A DNA stretch of 53,933 bases from Longimicrobium sp. (GTDB taxonomy: Bacteria > Gemmatimonadota > Gemmatimonadetes > Longimicrobiales > Longimicrobiaceae). A program made the position numbers and the translations under genes. Location: assembly GCA_036387335.1 (NCBI GenBank), contig DASVTZ010000140.1:1-53933 (forward strand). Reading direction: 5' to 3'. Below the pieces are notes generated by a model. It was not told the DNA's origin and searched no databases. It worked only from the letters and a program-made list of their open reading frames with translations. How positions within the stretch are numbered: the stretch's first letter is position 1; every line of letters begins with the position of its first letter. Below are positions 1-53,933 of the stretch, in pieces.

Positions 1-163
1 CGTCGGCGGCCTGCCGGCTGTCGACGTCGTTCCAGCGGCCGGAAAGGTCGATCTGCTGGTCGGGGCTGATGCGGGTCACCTGCTTGCCGCACCCGCCGGA
101 CACGACGACGAGGCCGGCCAGGGCGAGGGCAGCGCGGCGGATGGCGCGTGCTTGGGTCTTCAT
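1..163 (-). CDS. LpoB-like outer-membrane lipoprotein, N-terminal part only
   Basis: The gene runs off the left edge, so only about 54 residues are visible. It begins with a basic, hydrophobic leader that ends in a cysteine (SGGCGK, Cys about residue 25), a plausible lipoprotein signal. The mature start contains VTRISPDQ and then IDLSGRWND, a pattern I associate with the LpoB family of penicillin-binding-protein activators. Known LpoB proteins sit in the outer membrane and stimulate PBP1b. The start at 163 is supported by a GGGAGA ribosome site just upstream. Identity rests on a short conserved stretch, so the family call is moderate. Confidence 0.62.
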   Translation of the reverse strand, partial: MKTQARAIRRAALALAGLVVVSGGCGKQVTRISPDQQIDLSGRWNDVDSRQAAD

Positions 164-349
164 GGGATCTCCCGAAACGGGTTGCCGCGGAGGAAGGACA
201 GGGTGCTGCTTGACGGTCTGCGGGAACGCATCCGGCGTACCGGAAACGGCCTGATTCGGATGTGAATATAGCGAAAAGAGTTACGTTGCGCGGCCCCCGG
301 CAGGGCGGATCGGTGTGTCATCGCGGGAGGACAGGGGGGAGGACAGGCC

Positions 350-450
350 CCCACTCCCCGGCCCCCTTCCCTCGCAAGCGGGGGAGGGGGAGAACTGTCC
401 GTCCTGTCGTCAATGCCCTCGTAGGGGCTGCGATTTATCGCGCCCGTGCC
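350..450. repeat. Intergenic repeat: pyrimidine/purine element plus GATTTATC hairpin
   Basis: Two repeat types seen elsewhere in the window abut here. At about 350-397 is a C-rich then G-rich palindrome ending in GAGAACTG; close copies are at 16779-16828 and, inverted, at 34044-34104. At 421-449 is a GTAGGGG unit with an imperfect hairpin around GCGATTTATCGC; better copies are at 2952 and 16851. The rest of the 164-463 gap shows no gene. Confidence 0.8.
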
Positions 451-463
451 CGACGCCGCTCCG

Positions 464-946
464 TCAGCGGCGGAGGAGGGGGTCGCGGCGGGGGCGGGAC
501 ATCAGCCAGCCCACCAGGATCATCGCGACGCCGCCGATCCCCAAAAAGATCCAGTCGTAGAGCGGCACGTGCCCGGGGAGGTCGCGGACGTGGTGGAGGG
601 CGAGGAGGTGGTGGTCGATCAGGCCCTCCACCAGGTTGAAGAGGCCCCAGCCCAGCAGAAGCTGGCCCGCGAGCGCCCGCGGCCCCGGGAGCGGATGCCC
701 CTGCCGCGCGTGCGACCAGAGCATCACGATCCCCGCCATCGCCGCCAGCCAGGTGCCGGCGTGGAAGAGGCCATCCCACAGCATGTTCTGCCGCATGGCC
801 TCCATGGTGTCCGGCCGCAGCACGGACGAGCCCATGTTGTGCCACCGCAGGATCTGGTGGAGGACGATGCCGTCCACGAAGCCCCCCATCCCCACGCCGA
901 TGACGATGCCGCTGCGGGTGCGCGGCCCGTGCCTCACCAGCACCAT
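464..946 (-). CDS. DUF2243 family membrane protein
   Basis: This 160-residue protein is mostly hydrophobic, with about four membrane segments. Conserved features seen include GMGGFVDGIVLHQILRWHN near residues 17-35 and LVEGLIDHHLLALHHVR near 105-121, both rich in histidine and glycine, as expected for DUF2243. The biochemical role of the family is not established. It starts two bases after the amidase stop codon and is the last gene of a three-gene operon. The C-terminal tail is arginine-rich (RPRRDPLLRR), which would place it on the cytoplasmic side. Confidence 0.82.
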   Translation of the reverse strand: MVLVRHGPRTRSGIVIGVGMGGFVDGIVLHQILRWHNMGSSVLRPDTMEAMRQNMLWDGLFHAGTWLAAMAGIVMLWSHARQGHPLPGPRALAGQLLLGWGLFNLVEGLIDHHLLALHHVRDLPGHVPLYDWIFLGIGGVAMILVGWLMSRPRRDPLLRR

Positions 947-948
947 GC

Positions 949-2361
949 TCAGAAGCCCGCCGGGCGACGCGTGTGCCAGTCCGTGTGGCGCTGGTACTCG
1001 GCGGCCACGGCGATCACCTTCGCCTCCTCCCACGCGCGCCCCGTGAGGGAGAGCGAGGTGGGGAGGTTGTCGCGCCCGAAGCCGTTGGGAATGGCGATCC
1101 CCGGGAGGCCCAGGAGGTTGGAGGCCGCCGAGATCGGCTCGCCGCCGCCGGAGGCGTCGGTGTAGGCCTCGCCGAACTTCTTCCCAACCGGGTACGAGAC
1201 GGTGCCGCGCGTGGGGTGCGCCAGGGCGTCGAAGCCGCGCTCCGCGAAGAAGCGGTCCATCGCCTCCGCGGCGGGCGTGCGGATGCGCAGGGCGCGCAGG
1301 TAGTCCTTGGCGAACACCACCTGGCCCGGGTAGCCGCCCAGCCGGTCCTCGGGCGCGGTCAGCTCGTGCACGCGGCCGCTCTCCACCAGCTCCTCGAAGA
1401 TGCTCGCCGCCTCCGCCTCGATGATCAGCGACGCGGCGGCGCCGTAGGGGAACTGCGGAAGGGTGATGTCGCGCACCACCTCCGCGAACTCGGCCATCCG
1501 CTGCACCGACGCCTCGAAGTTGCGCCGCACCTCCGGCTGCGACCCCTCCGCCAGCCCCTTCAGCACCCCGATGCGCGGGCGGCGGGTGGGGCGCGCCGCG
1601 GCGTGGCGGTACGGGCGGTCTGCCGATGCGTCGTCGCGCGGGTCGGGCCCGGCGATCGCCTGCAGGATGACGCCGGCGTCCTCGGCGGTGCGGCACAACG
1701 GGCCGATCTTGTCCATCGTCCACGACAGCGCCATCGCCCCCGCGCGGCTCACGCGGCCGTAGGTGGGGCGCAGGCCAGTGACGCCGCAGAAGGCCGCGGG
1801 GGTGATGATGGAGCCCCACGTCTCCGACCCGATCGAAAAGGGGACGAGCCCCGCCGCCACCGCCGCACCGGGTCCGCTGGACGAGCCGCCGCTCCAGAAG
1901 TCGGTGTTCCAGGGCGTGCGGCCCGGGCCGGTGAACGATGCGTTCGCCTGCTCGTACCCCATCCCGCCCGCCAGCTCCACCGATGCCAGCTTCGCCACCA
2001 GCACCGCGCCCGCCGCCTTGAGCCGCGCGACGACGGTTGCGTCCTGGTCGAAGCGCTGCTCGCGGTACGGCTGCGCGCCCCAGGTGGTGGGGTATCCCGC
2101 CGCCGCGATGAGGTCCTTGGCGCCGTACGGGATGCCGTGCAGCGGTCCGCGGTAGCGCCCCGCGTTGATCTCCGTGCGCGCGGCGCGCGCCTCCGCCAGC
2201 GCGCGCTCGCGGGTGAGCGTGACGACGGCGCCCAGCCGCGGCCCCAGCGACTCCAGCCGCTGCAGGGCGGCCTCGGCGAGCTCCACCGGATCCAGCCGCC
2301 GGTCGCGCACCTGCCCGGCGAGCCGGGTGAGCGGCTGGTAGAAGACGTCGGCCGGGATCAT
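949..2361 (-). CDS. Amidase signature family enzyme (GatA-like)
   Basis: A 470-residue amidase-signature hydrolase. The Ser-cisSer-Lys triad elements are visible: the lysine in PYGAKDL (about residue 93) and the GGSSSGPGAA serine loop (about residues 165-175), followed by GSETWGSI. The usual family motif is GTDTGGS, so the second serine loop is variant. Family members hydrolyse amides of many substrates; gatB and gatC are not adjacent, so a tRNA amidotransferase role is unlikely. The start at 2361 is chosen because its ATG overlaps the stop of the upstream gene as ATGA, giving translational coupling. No signal peptide is seen, so it should be cytoplasmic. Confidence 0.85.
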   Translation of the reverse strand: MIPADVFYQPLTRLAGQVRDRRLDPVELAEAALQRLESLGPRLGAVVTLTRERALAEARAARTEINAGRYRGPLHGIPYGAKDLIAAAGYPTTWGAQPYREQRFDQDATVVARLKAAGAVLVAKLASVELAGGMGYEQANASFTGPGRTPWNTDFWSGGSSSGPGAAVAAGLVPFSIGSETWGSIITPAAFCGVTGLRPTYGRVSRAGAMALSWTMDKIGPLCRTAEDAGVILQAIAGPDPRDDASADRPYRHAAARPTRRPRIGVLKGLAEGSQPEVRRNFEASVQRMAEFAEVVRDITLPQFPYGAAASLIIEAEAASIFEELVESGRVHELTAPEDRLGGYPGQVVFAKDYLRALRIRTPAAEAMDRFFAERGFDALAHPTRGTVSYPVGKKFGEAYTDASGGGEPISAASNLLGLPGIAIPNGFGRDNLPTSLSLTGRAWEEAKVIAVAAEYQRHTDWHTRRPAGF

Positions 2362-2756
2362 CGCCCGCCTCCACGGTACGCGCGGAACACCGTCGACGGC
2401 TCGGTGGAGATGGGAAGCCGGAAGTCGTGCAGCGCCTTGGCCACGCGCAGGTTTCCCTCGATCCCCTTCCTCACCTCCTCCCACTGCTCGCCGCTGAGCC
2501 GGTCACGGTACTTCGCGCGCAGCACCTCCATCAGCTCCTCGGCCATGGGGTCGCGCTGCTGCTCGTTCCGCCGCTGCGGCGGCGACGAAGGAGCTGTGGG
2601 CGTCGCTCCCGCCGTCGCGGCCGGCGCGGGCGCACGGGTGGGCTCCGGCTGCCCGCCCGCGCACGCCGCCATCGGCGCGATCACCGGTACGAGTGCCGCG
2701 GTCGCCGCGGCCTTTGCGAAGCCGCGTCGGGTCAGGTTCTGCGGATCGGATGACAT
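2358..2756 (-). CDS. Small Tat-exported lipoprotein-like protein
   Basis: A 132-residue protein whose N-terminus carries a twin-arginine signal (LTRRGFAKAAATAAL, residues about 8-22) followed by APMAACAGG, which resembles a lipobox. After a Pro/Ala/Thr-rich linker comes a charged helical part containing MAEELMEVLRAKYRDRLSGEQ. It resembles short proteins encoded beside amidases; I do not recognise a named family. The start at 2756 puts the RR motif at a normal distance; an in-frame upstream start would add about 30 residues. It overlaps the amidase start by four bases and is probably the first gene of the operon. Confidence 0.7.
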   Translation of the reverse strand: MSSDPQNLTRRGFAKAAATAALVPVIAPMAACAGGQPEPTRAPAPAATAGATPTAPSSPPQRRNEQQRDPMAEELMEVLRAKYRDRLSGEQWEEVRKGIEGNLRVAKALHDFRLPISTEPSTVFRAYRGGGR

Positions 2757-2824
2757 GCGTGCGCGGGTGCGGGGTCGTGGCTGCGTGGATTTGGATGTGG
2801 GTGCAATGTGGGGCGCGGGCGGCG

Positions 2825-2935
2825 ATCCGGCGAGGGGGGCCCTCACCCCCGCTCGTTCCTCGCTGCCCCCTCTCCCGATAACAGGAGAGGGCTCCGCCCT
2901 CTGTTATCGAGAGAGGGGGCGTGGGCACCTTTCCG
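2825..2935. repeat. Intergenic palindromic repeat (GGGAGAGG/GATAACAGG type)
   Basis: A palindrome centred near 2893 pairs CTCTCCCGATAACAGGAGAGG-like arms with CCTCTGTTATCGAGAGAGG. A second copy, in the opposite orientation, lies at about 34117-34203 and shares the flanking CTCGTTCCTCGCTGCCCCC text. It lies in the 478-base gap between the Tat lipoprotein gene and the O-antigen-ligase-like gene, which I find contains repeats and no gene. Confidence 0.75.
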
Positions 2936-2951
2936 TCACGCCGATGTCATT

Positions 2952-3120
2952 GTAGGGGCGCGATTTATCGCGCCCGTGCCCCGCGCGGCTCCCCCCCCGC
3001 CACCTGCACACCGAACCGGTAGGGGCAGACCCACGTGTCTGCCCGCCCTCGCCGCTGCGCAGACCCTCGACTAACGCACCGATCCCTGTAGGGGCTGCCC
3101 CACGTGGCTGCCTGTGCCCC
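2952..3120. repeat. Three-hairpin array, copy 1
   Basis: Three GTAGGGG-headed hairpins occur in order: one around GCGCGATTTATCGCGC (2952-2980), one around GCAGACCCACGTGTCTGC (3019-3054) and one around CTGCCCCACGTGGCTGCC (3088-3118). The same three, in the same order and with similar spacing, recur at 16851-17020. The stretch 3150-3232 that follows is another C/G-rich palindrome (CCCCTCCCCCAGGCAGTT and its complement-like arm) resembling 51381-51450. Confidence 0.8.
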
Positions 3121-3234
3121 GCCGCGCGACGCGCCCTGCCACCGCGCACAATGCCCGCCACCGCCCCTCCCCCAGGCAGTTGTGGGGGAGGGGCCGCGAG
3201 TTCACGAGCGGGGGAGGGGGCCCCGCCCGCCCCC

Positions 3235-4893
3235 CTACTCGCACCGCCTCGCCTGCGCCGCCGCGGCATCGGCGTGCGGAAACAGCTCGTGCGCGGCCTC
3301 CGCGTGCCGGCAACGGAGCACGCGGGTGCGGCGGCCGCTGTAGGAGCGCGCCAGGCGCAGGTGGATGCGGTAGCTACCGGGGTCCAGGCGGGACGCCTGC
3401 TCCATCACGCGCGCCGCACCGCTGCCGGCGTATAGGTGCATGGCCGCGGTCTGCGCGGCGCTCTTGGCGGCGAACCCGCCGATCCCCGCCAGCAGCACCA
3501 GCATCCCCAGGAAGCGGACCCCGCCCCCCGCATCGAAGCCCCACCGCCCCTCCTCGCCCGCCGTCAGCGCACCCAGCGCGGCCCAGATCAGCAGCGAGGG
3601 AAGCGCCAGGAGGAGGACCGCGTCGAACGCGCCCACCACCAGCGTCGCGACGAGCGTGGCAGCGAGAGCGAGGGCGACGAGCCCCTCGTCGGCGTCGCGG
3701 GCGGTGCGCATGCGGCGCCAGGCGGTGCCGGCCAGCCCCGCCATCGCCAGCACCAGCAGGGCAAAGGCGGGAAGGCCGCGCTCGGCGAGGAGCGCGACCC
3801 AGTCGCTGCTGGGCCAGGGGTTGGAGGTCATCCCGCCCTCGTTGGGATCCATCGAGGGGTCGCGGCGCCTCGCGAAGCCGGGGTACTCCACGGGCCAGTT
3901 GCCGGGGCCCACGCCGAGCACCGGGTGCGCCGCGGCCATGCGCAGCGTGTTGCCGTACTGGATCAGCCGCCCGCGCCCGCTCCCCTCCTGGTAGTTAACC
4001 ACGCCGCGCGCCGTCTCGCCGTACGGATCGTCGCTGTTCCAGCGCAGCTTGTTGGGGACCATCAGCGCCACCGCCACGCCCCCGCCCGCGAAGAGTAGGA
4101 GCATCACCAGCCGCATCCAGCTGCGCCCGTCGCGGCGCACGGGGCGTACGATGAGCCAGCCGAGCACCAGCGTCGCCAGCCCCGCGGCCACTCCCAGCCA
4201 CGCCGCGCGCGAGCGGGTGAGGACCAGCACCGCCGCCAGCGCCGCGAACCCCACCGCGCCCAGCGCCACACCGGGGCCTCGCCACGCCCGCAGCGCGCAG
4301 AGCGCCAGGATGGGGAGCCCGAAGGCGCAGAGGTGCGCCACGAAGTTGCGGTTCCCCAGCGTGCCGCCCGGAGCGCGGTTGACGCTGAAGAAGTCCAGCC
4401 GCACCCCGTACGTCTGCGCGAGCGAGGTGAGCGCCCCCAGCGTCACCGCGATCCCGATCGCCACCAGAAGGGGTCGCGCCAGACCGGCCCGGCCCAGCGA
4501 GCGCGCGGCCCAGAACACCACGATCCCGGACCCGCTCACCCCCAGCGCCCGCATCCCCGCCCACGGGTTCTGCGCCAGCGCGGCGGACACGGCGCCGAGC
4601 ACCAGGTATCCCGCCAGAAGCAGGTCCACGCGCCCCAGCGACACGCGCCGCGCCGCGCCCAGGCAGAGCAGCCCCGCGATCAGCGCGGTGAGGTGCAGCA
4701 CCAGCTCCTTGGGGACGAAGAAGCGGTCCAGCTCGAACACCTTGTACGTGGCCGCCACCAGCACCACGGCGAGCGCGCCGGCCTGGAGCACGCGCAGCGC
4801 CAGCCGCTGAGCCCCACTCGGCTGCGCCGGGTAGATGTAAGTATCGTCGCCTGTGTGCTCGTAGACGGGGGTGCGGCGTGCGTAGAGCGACAT
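3235..4893 (-). CDS. O-antigen ligase / polymerase family (Wzy_C-like) membrane protein
   Basis: A 552-residue protein with about a dozen membrane segments. A large loop follows the central helices and contains GRLIQYGNTLRMAAAHPVLGVGPGNW (about residues 310-335), the HPxxGxGxGNW motif typical of WaaL/Wzy-type ligases. These enzymes act in the inner membrane and transfer or polymerise polysaccharide from a lipid carrier. The C-terminal 60 residues look like a short TPR-type helical tail outside the membrane. The start at 4893 precedes MSLYARR; longer in-frame starts give a poor, basic extension. No other glycan genes are adjacent, so the substrate is unknown. Confidence 0.78.
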   Translation of the reverse strand: MSLYARRTPVYEHTGDDTYIYPAQPSGAQRLALRVLQAGALAVVLVAATYKVFELDRFFVPKELVLHLTALIAGLLCLGAARRVSLGRVDLLLAGYLVLGAVSAALAQNPWAGMRALGVSGSGIVVFWAARSLGRAGLARPLLVAIGIAVTLGALTSLAQTYGVRLDFFSVNRAPGGTLGNRNFVAHLCAFGLPILALCALRAWRGPGVALGAVGFAALAAVLVLTRSRAAWLGVAAGLATLVLGWLIVRPVRRDGRSWMRLVMLLLFAGGGVAVALMVPNKLRWNSDDPYGETARGVVNYQEGSGRGRLIQYGNTLRMAAAHPVLGVGPGNWPVEYPGFARRRDPSMDPNEGGMTSNPWPSSDWVALLAERGLPAFALLVLAMAGLAGTAWRRMRTARDADEGLVALALAATLVATLVVGAFDAVLLLALPSLLIWAALGALTAGEEGRWGFDAGGGVRFLGMLVLLAGIGGFAAKSAAQTAAMHLYAGSGAARVMEQASRLDPGSYRIHLRLARSYSGRRTRVLRCRHAEAAHELFPHADAAAAQARRCE

Positions 4894-4981
4894 GGCCGGG
4901 GCGTGGAGGCTGGGTGACGGCGGGGAGCGGAAGAGTATGCGACGCCGCAGCTTCCACCGCAATCGGCGCGGCGCCCGGGCG

Positions 4982-5479
4982 TCAGTGGCCTCCGCCCCAA
5001 CTCCCCATCCAGAGCCCGGTGAGGAAGACGAGGCCGCCGCCCAGCAGCACCTGCACCACCGTCTTCCCCAGCGGCGACTTCATGAAGCGGTAGCGGATGT
5101 ACGCGATCGCGACGAGCTCCACCGCGACCACGACGTACGCCATGGTGAGCGCCAGGTGGAGTGACGACAGCAGAAAGGGGAGCGTGTGCAGCGTCCCGCC
5201 GACGATGGTGGCGGCGCCGGTGATGGCTCCGCGCATCCACGGATGGCCGCGCCCGGTCGTCTCCCCATCGTCGGAGAGTGCCTCGGCCAGCCCCATGCTG
5301 ATCCCGGCGCCGATCGACGCCGCCATCCCCACGATGAAGGCTTCGCGTGGTTTGCCCGTGAGCGCCGCCGCCGCGAAGAGCGGGGCCAGCGTGGATACGG
5401 AGCCGTCCATCAGCCCCAGGAGAGCCGGCTGGATCACCTGCAGGACGAAGCGCGAGTCGGCTTCCCGCGTGGCGTTCAT
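4982..5479 (-). CDS. VIT/CCC1-like membrane protein (MbfA C-terminal-domain type)
   Basis: A 165-residue membrane protein with about four to five helices. The segment [19 protein letters not shown] (about 23-41) and [16 protein letters not shown] (about 55-70) match the VIT domain as found at the C-terminus of MbfA iron exporters. Known MbfA proteins carry an N-terminal ferritin-like domain; it is absent here. The likely role is Fe or Mn transport, inferred from the domain alone. I chose ATG at 5479; a TTG two codons earlier is possible. No strong ribosome site is seen. Confidence 0.75.
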
Positions 5480-5546
5480 TCTCAAATCGTCGTGGGATGG
5501 GTATGATGGCGCGCCGGCTTGCGGAGCGCGGGGAGGAGCGGGCGGC

Positions 5547-5807
5547 TCAGGCGCCGCCGCATCCCCGGATGGCCTGCCGCAGGCTGGACTCCACCGATGC
5601 GCAGCCGATGTGCGCGGGAGCGCGGGTGATGGTGATGGCGAGCGTGCCCGCCTCCTCGTCCCAGCGGTACTCGGCCTCCACGTTGTGGTACGCCACGATC
5701 CCGCTGGCCCCCTTTGGAGCGGGAAAGCCCATGCTCCTGGCCTGCTGGATCAGGCAGTCGTACACCTCGCGCGTAACGCCGCTGAAGTTCATCGTTGGGC
5801 AGGACAT
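5547..5807 (-). CDS. Hypothetical protein, 86 residues
   Basis: I do not recognise a family. The protein has no signal peptide or membrane segment. It contains [17 protein letters not shown], then alternating short strands ([25 protein letters not shown]) and a C-terminal Cys-bearing helix ([19 protein letters not shown]). Two ATGs sit six bases apart; the second, at 5807, lies at proper distance from an AAGGAG site, so I use it. It lies 67 bases upstream of the VIT-domain gene on the same strand. Confidence 0.65.
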
Positions 5808-6057
5808 CCGCATCTCCTTCGATCGGTAGCAGGTAGCTCGCTCGCCACCCCCCGCGCAAGTGAAGTGCCGGGCTCCGCAATCGATCGTCCGCGTCCAACG
5901 TGCGTTCCGACGCACAGGCTTGCCGCGTCGGTGGCTCATTAGAACTGCGCTTCGCTCGCTGTGCGTCACCCCTCGAACCACATTCAATCGGCCTCTGGTC
6001 ATGGCATCCAATCTGAGGTACACTCCGATCGGCGCCGTACCTGAATAGGAGGAAATC

Positions 6058-6324
6058 ATGTCACCGATAAGCGTCATCCACAGCGATCCGGAAATTCTTG
6101 GCGGCACGCCCGTGTTCGTGGGCACACGGGTCCCGCTGAAGAACCTCACCGACTACCTGAGCGCGGGTCACCCGCTCGAGGAATTCCTTGACGACTTTCC
6201 CGGTGTCACGCGCGAGCAGGCAGTCGCGGCCCTGGCGGAAGCAACGGAGGCTCTGATCCAAAGTGCGCGTGCTGCTAGACGAATGCCTGCCGCGGCAGCT
6301 CGCCACGGAGCTTCCGGAGCATGA
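6058..6324 (+). CDS. DUF433 antitoxin-like protein
   Basis: An 88-residue protein starting after a strong AGGAGG site. SDPEILGGTPVFVGTRVPLKNL (about 9-30) is the hallmark of DUF433, a small helix-turn-helix family usually paired with PIN-like DUF5615 toxins. It would bind and neutralise the toxin and may repress its own promoter. The last 62 bases overlap the next gene in another frame, so both products are read from the same DNA. Local base composition is visibly less GC-rich than the flanks, which hints at transfer. Confidence 0.85.
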   Translation: MSPISVIHSDPEILGGTPVFVGTRVPLKNLTDYLSAGHPLEEFLDDFPGVTREQAVAALAEATEALIQSARAARRMPAAAARHGASGA

Positions 6325-6598
6325 AGTCCGGACGGTAAGAGAAGTGGGTTGGGCCAGCATCCAGAATGGAGCGCTCCTCCGGCGTGCGGGAGGCGTGTTC
6401 GACGTCTTCGTGACGGTGGATTCGAACATCGAATTCCAGCAGAACACCGCGACGCTTCCGATTGCGATCGTCGTGCTGATTGCCTACACCAACGATGTCG
6501 ACGTCCTGCGCCTTCTCATGCCCCAGCTTCGTGAGCTCCTGCCGTTAGTCGAACCTCGCCGCCTGTATCGGATCGGACCGCCCGGTCCTACGCGCTGA
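6263..6598 (+). CDS. DUF5615 PIN-like toxin
   Basis: A 111-residue protein beginning MRVLLDECLP, the typical start of DUF5615 PIN-like nucleases with the first acidic residues of the active site (D6, E7). A later VTVDSNIEFQQN (about 50-61) supplies the TxD step of the PIN fold. Family members are predicted RNases neutralised by the DUF433 partner. The GTG start at 6263 lies inside the antitoxin gene; the fit of the N-terminal motif makes this start convincing despite the long overlap. Activity has not been shown for this protein. Confidence 0.83.
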   Translation: MRVLLDECLPRQLATELPEHEVRTVREVGWASIQNGALLRRAGGVFDVFVTVDSNIEFQQNTATLPIAIVVLIAYTNDVDVLRLLMPQLRELLPLVEPRRLYRIGPPGPTR

Positions 6599-6733
6599 AT
6601 ACCCCCACTTCCCTCCCTTCGCCGGACAGAGTCGTCACAGGCGGCGTCGCGATCGTCACTTCCAGGTTGGAGCGCGGGCCGGGCGGGCTTAGTCATACGC
6701 CCGTTCGACCGCAACCAGCCCACGGAGATCTCC

Positions 6734-8107
6734 ATGACGATACGACCCCTGGCCCGCGCCGCCGCCCTCGCGCTCATCACCGCGGTTGGATGCGCGGCAC
6801 CATCACCCGCGCAGAGCGCCCGGGCGGAGCGGCTGACGCCGGCCACGAGGCACGCCATCGCGGACAGCGTGGCGCGCATCCTTGAGGCACGCTACGCGGA
6901 CTCCACTGTCGCGGTTCGGCTGGCGGAGCGCCTGCGCACGCGCGCGGCGGCGGGGGCGTACGAGGCGTACCACGAGCCGGCCGCGTTCGGCGCGGCGATG
7001 ATGGCGGACCTGCAGGCGGTTCGCGCCGACAAGCACCTGCGGCTCAGCTATGAGCCCACGCGCGAGTACTCCGTGACGCCCGGCGCGGCGGGCGGCTCCG
7101 CGTCAGGCGGCGCCGTGCGCTGGAACCGGATCGACGGGCGCGACTCCGCGGCCATCGCGCGCACCAACTTCGCCTTCGACGCGGTGGAGCGACTCGATGG
7201 CAACGTGGGCTACCTGAAGATGCGGCAGTTCGTGCCGCTCGACTACTCGCGCGAGACGGCCGTGGCGGCGATGGCGTTCCTGGCGAACAGCGACGCCGTC
7301 ATCGTCGATCTGCGCGACAACGTGGGCGGGAGCCCCGAGCTGGTGGAGCTGATCCTCAGCTACTTCTTCGGCCCCGAGCCCGTGTCGCTCCTCACCACCT
7401 ACGGCCGGTATGCGCGGATCACCGGCGAGCGCCGCACGCTGCGCGAGGTGCCGGGGCGGCGCATGCCGGACGTGGAGCTGTGGGTCCTCACCAACGGCAA
7501 CACCTCCTCCGCCGCCGAGATGTTCGCGTACGCCGTCCAGCGGCTGCGGCGCGGGACGCTGGTGGGCGAGACGACGGCGGGGGCGGGGATCGGCGGCGCC
7601 AAGCAGTCGGTGGGAGCGGGGCTGGCCCTCTTCGTACCGCAGATGCAGGTGACTTCCGGCCCCGGGTACGAGCGCACCGGCGTGACCCCGGACGTGCGCA
7701 CCACAGCGGAGAACGCGCTCGCCGTCGCTCACCGCATGGCGCTGGAGAAGCTGGCCGCCGCCGACGCGCCCGGCGAGGTGCGGGAGGAGCGCCGCTGGGC
7801 GCTGGAGATGGTGCACGCCCGGCAGCGCCCCGCGGCGGCGGACCCGGCCCTCCTCCGCCGCTACGCCGGCCGGTACGGCACCCGAACCTTCACGGTGGAG
7901 GAGGGGCGCCTCGTCTCCACCAGCGCGCTCGGGTGGAAGACGGCACTGGTGCCGGTGGGCGGCGGCGTATTCCGCGGCGAGCAGGAACGGCTTCGCTTCG
8001 AGACCGGCGCGGACGGCGCGATCCAGGCCGTCACCATCGAGATCCTCAACGGCTCCTCCGCGCGGCGTGCGCGCGAGGCAGACACCCGCACCGCCACCCG
8101 GGAGTGA
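6734..8107 (+). CDS. S41 family peptidase (IRBP/tricorn-core type), exported
   Basis: A 457-residue protein with an N-terminal signal (residues about 1-27; LITAVGCAAPSPAQS could also be a lipobox). Residues about 30-110 form the helical N-domain of IRBP-like S41 proteins. The catalytic core has VGYLKMRQF, VIVDLRDNVGGSPE and the nucleophile region NGNTSSAAEMFAYA, with Ser259 the likely nucleophile. About 130 C-terminal residues form an extra domain with RRYAGRYGTRTFTVEEG, similar to add-on beta domains in these hydrolases. GGAG precedes the ATG. It is co-transcribed with the next gene, two bases away. Confidence 0.85.
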   Translation: MTIRPLARAAALALITAVGCAAPSPAQSARAERLTPATRHAIADSVARILEARYADSTVAVRLAERLRTRAAAGAYEAYHEPAAFGAAMMADLQAVRADKHLRLSYEPTREYSVTPGAAGGSASGGAVRWNRIDGRDSAAIARTNFAFDAVERLDGNVGYLKMRQFVPLDYSRETAVAAMAFLANSDAVIVDLRDNVGGSPELVELILSYFFGPEPVSLLTTYGRYARITGERRTLREVPGRRMPDVELWVLTNGNTSSAAEMFAYAVQRLRRGTLVGETTAGAGIGGAKQSVGAGLALFVPQMQVTSGPGYERTGVTPDVRTTAENALAVAHRMALEKLAAADAPGEVREERRWALEMVHARQRPAAADPALLRRYAGRYGTRTFTVEEGRLVSTSALGWKTALVPVGGGVFRGEQERLRFETGADGAIQAVTIEILNGSSARRAREADTRTATRE

Positions 8108-8109
8108 CC

Positions 8110-8991
8110 ATGCACCGCCACGCACTGCTCGTCCTGGCCGCGCACGTGGCCGCCGCGCAGGCGCCGCGCGCCCTGCCCCCGCGCACCGACGAGCTGGCCG
8201 CCCTGAACGACGAGTTCGCCAGCGCGGCATCGCTGGCCCGCTGGAAGGAGTTCCACACGGCGGAGGGGTGGCCCAGCATGACGCGCAGCATGGCCGTGGA
8301 TTCCGCCTCCGGCGAGCTGCGGCTGGAGCCCGGCACCAGCGGATGGTACGCGGACTTCCACGCGCCCTTTCTCTTTCGCGAGGTGACCGGCGACTTCCAG
8401 GTCACCACGCGCCTGCGGGCGGACGGGCCGGACGGGGAGGTGCCGACCACGCCCTGGTCGCTCGCGGGGCTGATGGTGCGCGCCCCGCGCGCCGTCACGC
8501 CCGCCACCTGGACTCCGGGGGGCGAGGCGTGGCTCTTCCTGACCACGGGCGTCGCGGGGGCCCCCTCCACCCCCGTATTCGAAACGAAGACCACCGTCGC
8601 CAGCCGCTCCGCCCTGCGGCTTCACCCCGCGCGCGCCGGGTGGGTGGAGCTGCGCATCGTGCGCCGCGGCGCGGACTTCGAGCTCCTCACCCGCTACGAC
8701 GGCGAGGCGTGGGAGGTGCGCGAGCGCTTCCACCGCCCCGACCTTCCCGCGACGGTGCAGGTGGGGATCAACGCCTACACGGACTGGAACTCGGCCGCCG
8801 CGCTCCACGGAGATCCCTTCCGCTTTAACACGGTGCCGTTCCAGGGCGGCTCGCCGGGGCTTCACCTGCGCGTGGATTGGATCCGCTTCGCGCGCCCAGA
8901 GGGGACGGTTCCTCTCTCTACCGAAGCAGCCTGCGCAGCTCCTCCGAGTGGGCGCGGCTGGAGGTCAGGCGGGTGCCGTCCGCGAGGGTGA
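8110..8991 (+). CDS. Secreted DUF1349-like (concanavalin-fold) protein
   Basis: A 293-residue protein with a short signal-like leader (ALLVLAAHVAAAQA). The body has the beta-sandwich pattern of DUF1349-type proteins: FASAASLARWKEF, GWYADFHAPFLFREVTGDFQVTTRL, LAGLMVRAP, then WVELRIVRRGADFELLTRYDG and VQVGINAYTDWN. Such domains often bind carbohydrate; catalysis is not obvious. The stop lies 74 bases inside the convergent LytTR gene, so the last 25 residues are Gly/Arg/Cys-rich and probably accidental read-through past the folded domain. Confidence 0.75.
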   Translation: MHRHALLVLAAHVAAAQAPRALPPRTDELAALNDEFASAASLARWKEFHTAEGWPSMTRSMAVDSASGELRLEPGTSGWYADFHAPFLFREVTGDFQVTTRLRADGPDGEVPTTPWSLAGLMVRAPRAVTPATWTPGGEAWLFLTTGVAGAPSTPVFETKTTVASRSALRLHPARAGWVELRIVRRGADFELLTRYDGEAWEVRERFHRPDLPATVQVGINAYTDWNSAAALHGDPFRFNTVPFQGGSPGLHLRVDWIRFARPEGTVPLSTEAACAAPPSGRGWRSGGCRPRG

Positions 8992-9703
8992 GCGTGTACT
9001 CGCCCCTCGCGTACGGCTCCACGCGTGCGATGCGGTCCACGTTGACGATGGCGGAGCGGTGCACGCGCACGAAGCGCTCCGGGCTCAGCTTCTCGCGAAA
9101 GGCGCGCATGGTGTCGCGCACCAGGTGGGCGCGGCCGCCGGCGTGAAGGCGCACGTAGTTCTCCTCGGCCTCCACCCAGTCGATCTCCTCCGCCCGCACG
9201 AAGTAGGTGCCCCCGCGCGGGTCGCGCACCGCGAACCGCGCGGGATAGTCGCGCTCCCGCCGCAGGGAGTTCAGCACGTCGAGCAGCTCGGGGTCGATCG
9301 CCTGAGCGCCCGCCGGGGCCTCCGCGCGGCGGGCGAGGGTGTCCGCGGCACGGCCCACAGCGCGGCCCAGGCGCTCGCGGTCCACCGGCTTGGTGAGGTA
9401 GTCGCGCGCGTTCACCTCGAAGGCGGAGAGCGCGTACTCGTCAAAGCCCGTCACGAAGACCACCACCGGCAACGGTCCGCTCCCCTCCGCCAGCGCGCGG
9501 GCGACCCCAATCCCGTCCAGCTCCGGCATCTGGATGTCGAGGAAGACCAGGTCCGGGCGGACGGAGGCGATCGCGTCCACCGCTTCCACGCCGTGCTCGC
9601 ACTCGGCCACAACCTCCCACTCCGGCCACTCCTCCAGCAGCATGCGCAGGCGCTCGCGGGCGAGCGGCTCGTCGTCGGCGATCAGGACGCGGTAGGCGCT
9701 CAT
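8918..9703 (-). CDS. LytR/AlgR family response regulator
   Basis: A 261-residue regulator. The receiver domain (1-125) has the acidic pair D10-D11, the phospho-acceptor D56 in LVFLDIQMPELDG, and the lysine in YLTKPVD. The LytTR DNA-binding domain (about 160-261) contains EIDWVEAEENYVRLH and FVRVHRSAIVNVDRI. LytTR domains bind direct repeats in promoters. The start overlaps the kinase stop as ATGA, so the pair is translationally coupled. The 3' end overlaps the convergent gene ending at 8991. Confidence 0.93.
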   Translation of the reverse strand: MSAYRVLIADDEPLARERLRMLLEEWPEWEVVAECEHGVEAVDAIASVRPDLVFLDIQMPELDGIGVARALAEGSGPLPVVVFVTGFDEYALSAFEVNARDYLTKPVDRERLGRAVGRAADTLARRAEAPAGAQAIDPELLDVLNSLRRERDYPARFAVRDPRGGTYFVRAEEIDWVEAEENYVRLHAGGRAHLVRDTMRAFREKLSPERFVRVHRSAIVNVDRIARVEPYARGEYTLTLADGTRLTSSRAHSEELRRLLR

Positions 9704-10797
9704 GCCGGCACCGGCTCCGCACGCGGAGAGCGGCGCAGCGGGAACTCGACCGAGGCGACGGTACCGCCTTCCGCCTCGCTCGCCAGCTCCAGCCGCCCAT
9801 CGCTCCCGTAGAGCTGCTCCAGACGGCGGCGGGTGTTGGATAGCCCCACGCCCTCGTGCCGCGCCGGGCCTACGCCGGGCCCGTCGTCCCACACGGTGAG
9901 CCGCAGCCGTCCGTTCGCCGCTTCGGCGGCGATGCGCACGCGGCCGGTGCCGGAGCGCCGCTCGATGCCGTGCTCCAGCGCGTTCTCCACCAGCGGCTGC
10001 AGGAGGAAGGGGGGAACCAGCGCGTTCTCCAGGTCGCGCGGCACGGCCTCCTCCACCGCGAGCCGCGGGCCGAAGCGGACGCGCATGATGTCCAGATAGC
10101 GGCGCAGCAGATCCATCTCGGCGCGGAGCGGGACCTCGCGCGTGCCGGGCGTGCGCAGCGTGGCGCGAAGCAGGTCGGCCAGGCGCGTGAGCATCAGGTC
10201 GGCGGCGCGCGGGTCGCGGTGCATGAGCACCGAGATGGCGTTGAGCGTGTTGAAGAGGAAGTGCGGACGGAGCTGCGAGGCGAGCGCCTCCAGGCGTGCT
10301 TCGGAAAGGCGGGCCTGCAGCCGAAGCGCCCGCCGCTCGCCGTGCACCAGGCGCCGGCGCAGCTCCAGCGCGTACACGCCGCCGGCCAGTAGGGCGAAGG
10401 AGAGGAACTCGCCGATCCCCTTGGCCACGCGGCTCCCGCGAAAGGAGACGCCCGGGATGAGGATGCGCTCCAGGTAGGCGCCCCCCATCGTCTTGGCCAG
10501 CGCAAAAGCGGCGGTGGCGGCTACGAGGACGAGCGCGTGCGCCGCCCACCCACCGCGCCCCGCCGGCCTCCGCACCAGCCGTAGGAGGAGCGGGAGGTAC
10601 AGCGCGCCGAGGGCCAGGTCCAGCCCGCGCGGGGGGAGAATCCATTGCCAGCGCACCTCCGCGCCCATCCCCTGCATCCCCAGCACGGCCTGCACCGTCC
10701 CCAGCGCCACGATCGCCACCCAGGCGGTGAACAGCCCCGCGAGCCAGCGCGCCGCCGAGCCGCGCTCGGCCGCGTCGTCATCCGCGGGGTAGTTCAT
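9700..10797 (-). CDS. LytS/YehU-type sensor histidine kinase
   Basis: A 365-residue kinase with four predicted membrane segments in the first 145 residues and no periplasmic domain of size. The His_kinase domain has QLRPHFLFNTLNAISVL, with His179 as phospho-acceptor, and the HATPase part has LLQPLVENALEHGI and DDGPGVGPARHEGVGLSNTRRRLEQLY. It signals to the LytTR regulator encoded just downstream, whose start codon overlaps its stop. I use ATG at 10797, behind a GGAG; a further ATG five codons upstream is possible. Confidence 0.9.
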   Translation of the reverse strand: MNYPADDDAAERGSAARWLAGLFTAWVAIVALGTVQAVLGMQGMGAEVRWQWILPPRGLDLALGALYLPLLLRLVRRPAGRGGWAAHALVLVAATAAFALAKTMGGAYLERILIPGVSFRGSRVAKGIGEFLSFALLAGGVYALELRRRLVHGERRALRLQARLSEARLEALASQLRPHFLFNTLNAISVLMHRDPRAADLMLTRLADLLRATLRTPGTREVPLRAEMDLLRRYLDIMRVRFGPRLAVEEAVPRDLENALVPPFLLQPLVENALEHGIERRSGTGRVRIAAEAANGRLRLTVWDDGPGVGPARHEGVGLSNTRRRLEQLYGSDGRLELASEAEGGTVASVEFPLRRSPRAEPVPA

Positions 10798-10893
10798 GGG
10801 CTGGAACTCCATCCGCCGAATCTGCGGCTCTCTCCGCCGGCCGTCCAGCATCCGGTGACGAACGCGACTTTCGCGAGGACGACCGCGCGGGGT

Positions 10894-10925
10894 TTGACCT
10901 CGCCCGCCGCGCGAACGATTATACC
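10894..10925 (+). promoter_or_regulatory. Possible sigma-70-like promoter for the acyltransferase gene
   Basis: TTGACC at 10894-10899 is followed after 19-20 bases by TTATACC. The hexamers are good but the spacing is longer than the usual 17, so this is tentative. It lies in the divergent gap between the LytS kinase and the acyltransferase. Confidence 0.3.
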
Positions 10926-10953
10926 CGATCCACGCCGCCACCCCGAGGGAGCC

Positions 10954-12153
10954 ATGCCCGAGACGATCGCACCCGCGCCCCACCTCGCCCCCGCCGCCGC
11001 GCCCACAACCAGCCCCGCGCCCGTCTCCGGCCCGTCCGCGCCGGGGCGGCTGCAGTCGCTGGACGTCTTCCGGGGGATCACGGTGGCGGGGATGCTCCTG
11101 GTGAACAACCCGGGGACGTGGAGCGCCATCTACCCGCCGCTGGAGCACGCGGAGTGGCACGGGTGGACGCCCACCGACCTGATCTTCCCCTTCTTCCTCT
11201 TCATCGTCGGCGTGGCGATGGCGTTCTCGCTGCTCCCAGCCGCGGAGCGCGGGACGCCCCGCGGCAAGCTGATGGGGAAGGCGGCGGTGCGCGGGATCAA
11301 GCTGTTCGGGCTGGGCCTGGTGCTGGCGGCCTTCCCCTTCTACACCCTGGACCTGGCGCACCTGCGCATTCCCGGCGTCCTGCAGCGGATCGGGGTGGCG
11401 TTCGTGGCGGCGTCGGCGCTGGTGCTCTTTCTGAAGCCGCGCGCGCAGGCCTGGGCGACGGCGGCGCTCCTGCTGGGATACTGGGCGGCGATGCGGCTGA
11501 TCCCCGTGCCCGGCTACGGGGCGGGGAACCTGGGCAAGGATGGCAACTTCGCGGCGTACGTGGACCGCGCCATCATCGGCACCGATCACCTGTGGAAGTC
11601 GGCGAAGACGTGGGACCCGGAGGGGATCTTCAGCACCCTCCCCGCCATCGCCACGGTGATGCTGGGGGTGTTCGCCGGACGCTGGCTGCGCTCCGCCCGC
11701 CCGCCCGCCGAGAAGGCGACGGGGATGTTCTTCGCGGGGAACGTGGCGCTGGTGGCGGGGCTGATCTGGCACGCCGCCTTCCCCATCAACAAGAACCTGT
11801 GGACCAGCTCGTACGTGGTCTTCACGGCGGGGATGGCGCTGAACTTCCTGGCGATGTGCTACTGGGTGGTGGACGTGCGTGGCTACCAGCGGTGGGCGCG
11901 CCCCTTCCTGGTCTTCGGCGTGAACGCCATCGCCGCCTTCTTCCTCTCCGGCATCATGGCGCGCATCCTGGGCCTGGTGAAGCTCCCCGCCCGCCCCGAG
12001 CCCATTGCCCTCAAGACCTGGATCTTCGACCACGCCTTCGCCTCTTGGCTCTCCCCCGTCAACGCATCCCTCGCCTTCGCCCTCTGCTTCGTGCTCTTCT
12101 GGATCGGCGTGATGGAGGTGCTGTACAGGAGGCGGATCTTCTTTAAGGTCTGA
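10954..12153 (+). CDS. DUF5009 / heparan-alpha-glucosaminide N-acetyltransferase-like membrane protein
   Basis: A 399-residue membrane protein with about ten helices. The start of the core, RLQSLDVFRGITVAGMLLVNNPG (about 32-54), and the WHGWTPTDLIFPFFLFIVGVAM stretch are characteristic of the HGSNAT/DUF5009 group. Family members are thought to move acetyl groups across the membrane to sugars; histidine in the EHAEWHGWTP loop is the usual candidate residue. The first 30 residues are a Pro/Ala-rich cytoplasmic tail. GAGGGAG precedes the ATG. No glycan genes are adjacent, so the acceptor is unknown. Confidence 0.85.
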   Translation: MPETIAPAPHLAPAAAPTTSPAPVSGPSAPGRLQSLDVFRGITVAGMLLVNNPGTWSAIYPPLEHAEWHGWTPTDLIFPFFLFIVGVAMAFSLLPAAERGTPRGKLMGKAAVRGIKLFGLGLVLAAFPFYTLDLAHLRIPGVLQRIGVAFVAASALVLFLKPRAQAWATAALLLGYWAAMRLIPVPGYGAGNLGKDGNFAAYVDRAIIGTDHLWKSAKTWDPEGIFSTLPAIATVMLGVFAGRWLRSARPPAEKATGMFFAGNVALVAGLIWHAAFPINKNLWTSSYVVFTAGMALNFLAMCYWVVDVRGYQRWARPFLVFGVNAIAAFFLSGIMARILGLVKLPARPEPIALKTWIFDHAFASWLSPVNASLAFALCFVLFWIGVMEVLYRRRIFFKV

Positions 12154-12160
12154 GCGGATA

Positions 12161-12321
12161 GTGCGTTAGTGCGTGAGTGCGTAAGTGCGTAAGTGCGCTG
12201 GAGTCCTAAGTGCTGAGTGCTAAGTCCTGAACTGCGAAATAGCGCGCAGGACTCCAGCACTTGGCACTTAGCACTTAGCACTTGGTTTAAACGCACTCAC
12301 GCACTAACGCACTCACGCACT
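12161..12321. repeat. Nested inverted repeat of period-8 outer and period-7 inner arms
   Basis: Outer left arm 12161-12199 is a run of GTGCGTNA octamers; the outer right arm 12290-12321 is its complement-like run of ACGCACTN units. Inside, left arm 12199-12231 (AGTCCTA/AGTGCTG heptamers) pairs with 12247-12283 (AGCACTT units). The arms can fold into a long two-tier hairpin between convergent genes. Related elements are at 24157, 28356, 36801 and 37076. Confidence 0.85.
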
Positions 12322-12326
12322 TCCGT

Positions 12327-12698
12327 TCAACGCCTCCCCACCCCAGGCGGAATCGTAATCGTCACCCGCTGCCCGGGCCGCACCTGCATCTCGTAGCTGG
12401 TCGCGGTCTGCTGGTTGCCGATGGGGTCCGCGATGAAGCGGAGGGCGCGTCCCTGCCCCACCGCGGTCGCGGGGATGCGCAGGTTGGCGGTGGCGGTGGC
12501 GCTCACCATCCCGAGGCGGGTGCGGGCGGTGCTCCCCGACTGCACCACGTAGATGGTCATGTCGAACCACGCCCGGTTTTCCACGCGCAGGGTGGCGCCC
12601 TGGTTGCCCGGCGCGACGCTCCCCGGCTGCCGCGACGGGGCACACCCCGCCACCAGCAGGAGGAGCGCGAGAACGGAGGACAGACGACGAGTATGCAT
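12327..12698 (-). CDS. Small lipoprotein, beta-rich
   Basis: A 123-residue protein with a clear lipoprotein signal: MHTRRLSSVLALLLLVAGC, Cys at residue 19. The mature part begins with a short Pro/Ser linker, then VENRAWFDMTIYVV, TRLGMVSATATANLRI and RVTITIPPGVGRR, a pattern of beta strands like small Ig-like or DUF domains often found in Gemmatimonadota lipoproteins. The function is unknown. An ATG three codons upstream is possible; I chose the one spaced from GAGG. Confidence 0.8.
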   Translation of the reverse strand: MHTRRLSSVLALLLLVAGCAPSRQPGSVAPGNQGATLRVENRAWFDMTIYVVQSGSTARTRLGMVSATATANLRIPATAVGQGRALRFIADPIGNQQTATSYEMQVRPGQRVTITIPPGVGRR

Positions 12699-12728
12699 GG
12701 GCCTCATTCCGGTGAAGGGACTCCGCGG

Positions 12729-12932
12729 CTATCTGCCGGGGTACGGGAGCATCGGGACCTGCCAGCGGCGGAAGAGCGCCAGCCCCACCATCACCAGCAG
12801 TAAAAGGGTGAACAGGATCATCGTTCCGTACAGGCACCCGGTGAGCCCGCAGCCGCCGGGCGGGGTGCGGTTCGGCCCGGGCTCGGGTGGAAGCCGGACG
12901 ATGCCGTCCGGAAGGTCGTCGTTTTGCCGCAA
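12729..12932 (-). CDS. Small single-pass membrane protein
   Basis: A 67-residue product if read from TTG at 12932. The first 32 residues are polar and Pro-rich; residues about 37-54 (TMILFTLLLLVMVGLALF) form one membrane helix followed by RRW. It lies between two genes on the same strand and is out of frame with both. No family is recognised. A shorter product from the internal ATG (about 30 residues) is the main alternative. Confidence 0.5.
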   Translation of the reverse strand: MRQNDDLPDGIVRLPPEPGPNRTPPGGCGLTGCLYGTMILFTLLLLVMVGLALFRRWQVPMLPYPGR

Positions 12933-12953
12933 GCGTGTGCCGGGTTGTGAGGT

Positions 12954-13628
12954 TTAGCGGCCGAGCCGCTCGATCTGGTCTGACTCCACGATGACGGTGC
13001 CGCGCAGCCCTTCCCTGGCCAGCCGCACCAGCGCCGCCGCGACCGTCGCCGCGTGGACCGCGCGGTATTTCCGCAGCCCGCCCTGGAGCAGCGGCGAGAG
13101 GAGCGGCGCCACCTTCTGCGCCAGCGCCTCCGCCGGCCGCCTCTCCGCGCGTGTACCCAGCAGGAGCGAGGGCCGCAGGAGCGCGACTCCCGCAAACGGA
13201 AGCGCCGCGACCGCCGCCTCCGTCTCCCCCTTTACGCGGTTGTAGAAGACGCGCGACCCCGCATCCGCCCCCGCCGCGGAGACCAGGAGAAAGTGGCGCG
13301 CCCCCACCCCCGACGCCACCCGCGCCGCGTGCACGGGAAGGTCGTGGTCCACGCGCCGGAATGCTTCCTGTGACCCCGCGGCGCGGATGGTGGTTCCCAC
13401 GCAGCAGAATACGTCCGCCCCACCGAACGCTGATGCGTGCTCGTCCAGCAGCCGCTCGACGTCGCCCACGTACTCGTCCAGCCGCGTGTGCGCCCGCCCG
13501 CTCGCCCGCCGCCCCAGCACGACCACCCGGCCGTACTCCGGACTGCCCAGCAGCAGCTCCAGGCAGTGCCCGCCCACCAGCCCCGTCGCACCGAGGAGCA
13601 CGGCGGCGCGCGGCGAGCCGCTATTCAT
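12954..13628 (-). CDS. NAD(P)-binding SDR/NmrA-like protein (HTATIP2-type)
   Basis: A 224-residue Rossmann protein. The nucleotide-binding loop is AVLLGATGLVGGHCLELLL (about 9-27). Later FCCVGTTIRAAGSQEAFRRVDHDLP and HFLLVSAAGADAGSRVFYNRVKGETE (YNRVKGE, about residues 128-134) carry the YxxxK signature of the atypical SDR family. Close relatives are annotated as epimerases or HTATIP2/TIP30-like oxidoreductases of unknown substrate. Its start codon overlaps the stop of the small upstream gene by eight bases. Confidence 0.85.
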   Translation of the reverse strand: MNSGSPRAAVLLGATGLVGGHCLELLLGSPEYGRVVVLGRRASGRAHTRLDEYVGDVERLLDEHASAFGGADVFCCVGTTIRAAGSQEAFRRVDHDLPVHAARVASGVGARHFLLVSAAGADAGSRVFYNRVKGETEAAVAALPFAGVALLRPSLLLGTRAERRPAEALAQKVAPLLSPLLQGGLRKYRAVHAATVAAALVRLAREGLRGTVIVESDQIERLGR

Positions 13629-13764
13629 CCGGTTCCCAGATCTCGTCTATCGGGGAGATTAGGTCGCCGTACCACTCCACGGAACCGGCGAGGAGGCCGA
13701 CGATCGAGGGAGCATCGGGCTCCGCGACGGGAAGCTGTTGCTGCGTATCATCCACCTCAGACAT
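13621..13764 (-). CDS. Small acidic hypothetical protein, 47 residues
   Basis: A short reading frame with a CTGGAG ribosome site seven bases before ATG. The product is acidic and ends SVEWYGDLISPIDEIWEPDE; the tryptophans and acidic C-terminus resemble small antitoxin-like proteins, but I cannot assign a family. It overlaps the start of the SDR-like gene by eight bases, which supports translation. A spurious frame is the main alternative. Confidence 0.55.
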   Translation of the reverse strand: MSEVDDTQQQLPVAEPDAPSIVGLLAGSVEWYGDLISPIDEIWEPDE

Positions 13765-13821
13765 GGGCGCTCCAGGGTTCGTTTGCGCACTCCGTGAACT
13801 GCATGGAGCAGACCCGCCCGG

Positions 13822-16239
13822 TTACTCCCCGTACAACCCGCGGTAGAGCGCGATGTTGCGGGTGAGGATCTTTACGTAGTCGCGCGTCTCCTCGAAGGGG
13901 ATGCGCTCGGTGAAGAGCTCCGGGTCGCGTGCCTCGGGAAAGCGTCGCCACCGCGCCACCCGCACCGGCCCCGCGTTGTACGCCGAGAAGACGTACGGGA
14001 GGTTGCGGTCGTAGGTGCTCATCTGGGAGGCCAGGTAGCGGATTCCCAGGTGGACGTTGATCTCCGGGTTGAAGAGCATCTCCGTGTCCCATCCGCTGAT
14101 CCCCGCGCCGGCGGCGAGGCCGCGGGCCGTGGTGGGCATCACCTGCATCAGCCCCAGCGCGCCAACCGGCGAACGCGCACGTGCCCTGAAGACCGATTCC
14201 TGACGCGTGAGCGCCGCCACCAGAAACAGGTCCAGCCCGCGCTCGCGCGACTCCGCCTCAATGATGGGGCGGTACTGGAGCGGATAGAGGATGCGCAGGA
14301 GGCGCGCGTTCGGCTTCTCGCCCTTCGCCTCCAGGGCCCGCGCAATGCGCACGCCGTGCACCGTCCACCCGCGCGCAGCCAGCGCCTCGCCCAGTGCGTA
14401 GCGCGTGGGGGTGTCCTCGGGAGCGGAGCGCACCACGCGATCCACCTCCGCCTCTGCATCGGCGTGCATGCCCGCCTCGCGGAGCACATCGGCGGCGGCG
14501 AGCGCGTCGGCCATGCGCGCGGCGAGGTCGCGGTCCACCTGCGGGGCCGGGTCGAGCGCGGCGGGCCAGTACGGCGTGTTCAGCCGGCGCGCGGCGAGCA
14601 CGGTGTAGTACGAGACCGGCGCACGGGTGCGGAGCTCGGCCCAGCGCTCGCGCGCGGCGGCGGCGTTCCCGGCGGCCTGGTGCGCGCGCCCCGCCCAGTA
14701 CGTCGCCTGCGCCCACCCCTCCGTCTCGCGGGTGCGCGAGCGCAGGCCGTCCCACAGGCGCGCGGCTCCGGCCGCATCGCCGCGCAGGAGCGCGGCGCCG
14801 CCTACCCGCATCGACGCCAGCGCCGCGCGGGGGCTGGACGGATGCCGCTCCATCACCTGACGATAGGCCGCGAGCGCCTCGGCGTCGCGGCCGGCGTCGT
14901 CGTCCAGGTCCGCCATCAGGTAGAGGCCGTCGGCGGCCTCGGGCGCGTCGGGGAAGCGGGTCGCCAGCTCGGCGAACGCGGCGCGCGCGCTTCCAGGCGC
15001 TCCCCGCAGACGGGCGCGGCCGAGGAAGTACAGCGCCAGCGGCCCGGTCGGCGCCGCCGCGCGCGTGATGGGAGCCAGCGCCGCGGCGGCATCGGCGTGG
15101 CGGCCGGCGGCAAAGAGCGCGCGGCCCATGCGAAGCTGCACGGCGTCGCGCTCGGCCGGGGTGCCCGCGCCGGCCGCGAGCCACGCGCGGAACTGGCCCG
15201 CCGCCCGGTCCGGCGCGCCGCGCCCGAGCCACGTCTCCGCCAGCGCCATCCGGTCCGCGGGGGTGAGGCCGCCGAGTCGCTCCAGCCCCTCGCCCGCCTC
15301 GCCCGCGCCGGCGCTGGTGGGAGCCGCCGCGAGCGCCGCGCGGAAGTCCTGGCGGGCGGCACTCGTGTCGCCCGCGGCCGCGGCGGCGCGGCCGGCGGCG
15401 GCGCGGATCGCGGCCCGGTCCGGCTCCGAGCCCGCCTGCGCTCCCAGCGCGAGCACCCGCTCGCGCCCGGCACGCGGGTCACGCGCGCGGATGTACGCGT
15501 CCACCAGCGCACCCGCCGCGCGCCCGGACGGCACCTGCGCCGCCGACGAGACGAAGCGCCGGACGCGCGCCGTGTCCCCCGCGGGGGCGAGCGCTTCCGC
15601 GGCCAGCAGCGCGGCCCACCCCGCCGCCGCCGAGGAGCCGGGACCCATCCGCCCCAACGCCGCAACCCCTTCCTCCGCCCGCCCGGCGCGCAGCAGCACC
15701 AGCCCATGCCGCAGCTCCGCGACGGTGTGCTCGGCCTGCGGGGCGCCGCGCGTGGGGTGCGCGCGCAGGTATCGCTCGTACGCATCCGCCGCCTCGGCCC
15801 AGCGGCTCTGGTCCTCCCGCGCGCGCGCCAGCAGGTACCAGCCGTCCCCGCCGCCCGCGCTGTCCAGCCACGGCTTGCCGTCGAGCAGCGAGCGCACCGC
15901 ATCCCAGGCGCCCCAGGCGGCGTTGGCGCGCGCCGCCACCAGCACGAGCTCGGGGTCCGAATCCGCCCGCACCAGCTCACGCAGCCGCCTCGATGCCCGC
16001 CAGTTGCGCCCCTCGCGCAGCAGCCGCACGACGTCCGCGGGAAGGTCCACGCCGTACGCGGCCGCGGCTTCGGCGGGGGTGGGCGCGCTCTGCACGGGAC
16101 CGCGCGCGGCCGTCACCTGCGCGGCAGCAGCCGTCGTTTCGGTGCGCGGGTCCCGCCCGGTCAGCCGCGTGGCCGCCCAGATCACCGGGAGCACAAGGAG
16201 CATCGCTGCGGCGAGGATGTAGCTCTGGCGACGGTTCAT
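13822..16239 (-). CDS. Soluble lytic murein transglycosylase with TPR region (Slt70-like)
   Basis: An 805-residue envelope enzyme. Residues about 5-26 form a signal anchor. About 60-640 are Ala/Arg-rich helical TPR-like repeats, longer than the U-domain of Slt70. The SLT domain (about 665-795) has the catalytic Glu681 in LTRQESVFR, then GALGLMQVMPTTA and FSAYNAGPVRV. The reaction is non-hydrolytic cleavage of the MurNAc-GlcNAc bond with formation of 1,6-anhydroMurNAc. The start at 16239 gives a normal signal; an upstream in-frame ATG would prepend a polar stretch. No good ribosome site is visible. Confidence 0.92.
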   Translation of the reverse strand: MNRRQSYILAAAMLLVLPVIWAATRLTGRDPRTETTAAAAQVTAARGPVQSAPTPAEAAAAYGVDLPADVVRLLREGRNWRASRRLRELVRADSDPELVLVAARANAAWGAWDAVRSLLDGKPWLDSAGGGDGWYLLARAREDQSRWAEAADAYERYLRAHPTRGAPQAEHTVAELRHGLVLLRAGRAEEGVAALGRMGPGSSAAAGWAALLAAEALAPAGDTARVRRFVSSAAQVPSGRAAGALVDAYIRARDPRAGRERVLALGAQAGSEPDRAAIRAAAGRAAAAAGDTSAARQDFRAALAAAPTSAGAGEAGEGLERLGGLTPADRMALAETWLGRGAPDRAAGQFRAWLAAGAGTPAERDAVQLRMGRALFAAGRHADAAAALAPITRAAAPTGPLALYFLGRARLRGAPGSARAAFAELATRFPDAPEAADGLYLMADLDDDAGRDAEALAAYRQVMERHPSSPRAALASMRVGGAALLRGDAAGAARLWDGLRSRTRETEGWAQATYWAGRAHQAAGNAAAARERWAELRTRAPVSYYTVLAARRLNTPYWPAALDPAPQVDRDLAARMADALAAADVLREAGMHADAEAEVDRVVRSAPEDTPTRYALGEALAARGWTVHGVRIARALEAKGEKPNARLLRILYPLQYRPIIEAESRERGLDLFLVAALTRQESVFRARARSPVGALGLMQVMPTTARGLAAGAGISGWDTEMLFNPEINVHLGIRYLASQMSTYDRNLPYVFSAYNAGPVRVARWRRFPEARDPELFTERIPFEETRDYVKILTRNIALYRGLYGE

Positions 16240-16349
16240 TCGAGGGGGACGGCGGGTGACGGCGCGCGCAAATTCGCTCCGGTGCGAGGCTTGCGAATCA
16301 CGTGCCCCCACGGGGAGCGGCGGGTTCCATGGGTGCCAGCGGAGGAGCG

Positions 16350-16757
16350 ATGCAGCACGAGGGAGCGTTCGGGGCCGCCGAGGGGTTCGTGCGGAACGGG
16401 GTGGATTGGCTGCGGCTCGGCGTGGAGTCGATCGGCGCGCTGGTGATCGCGGCGGGGATCGTGGCGGCCATCGTGAAGTTCAGCACCGTCTGGCGCTCGG
16501 GCGGGCCGCGCGGGTACGCCGCGCTGCGGCTGACGCTGGCGCACTACCTGGCGGTCGCCCTCGAGTTCCAGCTCGCCGCCGACATCCTCTCCACCGCCAT
16601 CGCACCCACCTGGGACCGGATCGGCAAACTGGCCTCCGTCGCCGTCATCCGCACCGGCCTCAACTACTTCCTCGCCAAGGAGATGCAGGCCGAGGAAGCG
16701 CACCTCGCCCACCGCGCCGCTGACGACCGGCCGGAGGAGCTGCGCGCGACGCCGTGA
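16350..16757 (+). CDS. DUF1622 family membrane protein
   Basis: A 135-residue protein with two to three hydrophobic helices, including VESIGALVIAAGIVAAIVKF (about 25-44) and the LALEFQLAADIL-like segment LAVALEFQLAADILSTAIAPTW (about 72-93). The latter is the best conserved part of DUF1622. Its function is unknown. The start is placed at 16350 behind GGAGGA; two earlier in-frame ATGs lack such a site. It is divergent from the lytic transglycosylase. Confidence 0.82.
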   Translation: MQHEGAFGAAEGFVRNGVDWLRLGVESIGALVIAAGIVAAIVKFSTVWRSGGPRGYAALRLTLAHYLAVALEFQLAADILSTAIAPTWDRIGKLASVAVIRTGLNYFLAKEMQAEEAHLAHRAADDRPEELRATP

Positions 16758-16778
16758 AGGGGAGGGCCCCCTCCCCCC

Positions 16779-16828
16779 GGCCCCCTCCCCCGCCTGCGGG
16801 GGCGCAGGGCGGGTGAGGGGGAGAACTG
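16779..16828. repeat. C/G-rich palindrome ending GAGAACTG
   Basis: A copy of the element seen at 350-397 and inverted at 34044-34104. CCCTCCCCCGCCTGC pairs with GCGGGGGCGCAGGGCGGG-like sequence. It follows the DUF1622 stop by about 20 bases. Confidence 0.75.
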
Positions 16829-16850
16829 CGGCCCGCGCTGCACAGATCCC

Positions 16851-17020
16851 GTGGGGGCGCGATTCATCGCGCCCGTGCCCGGCGCCGCACCGTTGCCCGC
16901 CCCCACATACAAACCTCCGTAGGGGCGGACCTGCGTGTCCGCCCTCCCTCGCCGCATCTCCGAACCTCCCGCCCCGCGCACAAACACCCGTAGGGGCCGC
17001 CCCACGTGGCTGCCCGTGCC
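16851..17020. repeat. Three-hairpin array, copy 2
   Basis: Hairpins at 16851-16879 (GCGCGATTCATCGCGC), 16919-16954 (GCGGACCTGCGTGTCCGC) and 16990-17020 (CCGCCCCACGTGGCTGCC) repeat the order seen at 2952-3120. In the second hairpin of each array the stem changes from GCAGAC/GTCTGC to GCGGAC/GTCCGC, a compensatory difference. Next, 17063-17094 holds half of the CTCCGCG/CACGCGG repeat found complete at 29667-29799. The 382-base gap 16758-17139 contains only such repeats and a terminator. Confidence 0.8.
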
Positions 17021-17099
17021 ATCCGTCACACCGCCGCCCGCTCTTCGCACCCGCCTCTCTCCCGCGTCTCCGCGCCTCCGCGTGAGGCCCGCCGGGGCA

Positions 17100-17133
17100 C
17101 AACGACGAAGGGCCAGCCACCGCGGCTGGCCCT
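17100..17133 (-). terminator. Hairpin terminator of the peptide ABC operon
   Basis: Arms AGGGCCAGCC (17109-17118) and GGCTGGCCCT (17124-17133) form a perfect 10-bp stem just past the stop at 17140. On the minus strand it is followed by CTTCGTCGTTG, only moderately T-rich. Confidence 0.7.
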
Positions 17134-17139
17134 CCATTG

Positions 17140-18423
17140 CTATTGCAGCACCGGCAACCCGCCACCGCCGTCACTCCCGGCCCCAAGCGGCACCTTGATG
17201 CACGCGGCGAAGTGCCCGCCGCCCTTGTCCGCCAGCGGGGGGACGATCTTGGCGCAGTCGGCGTCCTTGAGCGGGTGCGGGCAGCGCGGGTGGAACGGGC
17301 ACCCCGACGGCGGGTTGGCCGGCGAGGGGACGTCGCCCTGCAGCACCACGCGCTCGCGCTTGATCCGCGGGTCCGGAATCGGCACGGCGGAGAGGAGCGC
17401 ACGGGTGTACGGCATCAGCGGGTTCTTGTAGAGCTGGCGCGAGTCCGCAAGCTCCACGATGCGCCCCAGGTACATCACCGCCACGCGGTCGGAGATGTGC
17501 TCCACCACAGACAGGTCGTGCGCGATGAAGATGTACGTGAGCCCCAGCTCCCGCTGCAGGTCCTGCAGCAGGTTGATCACCTGCGCCTGCACCGACACGT
17601 CAAGCGCGGACACGGGCTCGTCGCACACGATCAGGTCGGGCTCCACCGCAAGCGCCCGCGCGATGCCGATGCGCTGCCGCTGCCCACCAGAGAACTCGTG
17701 CGGATAGCGAACGGAGTGCTCCGGCCGCAGCCCGACTACCCGCAGCAGCTCGGCGATGCGATCGTTGGCCTTCTGCCCCTTGGCGATGCCGTGGATCCCC
17801 AGCACCTCACGGATCGTCTCCGCGATGGTCATACGCGGGTTCAGCGACGAGAAGGGGTCCTGGAAGATGATCTGGACGCGGCGGCGCATCCGGCGCAGGT
17901 CGCCCTTCTCCATCTTGAAGATGTCGTTCCCCTCGAAGTGCGCACTCCCGGCGCTGGGCTCGATCAGCCGCAGGATGCTGCGTCCCATCGTGCTCTTGCC
18001 GCACCCCGACTCGCCCACCACCCCCAGCGTCTCGCCGCGCCGCAGCGAGAACGACACGCCGTCCACCGCCTTCACGTCGCCCACGTGGCTGTTGAAGAAG
18101 CCCTTGTGGATGGGGAAGTACTTCTTGAGCCCGCGCACCACCAGCAGCGCGTCCGGCGGCGGCTCCATGTCGTCCGGCGTGGAGCCGCGCAGATCGCTGT
18201 CGCCCTTGGCGGGGGGGAGCACCTCGCGCCCCGGCGGCTCGGGGATGCGCGCCACCTGCGCGCGCCCCTCGGCGCCCTCGCCCGTGGCGGTCATCGGGCC
18301 GCGCTCGATCCCCTCGCCCACCAGCCCCTCGGCTCCGGCGTTCGGCTGCGAGCCGCCGCTGCGCTGTCCGTCGCCGGCGCCCTGGCCGCCGGCGGGCGTC
18401 GGTCCTTCGGGAGTCGCCGGCAT
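17140..18423 (-). CDS. Peptide ABC importer ATP-binding protein (OppF/DppF type)
   Basis: A 427-residue ATPase. The ABC domain starts near residue 92 with [14 protein letters not shown]. Walker A is GESGCGKST, the Q-loop is [12 protein letters not shown], the signature is [15 protein letters not shown] and Walker B is [12 protein letters not shown], followed by the H-loop IAHDLS. The C-terminus has the oligopeptide-transporter zinc-finger-like tail [10 protein letters not shown]. The first 90 residues are Gly/Pro-rich and look disordered; such an extension is unusual and a start near MEPPPDALL would remove it. Its ATG shares one base with the stop of the OppD-type gene. It energises uptake through the two permeases upstream. 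Confidence 0.92.
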
Positions 18424-19571
18424 CAGATGCCCTCCGCGGTGCCCGCGTCCACGTCGTCCGGCGAGCCGGCCACGGGCGCCACCGGGCCGGTCGCCGACAC
18501 GGCGCCCGCCGGGGTGAAGCCGCCGCCCGCGCGCCGCACCTCTTCACGCTGCTCGGGGTGCTCCACGAGCCAGCACTTGTTCTTGCGTCCGGGGCCGATC
18601 TCGAACAGGGGTGGCTCCTCGTGCAGGGTCTTGTCCCAGTGGTACGGGCAGCGGTCGTAGAAGCGGCACCCGCTGGGCCAGTTGGTGGGCGACGGCACCA
18701 CCCCGGGGATCACCGCCAGCCGCTCCACCTCCTCCCCCAGCTTGGGCATGGAGCGCAGCAGCCCCTCTGTGTACGGGTTCTGCGGGTTGTGGAAGACGTC
18801 GTCCACCGAGCCTTCTTCGAACACCTGCCCGGCGTACATCACGATCACCCGGTCGCACGTCTCGGCCACCACGCCCAGGTCGTGGGTGATCAGGATGATG
18901 CTCATCCCCAGCTCGGACTTCAGCTTGTTGATGAGCTCCAGGATCTGCGCCTGGATCGTCACGTCGAGCGCGGTCGTCGGCTCGTCGGCGATCAGCAGCT
19001 TGGGGCTGCACGAGAGCGCCATGGCGATCATCACACGCTGCCGCATGCCGCCGGAGAGCTGGTGCGGGTACTCGTCCACGCGCTGGTGCGGAATGGGGAT
19101 GCCGACCAGCTCCAGCATCTCGATGGCCCGCGCGCGCCCCTGCTTCTTGTTGAGCCCCTGGTGCAGCCGCAGCGACTCCACGATCTGGTCGCCCACGGTG
19201 AACACGGGGTTCAGCGAGGTCATCGGCTCCTGGAAGATCATCGCGATGTCGTTCCCGCGGATCTGCCGCATCCGCTTTTCCGACGCGCGCGCGATGTCCT
19301 CCATCTCCCCGTTCTCGCCGCGGAAGAGGATGCGCGACTCCGGCTGGATCTTCCCCGGCGGCTCCGGGATCAGCCGCATCACGGAGAGCGAGGTCACGGA
19401 CTTGCCGCTCCCCGACTCCCCCACGATCCCCAGCGTCTCGCCTGGGTTGACGTGGAACGACACGCCGTCCACCGCGCGCGCCAGCCCCGCGTCGGTCTTG
19501 AAGTAGGTCCGCAGGTTCTCCACCTGCAGGATCGGCCCAACCCCGCCCCCGTTCGTCAAATCAGCCCCCAT
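18423..19571 (-). CDS. Peptide ABC importer ATP-binding protein (OppD/DppD type)
   Basis: A 382-residue ATPase with Walker [11 protein letters not shown]-loop [12 protein letters not shown], signature [15 protein letters not shown], Walker [14 protein letters not shown]-loop ITHDLG, and the OppD tail [14 protein letters not shown]. It pairs with the OppF-type subunit. A 40-residue Ala/Gly/Pro tail follows the family domain. The start at 19571 overlaps the Uma2 gene by 16 bases; another in-frame ATG lies seven codons further upstream and cannot be excluded. A weak AAAAGGA lies directly before the chosen ATG. Confidence 0.92.
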
Positions 19572-20167
19572 TCCTTTTCGAGGACCCACCATTCGTCTGG
19601 GAGCGGTTCGCTCCGCAGCCATGCCGGATCGATCCACATCCCTTCCATGACCTCGCTTCGTATCCGCCCGTCCTCGCCGGGGAGGACCACGTCGTAGCCT
19701 CCCGGCCCCAGACGGTACACCTCGAGCTTGTTGCGCAGCGGGTCGATGATCCAGTACTCGCCCACCCCTCCCGTCTCGTACTCGTAGAACTTCTCGCCCC
19801 GGTCGCGCCCCCGGCTGTCCGGGCTGATGACCTCGACCACCAGGTCCGCGGGACCGTCCAGGTACGTCTTCCTGATCCGCCCCAGGTTCTCGGTGCGCAC
19901 GAACAGCACGTCCGGCTCGCGCGCCCCGGCTTCGGGGCCGGCCCGCATGTAGAACGGCGCGTGTATCACCCTGCCCAGCCGCCGCTTTTTGGCGAATAGG
20001 TTGAGCAGCGTCGTGAGAAAGACGGTGATCTCCGCGTGGCGGTCCGTTGCGGGGCTCATCTCCACGATCTCGCCGTTGACCCACTCCACACGCGCGTCCT
20101 CGTCCACCGTCGCGATGAACTCCTCGAACGAGATGGTTTCGGCGGATGGAGCGAGGCGCGTAGCCAT
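19556..20167 (-). CDS. Uma2 family endonuclease (DUF820, PD-(D/E)XK fold)
   Basis: A 203-residue protein. Typical Uma2 features appear in order: ISFEEFIATVDEDARVEWVNGEIVEMSP near the start, REPDVLFV (about 84-91), LVVEVISPDSRGRDRGEKFYEYE with the acidic and lysine residues of the nuclease centre, then GVGEYWIIDP. Members are putative restriction-like nucleases of uncertain target. It starts one base after the OppC-type stop and overlaps the OppD-type start, so it sits inside the importer operon. Its function there is unexplained. Confidence 0.88.
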   Translation of the reverse strand: MATRLAPSAETISFEEFIATVDEDARVEWVNGEIVEMSPATDRHAEITVFLTTLLNLFAKKRRLGRVIHAPFYMRAGPEAGAREPDVLFVRTENLGRIRKTYLDGPADLVVEVISPDSRGRDRGEKFYEYETGGVGEYWIIDPLRNKLEVYRLGPGGYDVVLPGEDGRIRSEVMEGMWIDPAWLRSEPLPDEWWVLEKEWGLI

Positions 20168-20168
20168 G

Positions 20169-21329
20169 TCACGTCCTCAGCCGCGGGTCCAGCGCGTCGC
20201 GCAGGCCGTCGCCCAGGAGGTTGAAGGCGATCACGGTCAGCACGATGGCGATGCCGGGGAAGGTGGCGATCCACCACGCCTCGATCAGCGCGTCGCGGCC
20301 GTCGGCAACCATGTTCCCCCAGCTCGGCGTCGGCGGCTGCACGCCAAGGCCCAGGAAGGAGAGCGACGCCTCCGTCAGGATCGTCTGGCCGATGCCGAGG
20401 GTGGCGGAGACGATCACGGGAGCCATCGTGTTGGGGATCACGTGGCGCGAGATGATGCGCCAGTCGCCCATCCCCAGCGCGCGCGCGGCCTGCACGAACT
20501 CGCGCTCGCGCAGGCTGAGCACCTCGCCGCGCACCAGGCGCGCGGTCCCCATCCACCCCGTGAGCCCCAGCACCACCACCACCAGCCAGATGGAGGGCGA
20601 GAAGAGCGCGATCACCACGATCAGGAGCACCAGGCGCGGGAACGACAGCATCATGTCGGTAAGGCGCATCAGGATGGTGTCCACGAAGCCGCCGAAGTAG
20701 CCGGCCAGCGCCCCCACCAGCGTCCCCAGCGTCACCGAGATCCCCACCGCGATGAAGCCGATGGTGAGCGAGATGCGGGAGCCGTACAGCACGCGCGAGA
20801 AGATGTCCCGCCCGAACTTGTCGGTCCCCATCAGGTGCGCCATCGACGGCGCCAGGTTGCGCGTCAGCACGATGTCGCCCTGCGCGGCCGGGTCGTACGG
20901 CGCCACCAGCGGGGTCACCAGGGTGATGACGTACAGGATGATCATCACCGCGAGCCCCGCCATCGCGAGGCGGTTCTTCTTGAAGTGCCGCGACGCGATG
21001 GACCACTGGCTGTCGCCGCGCGGCCGGGCCACCCCCGACTGCCGGCGCCGGACGCCGCGTACCGTGTAGTACGCCATCGCGATCGCCATGGCCGCCATCG
21101 TGGCCGCCGCCAGGTACAGGTCGGCGGTGATGCGCCCGCCGCGCCCCATCCCCCACAGCCGCTCGCGCGACAGGAAGAAGAGCGAGAGGACGAAGCCCCA
21201 GGCCAGCACCGAGAGCACGATGCCCGTCCACGCGGCGCCGGCGGGGCGCACGCTGCCGCCGCCCATGCCCGCGCCCGCGCCCGGAAGCGGCTCCGGGGGG
21301 GAAGACTCTACGTTGGGAGAAGCTCGCAT
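20169..21329 (-). CDS. Peptide ABC importer permease (OppC/DppC type)
   Basis: A 386-residue permease. The usual OppC N-segment SRHFKKNRLAMAGLAVMIILYV begins near residue 111, followed by HLMGTDKFGRDIFSRVLYGSRISL and the inner EAA loop EFVQAARALGMGDWRIISRHVIPN that docks with the ATPases. Ahead of this are two extra hydrophobic helices (about 33-55 and 70-92), not part of ordinary OppC. The extension is clear and in frame, and might be a lineage trait. It lies eight bases downstream of the OppB-type gene. Confidence 0.92.
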   Translation of the reverse strand: MRASPNVESSPPEPLPGAGAGMGGGSVRPAGAAWTGIVLSVLAWGFVLSLFFLSRERLWGMGRGGRITADLYLAAATMAAMAIAMAYYTVRGVRRRQSGVARPRGDSQWSIASRHFKKNRLAMAGLAVMIILYVITLVTPLVAPYDPAAQGDIVLTRNLAPSMAHLMGTDKFGRDIFSRVLYGSRISLTIGFIAVGISVTLGTLVGALAGYFGGFVDTILMRLTDMMLSFPRLVLLIVVIALFSPSIWLVVVVLGLTGWMGTARLVRGEVLSLREREFVQAARALGMGDWRIISRHVIPNTMAPVIVSATLGIGQTILTEASLSFLGLGVQPPTPSWGNMVADGRDALIEAWWIATFPGIAIVLTVIAFNLLGDGLRDALDPRLRT

Positions 21330-21336
21330 CGCCGCC

Positions 21337-22320
21337 TTATTCCGTACGGATGCGGGGGTCGACCACCGCGTAAAGGACGTCCGAGAGCAGGTTGCCCGCC
21401 ACCACGATGGCGGCGATCACGAACGACGTGGCCATCACCATCGGGTAATCGCGCTGGAGGATGGCGTCCACGATCGCCCGCCCCATTCCCGGCCACCCGA
21501 AGATCGTCTCCACCAGAACCGCGCCACTGAGCAGGAAGGGAAGATACAGCCCCAGCAGCGTGATGATGGGGATCAGCGCGTTGCGCAGCGCGTGCTTGAA
21601 CACCACCGTCCGCTCGCTCAGCCCCTTCGCCCGCGCGGTGCGGATGAAGTCCTGGTGGATCACCTCCAGCATGGAACCGCGCATGTACCGCGCGACGCCC
21701 GCCGCCGACCCGATCCCCAGCGCCGTCGCGGGAAGGATCAGGTGCATGATGCGGTCGCTCACCTTGCCGCCGAAGCTCAGGTAGTCGTACTCCACCCCCG
21801 TCATGCCGGATGCCGGGAACTGGATGGGCCACCCCGCCGTGTTCGCCTTGAGCGAGAAGATCAGGATCAGCATCAGGGCGAACCAGAACGACGGCATCGA
21901 ATAGAAGAAGAGCGCCAGGAAGGTGAGCACGTTGTCGGCGATCGAGTACTGCCGCACGGCCTGCACGATCCCGATCAGCATCCCCACCGCAAAGATCACC
22001 ACCAGCGAGATCAGGGTGAGCTGCACCGTGTTCCACAGCACCTCCGGCAGGATCTCGCCGATGGGCCTCATCTGCCCGAACGAGTAGCCGAAGTCGCCGC
22101 GGATGAACGACCAGAGCCACTTGAAGTACTGGATGTGGAGCGGCTGGTCGAGCCCCAGGTTGCGCCTCATCTGCTCGATGACCTCGGGGGCCACGTTGGG
22201 CGAGAAGAAGCGCGCCGTGGGGTCCCCGGGCGCCAGGTGCACCACGAAGAAGATCAGCGTCAGGATCCCCAGCAACAGGGGGATGGCGCCCAGGATGCGG
22301 CGCAGCAGGTATCCGATCAT
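21337..22320 (-). CDS. Peptide ABC importer permease (OppB/DppB type)
   Basis: A 327-residue permease of usual length with six helices. It starts MIGYLLRRILGAIPLLLGI and has HLAPGDPTARF, then the EAA loop DFIRTARAKGLSERTVVFKHALRNALIPIITLLG and ETIFGWPGMGRAIVDAI. It forms the channel with the OppC-type subunit. It lies downstream of the binding-protein genes, with a 43-base gap (22321-22363) made of AGTGCC/AGTGCCC heptamer-like repeats. Confidence 0.94.
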   Translation of the reverse strand: MIGYLLRRILGAIPLLLGILTLIFFVVHLAPGDPTARFFSPNVAPEVIEQMRRNLGLDQPLHIQYFKWLWSFIRGDFGYSFGQMRPIGEILPEVLWNTVQLTLISLVVIFAVGMLIGIVQAVRQYSIADNVLTFLALFFYSMPSFWFALMLILIFSLKANTAGWPIQFPASGMTGVEYDYLSFGGKVSDRIMHLILPATALGIGSAAGVARYMRGSMLEVIHQDFIRTARAKGLSERTVVFKHALRNALIPIITLLGLYLPFLLSGAVLVETIFGWPGMGRAIVDAILQRDYPMVMATSFVIAAIVVAGNLLSDVLYAVVDPRIRTE

Positions 22321-22363
22321 TCAGTGCCCGGGGTGATAGTGCCTGGTGCCCAGTGCCCAGTGC

Positions 22364-24091
22364 CTAGTTGGGTGCGCTGTCTTTCGCCGGCCCGGCGGTC
22401 ATGCTGGGGGCGCCGCGGCCCTGGCGCGCCCGCGGAATCCACCACTCCCACGCGTTCTGGTACGCGCCGTAGGTGTCGATGTGGATGCCGCGCAGGCGGT
22501 CGCTCACGGCGTCCACCTGATCGTAGAAATAGAGCCAGGTGTACGGCTGTTCCTGCACGATTCGCTCCGCGGCGGCGCGCCACAGCGGGTTGGCCTTTTC
22601 GGGCGTCGGCTGCTCCTTCGCCTGGCGCATCAGGCGCTGCCCCACCGTGTCCTGGTAAGACACGATGTTGAGCTGCGCGTCGCTGGCGAAGAGCGGGGTG
22701 AGGTCCGGGTTCAGGTTCACCCCCCAGCCGCCCAGCACCGCCTCGTAGTCCTTTTCGATCTGGCGGTCCATGAAGGTGTTGAACTCCTGCTGCTGGAGCC
22801 GCGCGTCCACCCCCAGCGCCTTCCACTGCTGCTGCAGGATCAGCCCCACGTCCGCCCGGCGCTGGTTCCCCGAGTTGCTCAGCATGGTGAAGCGGAAGGG
22901 CTTCCCATCCTTGTCAAGCACGCCGTCGCCGTCCGTGTCCGTCCACCCGCGCGCGGCCAGAATGCGCCGCGCCCCCGCCGAGTCGAAGGCCAGCGGGCGC
23001 ATCCGCTGGCGGTCGTACACATCCTTGAAGATGGGCGGGTACGGCCCACCGGAAGGCTCCGTGAACTCGGCGAGCTGCAGCGAGCGGATGATGCGCGGCA
23101 CGTCGACCGCCATCCCCAGCGCGCGCCGCACCTGCGGGTCGCGGAAGGCCTCCACCTTCGCCGGGTTGTACGCCACGAACTCCCAGAAGCGCCTCGCCTC
23201 GCGCTCGAAACGCAGGTTCGGTGCCCTTTGCCGCAGCCCCGGAATGCGGTCGGTCGCCAGCCCGCGCACCATGTCCACGTTCCCCGTCTGTAGCTCCACC
23301 AGCCGCGTGGTCATCTCCGGCACGACGCGGATGACGATGGACTGCAGGCGCGGCGCGGGGCGGAAGTGCGGGTTCGGGACGAAGGTGATGCGCTCTCCCG
23401 GCTTCCAGGCGCCGATGCGGAAGGCGCCGCTCACCACCAGCTTCGTGGGATCGTTGAGCGAGGGGTGCGTGCGGATCCCGGCCGCGCCCGCCGCCTCGAA
23501 CTGGTGGCGCGGCGCGATCGTCATCCCGGACGCGAAGTGCATCTCGGGCGAGCGGCGGTTGAAGTAGAAGACCACCGTGGAGTCGTTCTCCGCCTTCACC
23601 GAGTCCACGGACGCCACGTCCTCCTGGCGCGGCGAAGCGACGCGGGGGTCCTTGAACATCCGGTAGGTCCACACCACGTCGTGCGCGGTGATCGGCTTCC
23701 CGTCCGACCAGCGCAGTGCCGAGCGCATCCGGTAGCGGAGCGATGCGGAGTCGGGGGTGGCGTACTCCCAGTGCCACGCCATGGCCATCGGCGACTCCTC
23801 GGAGAGCAGGTACTCGAGCCGCCCGTTGCGCCAGGCGCCGCGGGTGAGCCCCATGTACATGATGTCCACGATGTCCGAATCGAGCGACGACTGCCACACC
23901 AGCGGCATGGGCCGCTCCAGGTCGTTGGACTCGGCCAGCACCGCCGTCCCACCCGTCTCCGGCCGCTCGGCGCCCTTGCCGGTCAGCGGCGGACGCAGCT
24001 CCTCCGGCGGCCCCTTGTCGCCGCCGCACGCCGCCAGCACCACCGCGGCCAGGAGCGCCGCCCCGCCGTTCTTCATCCGCATGAAGGTCAT
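22364..24091 (-). CDS. Peptide ABC importer substrate-binding lipoprotein 1 (SBP_bac_5)
   Basis: A 575-residue binding protein. The signal ends AALLAAVVLAACGG, Cys near residue 22, so it should be lipid-anchored. SBP_bac_5 features follow: ALRWSDGKPITAHDVVWTYRMFKDP, VVSGAFRIGAWKPGERITFVPNPHF and RDPQVRRALGMAVDVPRII. A DTDGDGVLDKDG loop (about 405-416) looks like a calcium-binding motif often present in this family. Three starts are possible (24091, 24082, 24076); none has a clear ribosome site. It likely delivers peptides to the permeases downstream. Confidence 0.9.
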   Translation of the reverse strand: MTFMRMKNGGAALLAAVVLAACGGDKGPPEELRPPLTGKGAERPETGGTAVLAESNDLERPMPLVWQSSLDSDIVDIMYMGLTRGAWRNGRLEYLLSEESPMAMAWHWEYATPDSASLRYRMRSALRWSDGKPITAHDVVWTYRMFKDPRVASPRQEDVASVDSVKAENDSTVVFYFNRRSPEMHFASGMTIAPRHQFEAAGAAGIRTHPSLNDPTKLVVSGAFRIGAWKPGERITFVPNPHFRPAPRLQSIVIRVVPEMTTRLVELQTGNVDMVRGLATDRIPGLRQRAPNLRFEREARRFWEFVAYNPAKVEAFRDPQVRRALGMAVDVPRIIRSLQLAEFTEPSGGPYPPIFKDVYDRQRMRPLAFDSAGARRILAARGWTDTDGDGVLDKDGKPFRFTMLSNSGNQRRADVGLILQQQWKALGVDARLQQQEFNTFMDRQIEKDYEAVLGGWGVNLNPDLTPLFASDAQLNIVSYQDTVGQRLMRQAKEQPTPEKANPLWRAAAERIVQEQPYTWLYFYDQVDAVSDRLRGIHIDTYGAYQNAWEWWIPRARQGRGAPSMTAGPAKDSAPN

Positions 24092-24156
24092 CTGTTGTGG
24101 GGTCGGGGAGGCGCGTGGTTGTGGGGTTCGTGACGAGATCTGGTGCTTACCGCTTT

Positions 24157-24217
24157 AGTGCTAAGTCCTAAGTGCTAAGTCCTGATTAACAGCACTTAGC
24201 ACTTAGGACTTAGCACT
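24157..24217. repeat. 28-bp intercistronic hairpin of heptamer units
   Basis: Left arm 24157-24184 and right arm 24190-24217 pair with one mismatch around a five-base loop. The arms are runs of AGTGCTA/AGTCCTA units. It begins five bases after the stop of binding protein 2 and precedes binding protein 1. There is no T tract on the transcribed strand, so it is not a classic terminator. Confidence 0.88.
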
Positions 24218-24222
24218 TCAGT

Positions 24223-25854
24223 TCATCTGTTCTTCGTCCACTGCGCCACGCTCACCAGCTTGCTGCGCGGGTCCATCGTCACGTTCTGGATGCGGCGGCC
24301 GATCCCGGCCATGTCGTCGATCCAGAAGAGGGTGGTCAGCGGCTGGTCGCGCTGCAGCATCTGGGAGAACTGGGTCCAGGTCTGCTTCGCCGCGGCGGGG
24401 TCGTTGGTGCGCATCCCCGTGTCCATCAGGCGGTCCAGCTCGGGATTGCAGTAGCCGGTGCGGTTGGGCGAGCCCTTCTTCTGTGCCTCGGCGCAGGAAA
24501 AGAGGGCCACCGGATCCACGCGGAACGTGTCCAGCACCCAGCCGCTGATGATGGCGTCGTAGTCGCGCGCCTTGTGCTGCTGGAGCATCGTCTGGAACTC
24601 GATGGTGCGCAGCTGCGCGTCCACGCCGATCTGCTTGAGCTGCTGCTGCACGAAGGAAGCGACGTCCTTGCGCAGCTGGTTCTCCGAGTTGGTGAGCAGG
24701 ACGAAACGCAGCGGCCGGCCGTTCTTCTCCACGATGCCGTCGCCGTTGGTGTCGCGCCATCCGGCCTGCGCCAGGAGCTGCTTGGCCGCGGCGGGGTCGT
24801 AGCGGTCCGCCTGCGACAGGTCGGTGTGCATGGGGCTCCACGGCGGGATCACGCCGTGCGCCGGCGACCCGAAGCCGCGCAGCAGCCCCTGAATCATCTG
24901 CGGCTTGTTGATGGCCATCCCCAGTGCGCGCCGCACGTTGGCGTCCTTGAACGGCTCGCGCTCGTTGTTCCACCCCACGTAGTAGAACTCGCGCGAGGGG
25001 AAGTTGCTCAGCCGGTAGCCCTGCTGGCTCTTCACCTGCGCCGCCTGGTCTGGAAGAAGGGTCCAACCGATCACGTCCGCCGTGCCGTTGAGCAGCTCCG
25101 TCACCAGCGTTGTGGCCTCGGGGATCATGCGGAACACGACGCGGTCCAACTTCGGCCGTCCGCCGATCCCCGCGGGGAAGGCGGGGTTCGCCTCCAGCAC
25201 CAGGCTCTGGTTGGGCCGGAACTCGCCGACCTTGAAGGGGCCGCTGCCGATCGGCTTCTGGTTGTACGGGTGCTGGGTGAGCTGCTCCGGCGGCACGTTG
25301 CCCAGGATGTGCTTGGGCACCGGCGACCACCAGAAGTCCTCCAGCGCCATCGCGTGCGGCTGGGTGAAGGCGAAGCGGATGGTGTACGGGTCCACCACCG
25401 TGGCGGACTTCACCTGCGTCAGGTACACCGAGCCGACGAGCCCCGAGGTCGCCTTGGGGTTCTTGGCCAGATCGAAGGTGAACTTCACGTCCTCGGCGGT
25501 TACGGGCTGCCCGTCGTGCCACTTGACATCGCGGCGCAGCTTCATCGTCACCCCGGTGTCGCCCTCCATCTGCCAGCTCTCGGCCAGGTAGGCGCGGGGC
25601 TGCAGCTTCTCGTCGAACTGGATGAGCGGGGTGAAGAGCATGTACCGCTCGATGTCCTGCACCGTCGAGGCGGTGTTGGTCACCGGGTTGAATGACTGGA
25701 CGTTGCCCAGGATGCCGACGATGGCGGTCCCGCCCTGCCCCGCGCCGCCGGAACCGCCCTTGCCGCCCCCGCTGTCTCCCCCGCCGCCGCACGCGGCCAG
25801 GAGTGCCAGGGCGCTGAAGATCGTGTACGCTCGAAGTGCGCGCGGTGCGGGCAT
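24223..25854 (-). CDS. Peptide ABC importer substrate-binding lipoprotein 2 (SBP_bac_5)
   Basis: A 543-residue binding protein, first gene of the importer operon. The signal ends FSALALLAACGGGG, Cys near residue 22, then a long Gly/Ser linker. Family motifs include VKWHDGQPVTAEDVKFTFDLAKNP, PIGSGPFKVGEFRPNQSLVLEANP and FKDANVRRALGMAINKP. A DTNGDGIVEKNG loop parallels the one in binding protein 1. The two proteins are clearly related but diverged, so they may bind different ligands for a shared permease. Confidence 0.9.
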   Translation of the reverse strand: MPAPRALRAYTIFSALALLAACGGGGDSGGGKGGSGGAGQGGTAIVGILGNVQSFNPVTNTASTVQDIERYMLFTPLIQFDEKLQPRAYLAESWQMEGDTGVTMKLRRDVKWHDGQPVTAEDVKFTFDLAKNPKATSGLVGSVYLTQVKSATVVDPYTIRFAFTQPHAMALEDFWWSPVPKHILGNVPPEQLTQHPYNQKPIGSGPFKVGEFRPNQSLVLEANPAFPAGIGGRPKLDRVVFRMIPEATTLVTELLNGTADVIGWTLLPDQAAQVKSQQGYRLSNFPSREFYYVGWNNEREPFKDANVRRALGMAINKPQMIQGLLRGFGSPAHGVIPPWSPMHTDLSQADRYDPAAAKQLLAQAGWRDTNGDGIVEKNGRPLRFVLLTNSENQLRKDVASFVQQQLKQIGVDAQLRTIEFQTMLQQHKARDYDAIISGWVLDTFRVDPVALFSCAEAQKKGSPNRTGYCNPELDRLMDTGMRTNDPAAAKQTWTQFSQMLQRDQPLTTLFWIDDMAGIGRRIQNVTMDPRSKLVSVAQWTKNR

Positions 25855-25923
25855 GCCTTGCCTCAGACGGACTGGGTTGGTGCGCGAGGGGCTTGCCCCC
25901 GCCGCGTTGGGCCTAAGCGCACC

Positions 25924-26697
25924 CTATCGATGCCAAGTCCATGCCGTGCTTCCGTAGCGCTCCGCCAGCACCTCCGCCCGCGCCCTCTCGCCCGCGCTGG
26001 GAGCGCCCGGTTCCACCTCCGCGCCCAGCGCCTCGCGCCACCCCTGCGCCAGCGCCTCAACGAGCTCCTCCCACGCCGGCTCGCGCCCAAGCAGCGGCAC
26101 CAGCGCGGCGGGCCGGTCCGCATCCGTCAGCGGCTGGCGGAGGAGCGCCGCCACCTCTCCCTGGTCGTCGTGCAGCGGCAGGGAGCCGTGCTGCAGGAGG
26201 ACGCTCCCCATCCGCCGCTGCGCGCTCCCCACCAGCTTGCGTCCGCCGGCCATCACCTCCCCCTCCACTGGCTCCGCGAAGCACGGCGCGGTCGAGGGGA
26301 CGGGTGCGCGCCGTCCGGTGTCGCCCTGCACCGCCGCGTCCACCCCCAGCCGCCGCAGCCCCGCCACCAGCGCGCGGTTGATCGCCGTGTACGCCTCTTT
26401 CGGCGAGCCCAGGAGCGTGTCGGGCAGCGCGGCGGAGTAGGTCAGCTCGCGGTGGTGGAGTACCGCGCGCCCACCCGTCGGACGCCGCACGACGTCCCAG
26501 CCTCGCGCGCGGATTGCTTCCTCGTCGTACAGCCCCGCCGCGGGCTGGTTGCGCCCCAACGACAGGCACGGCGGGCTCCAGCGGTAGAAGCGCAGCACCG
26601 GCGCCCCGCCCTCCGCCACGGACTCGGCGAGGGCCTCGTCCAGCGCCATGTTCCACGCCCCCCGCGCGGGCTGCGTGTCGAGTAGACGCCACGACAT
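25924..26697 (-). CDS. LipM-like octanoyltransferase / lipoate-protein ligase family
   Basis: A 257-residue BPL_LplA_LipB-fold enzyme. It has GAWNMALDEALAE at the start, LRFYRWSPPCLSLGRNQP, VVRRPTGGRAVLHHRELTYS and GRKLVGSAQRRMGSVLLQHGSLPL. The TGGRAVLH..ELTYS form and a cysteine in APCFAEP (about residue 139) match LipM, which uses a Cys to move octanoate from acyl-ACP to GcvH. True LplA ligases share much of this, so the exact reaction is inferred. gcvH lies 1.7 kb away, which fits an octanoyl-GcvH role. Confidence 0.82.
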   Translation of the reverse strand: MSWRLLDTQPARGAWNMALDEALAESVAEGGAPVLRFYRWSPPCLSLGRNQPAAGLYDEEAIRARGWDVVRRPTGGRAVLHHRELTYSAALPDTLLGSPKEAYTAINRALVAGLRRLGVDAAVQGDTGRRAPVPSTAPCFAEPVEGEVMAGGRKLVGSAQRRMGSVLLQHGSLPLHDDQGEVAALLRQPLTDADRPAALVPLLGREPAWEELVEALAQGWREALGAEVEPGAPSAGERARAEVLAERYGSTAWTWHR

Positions 26698-26759
26698 CGG
26701 GGAATCGGGAATGGGGGATGGATGGCCGCGGGCCGAGAATGGGGGTGGTGCGGGCGGGC

Positions 26760-26795
26760 GTCAAGAAGCCCCGCGGCTCGGTGGTCGCGGGGCTT
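26760..26795 (-). terminator. Hairpin terminator of the PIN toxin operon
   Basis: AAGCCCCGCG (26766-26775) and CGCGGGGCTT (26786-26795) form a perfect 10-bp stem. It lies 18 bases past the stop of the 75-residue gene; on the minus strand CTTGACG follows. Confidence 0.7.
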
Positions 26796-26812
26796 CGGAA
26801 CGAAGTTGAGTC

Positions 26813-27040
26813 TCAGGCTGCGTCGGGCTCTGAGGCCGGGCCCTTCGTCTTCAGATCCTGCGTTGAGGCGGTATACACGCGCTCGGGGTGCAAGCGCTGC
26901 TGCTCCTGGAAGTATCGCCCCATTGCTTTCATGTCTCCGTTGAACCTGTCGGACAGCTCCCGCCTGATCTGCCACAACTCCTCCATGACTTCATCGACGT
27001 GATCCGGATCGTTCACGTTCAGGGGTTTGTTCTCTGACAT
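26813..27040 (-). CDS. Putative antitoxin paired with a PIN protein, 75 residues
   Basis: A small charged protein: VNDPDHVDEVMEELWQIRRELSDRFNGDMKAMGRYFQEQQRL. I recall similar short helical proteins (a DP..EE...IR..L...FN.D..A pattern) beside PIN-domain toxins, where they are probable antitoxins. It starts one base after the PIN gene's stop, with GAGGAG eight bases before ATG, itself inside the PIN gene's end. Toxin-first order is less common. The function is inferred from context. Confidence 0.68.
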   Translation of the reverse strand: MSENKPLNVNDPDHVDEVMEELWQIRRELSDRFNGDMKAMGRYFQEQQRLHPERVYTASTQDLKTKGPASEPDAA

Positions 27041-27041
27041 T

Positions 27042-27518
27042 TCATCCACTCCTCAGCAGTATGTCAGGTGTACACAAAATCGGAAGTTCGGCTCCGTAGT
27101 CGTGGCATATCGTCTCGCATCTTCGATACATGCGCGGGTTCGCGATATGCCGGCAGTCCCAGGTCAGGAGGTAAGCAATCCTCTCCATCGCTGCGGCAGC
27201 GATGTGGAATGCATCAGTTTTGGCCTTGACCGGCAACGGTCCGCGTGCGACCAAGGCCTCAGCAAGAGCCGCGATCCCGCTGTACGCCGGAATGATTGGT
27301 ATCCCCGCAAGCGCCACTACACGCCTACGCGCCATAAAAGCCTCCCCGAGGCGGCATTCCTCAATGGTAGTCTCCGAAGTAAACAACTGATACTCCCCGC
27401 GATGGTTCTCCCACCAGTCGCGGGTCTGGCGCTGGCGCTCGGCCATCGTGGGGTCGCGGCTGGGGCGCGCGACCAGGTAGCTGACGATGCTCGTTTCGAT
27501 GTACACGGAGGGCGGCAT
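27042..27518 (-). CDS. PIN-domain (VapC-type) putative toxin
   Basis: A 158-residue protein beginning PSVYIETSIVSYLVARPS, the first acidic strand of a PIN domain (E6). Middle ETTIEECRLGEA carries another acidic residue, and KAKTDAFHIAAAAMERIAYLLTWDCRHIANP contains the D..H and TWDxxH steps of the active site. PIN toxins usually cleave RNA. I start at 27518; the frame is open 6 codons further upstream. The region is visibly less GC-rich than its neighbours. Confidence 0.82.
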   Translation of the reverse strand: MPPSVYIETSIVSYLVARPSRDPTMAERQRQTRDWWENHRGEYQLFTSETTIEECRLGEAFMARRRVVALAGIPIIPAYSGIAALAEALVARGPLPVKAKTDAFHIAAAAMERIAYLLTWDCRHIANPRMYRRCETICHDYGAELPILCTPDILLRSG

Positions 27519-27585
27519 GAACCACGCTAACCACACCCTCCGCGCCCCACAATCGGGCCCGCAAAAGTCGATCCGCGGTTGGCCT

Positions 27586-27621
27586 AAAACGATGCGGGGG
27601 CGCCCCTTTAGGACGCCCCCC
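27586..27621 (-). terminator. Terminator after the UPF0173 hydrolase gene
   Basis: GGGGGCGCCC (from 27596) and GGACGCCCCC (to 27620) form a stem with one mismatch around TTTA. On the minus strand the stem is followed by GCATCGTTTT. Confidence 0.65.
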
Positions 27622-27645
27622 CTCGAAATCAGCCAGCGGTCGAAG

Positions 27646-28335
27646 TCACAGTTCGAGCGATGTCCCCGGCTTCATCACCTCGACCCGCGCGAGACCGCCC
27701 ACGAGGCGTCGGAACTCCTCCGGGTCCTGGCGGATCAGGTCGAAGGTGTCGTAGTGCATCGGGATGACGGTGGAGGGCTGGATGAACTCCACGGCGCGGG
27801 CGGCGTCTTCCGGGCCCATCGTGTAGTTGTCGCCGATGGGGAGGAGCGCGACGTCCACCTGGCCGCGAAGGAGCTGCATGTCCGTGATCAGCGCCGTGTC
27901 GCCGGCGTGGTAGAGGCGCCGCCCGTCCGCCAGCGTGAGCAGAAATCCGGCGCAGTCGGTGGTGAAGGCGCCTTCCTCGTCGCCGTCGATGCTGCCGGTG
28001 TGCAGGGCGGGGGTCAGCTTGACGCGGCCAAAGGGGAACTGGTGCCCTCCGCCGATGTTCATCCCGTGCCCGTTCTCCACCCCCTGCTTCTGGCAGAAGG
28101 CGACCAGCTCAAAGGTGGAGACGACGGTCGCTCCCGTCTTCTTCGCCAGCTTCACGCAGTCGGCGAAGTGGTCGAAGTGCCCGTGCGACACCAGGATGTA
28201 GTCCAGCCGCTCCACCGCGTCCGTCTTGATGTCGGCCACGGGGTTCTGATCGAGCCACGGATCGAACATGATCCGCGTGCCGTCGCCGGTCTCCAGGGTG
28301 AAGCAGGAGTGGCCGTGCCAGGTGAGTCGAGCCAT
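27646..28335 (-). CDS. UPF0173 family metal-dependent hydrolase
   Basis: A 229-residue metallo-beta-lactamase-fold protein. Metal ligands are visible in LTWHGHSCF, VSHGHFDHFADC (HxHxDH, about residues 50-56), LHTGSID and YHAGDTAL, with IPMHYDTFD near the C-terminus. The length and motifs match UPF0173 (YtkL-like) proteins. The substrate is not known. It follows gcvH on the same strand, separated by a large hairpin repeat. Confidence 0.92.
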   Translation of the reverse strand: MARLTWHGHSCFTLETGDGTRIMFDPWLDQNPVADIKTDAVERLDYILVSHGHFDHFADCVKLAKKTGATVVSTFELVAFCQKQGVENGHGMNIGGGHQFPFGRVKLTPALHTGSIDGDEEGAFTTDCAGFLLTLADGRRLYHAGDTALITDMQLLRGQVDVALLPIGDNYTMGPEDAARAVEFIQPSTVIPMHYDTFDLIRQDPEEFRRLVGGLARVEVMKPGTSLEL

Positions 28336-28355
28336 GCGAGTCTCCGGGGAAAAGA

Positions 28356-28426
28356 AGTGCGTTAGTGCGTGAGTGCGTCAGTGCGCTGGATCGAAACGCA
28401 CTTACGCACTAACGCACTCACGCACT
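28356..28426. repeat. Inverted period-8 repeat between gcvH and the UPF0173 gene
   Basis: Left arm 28356-28388 is AGTGCGTTAGTGCGTGAGTG plus two more octamers; right arm 28395-28426 is a run of ACGCACTN units. The short loop is GGATCG. It starts six bases beyond the gcvH stop and has no inner heptamer arms, unlike 12161-12321. Confidence 0.87.
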
Positions 28427-28431
28427 GTCGT

Positions 28432-28815
28432 TCATCCGATCAGCTTCTCGTACGCCGCCGCGTCCAGCAGCCGCTCGACCTCCGACGGGTCGTCGGCGCG
28501 GACCTTGATCATCCAGCCGGCGCCGTAGGGGTCGTTGTTCACGGCGGCGGGGTCGGCGTCGAGGGCGCCGTTCGACTCCACCACCTCGCCCGAGATGGGG
28601 GAGTAGAGGTCGGAGACGGCCTTGACGGCCTCGATGGTGCCGAAGGTCTGCATCGCCTGGAGGCGCGTTCCGGCGGCGGGGAGCTCCACGAAGACGATGT
28701 CGCCCAGCTCGCCCTGCGCGTAGTCGGTGATCCCCACGGCGTACACGCCCTCGCCCGCGGCCTTCACGTACTCGTGCTTCTCGGTGTATCGCAGATCCTG
28801 CGGGACGTTCGCCAT
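28432..28815 (-). CDS. gcvH: Glycine cleavage system H protein
   Basis: A 127-residue lipoyl carrier of usual length. It has RYTEKHEYVK, GITDYAQGELGDIVFVELP, and the lipoylation site GTIEAVKAVSDLYSP with Lys65. The C-terminus has NNDPYGAGWMIKVR. It shuttles the aminomethyl group between GcvP, GcvT and the L protein in the cytoplasm. GAGGAA lies seven bases before the ATG. gcvP is on the opposite strand 2 kb away, and gcvT is not in the window. Confidence 0.96.
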   Translation of the reverse strand: MANVPQDLRYTEKHEYVKAAGEGVYAVGITDYAQGELGDIVFVELPAAGTRLQAMQTFGTIEAVKAVSDLYSPISGEVVESNGALDADPAAVNNDPYGAGWMIKVRADDPSEVERLLDAAAYEKLIG

Positions 28816-28983
28816 CGCGCGTTCCTCGTGCCTGGAATAAGGAGGGTTGCCGGCCGGGGGAACACGATACGCGCCCTCCCCGGCCCCGGCAAGCGTGCCC
28901 AGGGGAACACCGGCGGCTCTGCGACGTACCGGGGAATGTGCGCGGCGGGCCGTCGTCCGCCGCACCCCACCCGTGTGTGAACC

Positions 28984-29658
28984 ATGATGAGCTTTCCCGG
29001 TGCCGCCCGGCGCCCCGAGACCGATGCCCGCAACCGTGCCATCAGCGACCTGCGGAAGGCGCTGGTGAGCTTCGGCAACGCGTTCGACCTCCTCAAGGGG
29101 ACCGAGTGCGACTGCGACGACCCCACCTGCCCGAACCGCTCCCCCGAGACGATGACGGCGGAGCGGCTCCTGGACTGGCTAGCCGACGCGTGGCACGGCC
29201 TGGCCGGTTGTGGCCACGTGGGCGACGAGGCGCCGCCCCCGCCCGCCGTGATGCTGGACCGCAACCGCTGGCTGGTGGCGCACTTCGCCCGCCACATGGA
29301 GACCATGGGCGACGAAGGCTGGCGCAGCGTGCTCGCCCGCTTCCGCGACATCGCCGTCACGCCGCTCTTCGAGGAGGCCGCGTCGCTCGTGTCGCACGGC
29401 GTGACCGAGATCTTCCCCGACGCGGAGGACGATCCCGCCTGCCAGCGCGCCCTCCACGCCGCGGACGCGTGGGCCGATGCGTGGGCTCTGGACGAGGCCA
29501 CCCTCGAGGACCTGGGCACGGCGATCGAGTGCGCGGCCCTCGCCCTGTTCGGCTTTGGCATCGCGGACGCGCGGCTGACGGAGGCGCTGTACGAGCCGTT
29601 CGCGGCGGCGGTTCCCCTCAATGAGCTCGTGTTCCAGGCGCGGTCCGGGGCGCCCTAA
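28984..29658 (+). CDS. Hypothetical protein with a Cys cluster, 224 residues
   Basis: I do not recognise the family. The protein is soluble and helical. Near residue 40 is TECDCDDPTCPNRSP, a three-cysteine cluster that could bind metal. Other parts include RLLDWLADAWHGLAGCGHVGDE, a histidine-rich FARHMETMGDEGW stretch and an Ala-rich C-terminal half. There is no signal peptide. Two adjacent ATGs (28984, 28987) are possible and no ribosome site stands out. A strong terminator follows the stop. Confidence 0.72.
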   Translation: MMSFPGAARRPETDARNRAISDLRKALVSFGNAFDLLKGTECDCDDPTCPNRSPETMTAERLLDWLADAWHGLAGCGHVGDEAPPPPAVMLDRNRWLVAHFARHMETMGDEGWRSVLARFRDIAVTPLFEEAASLVSHGVTEIFPDAEDDPACQRALHAADAWADAWALDEATLEDLGTAIECAALALFGFGIADARLTEALYEPFAAAVPLNELVFQARSGAP

Positions 29659-29666
29659 CGGCAGGG

Positions 29667-29799
29667 CTCACGCGGAGACGCGGAGCCGCAGAGGAAAGGC
29701 TCACACAGAGACAACGGAGGCACAGAGGAGCGTTTTCCTCTGTGCCTCCGTTTCTTTGTTGTTTTCTCTTCTCTCTGCGTCTCCGCGTCTCCGCGTGAG
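29667..29799. repeat. Nested palindrome with perfect 19-bp outer arms
   Basis: CTCACGCGGAGACGCGGAG at 29667-29685 is exactly complementary to 29781-29799. A second perfect palindrome lies inside, at 29714-29751. The layout (outer arms, inner hairpin) parallels the period-8 elements although the sequence is unrelated. A half copy is at 17063-17094. Confidence 0.88.
29714..29770 (+). terminator. Strong rho-independent terminator
   Basis: ACGGAGGCACAGAGGA (29714-29729) pairs perfectly with 29736-29751 around GCGTTT, followed by TTCTTTGTTGTTTTCTC. It fits termination of the plus-strand gene ending at 29658. Confidence 0.8.
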
Positions 29800-29815
29800 A
29801 TTGCAGTTGGCGCTG

Positions 29816-30664
29816 TCAGAAGCGCAGAGTCGCGGTCATGCCCACGGCGCCGTCCGAAGTGGCGAGGGGGGCGGCGGCGAGGAGGGCGTGGTGGCCGGGG
29901 GCGAGGCGCACGCTCCGGGTGAGGGCGGGTGCGGCCTCCGGGCGAAGGAGCGTGTAGGCGCCGATCAGCGTCGTCGCGGCGCCGAAGCCCGTGTTGAAGA
30001 TGCCGTACGGCCGCGCCGATACCTCGCCCAATCCGCCGATGCCGATCGCCGTCTGGAGCGCGCCGCCCGCGATGGCCAGCCCGCTCCACATGCGCGACTC
30101 GCGCTGCAGACTCATGTACATCAGGCCCGCGTTGGAGAGCGTCGACGCGCCGGTCGCGACGTGGTACGCCCACATGAACTCGTCCGAGGTCGGTTCCGGA
30201 TCGTCCGGCCCGTACGTCGGCTGCACGCGGGCGGCCTCGGCGGCGGTCATCCCGTTGGCGCGCAACCAGGCGACCAGCTCCGGGTCGTCGGCGAGCTGGC
30301 GGATGAGGGCGAGGTTGCGGGTGGCGGCGATGCGCCGTACGAGCGCCACGTTCCCCGACTCGGCGATCAGGTACGCCATGGCGCACGGGGTGCCGTGCTC
30401 GTCCACGAAGACGGGGACGCGCGCGCCGGGAACCCGGTGGTTGTGCGGGAAGCGGCCCGCCAGGCGGTAGCGGCGCAGCGCGGCCAGGGCACGCCCGCGC
30501 GCCTCCCGCTGCGGCGCGGCGAGGCGCGACACGTCGTGCGACTCCATCTCCCGCTCGGCGCCCAGGAGGTGGGCCCGGATGCGCGCTGTCTCGGCGTCCG
30601 GCGGGGTGGCGGCCGCGGGGGAGGCGGCGAGGAGCGCGGCCAGCAGAAGGAGGGCGCGGCGCAT
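29816..30664 (-). CDS. Exported hypothetical protein, 282 residues
   Basis: The N-terminus is a signal peptide ([16 protein letters not shown]). Residues about 70-150 hold [34 protein letters not shown], then [39 protein letters not shown], a conserved pattern I have seen in uncharacterised exported proteins of myxobacteria and relatives. The second half has two or three hydrophobic segments (AGALQ..., [13 protein letters not shown]) and ends in VGMTATLRF, so outer-membrane insertion is possible. The function is unknown. Confidence 0.75.
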
Positions 30665-30752
30665 GGAGGGGCTCCTGTGGCGGGGTGTGGTGTACGGGAC
30701 GCCTTCACAACGCGCGTGCTACGCGCCGCGTGACGAAAACGGGCGGCGCGGT

Positions 30753-30781
30753 TTGCGGCGCCTTGACGGCCGGGCTAAATT
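30753..30781 (+). promoter_or_regulatory. Possible promoter of gcvP
   Basis: TTGCGG (30753-30758), 17 bases, then TAAATT (30776-30781). The -10 is reasonable and the -35 weak. It lies 42 bases before the GTG start. I see no glycine-riboswitch core in this 158-base gap. Confidence 0.42.
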
Positions 30782-30822
30782 TTCGCCCTTCCCAACAGTA
30801 CGCCGCCAATTGGAGATGCACC

Positions 30823-33693
<2,871 letters not shown>

Positions 33694-33756
33694 GGTGCGC
33701 GGGTTGGTGGTTGGATGAAGGCGGCTGGTTGATGAACGACGGCGGATGAAAGGCGG

Positions 33757-33795
33757 CGGGGCTCCTTCCGAGGATGGAGGGAGCCCCGTTGTTCG
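33757..33795 (+). terminator. Rho-independent terminator of gcvP
   Basis: CGGGGCTCCTTCC (33757-33769) pairs with GGAGGGAGCCCCG (33776-33788) with one G-T wobble, loop GAGGAT, then TTGTTC. It is 63 bases past the stop. Confidence 0.78.
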
Positions 33796-33808
33796 GGCGG
33801 CTAGGGTC

Positions 33809-33990
33809 CGGCGGTTGAAACCGCTGCAACAACCGCGGGAAGCCTGCCTTCGCAGGCTTGTCGGGGCGGGGTTGGTGTGGGGGCGGACGCCGTGGCCGGC
33901 CGGGGGCGATCACCGGGGGCGATCACCGGGGGCGATCACCGGGGGCTAAAGCCCCCGGCTGGAACTACGGGAAGACCGCTGAAGCGGTCT
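33809..33990. repeat. Two copies of a two-hairpin repeat and a 13-base tandem
   Basis: Unit A (33809-33859) has hairpins GCGGT-TGAA-ACCGC and AAGCCTGC-CTTC-GCAGGCTT. Unit B (33939-33990) has CCGGGGGC-TAAA-GCCCCCGG and AGACCGC-TGAA-GCGGTCT. The linkers share a CGGGAAG stretch. Between them CGGGGGCGATCAC is repeated three times (33901-33939). Unit C is at 51299-51350. The 512-base gap 33694-34205 holds only these repeats and those at 34044-34203. Confidence 0.82.
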
Positions 33991-34043
33991 GGTGTGCGCG
34001 CGTTTAAGCGCAGCCAGTACGAGATCCGCGTGAGCCGCAGGGT

Positions 34044-34203
34044 AGTTCTCCCCCTCGCCCGCCCTGCGCCCCCGCAGGCGGGGGAGGGGGCCGGGGGGAG
34101 GGGGCCCGGATTTCCGCCCCCTCTCTCGAGAACGGCGAGGGCGCAGCCCTCTCCTGTTATCGGGAGAGGGGGCAGCGAGGAACGAGCGGGGGTGAGGGCC
34201 TCC
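34044..34203. repeat. Inverted copies of two intergenic palindromes
   Basis: 34044-34104 is the reverse complement form of the GAGAACTG element (16779-16828). 34117-34203 is the reverse form of the GGGAGAGG/GATAACAGG element at 2825-2935. They end three bases from the DUF4390 stop. Confidence 0.78.
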
Positions 34204-34205
34204 CT

Positions 34206-34835
34206 TCACACCCCGAACCCCCCGCTCCGCGCCCTCCACTGCCGCGCCGGCAGCCCCAGCATGCGCACGAAGATGCGGCGCACCCCGCGCTGCACCACGC
34301 GACCCACGGGCTTCTCGCCCTCGACGGCCGGGCGAGCTTCGCCGCGGAGCCAGCGGCGCAGGTCGTCCAGGTCGGAGAGGGAGAGGGTTTCGACGTCCAG
34401 GGTGGCCAGGTAGTAGAAGCGGCCGCGCTTGCGCGGGTGCAGCGTGGGGGCGAAGGCCACCTGCAGCGCGGCCTCCACGGCGCCCATCGAGGGGAGGGTG
34501 CGCTGCACGCGGCCGTCCTCCAGCACGTAGCCCTCGTCGAGGGCGCTGCGGAGGACGGCGAGCGAGACCTCCTGCGCGCCTTCGAGCTGGTCCAGCACGT
34601 CCTTGCGCCAGAGCTCCACGCGCAGGTGCAGGCGGATGGGGAGACCCGAGGCGAGCGCGTCGCGGAGGGCGCGGTCGCGCAGGGCGCCGTTCACGCGCAC
34701 CACGGGCCGCCACTGCTGCGCCGGACCCGCCACGCCCAACACCAGCGTCCGCTGCGCGTGGAGCGGTGCGGGATCCGCGAGCGCCCCCAGCATCAGGAGG
34801 AGCGCGGGAAGGACCCGGCGGAGGAACGAAGTCAA
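34206..34835 (-). CDS. DUF4390-like exported protein
   Basis: A 209-residue protein read from TTG at 34835, where TTGA overlaps the stop of the upstream gene. This start gives a normal signal peptide (FLRRVLPALLLMLGALADPAPLHAQ). The body has strands with LPIRLHLRVELWRKD, SLAVLRSALDEGYVLEDG, AFAPTLHPRKRGRFYYLATLDVETLSLSDLDDLRRWLRGE, which resembles DUF4390 proteins encoded near NtrY/NtrX-like systems. Its role is unknown; periplasmic or envelope location is likely. The coupling to the BamA-like gene suggests a joint envelope role. Confidence 0.75.
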   Translation of the reverse strand: MTSFLRRVLPALLLMLGALADPAPLHAQRTLVLGVAGPAQQWRPVVRVNGALRDRALRDALASGLPIRLHLRVELWRKDVLDQLEGAQEVSLAVLRSALDEGYVLEDGRVQRTLPSMGAVEAALQVAFAPTLHPRKRGRFYYLATLDVETLSLSDLDDLRRWLRGEARPAVEGEKPVGRVVQRGVRRIFVRMLGLPARQWRARSGGFGV

Positions 34836-36610
34836 AAGCGCGAGTTCAGCCGGACGAAGATGTTGGGCCCGCGGCTCGCCCGCACGAAGCGGCCGTCGCT
34901 GGCGACCGGCACGGCCGCGTACACGCCCAGCCGGCCCAGGAGGACGCCGGCCCCGATGTCGAACGCGTCCTGCTGCACGCCGCCCCACGGCGCCTTTCCC
35001 CACCCGCTCGCCGCGTCGGCGAAAAGGCTCCACCCGAGCGTGCCGTCCCACTCGGCGCTCACGCGGCGCACGCCGTCGTCCTCGCGCTCGCCGTCCGGGC
35101 GGCCGACGTTGATGTGGAGGTCGACGTTGCCGCGGTACTCGGCCTGCACCAGCACCACCCGGTCGCACCCGTAGCCGCCGTAGAAGGCGCGCGGCGCGGG
35201 GTTCTGGGTGGGGTCGGAGGGCACGCGCACCACCTCGCCACGCGCGGCGCAGTCCAGCGAGAGCAGGTTGAAGCCGGGGAGCGACGCCTCACCGCCCAGC
35301 GCGTGCTGCCGCTGTGGCGGAAGGAACTCGTCGCCGATGCCGCCGGCGGCCATGGCGCGCAGGTTGAGCCGGGCCGTGGGGCTGATGCGGTTGTAGCGCC
35401 GCAGGTCCACCAGCCCGTGCGTGAACAGCCCGTAGTGCCGCTCCGGCCGCACGGTGCCGACGGGGTCGTCGCCGCCGACGGCGACGGAGACGAGCTCGGG
35501 CTGGCGAAGGGTGCTGCGGACCGCGCGCTCCAGCTCCGTCTCGAAGTACCAGCCGGTGGACGGGTCGACGGGGTCGCTGCGCCCATCCCACTTCACGCTG
35601 GCGAGAATCGAGTTGAGGTCGCCGCGGGCGGAGTAGGGCTGCAGCCGCCAGGAGTCGTTGTTGTTGAAGATCGTCCACGGGTTGCCCGCGGCGAGCGGAA
35701 GGTGGCGCTCGGCGCGATACTCCAGCATGGCCGAGAAGGGGGAGCGCCGCGGGCCCACCGCCGCGAAGACGCTGTACCCCTGCCGCTCGTAGTAGTCGCG
35801 GTAGTCGCGGTGGAACACAAAGGTGGAGAGGCTGTTCTCCACGTTGCTGAGGTGCCACCCCTCGATGGGCGACACGACCGACCTCACCCCGCCGCCGATG
35901 CGAAATAGGCCCGTGCCGCCCAGGAACTGCTCCGCCAGCACGTCGCCGCCCCAGCGCTCGGCGCCGTACGGTCCCTCGGCTTCGGTGCGAAAGATGCCGC
36001 GCGCGCGGAGCCGGAACGGATTTCGTCCCGGCGTCTCCACCACCGGCCCGAAGGTGATCGGAAGCCCCTCCACGCGGTTGTAGCTCCCCTCGGTGGCCAG
36101 CACCAGGCGCGTCCTGCCGCGGCGGGGGCGCAGCGTCGTGCCCTCGCCCGTGGAGTCGCCCACCGTCTCCGGTTCCTGGAGGACGAGGCGCTCGCCTTCC
36201 TTCACGTACTCCAGCGGCGCGGAGTAGGCGTTCGTCTCCCCCTGCACGCGCGCGCTGTCCGCGCCGGTGATCCGGCCGCCGACCACGGTCACGCTCCCGG
36301 CGACCACGGCTCCGGGAAGGAACTCCAGGTCGCCGTTGATGACCACCACGTCGCCCTCGACACGCCCCGCCACGGAGAACGGGCCGTCGAGCACCGCCAC
36401 GGGCCCCGACACCGTCCCGTCCACCGGGATTCGGGTGCGGCCGTTGAAGTGGAGGGTGCGGGCGTCGTTGAAGAAGGCGGTCACCCGTTCCGCGACGTCG
36501 GCCGGAAGGCGGGCTTCGGCGATCTCCTGCGGAACGGTGTCTTGCTGCGCGCGTGCGGGAATCGCGGCCAGCAGCGCCGCGGCAATGCCGAGCGCCAGGA
36601 TGCTGCGCAT
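34832..36610 (-). CDS. BamA/Omp85-like outer-membrane protein with N-terminal bactofilin-like strands
   Basis: A 592-residue outer-membrane protein. After the signal (ALGIAAALLAAIPARAQ), residues about 60-120 contain a regular set of short strands, TVSGPVAVLDGPFSVAGRVEGDVVVINGDLEFLPGAVVAGSVTVVGG, like bactofilin or polymer-forming repeats. From about 170 onward it is a beta-barrel of the bacterial surface antigen (Omp85) kind, with GRSDPVDPSTGWYFETELE and a terminal phenylalanine (VRLNSRF), the usual signal for barrel assembly. POTRA repeats are not seen. GGAGG precedes the ATG. Confidence 0.8.
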   Translation of the reverse strand: MRSILALGIAAALLAAIPARAQQDTVPQEIAEARLPADVAERVTAFFNDARTLHFNGRTRIPVDGTVSGPVAVLDGPFSVAGRVEGDVVVINGDLEFLPGAVVAGSVTVVGGRITGADSARVQGETNAYSAPLEYVKEGERLVLQEPETVGDSTGEGTTLRPRRGRTRLVLATEGSYNRVEGLPITFGPVVETPGRNPFRLRARGIFRTEAEGPYGAERWGGDVLAEQFLGGTGLFRIGGGVRSVVSPIEGWHLSNVENSLSTFVFHRDYRDYYERQGYSVFAAVGPRRSPFSAMLEYRAERHLPLAAGNPWTIFNNNDSWRLQPYSARGDLNSILASVKWDGRSDPVDPSTGWYFETELERAVRSTLRQPELVSVAVGGDDPVGTVRPERHYGLFTHGLVDLRRYNRISPTARLNLRAMAAGGIGDEFLPPQRQHALGGEASLPGFNLLSLDCAARGEVVRVPSDPTQNPAPRAFYGGYGCDRVVLVQAEYRGNVDLHINVGRPDGEREDDGVRRVSAEWDGTLGWSLFADAASGWGKAPWGGVQQDAFDIGAGVLLGRLGVYAAVPVASDGRFVRASRGPNIFVRLNSRF

Positions 36611-36800
36611 GGTACCTCCAGTATCGAAAAAGGCCGGTCTACGACCCACGTTTGCACCTTCCGCAAAAGCAGATGCCGTGCCCCGTGCCGGAAACCTTGC
36701 AACTCATTCGTGCCCAGCCACTTATCGATTTCACCCCGCGCCGCACGTGTGTCACAATGACGCAGAACGCAGGGGAAGGTGTCTCTTCCGCGAGGAACTG

Positions 36801-37131
36801 AAGTGCGTTAGTGCGTGAGTGCGTGAGTGCGCCCGACCCCTTTTTGTCATCCTGAGGGAGCCGCCGGACGAGATGTCGGCGATTGCAGGCACTACTCCCT
36901 GCGGCGACCAAAGGATCTAGCCGGCGAGGCAGGAGGCCAGTGGGTAGCGGCAGGCCTCGCGTCACGCGCAGTAGATCCTTCGCTACGCGCCAAAGGTCGC
37001 ACAACGGGAGAGATCTGAGAAGCGCTTCACTCAGGATGACAATGAAAGGGGTGCCTGAACTCCACTGTCCTCCGGTCACGCACTAACGCACTAACGCACT
37101 AACGCACTAACGCACTAACGCACTCACGCAC
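36801..37131. repeat. Composite element: period-8 arms around a CATCCTGAG palindrome
   Basis: Left arm 36801-36831 is AGTGCGTTA-type octamers; right arm 37076-37131 is seven ACGCACTA-type octamers. Between them is a second imperfect palindrome, GTCATCCTGAGGGAG (36847-36861) against CACTCAGGATGAC (37028-37040), with AAGGATCTAG and TAGATCCTTCG inside. The right arm runs into the stop codon of the NtrC-like gene. The 521-base gap 36611-37131 holds this and no gene. Confidence 0.85.
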
Positions 37132-38493
37132 TTATCGGTCGATCCCCAACCGCCGCATCCGCCGGTACAGATTCGCCCGGTCCGTGCGCAGGCGGCGGGC
37201 GGCTTCGGCGACGCTGCCGGCGGCGGCCTCGAGGGCGCCGTTCAGGAGGTCGCGCTCGTAGGCGTCCAGGCGGTCCGCGAGGGGGCGGTCGTCGTCGTCC
37301 AGGTAGGCGGGGGCCGCATCGCCCGCGATGGGGGCGCCGCCCGCGAGGAGAACGCGGATCTCGGCGGGGCCGACCTCGCTGCCGGAGTGGAGGATCGAGA
37401 GGCGCTCCAGGATGTTCGCCAGCTCGCGCACGTTGCCGGGCCACGGGTGCCGCACCAGCGCGTCCATGGCGCCCGGAAGAAGGCGCGGCGGGCGCAGGCC
37501 GTTGGCGGCGTGGCGGGCGAGGAAGTGCTCGGCCAGCAGCGGCACGTCCTCGCGCCGTTCGCGCAGCGGGGGGAGGTGGATGGGGATCACGTGCAGCCGG
37601 AAGAAGAGGTCCTCCCGAAAGCGCCCCGCCGACACCTCCGCCCGCAGGTCCTTGTTGGTGGCCGCCAGGATGCGCACGTCCACCTTGATCGGCTCGTGGC
37701 CGCCCACCCGCTCCACCTCGCCGCCTTCCAGGGCGCGGAGGAGCTTGGCCTGCGCCTCCAGGCTGAGGTCGCCGATCTCGTCCAGGAAGAGGGTCCCCCC
37801 GCTCGCCAGCTCGAAGCGGCCACGGCGCCGCTCCGTGGCCCCGGTGAAGGCGCCCTTTTCGTGGCCGAACATCTCGCTCTCCACCAGGTCGCGCGGGATG
37901 GCGGCGCAATTGAGGCGCACCAGCGGCCCCGTGTGGCGCGCCGAGCGCTCGTGCACCGCGCTCGCCACCACCTCCTTTCCCGTGCCGCTCTCGCCGGTGA
38001 TCAGCACCCGCGCGTCGGTGGGCGCCACGCGCTCGATGACGCTGCGCACCTGCTCGATGGCGGGAGCGCGCCCCACCATCCCGTCACGCGAGCGGAGCTC
38101 TTCGCGGAGAGCGCGGTTCGTCGCCCTGGCGTGGCGCAGCTCCAGGGCGGAGCGCAGCGAGAGGAGGACGGCCTCCGGGGCGAGCGGCTTCTCCACGAAG
38201 TGAAAGGCGCCCAGCTTGGTGGCCTTCACCGCGTCCGAAAGGGAGGCCCGGCCGCTCATCATGAGCACCGGGACGTCGGGGGCGGCCTTTTTGAGCTCCG
38301 GAAGCACCTCCAGCCCCGTGGCGTCGGGCATGTAGAGGTCCATCACCACGGCGTCCGGCTCGTCGTTGCGGATCTCGGCCAGGGCGCTGCGTCCCGAGCC
38401 CGCCTCGCGCACCTCGTACCCCTCCGCGCGAAGCAGGGCGCCCAGCATCCGGCGGATGTTGGGCTCGTCGTCTACGATCAGGACGGATTGCAT
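37132..38493 (-). CDS. NtrC-family sigma-54-dependent response regulator
   Basis: A 453-residue regulator. The receiver has D9-D10 region VDDEPNI and phospho-acceptor D52 in VVMDLYMPD. The AAA+ domain has Walker A GESGTGKE, the sigma-54 contact loop GAFTGA, Walker B GTLFLDEIGDL, and RFREDLFFRLHVIPIHLPPLRER. A Fis-type HTH ends the protein (AARRLRTDRANLYRRMRRLGI). It activates sigma-54 promoters. It is the last gene of the operon with the kinase and a small secreted protein. Confidence 0.95.
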   Translation of the reverse strand: MQSVLIVDDEPNIRRMLGALLRAEGYEVREAGSGRSALAEIRNDEPDAVVMDLYMPDATGLEVLPELKKAAPDVPVLMMSGRASLSDAVKATKLGAFHFVEKPLAPEAVLLSLRSALELRHARATNRALREELRSRDGMVGRAPAIEQVRSVIERVAPTDARVLITGESGTGKEVVASAVHERSARHTGPLVRLNCAAIPRDLVESEMFGHEKGAFTGATERRRGRFELASGGTLFLDEIGDLSLEAQAKLLRALEGGEVERVGGHEPIKVDVRILAATNKDLRAEVSAGRFREDLFFRLHVIPIHLPPLRERREDVPLLAEHFLARHAANGLRPPRLLPGAMDALVRHPWPGNVRELANILERLSILHSGSEVGPAEIRVLLAGGAPIAGDAAPAYLDDDDRPLADRLDAYERDLLNGALEAAAGSVAEAARRLRTDRANLYRRMRRLGIDR

Positions 38494-38503
38494 GAGGCGG
38501 GGG

Positions 38504-38896
38504 TCAGGGGGCCGGGTGCACGACCATCGGCGGAAGCTCGTGCGGGGGCGGATGCGCGGCGAGGTAGCGCAGCGCGCGCGGCTGGCCCGTGGTGGCCAGC
38601 AGCTCACGCGCGCGAGAGCGGGACTTCGCGCTCATCCGGGGGTTGGCTGCTATGGAGACCAGCGAATCCGTGTACTCGCCGCTCTCGAATGCCGCGGACA
38701 GCGCCAGGCTGCGGCGCAGCTCGTAGGCGAGCGGGTCGCGGTTCCCGCAGATGAGGCCGTCGTTCGGCAGGGCTATGACCCAGGAGTCGTCCAGCTCCCC
38801 GGCCACCGCCGGCGCGGCAAGCCACAGCCCGCCGGGGATGCACCACAAAGCCGCGCACAGGGCGCGGGTCAGCGATTCCTTCATGAAGCGCGTCAT
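38504..38896 (-). CDS. Small exported protein between NtrY-like kinase and NtrC-like regulator
   Basis: A 130-residue protein with a signal peptide (MTRFMKESLTRALCAALWC... APAVAG). The mature part has ALPNDGLICGNRDPLAYELRRSLALSAAFESGEYTDSLVSIAANPRMSAKSRSRARELLATTGQPRALRYLAAH, a helical repeat-like unit reminiscent of HEAT-type proteins. There is one cysteine in the mature part. GAGGAG precedes the ATG and lies within the end of the kinase gene. No family is recognised. Its position suggests a role in signal input or feedback, which is inference. Confidence 0.72.
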   Translation of the reverse strand: MTRFMKESLTRALCAALWCIPGGLWLAAPAVAGELDDSWVIALPNDGLICGNRDPLAYELRRSLALSAAFESGEYTDSLVSIAANPRMSAKSRSRARELLATTGQPRALRYLAAHPPPHELPPMVVHPAP

Positions 38897-38903
38897 CGTC
38901 TCC

Positions 38904-40136
38904 TCACGCCGAGTGCGCCAGCGCCGCGTCGGGCGCCAGGGGAAGGACGACGCGGAACTCCGCCCCGCCCTCCGGCCGGTTGCGGGCGGCCACGCGCCCG
39001 CCGTGCGCCTGCACCGTCTGCTTCACCAGCGCCAGGCCGAGCCCGGTGCCGCGCGACTTGGTGGTGAAGTCAGGCTCCCAGATGCGCTCCAAGTTCTCGG
39101 GCGGAATGCCGGGGCCGCCGTCCAGCACCCGCACCTCCACCCACCCCTCGGCCGCGCGCGCCACCACCTGCACCGACCCGGGAGCCGCATCCGCGCCCAC
39201 CGCGTCGCCGGCGTTGAGGAGGAGGTTGGCGAAGGCGCGGCTGAGGGCGTCGTAGTGGCCGCGCACCATCGGCAGCTCCACCGGCAGGCGCAGCCGCGGC
39301 TCCGAGCCGGCGGGGAGGTGGGTGCGGAGGAGGTACTCCAGCAGCTCGCGCAGGTCCACCTCGCTCTGCGGCCCCTCGGGAAGGCGGCCGAACTGGGCGA
39401 AGGAGCGGGCCAGCTCCTCCAGCCGCGCGCTCTCCTCGCCGAGCGTCTCCAGCGCCTCGCGCTCGGCGGGGGTGCCTGCGCCGCCGCGCTCCAGCGTGCG
39501 CAGGGCGAAGCGGATGGGGGTGAGCGGGTTCTTGAGCTCGTGCGCCACGCGGCGCGCCATCGCCACCCAGGTCCGCATCCGCTCCGCCTCCAGCTCCCGG
39601 GCGCGGGCCTCGTCCAGCTCGCGCGCCATGGTGCGGAAGGCGTCGCGCAGCACTCCGAACTCGTCGTTCCCCTGCCGCCCCTCGTCGTCGGCGGGGAGCG
39701 CCTGGCCGCAGGCGACGAGCCCCGCCCACCCCACCAGCTCCTCCACCGGCTGGTAGAGGCGGCGCCCCATGCGCCGGGCCGCGCGCGCGGCCATGGCGGC
39801 CAGCACCAGCCCCGCGAGAGCCCCGGCCACCGCGATCCACACCACCGCGCGGCGCAGCACCCACTCCCAGCGGCGCGCGTTGGTGACCGACGCCTCCAGC
39901 TCCGCGCGGTGCGTGCGTGCCGCGGCGACGACCGCGGGGTCGCGCGAAGCCTCCGCGGCGCGGATCAGCGAGCCGCCGCTCTCCCCCACGCGCTCCCATG
40001 CCGCCACCGAGTCGCTGAGGGCGGCGGTGCGCAGCACGACGTAGGTGCCGCCCGCCAGCAGCGCGAGCGAGGGGAGCACGGAGAAGAGGACCAGCGCTCG
40101 GCGGATCCGGCCTTCGAAGGAGCGCCGCTGGACCAT
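38904..40136 (-). CDS. NtrY-like sensor histidine kinase
   Basis: A 410-residue membrane kinase. Two helices (about 14-36 and 97-118) flank a 60-residue periplasmic part. A HAMP-like region (about 119-175) leads into the HisKA domain MARRVAHELKNPLTPIRFAL with His199. The HATPase domain has FANLLLNAGDAV, VLDGGPGIPPENLERIWEPDFTTKSRGTGLGLALVKQTVQAHGG. The LKNPLTPI form is usual for NtrY-type kinases. It signals to the NtrC-like regulator two genes downstream. Confidence 0.93.
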   Translation of the reverse strand: MVQRRSFEGRIRRALVLFSVLPSLALLAGGTYVVLRTAALSDSVAAWERVGESGGSLIRAAEASRDPAVVAAARTHRAELEASVTNARRWEWVLRRAVVWIAVAGALAGLVLAAMAARAARRMGRRLYQPVEELVGWAGLVACGQALPADDEGRQGNDEFGVLRDAFRTMARELDEARARELEAERMRTWVAMARRVAHELKNPLTPIRFALRTLERGGAGTPAEREALETLGEESARLEELARSFAQFGRLPEGPQSEVDLRELLEYLLRTHLPAGSEPRLRLPVELPMVRGHYDALSRAFANLLLNAGDAVGADAAPGSVQVVARAAEGWVEVRVLDGGPGIPPENLERIWEPDFTTKSRGTGLGLALVKQTVQAHGGRVAARNRPEGGAEFRVVLPLAPDAALAHSA

Positions 40137-40256
40137 GCCGGATCTCTCGCGGGTTGACGGAGCGGCACCGGGGCGCGAAGCTCCCGGCCCGGAAACGGAA
40201 AGGTAGTCCCCGCCGCCGCGCGGGAGCAAGCTCGCCATGCATCGCGGAGGAAACAG

Positions 40257-40931
40257 TTGTCGCCCAACGAGGCCGAGCTGCGCCGCCGCTTCGCCGTGCG
40301 CGAGGAGACGTTCGAGCACGCGGGGTGGCGCGTGGACCTCATCATGCCGCGCGCCGCGGACGAGCTGATCGTGGAGGACGATTTCGACGACGACGAGCGT
40401 CTTCCCTACTGGGCGGACCTGTGGCCCTCGGCGCGCATCCTCGCCCGGCACCTGCTCGATGCGCCGCCCGCCGAGCCCGCCGCGCTGGAGCTGGGGTGCG
40501 GCGTCGCTCTCCCCGCGCTCGCCCTGCGGCACCTGGGCGCCGACGTGCTGGCCACGGACTGGTATGATGACGCACTCCGCTTCGCGTCCGTCAACTCGCG
40601 GCGCAACGGGCTCGGGCCGCTGCGCACCGCCCTCCTCGACTGGCGAAAGCCTCCCGATGACGAGCGCTACCCGCTGGTGATCGCCGCCGACGTGCTGTAC
40701 GAGATGCGCAACGCGGAGATCCTCGCCGCGCTCCTTCCGCGCGTGGTGGCGCCCGGCGGGCGGGCGCTGGTGGCCGATCCGGGGCGCGTGTACCTCTCCG
40801 AGTTCCGCAATCGCATGTACGCCGCCGGCTGGCGGACCGCCGAGATCGACCGCCGCGACGAGATCAGCGACCCCGCCACCGGCGCGCACAGCATCGTCCG
40901 CGTGTGGGAGGTGACCCCGCCGGACAGGTAA
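40257..40931 (+). CDS. Class I SAM-dependent methyltransferase (METTL/ETFBKMT-like)
   Basis: A 224-residue protein with LPYWADLWPSARILARHLL (about 49-67), the SAM-binding ALELGCGVALPALALRHLGADVLATDWYDDAL, and PLVIAADVLYEMRN. The PYWADLWPS-xx-LA entry and ADVLY step are typical of the lysine-methyltransferase-like group (METTL). The substrate is unknown, probably a protein. The start is TTG at 40257 with GGAGG six bases ahead; no ATG fits. It is divergent from the kinase gene. Confidence 0.85.
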   Translation: MSPNEAELRRRFAVREETFEHAGWRVDLIMPRAADELIVEDDFDDDERLPYWADLWPSARILARHLLDAPPAEPAALELGCGVALPALALRHLGADVLATDWYDDALRFASVNSRRNGLGPLRTALLDWRKPPDDERYPLVIAADVLYEMRNAEILAALLPRVVAPGGRALVADPGRVYLSEFRNRMYAAGWRTAEIDRRDEISDPATGAHSIVRVWEVTPPDR

Positions 40932-41014
40932 ACGTTCGATTACGCCCGGTCAGCACGCCGTACGGGCACAAGGTTGCACGCAAGAGACCGCCTGTCCCCG
41001 CGTCCAGAGCTCCC

Positions 41015-41057
41015 TTGACACGGGTACATGCGCCACGCATATATGCATCGTGCATGT
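41015..41057 (+). promoter_or_regulatory. PadR operon promoter with overlapping 32-nt dyad operator
   Basis: TTGACA at 41015-41020 has a 17-base spacer to CATATA at 41038-41043. A dyad spans 41026-41057: ACATGC, 5 bases, GCATATATGC, 5 bases, GCATGT, symmetric in all 22 defined positions. It covers the -10 region and likely binds the PadR dimer encoded next. PadR operators elsewhere are similar ATGT/ACAT dyads. Confidence 0.75.
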
Positions 41058-41083
41058 GACGTTCACCGATTCGGAGGCCGTAC

Positions 41084-41449
41084 ATGGGAATGGACCGGCA
41101 AAGGCCCGTCGAGCGGTTTCTGCCGCTGCGGCCCGTGGAGTTCGACATCCTGCTGAGCGTGGCGGCGGGGGAGCGCCACGGCTACGGGATCATCCAGGAC
41201 GCGGAAGGGCGCGGCGCCATCATCGTTCCGGACGTGGGGACGCTGTACCGCGCGCTACGGCGGATGCAGGAGCAGGGGATGATCGTCCCGTCCGAGCGGC
41301 GCGAAGCGCCGGACGCGGCCGACGAGCGGCGGAACTACTACCGGATCACCGAGCTGGGACTCCAGGTCGCCCGTGCCGAGGCCAGGCGGCTGGCGGCGCT
41401 GATGCGCGCGGCCCGGCTCGGCGGGCTGCTGGACGGGGTGGCGACATGA
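41084..41449 (+). CDS. PadR-family transcriptional regulator
   Basis: A 121-residue regulator. The winged-helix domain has PVEFDILLSVAAGERHGYGIIQDAEGR, VPDVGTLYRALRRMQEQGMI and RRNYYRITELGLQVARAEARRL, matching PadR. Proteins of this type are commonly found just upstream of ADOP permeases in Acidobacteria and related phyla. GGAGG precedes the ATG. Its stop overlaps the permease start as ATGA. The dyad in its promoter suggests autoregulation. Confidence 0.93.
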   Translation: MGMDRQRPVERFLPLRPVEFDILLSVAAGERHGYGIIQDAEGRGAIIVPDVGTLYRALRRMQEQGMIVPSERREAPDAADERRNYYRITELGLQVARAEARRLAALMRAARLGGLLDGVAT

Positions 41450-44118
41450 GCGAGACGCGCTGGCTCAGGGTCTCGGACGCATGGGTGCGGCTCCTGATGC
41501 GGCTCTACCCCTCCGACTTCCGCGACGAGATGGGCGACGCGGTGGTGGAGGCGTACCGCGACCGCTGCCGCGCGGCACTGCGCGACGGGGGGAGGGGCGC
41601 GCTCGTGTGGGTGTGGCTGCGGGCCCTGGCGGATTCGCTCCGCAACGGCCTCGCGGAGCAGGTGCGCCCGGCGCGTGGGGTGCCGCGCAACGGAAGCTTC
41701 GGCCGAGACGCGCAGCTGGTGGTGCGGCGCCTGACGCGCGCGCCGGTCTTCGCGCTGTCGATGGTGGGGATGCTGGCGGTGGGGCTGGGCGCCTTCGGCA
41801 CGGTCTACTCGGTGGTGAACCGGGTGCTCCTGGCGCCGCTCCCCTATCGCCAGGCGGAAGATCTGTACGTGGTGTGGCGCGACTACACCTGGATCGGGCT
41901 GAACCGCGGATGGCTCGGCGGAACCGACCTCGTGGAGCTCGCCAGGGCGAAGGGCATCGTAGAGGGCGCGGTGGCGCTGGACCGGACGCGAGCGACGCTC
42001 ACCGGCGTGAAAGGGGGCGAGCCGCGCGAGATCACCCTCATCATGTCCTCTCCCGGGCTCTTTCCGCTCCTGGGGGCAAGGCCCATGCTGGGACGGGGCT
42101 TCGCGTCCAACGAGTTCGGCCCGGGAAGACCCGCGACCATCGTGCTCGGTCACGATCTCTGGCGCGACCAGTTCGGCGCCGACCGGGGCGTCATCGGAAA
42201 GGAAGTCCGGCTGGACGGCCAGCCCTATCGCGTGATCGGCGTGATGGACCGCGGCTTCCGCTTCGTGCGGCACGCGGGAGCCGGCCCACCGGAGCGGGCG
42301 GACGCCTACACCGCTCTCGACGTCAACCTCGCCTCCACCGATCCCCAGGCGGGTGAGTACGGGGGGCTGATCCGCGCCCGCCCCGGCACGCCGCCCGCCA
42401 CGGTGATGGCGGCGGTGAAAGCAGCGGGAGCGGTGGTGGACCGGCGCGATTTCGGGGGCGAAGGGCTCCGCCTGAACGCCATCGGCCTCAAGGACGACCT
42501 GGTCTCGCGCGTGCGGCCGGCGCTGATCGCGCTGGCGCTTTCGGGCGTGCTGCTGGTGGTGGTGCTGGGAGTGAACGTGGGAACCCTCCTCCTGGTGCGG
42601 ACGGCGCAGCGGGAGCGGGAGTTCGCCATCTCCCGCGCGCTAGGCGCTCGGCCGGGGGCCCTCGCCCGCGCCACGCTCCTGGAAGGCGGGCTCCTGGGTG
42701 CGCTGGGGGGTGCGTGCGGTGCCATGGCGGCGGTGTGGGGGACCCGCGCGCTGGTGGCGCTCGCCCCCGACGACTTGCCGCTGCGCGAGTCGATCGGGGT
42801 GGACTGGCGCATCGGCCTGACGGTGACGCTGCTGGGCGCGGGGCTGGGGCTCGCCGCCAGCGCCTTCCCCGCCCTGACCACCACGCGGATGAAGCTTTCC
42901 GGGCTGATGCGGAACGCGGCGGTGCGCGGCGGCGGCGGCGGGCACGGCCGCATGCGGCGAGGGATGGTCGTGCTCCAGGTGGCGCTCTCCCTGGTGCTGC
43001 TGAGCGCCGGCGGGCTGGTGGCGCGGAGCTTCGACCGGCTGCTGCGCGCCGATCCGGGCTTCGATCCGTCGGGCGTGCTCACCTTCAAGGTTCCGCTCCC
43101 CGGGGGTGCGTACGACACGGGCACCGCTATCTTCGCGGGGTTCGCCCGCATCCAGCAGGAGCTCTCCGCGCTGCCGGGGGTGAGGGCGGTGGGCGCCGCG
43201 TCCGCGCTCCCGCTCTCCGCCCGCGCGGATCAGAGGGCGGTGGCATTTCCCGGCGCGCCGGGGAATACGGGCAAGGAAGATCTCGACGCGCCGATGGTGG
43301 ACGTCGTGGTTACGCGCGGAAGCTACTTCGACGCGATGGGGATCCGCCTCCTCTCGGGGCGCGGGTTCGCCCCGTCGGTCTTGAAGGGGGTACGCGAGGT
43401 GATCATCGACCGGATCCTCGCCGAGCGCTTCTTCCCCGGCCGCGACGCCGTCGGGGCCACGCTCCACATGATGAACGACTCCGCGCGGGTGGTGGGCGTG
43501 GTGAATCACGCGCGGCTGTACGACGTGCACCAGGACGGGCGCCCACAGGTGTACTGGCGCGACGAGGAGTACCCGGAGCGGGCGCTCTACTTCGCCGTGC
43601 GCACGGACCGTGACGTGGCGAGCCTTGCCCCTGACGTGCGCGCCGCGGTGGCCCGCGTGGACCCGGCACTCGCGCTCTCCGACTTCCGGACGATGGACGA
43701 GCGGGTGGGCGACGCGCTCCGGCAGCAGCGGATCGGGGCCGTGCTGATCGGCGGCTTCTCGCTGGGGGCGCTTCTGCTGGCCGCGATCGGGCTGTTCGGC
43801 GTCGTGGCGGGCTCCGTCAGCCGGCGCCGCCACGAGCTGGCCGTGCGGCTGGCGCTGGGCGCCGACCACGGGAGGGTAGTCGGGATGGTGCTTCGCGAAG
43901 GGGCGGTGCTCATCGGGCTCGGAGTGCTGATCGGGCTTCCCGGCGTCTACCTGATGGGACGCGCGATCCGCGGCGTGCTGGTGGGCGTCTCGCCCTCCGA
44001 TCCACTGGCCCTCGCCGCCGCTTCGTGCAGCCTGGCGCTGGTCGCGCTGGCGGCTTGCTACCTTCCCGCCCGCCGGGTCACCCGCATCGAGCCGGCCCAG
44101 TCGCTGCGCCAGGAATAG
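41446..44118 (+). CDS. ADOP-family ABC permease (MacB/FtsX-like, duplicated)
   Basis: An 890-residue permease. A cytoplasmic N-terminal part (1-90) with [24 protein letters not shown] is typical of the ADOP family. Then MacB-like periplasmic domains alternate with FtsX helices: about 98-122, a MacB-PCD-like domain, helices about 360-480, a second periplasmic domain, and helices about 760-875. Both halves have the [12 protein letters not shown]-like loop ([31 protein letters not shown]). No ATPase gene is adjacent, which is usual for ADOP. The substrate is unknown. Confidence 0.9.
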
Positions 44119-44267
44119 CCGGGCTTTCGTCGCACGATCCCCGCGCCGCTCTCCGCCCGCCGGTTCACGACGTGGGCGGCGGGCGGCGCACGCATTCCCC
44201 CAACCACCCCGGAGCGTTAGATTTAGAGCGTTTCGGAAGGCACACTCAGCCGATCTCTCAAGACCCG

Positions 44268-45512
44268 ATGATGGCATACAGGCGCAGACCGACCGTCACC
44301 GCAGACGTGGGCGGCGTGCTCGTGGGAAGCGCGCACCCGGTGGTGGTGCAGTCGATGACCAACACGGACACGGCCGACATCGAGGGAACGGTGCGGCAGG
44401 TGGCCGCGCTCTGGCGCGCGGGGAGCCAGATCGTGCGGGTGACCGTCAACAACGAGGAGTCCGCCGCCGCCGTCCCGCACATCGTCGAGTTCCTGCGCAT
44501 GCGCGGCGTCGAAGTCCCCATCGTGGGCGACTTCCACTACAACGGGCACATCCTCCTCCACAAGTACGAGGACTGCGCCCGCGCGCTCAGCAAGTACCGC
44601 ATCAACCCGGGGAACGTCGGGGCCAAGCGCCACGACGAGAACTTCGCGGCCATCGTGGAGCGCGCCATCGAGTTCGGCAAGCCGGTGCGCATCGGCGTCA
44701 ACTGGGGATCGCTGGACCAGGCGCTCCTCACCGAGTTGATGGACCTCAACGCCACCCGCCCGGAGCACGCGCGCAAGGACGCCAAGACGGTGATGATGGA
44801 GGCGATGGTGGAGAGCGCCATGCGCTCCGCCGCCACCGCCGAGCGCCTTGGCCTGCCGCACGACCGCATCCTCCTCTCCGCCAAGGTGAGCGGGGTGCAG
44901 GACCTGGTGGCGGTCTACCGGATGCTCGCCCCGCTCAGCGACTACCCGCTGCACCTGGGGCTCACCGAGGCCGGGATGGGCACCAAGGGGATCGTGGCCT
45001 CCGCGGCCGGCCTCAGCATCCTGCTGCAGGAGGGGATCGGCGACACCATCCGCGTGTCGCTGACCCCCAAGCCGGGCGGCGACCGCACGGAGGAGGTGCA
45101 CGTGGCGCAGCAGATCCTGCAGTCGCTGGAGCTGCGCTCCTTCACCCCGCAGGTCACGAGCTGCCCCGGCTGCGGGCGCACCACCTCCACCTACTTCCAG
45201 AAGCTGGCCGAGGACATCCAGGGCTACCTGCGCGACCAGATGCCCGTCTGGCGCGACACGCACCCCGGCGTGGAGGAGATGAAGGTGGCGGTGATGGGGT
45301 GCGTCGTGAACGGCCCCGGCGAGTCGAAGCACGCCAACCTCGGCATCTCCCTCCCCGGCACCTTTGAGGAGCCCAAGGCCCCCGTCTACGTCGACGGCGA
45401 GCACACCGTCACCCTCCGCGGCGACCACATCGCCGAAGAGTTCAAGCGCATCCTGGACGACTACGTGGACTCGCACTACCCCGCGCGGATGGCGGAGACG
45501 GCGGGGGTGTAG
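44268..45512 (+). CDS. ispG: 4-hydroxy-3-methylbut-2-en-1-yl diphosphate synthase (flavodoxin/ferredoxin)
   Basis: A 414-residue IspG (GcpE). The barrel has [23 protein letters not shown] and RINPGNVG. The 4Fe-4S ligands are Cys299 and Cys302 in SCPGCGRT and Cys345 in GCVVNGPGE, with Glu352 nearby. It turns methylerythritol cyclodiphosphate into HMBPP in the MEP isoprenoid pathway. Two adjacent ATGs (44268, 44271) are possible and no clear ribosome site is seen. No other MEP gene is in the window. A strong terminator follows. Confidence 0.95.
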
Positions 45513-45537
45513 GGCGGGCGGTGGGCTTGGAACAAGC

Positions 45538-45577
45538 AGCGGGGCCGGCGATCGTCGCCGGTCCCGCTTCTGTTTTA
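45538..45577 (+). terminator. Rho-independent terminator of ispG
   Basis: AGCGGGGCCGGCGA (45538-45551) and TCGCCGGTCCCGCT (45555-45568) pair as a 14-bp stem with one wobble or mismatch, loop TCG, followed by TCTGTTTTA. Confidence 0.9.
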
Positions 45578-45600
45578 CTGCACGGGTACCGATTCCGTAC

Positions 45601-46311
45601 TCATTGCGCGGCGGACTCGGTCACCGCCTCCAACAGGCGCCGACATTCTGCAGCAGTCACACCCACACAGATCTTATAGCCTCCGATCTCCTCGAGCAGC
45701 GTTGCTGCTGCGTTGCGTATCGGTTGAGGCGTGTGGGGATCACCCGCTACGCGACGCATACGGTGTTCAGCTCTGCTCAGCGCGTCGCTCGGGAGCGCGC
45801 GCCCCGTGAAAATCGGGTCATCGGCAGTCGCAATCAGCCCGTCAATGCCGACCCCTTTCTCGGTTGTTCTGGACATTGCGTAATAGTCGTAACTGGCCGA
45901 AGCACCGCCCCCCTGGGGGTCGAGTTGCGCAGAGAGGATTCGGATGGCCTGAACTCTCGCGGCGATGCTCGCGGTCGGATCGGAGGTCATCGCAAGCGCA
46001 GTCTCGTATACAGAGGCGTCACGCAACCTTGTCGCCGCCCAGACGATCGGCTCCATCACCGAAGGATTCAGCGACCGCTGATACCGCTCGAGCGTGCGAG
46101 ACAGTGCTACCCCACCCTCGTTGCCGCACGAGACGATGATGTTCAACGCCCACCCCTCCCGGGTGGCAGGCTGCCCGAGGGTAAGTACCTGACTCGCCAA
46201 CCGGCAGTCGTTCCGATGCTTGATGGAATCAGGGTCGACCTGACCCGCCAAGCTCTGCGAAATGGCCGTACACAAGCACACCGCTAGAACGACAAGAGTC
46301 GATCTGTACAT
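45601..46311 (-). CDS. Exported hypothetical protein, 236 residues
   Basis: The N-terminus is a signal peptide (STLVVLAVCLCTAISQSLAG). The mature part is helical: DCRLASQVLTLGQPATREGWALNIIVSCGNEGG, LNPSVMEPIVWAATRLRDASVYETALAMTSDPTASIAARVQAIRILSAQ and a C-terminal EIGGYKICVGVTAAECRRLLEA. The alternation of short helices with DP-xx-SIAARVQAIRIL resembles HEAT-like repeats. Four cysteines may form disulfides. GAGGGGG precedes the ATG at 46311. It is the second gene of the operon with the HExxH lipoprotein, 37 bases away. No family is recognised. Confidence 0.72.
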   Translation of the reverse strand: MYRSTLVVLAVCLCTAISQSLAGQVDPDSIKHRNDCRLASQVLTLGQPATREGWALNIIVSCGNEGGVALSRTLERYQRSLNPSVMEPIVWAATRLRDASVYETALAMTSDPTASIAARVQAIRILSAQLDPQGGGASASYDYYAMSRTTEKGVGIDGLIATADDPIFTGRALPSDALSRAEHRMRRVAGDPHTPQPIRNAAATLLEEIGGYKICVGVTAAECRRLLEAVTESAAQ

Positions 46312-46348
46312 CCGTGCCCCCTCGATGTCGATGTTTTGGAATTCTTCA

Positions 46349-48121
46349 TCACCTTGGATTGCGCCGCAAACCGGTTTCGCACCCAGGATCCAGGTAACCA
46401 ATCGTGCTGTGATCATCATCTACCATCTCTCCGATCCATTTGCGGAGGTTGCGCACAACCAATCTTGTCAACTCCTCCCGGAAGCGCTCCTTTGGAGCGA
46501 AGCGGACGAGCGATTCGAAATGCATGTTGACGTAACCCCTCTCCGCTAAACGCTGAGCGTGATCAGCATGGCTTCCCTCGTGCACCTCGACCGCCGAAGC
46601 GAGATCCGATGGGCGGCAATTCGATCTGCGGTACAGATCGCTGCGACGGTCGTACAGCTGCTCGTTCAGAAAGACAACGAGCGCAGCAAAGCGGATCGGA
46701 GCATCGCTCCCGCTAACGTACGACCAGCCTGTATTCGGCCCTGACTCGATCTCCGCGTACGGAATCGCCAAACCTGACTCCGGGTACAGCTTCGTTTGTC
46801 CGAGATCCCGATCGTACACCGGAGGTGAGCCGAGAGGGCACTCGTCCGTAAGAGGAAGAGAGCATCCGACCTTTCTGAGCTGCGCGGGCGGAACCGGATC
46901 GTGCCAGACGCGAGCATCGACTTCGATTCGGGCAGCCGCTGGCCGCAACGCGAGCTCCCCAATCGTACCTGCGACCTCTATTCGTCCACCTTTAGCCATG
47001 ACGCCCGCCCACGTGGTCGACGTCACATCACCATCCGTGCGTGCTTTCCCCTCAAAGCTCCAGCCGGTGATCTTGAGCTCGCCGGGGGCGCTCGCGGGGT
47101 CTTTGCTGGCGGTGCAGGTGATGGACTGGCCGCGCGTGACCGGGTTGGGAGTACAGCCCAGCTTCAGGCGAACGGGTTGGACACGCACGATCTCGCTCTT
47201 GGCGAAGACGATCTGGTCCTCGATGTGTCCGCGCACCCACATGCGCCCGCTCACCGCGACGCGGGTGGTGCACGCCTCTTTGCGCCGACAGCTCGCGAGC
47301 GCGTCCCAGTCCGCCGCCGGCGCGGCCGCTGCCGAGATGGAGAACGATGCTCCACCGGCGCGTGCGAGCGCCGCGGCCGGTCCGCTCTCCGGGAGGGTGT
47401 CGCCGGCGACGAAGGCCCATTCCAGGTTGCGCATCTCCTCGTCCGCGCGGGCGGTGAAGCCCACCGGTTCGCCGGGATCGGTCTCGGTGCGGTCTGCGCG
47501 GACGGAAAGCGGGTTGATCTCTTCGACCGTAAGGGTCTGCGTGCCGGTGAGGCGGTAGCGTCCCGCGCGGCCGGGCTCGTGCGTGCACGACCAGCAATCG
47601 CCGAACTCCCAAAGCCCGGCACGGCCCGCGAGCACGCTCGTTCCCGCGCTGACCCACATGATGTCCTCCGCACCGTCGCCGCCGGATGCGCGGGGACGCC
47701 ACAGGAAATAGGCGTTGTTCATCGCCACCTGTACCTCCAGCCCGTCGTTCACCCCGAGCGGGCCCGCGGAGGCGCCGTCGTACGGGGGCGGGCACTCGGA
47801 CGGCGGGCCGGGGTTGCAGAAGCGGCGCACCCACTCGGGATCGGCGTCTATCCGCACGCTGCCGCTCACCCGCACGCGCACCCACATGTCGCGCGGGATC
47901 ACGATGCCTGTGGGCGCCAGGCGGACCTCGCCGAACTCCTGCAGCGTGCTCCCCGGCACGGAGATCGTGTGCGTGGCCGAAAACGACGCGGACGCGGCAG
48001 CCATGGGCCGTCCACCAGAGAGCGGAGCGGATCCCGTGGGGGCGGTCGGCTGGTCCACGCACGCCGTGATCAACAGGATGGACGCGAGCGCGAATCTTCG
48101 GAATAGAGGGTGGCGCGGCAT
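46349..48121 (-). CDS. Lipoprotein with HExxH motif, putative secreted metalloprotease
   Basis: A 590-residue protein. The signal ends ALASILLITACVD, Cys about residue 20. Residues about 40-400 are beta-rich with paired cysteines (CNPGPPSECPPP, CWSC, CRRKEAC, LGCTPNP) and Ig-like stretches such as NPLSVRADRTETDPGEPVGFTA. Near the C-terminus is VEVHEGSHADHAQRL, where His514, Glu515 and His518 form an HExxH zinc motif (46568-46582). The third ligand is not clear. The start at 48121 gives a compact signal peptide. A riboswitch-like leader and terminator lie upstream. No exact family is recognised. Confidence 0.75.
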   Translation of the reverse strand: MPRHPLFRRFALASILLITACVDQPTAPTGSAPLSGGRPMAAASASFSATHTISVPGSTLQEFGEVRLAPTGIVIPRDMWVRVRVSGSVRIDADPEWVRRFCNPGPPSECPPPYDGASAGPLGVNDGLEVQVAMNNAYFLWRPRASGGDGAEDIMWVSAGTSVLAGRAGLWEFGDCWSCTHEPGRAGRYRLTGTQTLTVEEINPLSVRADRTETDPGEPVGFTARADEEMRNLEWAFVAGDTLPESGPAAALARAGGASFSISAAAAPAADWDALASCRRKEACTTRVAVSGRMWVRGHIEDQIVFAKSEIVRVQPVRLKLGCTPNPVTRGQSITCTASKDPASAPGELKITGWSFEGKARTDGDVTSTTWAGVMAKGGRIEVAGTIGELALRPAAARIEVDARVWHDPVPPAQLRKVGCSLPLTDECPLGSPPVYDRDLGQTKLYPESGLAIPYAEIESGPNTGWSYVSGSDAPIRFAALVVFLNEQLYDRRSDLYRRSNCRPSDLASAVEVHEGSHADHAQRLAERGYVNMHFESLVRFAPKERFREELTRLVVRNLRKWIGEMVDDDHSTIGYLDPGCETGLRRNPR

Positions 48122-48159
48122 CAAGGTGCTGGCTGGCGGTGGGGAGAAGACGTCAGGGG

Positions 48160-48185
48160 AAAGACGAAGCCCCGTGCTCCGGGGC
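48160..48185 (-). terminator. Leader terminator of the HExxH lipoprotein operon
   Basis: On the minus strand GCCCCG-GAGCA-CGGGGC (48185 to 48169) is followed by TTCGTCTTT. It lies between the riboswitch-like domain and the start codon, where an expression platform would sit. Confidence 0.62.
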
Positions 48186-48244
48186 GGGTGCCGGGAGGGC
48201 ACACGGGTCCGAAGCGACGGGGCGCGATAGGGGCGGCGTCTGGC

Positions 48245-48335
48245 GGGCTTCGGCGGCTGGGCCGTCTCCACGCGGGAGACCCCTGGCTTTGCGGACCGGC
48301 CTCACGACCGGGGTGCTCTTGTCGGCTGCGGAAAG
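48245..48335 (-). promoter_or_regulatory. Putative class-I cyclic-di-GMP (GEMM-I) riboswitch
   Basis: On the minus strand a stem CCGGTC/GGCCGG (48311-48306 and 48301-48296) is capped by the GNRA loop GTGA. It is followed at once by CGCAAAGCC (48293-48285), the best known core of GEMM-I RNAs. Then a second stem GGTCTCC/GGAGAC (48281-48275 and 48269-48264) leads to GGCCCAGCC. The order and spacing match the aptamer. The closing P1 stem and the GCAAACC strand are less clear (here GAGCACCC), so a variant or a decayed copy is possible. The rest of 48122-48519 holds no gene that I can see. Confidence 0.68.
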
Positions 48336-48519
48336 GTTACGCTCCCGTGCGTTTCAAGTCAATGTTTCCGTGCCAGCCTTCCGACGCGCCCTCGCGTGCC
48401 CCGCGCCCCCTGCCCCGGCGCTGGCGCGAGTCCTGCGTTGCCGCGCGGGTTGCGCGCCGGGCGCCGTCCCCATGCGGCAAACGGATCTCCGGCGCACGAG
48501 GAACACCCCAACCATAGCC

Positions 48520-49377
48520 ATGGCAGAGACGTCAGACCCGGACGACCTGAAGGCGCGGGTCGAGCAGATTGGCAGGGACGCGGGCGCCGAGCGGGTGGCG
48601 TGCTGCATGTTCGACTACCACACCCGCGGCTGGTGGGACTACCAGGGCGACGAGTGGTTCCACGCGGCCAGCACCATCAAGGTGCCGATCCTGGTGGGGG
48701 TGTTCGGCGCCATCCACCGCGGCCGGCTCGCGCGCGAAAGCCGGGTGCACGTGCGGAACCGCTTCCTGAGCGTGGCCAACCGCCAGCCCTTTCGCGTGGA
48801 GGCCGCGCGCGACGCCAACGCCGTCGTCCCCCAGCACCTAGGGCGCACGCTCAAGGTGGACGAGCTGTGCTTCCACATGATCGTCACCAGCAGCAACCTC
48901 GCCACCAACCTGCTGGTGGACCTGGTGGGGCTGGACGACCTGCGCGCCTCGGTCAAGGAGCTGGAGATCGACGGGGTGCAGCTGGAACGCGGCGTGGAGG
49001 ACAACGACGCCTTCGACGCCGGGATCAGCAACCGGGTGACCGCGCGCGGAATGGTGAAGACGCTGCGCCACATCGAGGAGGGGACCGCCTTCTCGGTGGA
49101 GGCCTCCGCGCGGATGCTGGAGATCATGCACGAGCAGGAGTTCCGCAGCGGGATTCCCGCGGGAGTGCCGGACGGGGCCAAGGTGGCCAACAAGACGGGG
49201 GAGATCTCCACGGTGGCGCACGACGCGGCCATCGTCTACCTCCCCGGCCGCAAGCCGTACGCGATCACCGTGCTTACCGAGTGGGAGCCGGGCTCCAGCG
49301 GGCGGCACGACACCATCGCCCGCATCTCGCGCGCCGTGTACAACCACCTGACCGCCGCGGGGAAGAAGAATGCCTGA
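48520..49377 (+). CDS. Cytoplasmic class-A beta-lactamase-fold serine hydrolase
   Basis: A 285-residue protein of the Beta-lactamase2 group. Catalytic elements are STIK (Ser51, Lys54), SSN (Ser124, Asn126) replacing SDN, and KTG (225-227). The family includes penicillinases and acyl-serine peptidases. No signal peptide is seen, which is unusual for a true lactamase, so an intracellular amide or ester substrate is more likely. I use ATG at 48520; upstream ATG at 48472 is also in frame but gives a basic extension. Its stop overlaps the next start by eight bases. Confidence 0.85.
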   Translation: MAETSDPDDLKARVEQIGRDAGAERVACCMFDYHTRGWWDYQGDEWFHAASTIKVPILVGVFGAIHRGRLARESRVHVRNRFLSVANRQPFRVEAARDANAVVPQHLGRTLKVDELCFHMIVTSSNLATNLLVDLVGLDDLRASVKELEIDGVQLERGVEDNDAFDAGISNRVTARGMVKTLRHIEEGTAFSVEASARMLEIMHEQEFRSGIPAGVPDGAKVANKTGEISTVAHDAAIVYLPGRKPYAITVLTEWEPGSSGRHDTIARISRAVYNHLTAAGKKNA

Positions 49378-50023
49378 CGCGACGGTGCTCAAGATGGTGG
49401 ACGGGACGACGCTGGGCGCGGAGTACCGCGCCGTGCTGCGCCCCGGCGAGCTGATGCGCGACCGGTCGCGGCGCGTGCGGCGGCTGCCGCGCTTCTTCTA
49501 CGAGATCCCATCGTGGGACGTGGCGCTGGACACGCAGCTCGCGCCGCACTTCCAGCTCTGGGAGTTCATCAACGTGGACGTGCGGGAGACGGAGCTGCTG
49601 CGCGCTTCGTGGCCCCGCTACATTCCGTGCGCCGTGTCGCTTCTGGCCGCGTACCTGGAGCTCTTCCGCCAGGAGGTGGGGACGTACGTGCACGTGGCGG
49701 CCAACGGCGGGTACCGATCGCCGGCGCACCGCTTTTCCGGCCACGCGTCGCCGCACCTGTGGGGGACGGCGGCCAACATCTACCGCATCGGCGACGACTG
49801 GCTGGACGACGACAAGACGATCACCCGCTACGGGAAGATCGCGGAAAAGGTGCTCCCGGGGATACGCGCCCTGCCGTGGGGGCACGGGGTTGGCGAGACG
49901 GACGACCAGCTGCACCTGGACCTGGGCTACACGGTGGTGGTTCCCTCGGACGCGCCGGGGGAGGAGGAAGCCGGGCCGGTGCCCGGCCATGACGCGGAAA
50001 TTGCCGAGGTTGGGGCGCGATGA
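49370..50023 (+). CDS. M15-like (VanY/peptidase_M15) protein with variant zinc site
   Basis: A 217-residue protein. GGYRSPAHRFSGHASPHLWGTAANIYRIG (about 113-141) contains SPHLWGTAAN, which fits the M15 motif SxHxxGxAxD with Asn136 instead of the aspartate ligand. A later DQLHLDLGY supplies His182, with Asp179 in the place of the catalytic acid. M15 enzymes are zinc D,D- or L,D-peptidases acting on peptidoglycan peptides. No signal peptide is present, unlike most family members. Overlaps on both sides (8 and 4 bases) tie it to its neighbours. Activity is uncertain because of the D to N change. Confidence 0.72.
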   Translation: MPDATVLKMVDGTTLGAEYRAVLRPGELMRDRSRRVRRLPRFFYEIPSWDVALDTQLAPHFQLWEFINVDVRETELLRASWPRYIPCAVSLLAAYLELFRQEVGTYVHVAANGGYRSPAHRFSGHASPHLWGTAANIYRIGDDWLDDDKTITRYGKIAEKVLPGIRALPWGHGVGETDDQLHLDLGYTVVVPSDAPGEEEAGPVPGHDAEIAEVGAR

Positions 50024-51261
50024 CGACTGACAACAAGAAAGGCGCCGGGACGTCGGCCAAGGGCGCTGCCGGTACGGACCGCCTGGAGCTTGCCGCGATC
50101 GGGATGGAGGCGGAGTTCTCGGTGCTGGTGGACGGCGAGCAGGTGCGCCCGGAAGACGTGTTCGGCGACCCGCGGGCCTTCGTGCGCGGCAACCTGATGC
50201 ACCGCGTCGGCACCTCGTACCACCTCCCCACCGGAGGCGCGGTGTACTTCGACACGGGAGTCATCGAGGTAGCGACCCCGGTCATCGAGATCGAGCGCGG
50301 GTGCGCGGCGCGCGCCGGGCGGTCGCTGTGGGAGAGCATCCTCTACCTGCGCGGCGAGCTGGACGCGTGGGAGCGGCGCGAGCAGCGCGAGGTGAAGCTG
50401 GTGGGGTTCAGCACGCACTACAACGTCTCGTTCGAGCTGCCGCGCGCCGAGCAGGGGCGTAGCCGCACGGTGCACAAGCTGGCGCTCCTCCTGTCGTACA
50501 TCCTCCCCGCGCCCGTGATGATGCTGGCCGCCAACCGCCGCTCCACGGGCGTGGGCGTGCGCCCGCGCGGCGACCGCATCGAGATCACGGCCGACTTCAC
50601 CCCCAGCGCGTCGCTGATGATCGCCACGGGGACGCTGATCGCCGGCATCGTGCGCGAGGTGATGACCTGGCCGTCGTTCGAGCTGGACATGCTGGAGCGG
50701 ATGAGCCTTCCCGTGATCAGCGGCTACCGTCCCATGCCGCACACCTCGCGGAAGGGGTGGCTGGCGCGCTACGACACCTTCCCGATGAACCCCTTCCAGG
50801 CGGACGTGGACGCGCCCATCTGGAGCTCGCGCGACGGGCGGAAGCTGAGCCTGCGCGCGATCGCGGGGCTCACGGTAAAGCACTTCTGGCATCCGATCCG
50901 GCGGATCTCGGACCCGTTCACCTTCCGCCTGATCGGCTCGGTGATGCGGGGCCGCGCGCCTTCGCTGCTGGACCTGGACGACAGGCCGGAGGAGTACGGC
51001 GACGTGGGGCGCCTGTGCACCTGGGACAACCTGTTCCCCGAGCGCGAGCTGTCGCGGAGCCGCTACGAGCAGGTGCTGATCAAGGCGATCTCCGGCCAGA
51101 AGCTGACCATGCACGGCCGCCACTACACGCCCACGGGGATGCGCGGCTGGAGCGCCGTCGTCTTCCGCGGCGACGGCGACCACCGCCGCCACGTGTTCGG
51201 GATCGACTACCTCCTGAACCACCTGCGCGACTGGGAGCGGCCCGCCACGCGCGGGGGGTGA
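50020..51261 (+). CDS. Glutamate-cysteine-ligase-like (GCS2/amidoligase superfamily) protein
   Basis: A 413-residue protein. After a disordered 20-residue start comes AIGMEAEFSVLVDG (GxExE, residues 28-32), the Mg-binding motif at the front of GCS-type carboxylate-amine ligases. GGAVYFDTGVIEVATP and RGDRIEITADFTPSASLMIATGTLIAGIVREV follow, in the places of the substrate and ATP loops. The second half with RHYTPTGMRGWSAVVFRGDG is not one I can name. Known members join an amino group to a carboxylate with ATP. It overlaps the M15-like gene by ATGA. The substrate is unknown. Confidence 0.62.
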   Translation: MTTDNKKGAGTSAKGAAGTDRLELAAIGMEAEFSVLVDGEQVRPEDVFGDPRAFVRGNLMHRVGTSYHLPTGGAVYFDTGVIEVATPVIEIERGCAARAGRSLWESILYLRGELDAWERREQREVKLVGFSTHYNVSFELPRAEQGRSRTVHKLALLLSYILPAPVMMLAANRRSTGVGVRPRGDRIEITADFTPSASLMIATGTLIAGIVREVMTWPSFELDMLERMSLPVISGYRPMPHTSRKGWLARYDTFPMNPFQADVDAPIWSSRDGRKLSLRAIAGLTVKHFWHPIRRISDPFTFRLIGSVMRGRAPSLLDLDDRPEEYGDVGRLCTWDNLFPERELSRSRYEQVLIKAISGQKLTMHGRHYTPTGMRGWSAVVFRGDGDHRRHVFGIDYLLNHLRDWERPATRGG

Positions 51262-51298
51262 GGGGGGGTTGGGCGCCATCGCCGGCGCCGCAACGGCA

Positions 51299-51480
51299 CC
51301 GGGGGATAAATCCCCCGGCTGGAACCACGCGAAGACCGCTGAAGCGGTCTGGGTAGCAGAGCAACGCGCGCAGATCTATGCAAAGCCACCCCCTCCTCAG
51401 GCAGTTTTGGGGGAGGGGGATGCGTCGCGGAGCGACGCTGGGGGTGGGGCCACCACGCAGCCGCCCCCTCTCCATGCATC
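51299..51480. repeat. Two-hairpin repeat unit C and C/G-rich palindrome
   Basis: 51299-51350 holds CCGGGGGA-TAAA-TCCCCCGG and AGACCGC-TGAA-GCGGTCT with a GGCTGGAACCACGCG linker, a third copy of the unit at 33939-33990. The loop-closing pair changes from C-G to A-T, a compensatory change. 51381-51450 holds CCCCCTCCTCAGGCAGTTTT with a GGGGGAGGGGG arm, resembling 3150-3205. No gene is seen in 51262-51546. Confidence 0.8.
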
Positions 51481-51509
51481 TGGAGAAGGGGCGGCTGATG
51501 TCGTCGTGC

Positions 51510-51537
51510 AAGGGCGGGGGCGCGTGCCCCCGCCTTT
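51510..51537. terminator. Bidirectional hairpin between convergent genes
   Basis: AAGGGCGGGGGC and GCCCCCGCCTTT form a stem of about 11 pairs around GCGT. It is nine bases from the stop of the minus-strand protease gene. T tracts are short on both sides. Confidence 0.65.
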
Positions 51538-51546
51538 ACGTCGAGA

Positions 51547-53712
51547 CTAGCGGTTCATGCTGGTCAGGATGCGGTTGGCGGCCGCGGTCAGCTCGGCGCC
51601 GGTCGAGGCCGGGAGCTGGCCGCTGCGCACCGTCGCGTCCACGTGGTTCAGGAAGGCGCGCATCTGGCCGTTGGCGGCGGCCAGGTTGCCGCGATCCAGC
51701 GAAGCCTGCGCGTTCCGCAGCGGTGCGGAGAACGAGGCCGCCTGGTCAAGGCCGGCTACCGCGCTGAGAAGCGTGGCGGAGATCGCCTGCTGCGCCGTCA
51801 GCACCGTAACCGTCGCCGTGCCGTTGCCCGAGCCGCCGTCGTTGTCCTGCACCGTCACGCTGACCGTGTGGGTGCCGGCGGCCGTGTAGGTGTGGCTCAG
51901 CGAGAAGCTCTGGCCGTTCAGCGCCAGCGGGTTCAGCCCGCTGCCGTCGCCGTAGTTCACGGTGGCCGACCACTGGTCGGGGTCCGCGTCGGCAAAGGAG
52001 CCGGCGGCGGCGTAGCTCTCACCCGGCAGGAGCGTCGCGCCGGAGAATGACGAGATGGCGGGGGCGATGTTCGCGATCACCACCGTGCTCGTGGTGGTGC
52101 TCGAGAGGTTCGCGGCGTCGACCACCGTCAGCGACACGCTGTAGCTGCCGGCGCGCATGTAGGTGTGGCTCGCCTGCGCCGTGGTGGCGGTGTTCGAAGC
52201 CGAGGCCGCGTCGCCGAAGTTCCACGCGTAGCTCTTGATCGCCTTGCCGTTCGGGTCGAACGACGCGGTGCCGTCGAACGCCATCGCGACGCCCTTGTTG
52301 CCCGTCGAAGCGTTCACCGGCTTCGCCACCGGCGCGGCGTTCGGGTTCTGCCCCGTGATGGCGCGGTAGGCGTTGATGCGGCCGGCGCCCGTCCGGTTGT
52401 CCCAGCCCGGAGCCTCGATGTCGTCGGCGGTCTCCTTCAGGCGCTGGCGGATGGCGTTCGCGTCGCGGGTGCCCGTCGCCCACAGCAGCGCGGCGAGGCC
52501 GGCGACCTGCGGGGTGGCCATCGACGTGCCGGCCTTGAATCCGAACGAACCATCGCCGGAGTTGCTCGCGGCCAGGATCAAGCTGTTCCCCGTGTTCAGC
52601 GGATTGCCGTCGCCGCCTGGCGCCGAGATCTCGATCTGCGGGCCGTAGTTGGAGTAGCTCGCCTTGGTGTCGCCCCAGTTGGTGGCGCCCACCGCCATGC
52701 ACTCGTCGAAGCGGGCCGGGTAGCCCACGCCGCCCGTGTAGCCGTTGCCCGCCTTGGCGTCGTCGTTGCCCGTGGCGCACACCGGAAGCACGTTCTTGCT
52801 GGCGGCGTAGCGCAGGGCGGCGAGCTGCGCGGCGGAGCCGGAGCCGTCCGGGTTACCGCCGAAGCTGCCCAGGCTCATGTTGATGACGTTGGCGCCGTTG
52901 TCGGCCATCCACACGATGCCGTCCGCCGTCGCCGAGCTGGGGCAGGTACCCGCGGAGTTGCACACCTTGCCCACGAGGAGCTTGATGTTCTTGCCGTACG
53001 CCACGCCCGGTACCGCCGAGGTGCCGATGCCGGCGGCGATCCCGGCCACGTGCGTGCCGTGGCTGTGGTCGTCGTTGTAGTTCGTGACAGCCACGCCGTC
53101 GTTCAGGAACCGGCGCCCGCCCAGGATCTTGCCCGCGAACTGCGAGTGCGTGGCGCGGATGCCCGTATCCAGCACGCCGATGACCGCGGAGCCGGCGAAG
53201 CTGTTGCCGCCCAGGTAGTCGAAGGTCTCCGCCCAGTCCATGTCCGCGTCCGCCTTGGTGCTCGCCTGCGTCAGCACCGTGCCGGTGTTGTGCAGGTCCC
53301 ACTTGTAGCCGAAGAACTGCCCGTCCGGCAGCGTGCAGGAGGTCGAAACCTCGCACGGCCCGATGCGCATGATCCGGTCGGTCTCGGCGAACTCCACGTT
53401 CGGGTTCCTCGAGAGCTGGGCGGCGATCTCCGCCTCCTGCCCCACCGGCACTTCCATGATCTCGGTGCGCTCCAGCAGCATGTCCGCCTTCTTGTGCGCG
53501 CGGTGCTGCTCCGCGATCTCCGAGCGGGCCGCGCCCGGACGGAAGCGGACGATGATCTGCCCCGGCACGATGTCGTGCGCGTCGGCGGCGGTCTCGTTGA
53601 GCTTGATCCCGCCCGGCGCGAGCGCGTCACGCGCCGAGTCCACGGGGTTCAGATCGGAACAGGCACCCAGACCGAAAAGACCGGCAAGGAGGAAAGGCGC
53701 AGCACGCTTCAT
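51547..53712 (-). CDS. S8 subtilisin-like serine protease lipoprotein with PKD domains
   Basis: A 721-residue secreted protease. The signal ends LAGLFGLGAC, so Cys18 is probably lipidated. Residues about 50-115 form the inhibitor I9-like propeptide. The catalytic domain has Asp182 in VLDTGI, His218 in HSHGTHVAG and Ser397 in GTSMATP, with the oxyanion Asn316 in CATGND. Two PKD-like domains follow (about 462-545 and 550-638), then a helical FIMAH-type tail with QASLDRGNLAAANGQMRAFLNHVDA. It is anchored at the cell surface or outer membrane. A promoter lies about 94 bases upstream. Confidence 0.93.
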   Translation of the reverse strand: MKRAAPFLLAGLFGLGACSDLNPVDSARDALAPGGIKLNETAADAHDIVPGQIIVRFRPGAARSEIAEQHRAHKKADMLLERTEIMEVPVGQEAEIAAQLSRNPNVEFAETDRIMRIGPCEVSTSCTLPDGQFFGYKWDLHNTGTVLTQASTKADADMDWAETFDYLGGNSFAGSAVIGVLDTGIRATHSQFAGKILGGRRFLNDGVAVTNYNDDHSHGTHVAGIAAGIGTSAVPGVAYGKNIKLLVGKVCNSAGTCPSSATADGIVWMADNGANVINMSLGSFGGNPDGSGSAAQLAALRYAASKNVLPVCATGNDDAKAGNGYTGGVGYPARFDECMAVGATNWGDTKASYSNYGPQIEISAPGGDGNPLNTGNSLILAASNSGDGSFGFKAGTSMATPQVAGLAALLWATGTRDANAIRQRLKETADDIEAPGWDNRTGAGRINAYRAITGQNPNAAPVAKPVNASTGNKGVAMAFDGTASFDPNGKAIKSYAWNFGDAASASNTATTAQASHTYMRAGSYSVSLTVVDAANLSSTTTSTVVIANIAPAISSFSGATLLPGESYAAAGSFADADPDQWSATVNYGDGSGLNPLALNGQSFSLSHTYTAAGTHTVSVTVQDNDGGSGNGTATVTVLTAQQAISATLLSAVAGLDQAASFSAPLRNAQASLDRGNLAAANGQMRAFLNHVDATVRSGQLPASTGAELTAAANRILTSMNR

Positions 53713-53805
53713 GGGATCTCTCGAAAACAGGGGGGGATTCAGCCGGCGGGTACCGGCGACTTCGGGTAGGATGCTCAGCGCGCTATCTGCTACTGAACAA
53801 GGCTC

Positions 53806-53834
53806 AGTTTAACGGAGGGGAGCCGGTTCGTCAA
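53806..53834 (-). promoter_or_regulatory. Sigma-70-like promoter of the subtilisin gene
   Basis: On the minus strand TTGACG (53834-53829) is followed after 17 bases by TAAACT (53811-53806). Both hexamers are close to consensus and the region is less GC-rich than usual here. The leader is about 90 bases. Nothing further is recognised to 53933. Confidence 0.72.
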
Positions 53835-53933
53835 GAGCCGGATGTTTACGTAAAACGTTGCTGATAAATACCTTGCGCGCCCCGCCACGGTTTGGCCCGA
53901 TGAAGGCGTGCGCGGGAAGCGCGGCGGGGCTCC

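Follow-up and report, generated by a model that had tools for sequence, protein, structure and literature searches.

Of the two second messengers considered here, c-di-GMP is the common signal and cGAMP the rarer one. Among GEMM-I riboswitches, aptamers that bind c-di-GMP have G at position 20, whereas the Geobacter aptamers for cGAMP have A, and an A20G substitution turns a natural cGAMP riboswitch into a c-di-GMP one; many of the Geobacter RNAs of this type (GEMM-Ib) are selective cGAMP binders (PMC6456294). Position 48 of the Geobacter cGAMP aptamer is A (A42 in PMC6274999). Position 20 has been termed a selectivity factor and no hard filter (PMC9262584).

Here we describe a GEMM-I RNA from a Gemmatimonadota host, Longimicrobium sp., encoded in a stretch of 53,933 nucleotides (GCA_036387335.1, contig DASVTZ010000140.1, positions 1 to 53,933) that we refer to as the window. 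Compared with the Geobacter GEMM-Ib RNAs (RF01051 members, for example upstream of pgcA/GSU1761, Gmet_0970 and pilM), the window RNA has the same GEMM-I fold with A20, A47, A48 and C92. The two systems are also alike in having several such RNAs per genome, a Hypr GGDEF in the same genome and surface or secreted functions under apparent control. By contrast, the window RNA has a compact P3 with a GUGA/GCGA loop and a CUC/GAG helix, whereas the Geobacter RNAs have GAAA and a CUA-type receptor, and its predicted logic is OFF by a three-strand exchange.

Our best explanation of the locus, to which we assign a probability of roughly 0.58, is an A20-type cGAMP switch with a Hypr-type enzyme (P0001) as the source of its ligand and an OFF platform before a HExxH operon. 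If true, Hypr-riboswitch cGAMP signalling as worked out in Geobacter would extend to Gemmatimonadota on a different aptamer scaffold. The regulated genes would differ from those of Geobacter, comprising secreted HExxH lipoprotein cassettes, an exopolysaccharide operon and a GAF-kinase/clpS/clpA locus, and a separate G20 c-di-GMP regulon would run alongside in the same cell. The locus would then offer an independent system in which to ask how one base separates two second messengers. In the literature that was searched, which left out most subscription papers, no paper joined Gemmatimonadota with a cGAMP riboswitch, Hypr or a c-di-GMP riboswitch, or Longimicrobium with a riboswitch.

The GEMM-I aptamer and its scaffold

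A cmscan search of the whole window against Rfam returned a single RNA above threshold, a GEMM-I aptamer with the following features.

48249..48327, minus strand: GEMM-I aptamer with A20/A47/A48/C92, a GUGA-capped P2 and a short P3 (RF01051, 42.1 bits; RF03167, 47.1 bits, below that model's cut-off; covariation)
48317, minus strand: position 20 (Vc2 numbering), an A, the c-di-GMP/cGAMP selectivity base (Rfam alignment; census in relatives; role from PMC6456294)
48253, minus strand: C92, pairing partner of the ligand guanine (Rfam alignment; invariant in alignment A4)

The match to RF01051 (c-di-GMP-I), at 48327-48249, exceeded the gathering score of 35, spanned the model at full length (1-87) and had an E-value of 6e-5 over all Rfam and of 1.6e-6 when the family was searched in the same genome. 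The P2 cap is the GNRA loop GUGA at 48305-48302, and the CGCAAAGCC core and short P3 are present. The preliminary description, made from the letters of the window, had read a GNRA-capped stem, a core and a second stem in GEMM-I order, and the covariance model bears that reading out. It had also remarked that P1 departs from the consensus, and indeed two C-G pairs beside the ligand are all that remains of it. The conservation of the stems, on which that description had staked its proposal, was found as well: when 21 related short-P3 RNAs were aligned to the GEMM-I structure, 93.9% of pair cells held standard pairs and 9 of the 22 pairs had changes on both sides. The covariation score was 0.236 compared to 0.106 in shuffles (0/500 reached it), and none of five structure measures was matched by any of the 500 shuffles. 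Folded by itself with RNAfold, the aptamer failed to give back the known GEMM-I fold.

Judged by homology, which establishes its kind, the window element is a real GEMM-I riboswitch. Its lowish score (42 bits), weak P1 and a T-tract that decays in a relative (G006) could indicate a degenerate or non-regulatory relic. We regard this as very improbable, however: two copies in G006 have a near-identical leader and G005 has a very similar aptamer, pocket and stems being preserved in both genomes, and the three-strand platform described below is found again in otherwise different leaders.

The closest scaffold is that of RF03167 (c-di-GMP-I-GGC), a family of the same clan that scored the RNA higher than RF01051 did; the window RNA likewise has a short P3 that lacks the consensus internal loop. 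However, it falls short of the RF03167 gathering score of 59, and the model consensus has G20 and G47 whereas the window RNA has A20 and A47, its core reading CGCA rather than CGCG. With the canonical c-di-GMP-I riboswitch (Vc2 type) it has the fold, A47 and C92 in common, but it carries A20 instead of G20 and a divergent P3 and tetraloop receptor. The GEMM-I RNAs examined here fall on two scaffolds. On scaffold A, P2 is capped by GAAA and P3 contains CUA; on scaffold B, which is that of the window RNA, the cap is GCGA or GUGA and P3 includes a CUC/GAG helix. The loop type was coupled to the receptor type, CUC accompanying 59 of 63 GYGA loops and CUA 27 of 31 GAAA loops. Read with the rules by which GNRA loops dock onto helices, this coupling looks like the pattern expected if one GNRA-receptor type replaced another. 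In two other leaders, L061 (G008:C120) and L064 (G003:C48), tandem short-P3 GEMM-I aptamers, both with G20, lie about 8-14 nt apart.

Position 20, a Hypr-type enzyme and the predicted ligand

The genome that holds the window (G000) is Longimicrobium-type, 5.8 Mb in size and 95.7% complete. It has seven GEMM-I RNAs above cut-off, four with A20 (the window RNA, L004, L006 and L007) and three with G20 (L001-L003). Behind the A20 RNAs lie the window cassette, a diverged cassette, an exopolysaccharide operon and a locus in which a GAF-HisKA gene is succeeded by clpS and a clpA-like ORF; behind the G20 RNAs lie genes for two GH26-type proteins and one PAS-GGDEF-EAL protein. The coexistence of A20 and G20 RNAs ahead of different genes argues for two signals, and a single base seems to divide two dinucleotide regulons within the genome. 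The window RNA agrees with the Geobacter cGAMP riboswitch at A47, A48 and C92, and its A20 with A47 and C92 kept is the sequence pattern expected of GEMM-Ib. Position 20 was C in two short-P3 RNAs whose pocket is otherwise intact, L055 (G018:C57) and L058 (G002:C15).

There were 21 GGDEF matches in the same genome. Apart from a few weak or odd matches that were unreadable by motif, all had Asp at the site of PleD D344 except one, which has Ser:

G000:C205:3188-4300, minus strand: P0001, a GAF-GGDEF protein of 371 aa with a Ser-type GGDEF and the Hypr signature

Ser248 of P0001 occurs with an intact GGDEF motif (GHLAGS ... YGGDEF), in line with the Hypr rule of Ser/Thr plus GGDE[F/Y], the sole combination seen among natural Ser/Thr enzymes (PMC6456294). 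The protein also has Asn239, and Asp204 at the cross-dimer site, which is Arg in 94% of canonical diguanylate cyclases and replaced in Hypr enzymes. Its best PDB sequence match was 6D9M, the Hypr domain of GmGacA, a Geobacter cGAMP synthase. Similar to GacA (GSU1658 / Gmet_1914), P0001 has Ser at the specificity site, the GGDEF motif, the equivalent of Asn339 and a non-Arg cross-dimer residue; however, that residue is Asp in P0001 and Tyr in GacA, and the P0001 N-terminus matched a GAF domain only. A search of viral contigs with P0001 found distant GGDEFs only.

From A20 and from the Hypr-type GGDEF that the genome also encodes we infer that the ligand is most likely cGAMP (GEMM-Ib, 3',3'-cGAMP type) and not c-di-GMP. 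The preliminary description had left the choice between c-di-GMP and cAMP-GMP open, a stance that still holds, but its reading of the operon as set by the c-di-GMP level is disfavored by the same two observations. Its reason for caution, the divergence of P1, has to be dropped: P1 does not decide the ligand, and position 20 is the specificity base.

We then compared the distribution of the RNAs with that of the enzymes. Hypr-type enzymes were found by a strict DNA pattern in 31 of 395 genomes of the phylum, and the A20 pattern search over the phylum covered 80 genomes. In the 21-genome family, A20 RNAs were present in all six Hypr-positive members and in 10 of the 15 Hypr-negative ones, a non-significant association (Fisher p = 0.26); the number of A20 RNAs per genome was higher with Hypr (Mann-Whitney p = 0.017, no phylogenetic correction). 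One relative (G044), 100% complete on 7 contigs, has A20 RNAs without any Hypr enzyme, and none of the approximately 100 GGDEF domains (E <= 1e-20) from 13 A20-positive, Hypr-negative genomes combined Ser/Thr with an intact motif; all were of the Asp type save one with Ser and a broken GGAEF motif. No SMODS synthase scored above threshold in any of the eleven genomes tested; the genome of the window had none, and G018 had one match below threshold. In other families of the phylum, genomes with a Hypr enzyme had no A20 GEMM-I match, so cGAMP there would need a different receptor. A Ser-type GGDEF in G023 (L261) was considered as Hypr and rejected; its motif is GGAEF and it is probably inactive. 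A second Hypr-signature GGDEF type, fused to a hydrophobic, membrane-like N-terminal part, recurs in other Gemmatimonadota families (L123-L147).

Positions 20 and 48 covaried: G20 was accompanied by A48 in 52 of 52 RNAs and A20 by G48 in 23 of 38 (p ~1e-11, no phylogenetic correction), which poses a concrete question about GEMM-I specificity. Sixteen of 17 A20/G48 RNAs had A..C at the base of P3, and the window RNA, which is A20/A48, has those bases too; L006 and L007 of the same genome are of the A20/G48 kind. The combination of A20/G48 with the A..C base could be an unreported specificity subtype. When 84,980 species genomes were scanned for it with an exact pattern, 23 matches came up, about half of them in Gemmatimonadota and some of the others due to chance.

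The A20 RNAs that occur without Hypr leave room for relaxed specificity, an unrecognized synthase or another ligand. Under the first of these, the window RNA would answer to c-di-GMP in vivo, with A20 tolerated and with specificity either loosened or recovered through the divergent scaffold. Well-assembled relatives with A20 RNAs and no Hypr, such as G044, fit this account, as does the published view of position 20 as a factor in selectivity and not an absolute filter (PMC9262584). C-di-GMP is, moreover, very probably present in the cell, given the roughly 20 other GGDEF matches in the genome. We nevertheless consider it unlikely, since the genome has a Hypr enzyme and keeps A20 and G20 RNAs side by side before different genes, and since c-di-GMP specificity results when a natural cGAMP riboswitch carries A20G (PMC6456294).

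A different account makes the Longimicrobiaceae A20 RNAs, most of them A20/G48, a separate specificity class that differs in ligand or in mode of recognition; the window RNA would be an A20/A48 member of it. The 20/48 covariation, the A..C base that the window RNA shares and the occurrence of A20/G48 RNAs without Hypr or SMODS enzymes are all consistent with this, but the conserved C92 and A47 imply that one guanine and an intercalating A should be read as usual, and the window RNA has A48, like Geobacter; we judge such a class quite improbable. Because A20 RNAs persist in near-complete genomes that lack Hypr and SMODS enzymes, they might more broadly read neither c-di-GMP nor Hypr-made cGAMP, responding instead to another asymmetric dinucleotide or to cGAMP from an unrecognized synthase, which we likewise hold to be improbable. 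Recognition of Hypr-made cGAMP is the reading that we carry forward below.

Expression platform and proposed switch

From the P1 3' strand onward, three strands and a putative terminator can be assigned on the same strand as the aptamer.

48247..48253, minus strand: CCGAAGC, the P1 3' strand including C92-G94, complementary to a downstream GCUUCGG (sequence complementarity)
48209..48215, minus strand: GCUUCGG, the switching strand, whose partner is either the P1 3' strand (antiterminator) or CCGGAGC (terminator) (complementarity; recurring spacing)
48160..48222, minus strand: long hairpin CCCCGU-C-GCUUCGG...CCGGAGC-ACGGGG (48222-48170) followed by CUUCGUCUUU, putative terminator (RNAfold; promoter/terminator scan)

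The hairpin with TTCGTCTTT was the sole terminator-like site within 48050-48650, where 0.1 were expected, in agreement with the preliminary description, which had placed a hairpin and terminator before the start codon. An alternative compact hairpin at 48185-48169 could also terminate. The T-tract is imperfect. The three-strand platform, with a spacing of 27-31 nt, recurred in leaders L037, L043, L041, L079 and L080. The leaders that carry it come from G000, G006 (two copies), G018 and G020, differ in their outer stems and tails, and include one with G20; the platform is missing from leader L056.

In the mechanism that we propose, the GAF-GGDEF enzyme P0001 would make cGAMP, which would bind between A20/A47 and C92 and stabilize the aptamer, including P1. 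In the bound state, CCGAAGC would be held in P1, leaving GCUUCGG free so that the long terminator hairpin could close (OFF). Without ligand, pairing of CCGAAGC with GCUUCGG would break the hairpin and transcription would enter the lipoprotein and partner genes. The platform is common to independent leaders, which suggests transcriptional OFF control. We infer this direction at odds of about 55:45 over ON, making it the weakest step of the explanation, and the characterized Geobacter pilM cGAMP switch is, contrary to the logic proposed here, an ON switch (PMC9262584). Also counting against OFF are the imperfect T-tract, which decays in G006, the second possible terminator at 48185-48169, the weakness of P1 and the failure of the isolated aptamer to fold as known. 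Other A20 RNAs of the same genome, such as L007, more likely act on translation, because they lie very close to the start codon.

In G006, the riboswitch-lipoprotein leader is found at least twice at contig ends (C33, C131 and C60), suggesting a recent duplication of the cassette.

The HExxH cassette and neighboring genes

The leader precedes two genes on the minus strand.

46349..48121, minus strand: lipoprotein of 590 aa with Ig-like repeat(s) and a C-terminal HExxH domain (HEGSH) (homologues; Ig-like part modelled confidently)
45601..46311, minus strand: partner, a secreted all-helical HEAT/ARM-like protein of 236 aa with the motif HRNDCRLA (synteny of relatives; model pLDDT 78)

The lipoprotein has the lipobox LLITAC, and the partner gene starts 37 nt after its gene, matching the secreted HExxH lipoprotein and partner of the preliminary description. 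That description had gone further and called the operon one of a putative metalloprotease. The HExxH motif stands, being unchanged across seven homologues with identities as low as 26% (H202/E203/H206, alignment A2), but the identity as a protease does not follow: neither the lipoprotein nor its partner matched a Pfam or NCBIfam family, and the AlphaFold model of the HExxH domain is of low confidence (pLDDT below 60). Because no curated family matches either gene, a protease function is read from the motif and is unproven. A fold search with the partner gave only weak helical-repeat PDB matches (best E 0.23).

Relatives of the lipoprotein-partner pair adjoin in G005, G006, G011, G014 and G027, and such neighbors span several genera; G004 and G005 are genomes of the same genus. 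A plasmid DNA similarity search found no match. The pair is a lineage-specific secreted HExxH cassette. The diverged cassette in the genome of the window (C126) lies behind an A20 GEMM-I RNA and has three partner paralogues, and a third lipoprotein paralogue (C191) lacks HExxH, and no GEMM-I was detected for it.

On the other side of the leader, a divergent gene (48520-49377, plus strand) encodes a Beta-lactamase2-family protein (PF13354, E 2e-48) and shares its intergenic region with the riboswitch transcript; the gene after it is weakly M15-like (E 0.12). Farther along the window, at 51547-53712 on the minus strand, lies a gene for a secreted subtilase (PF00082) with PKD domains.
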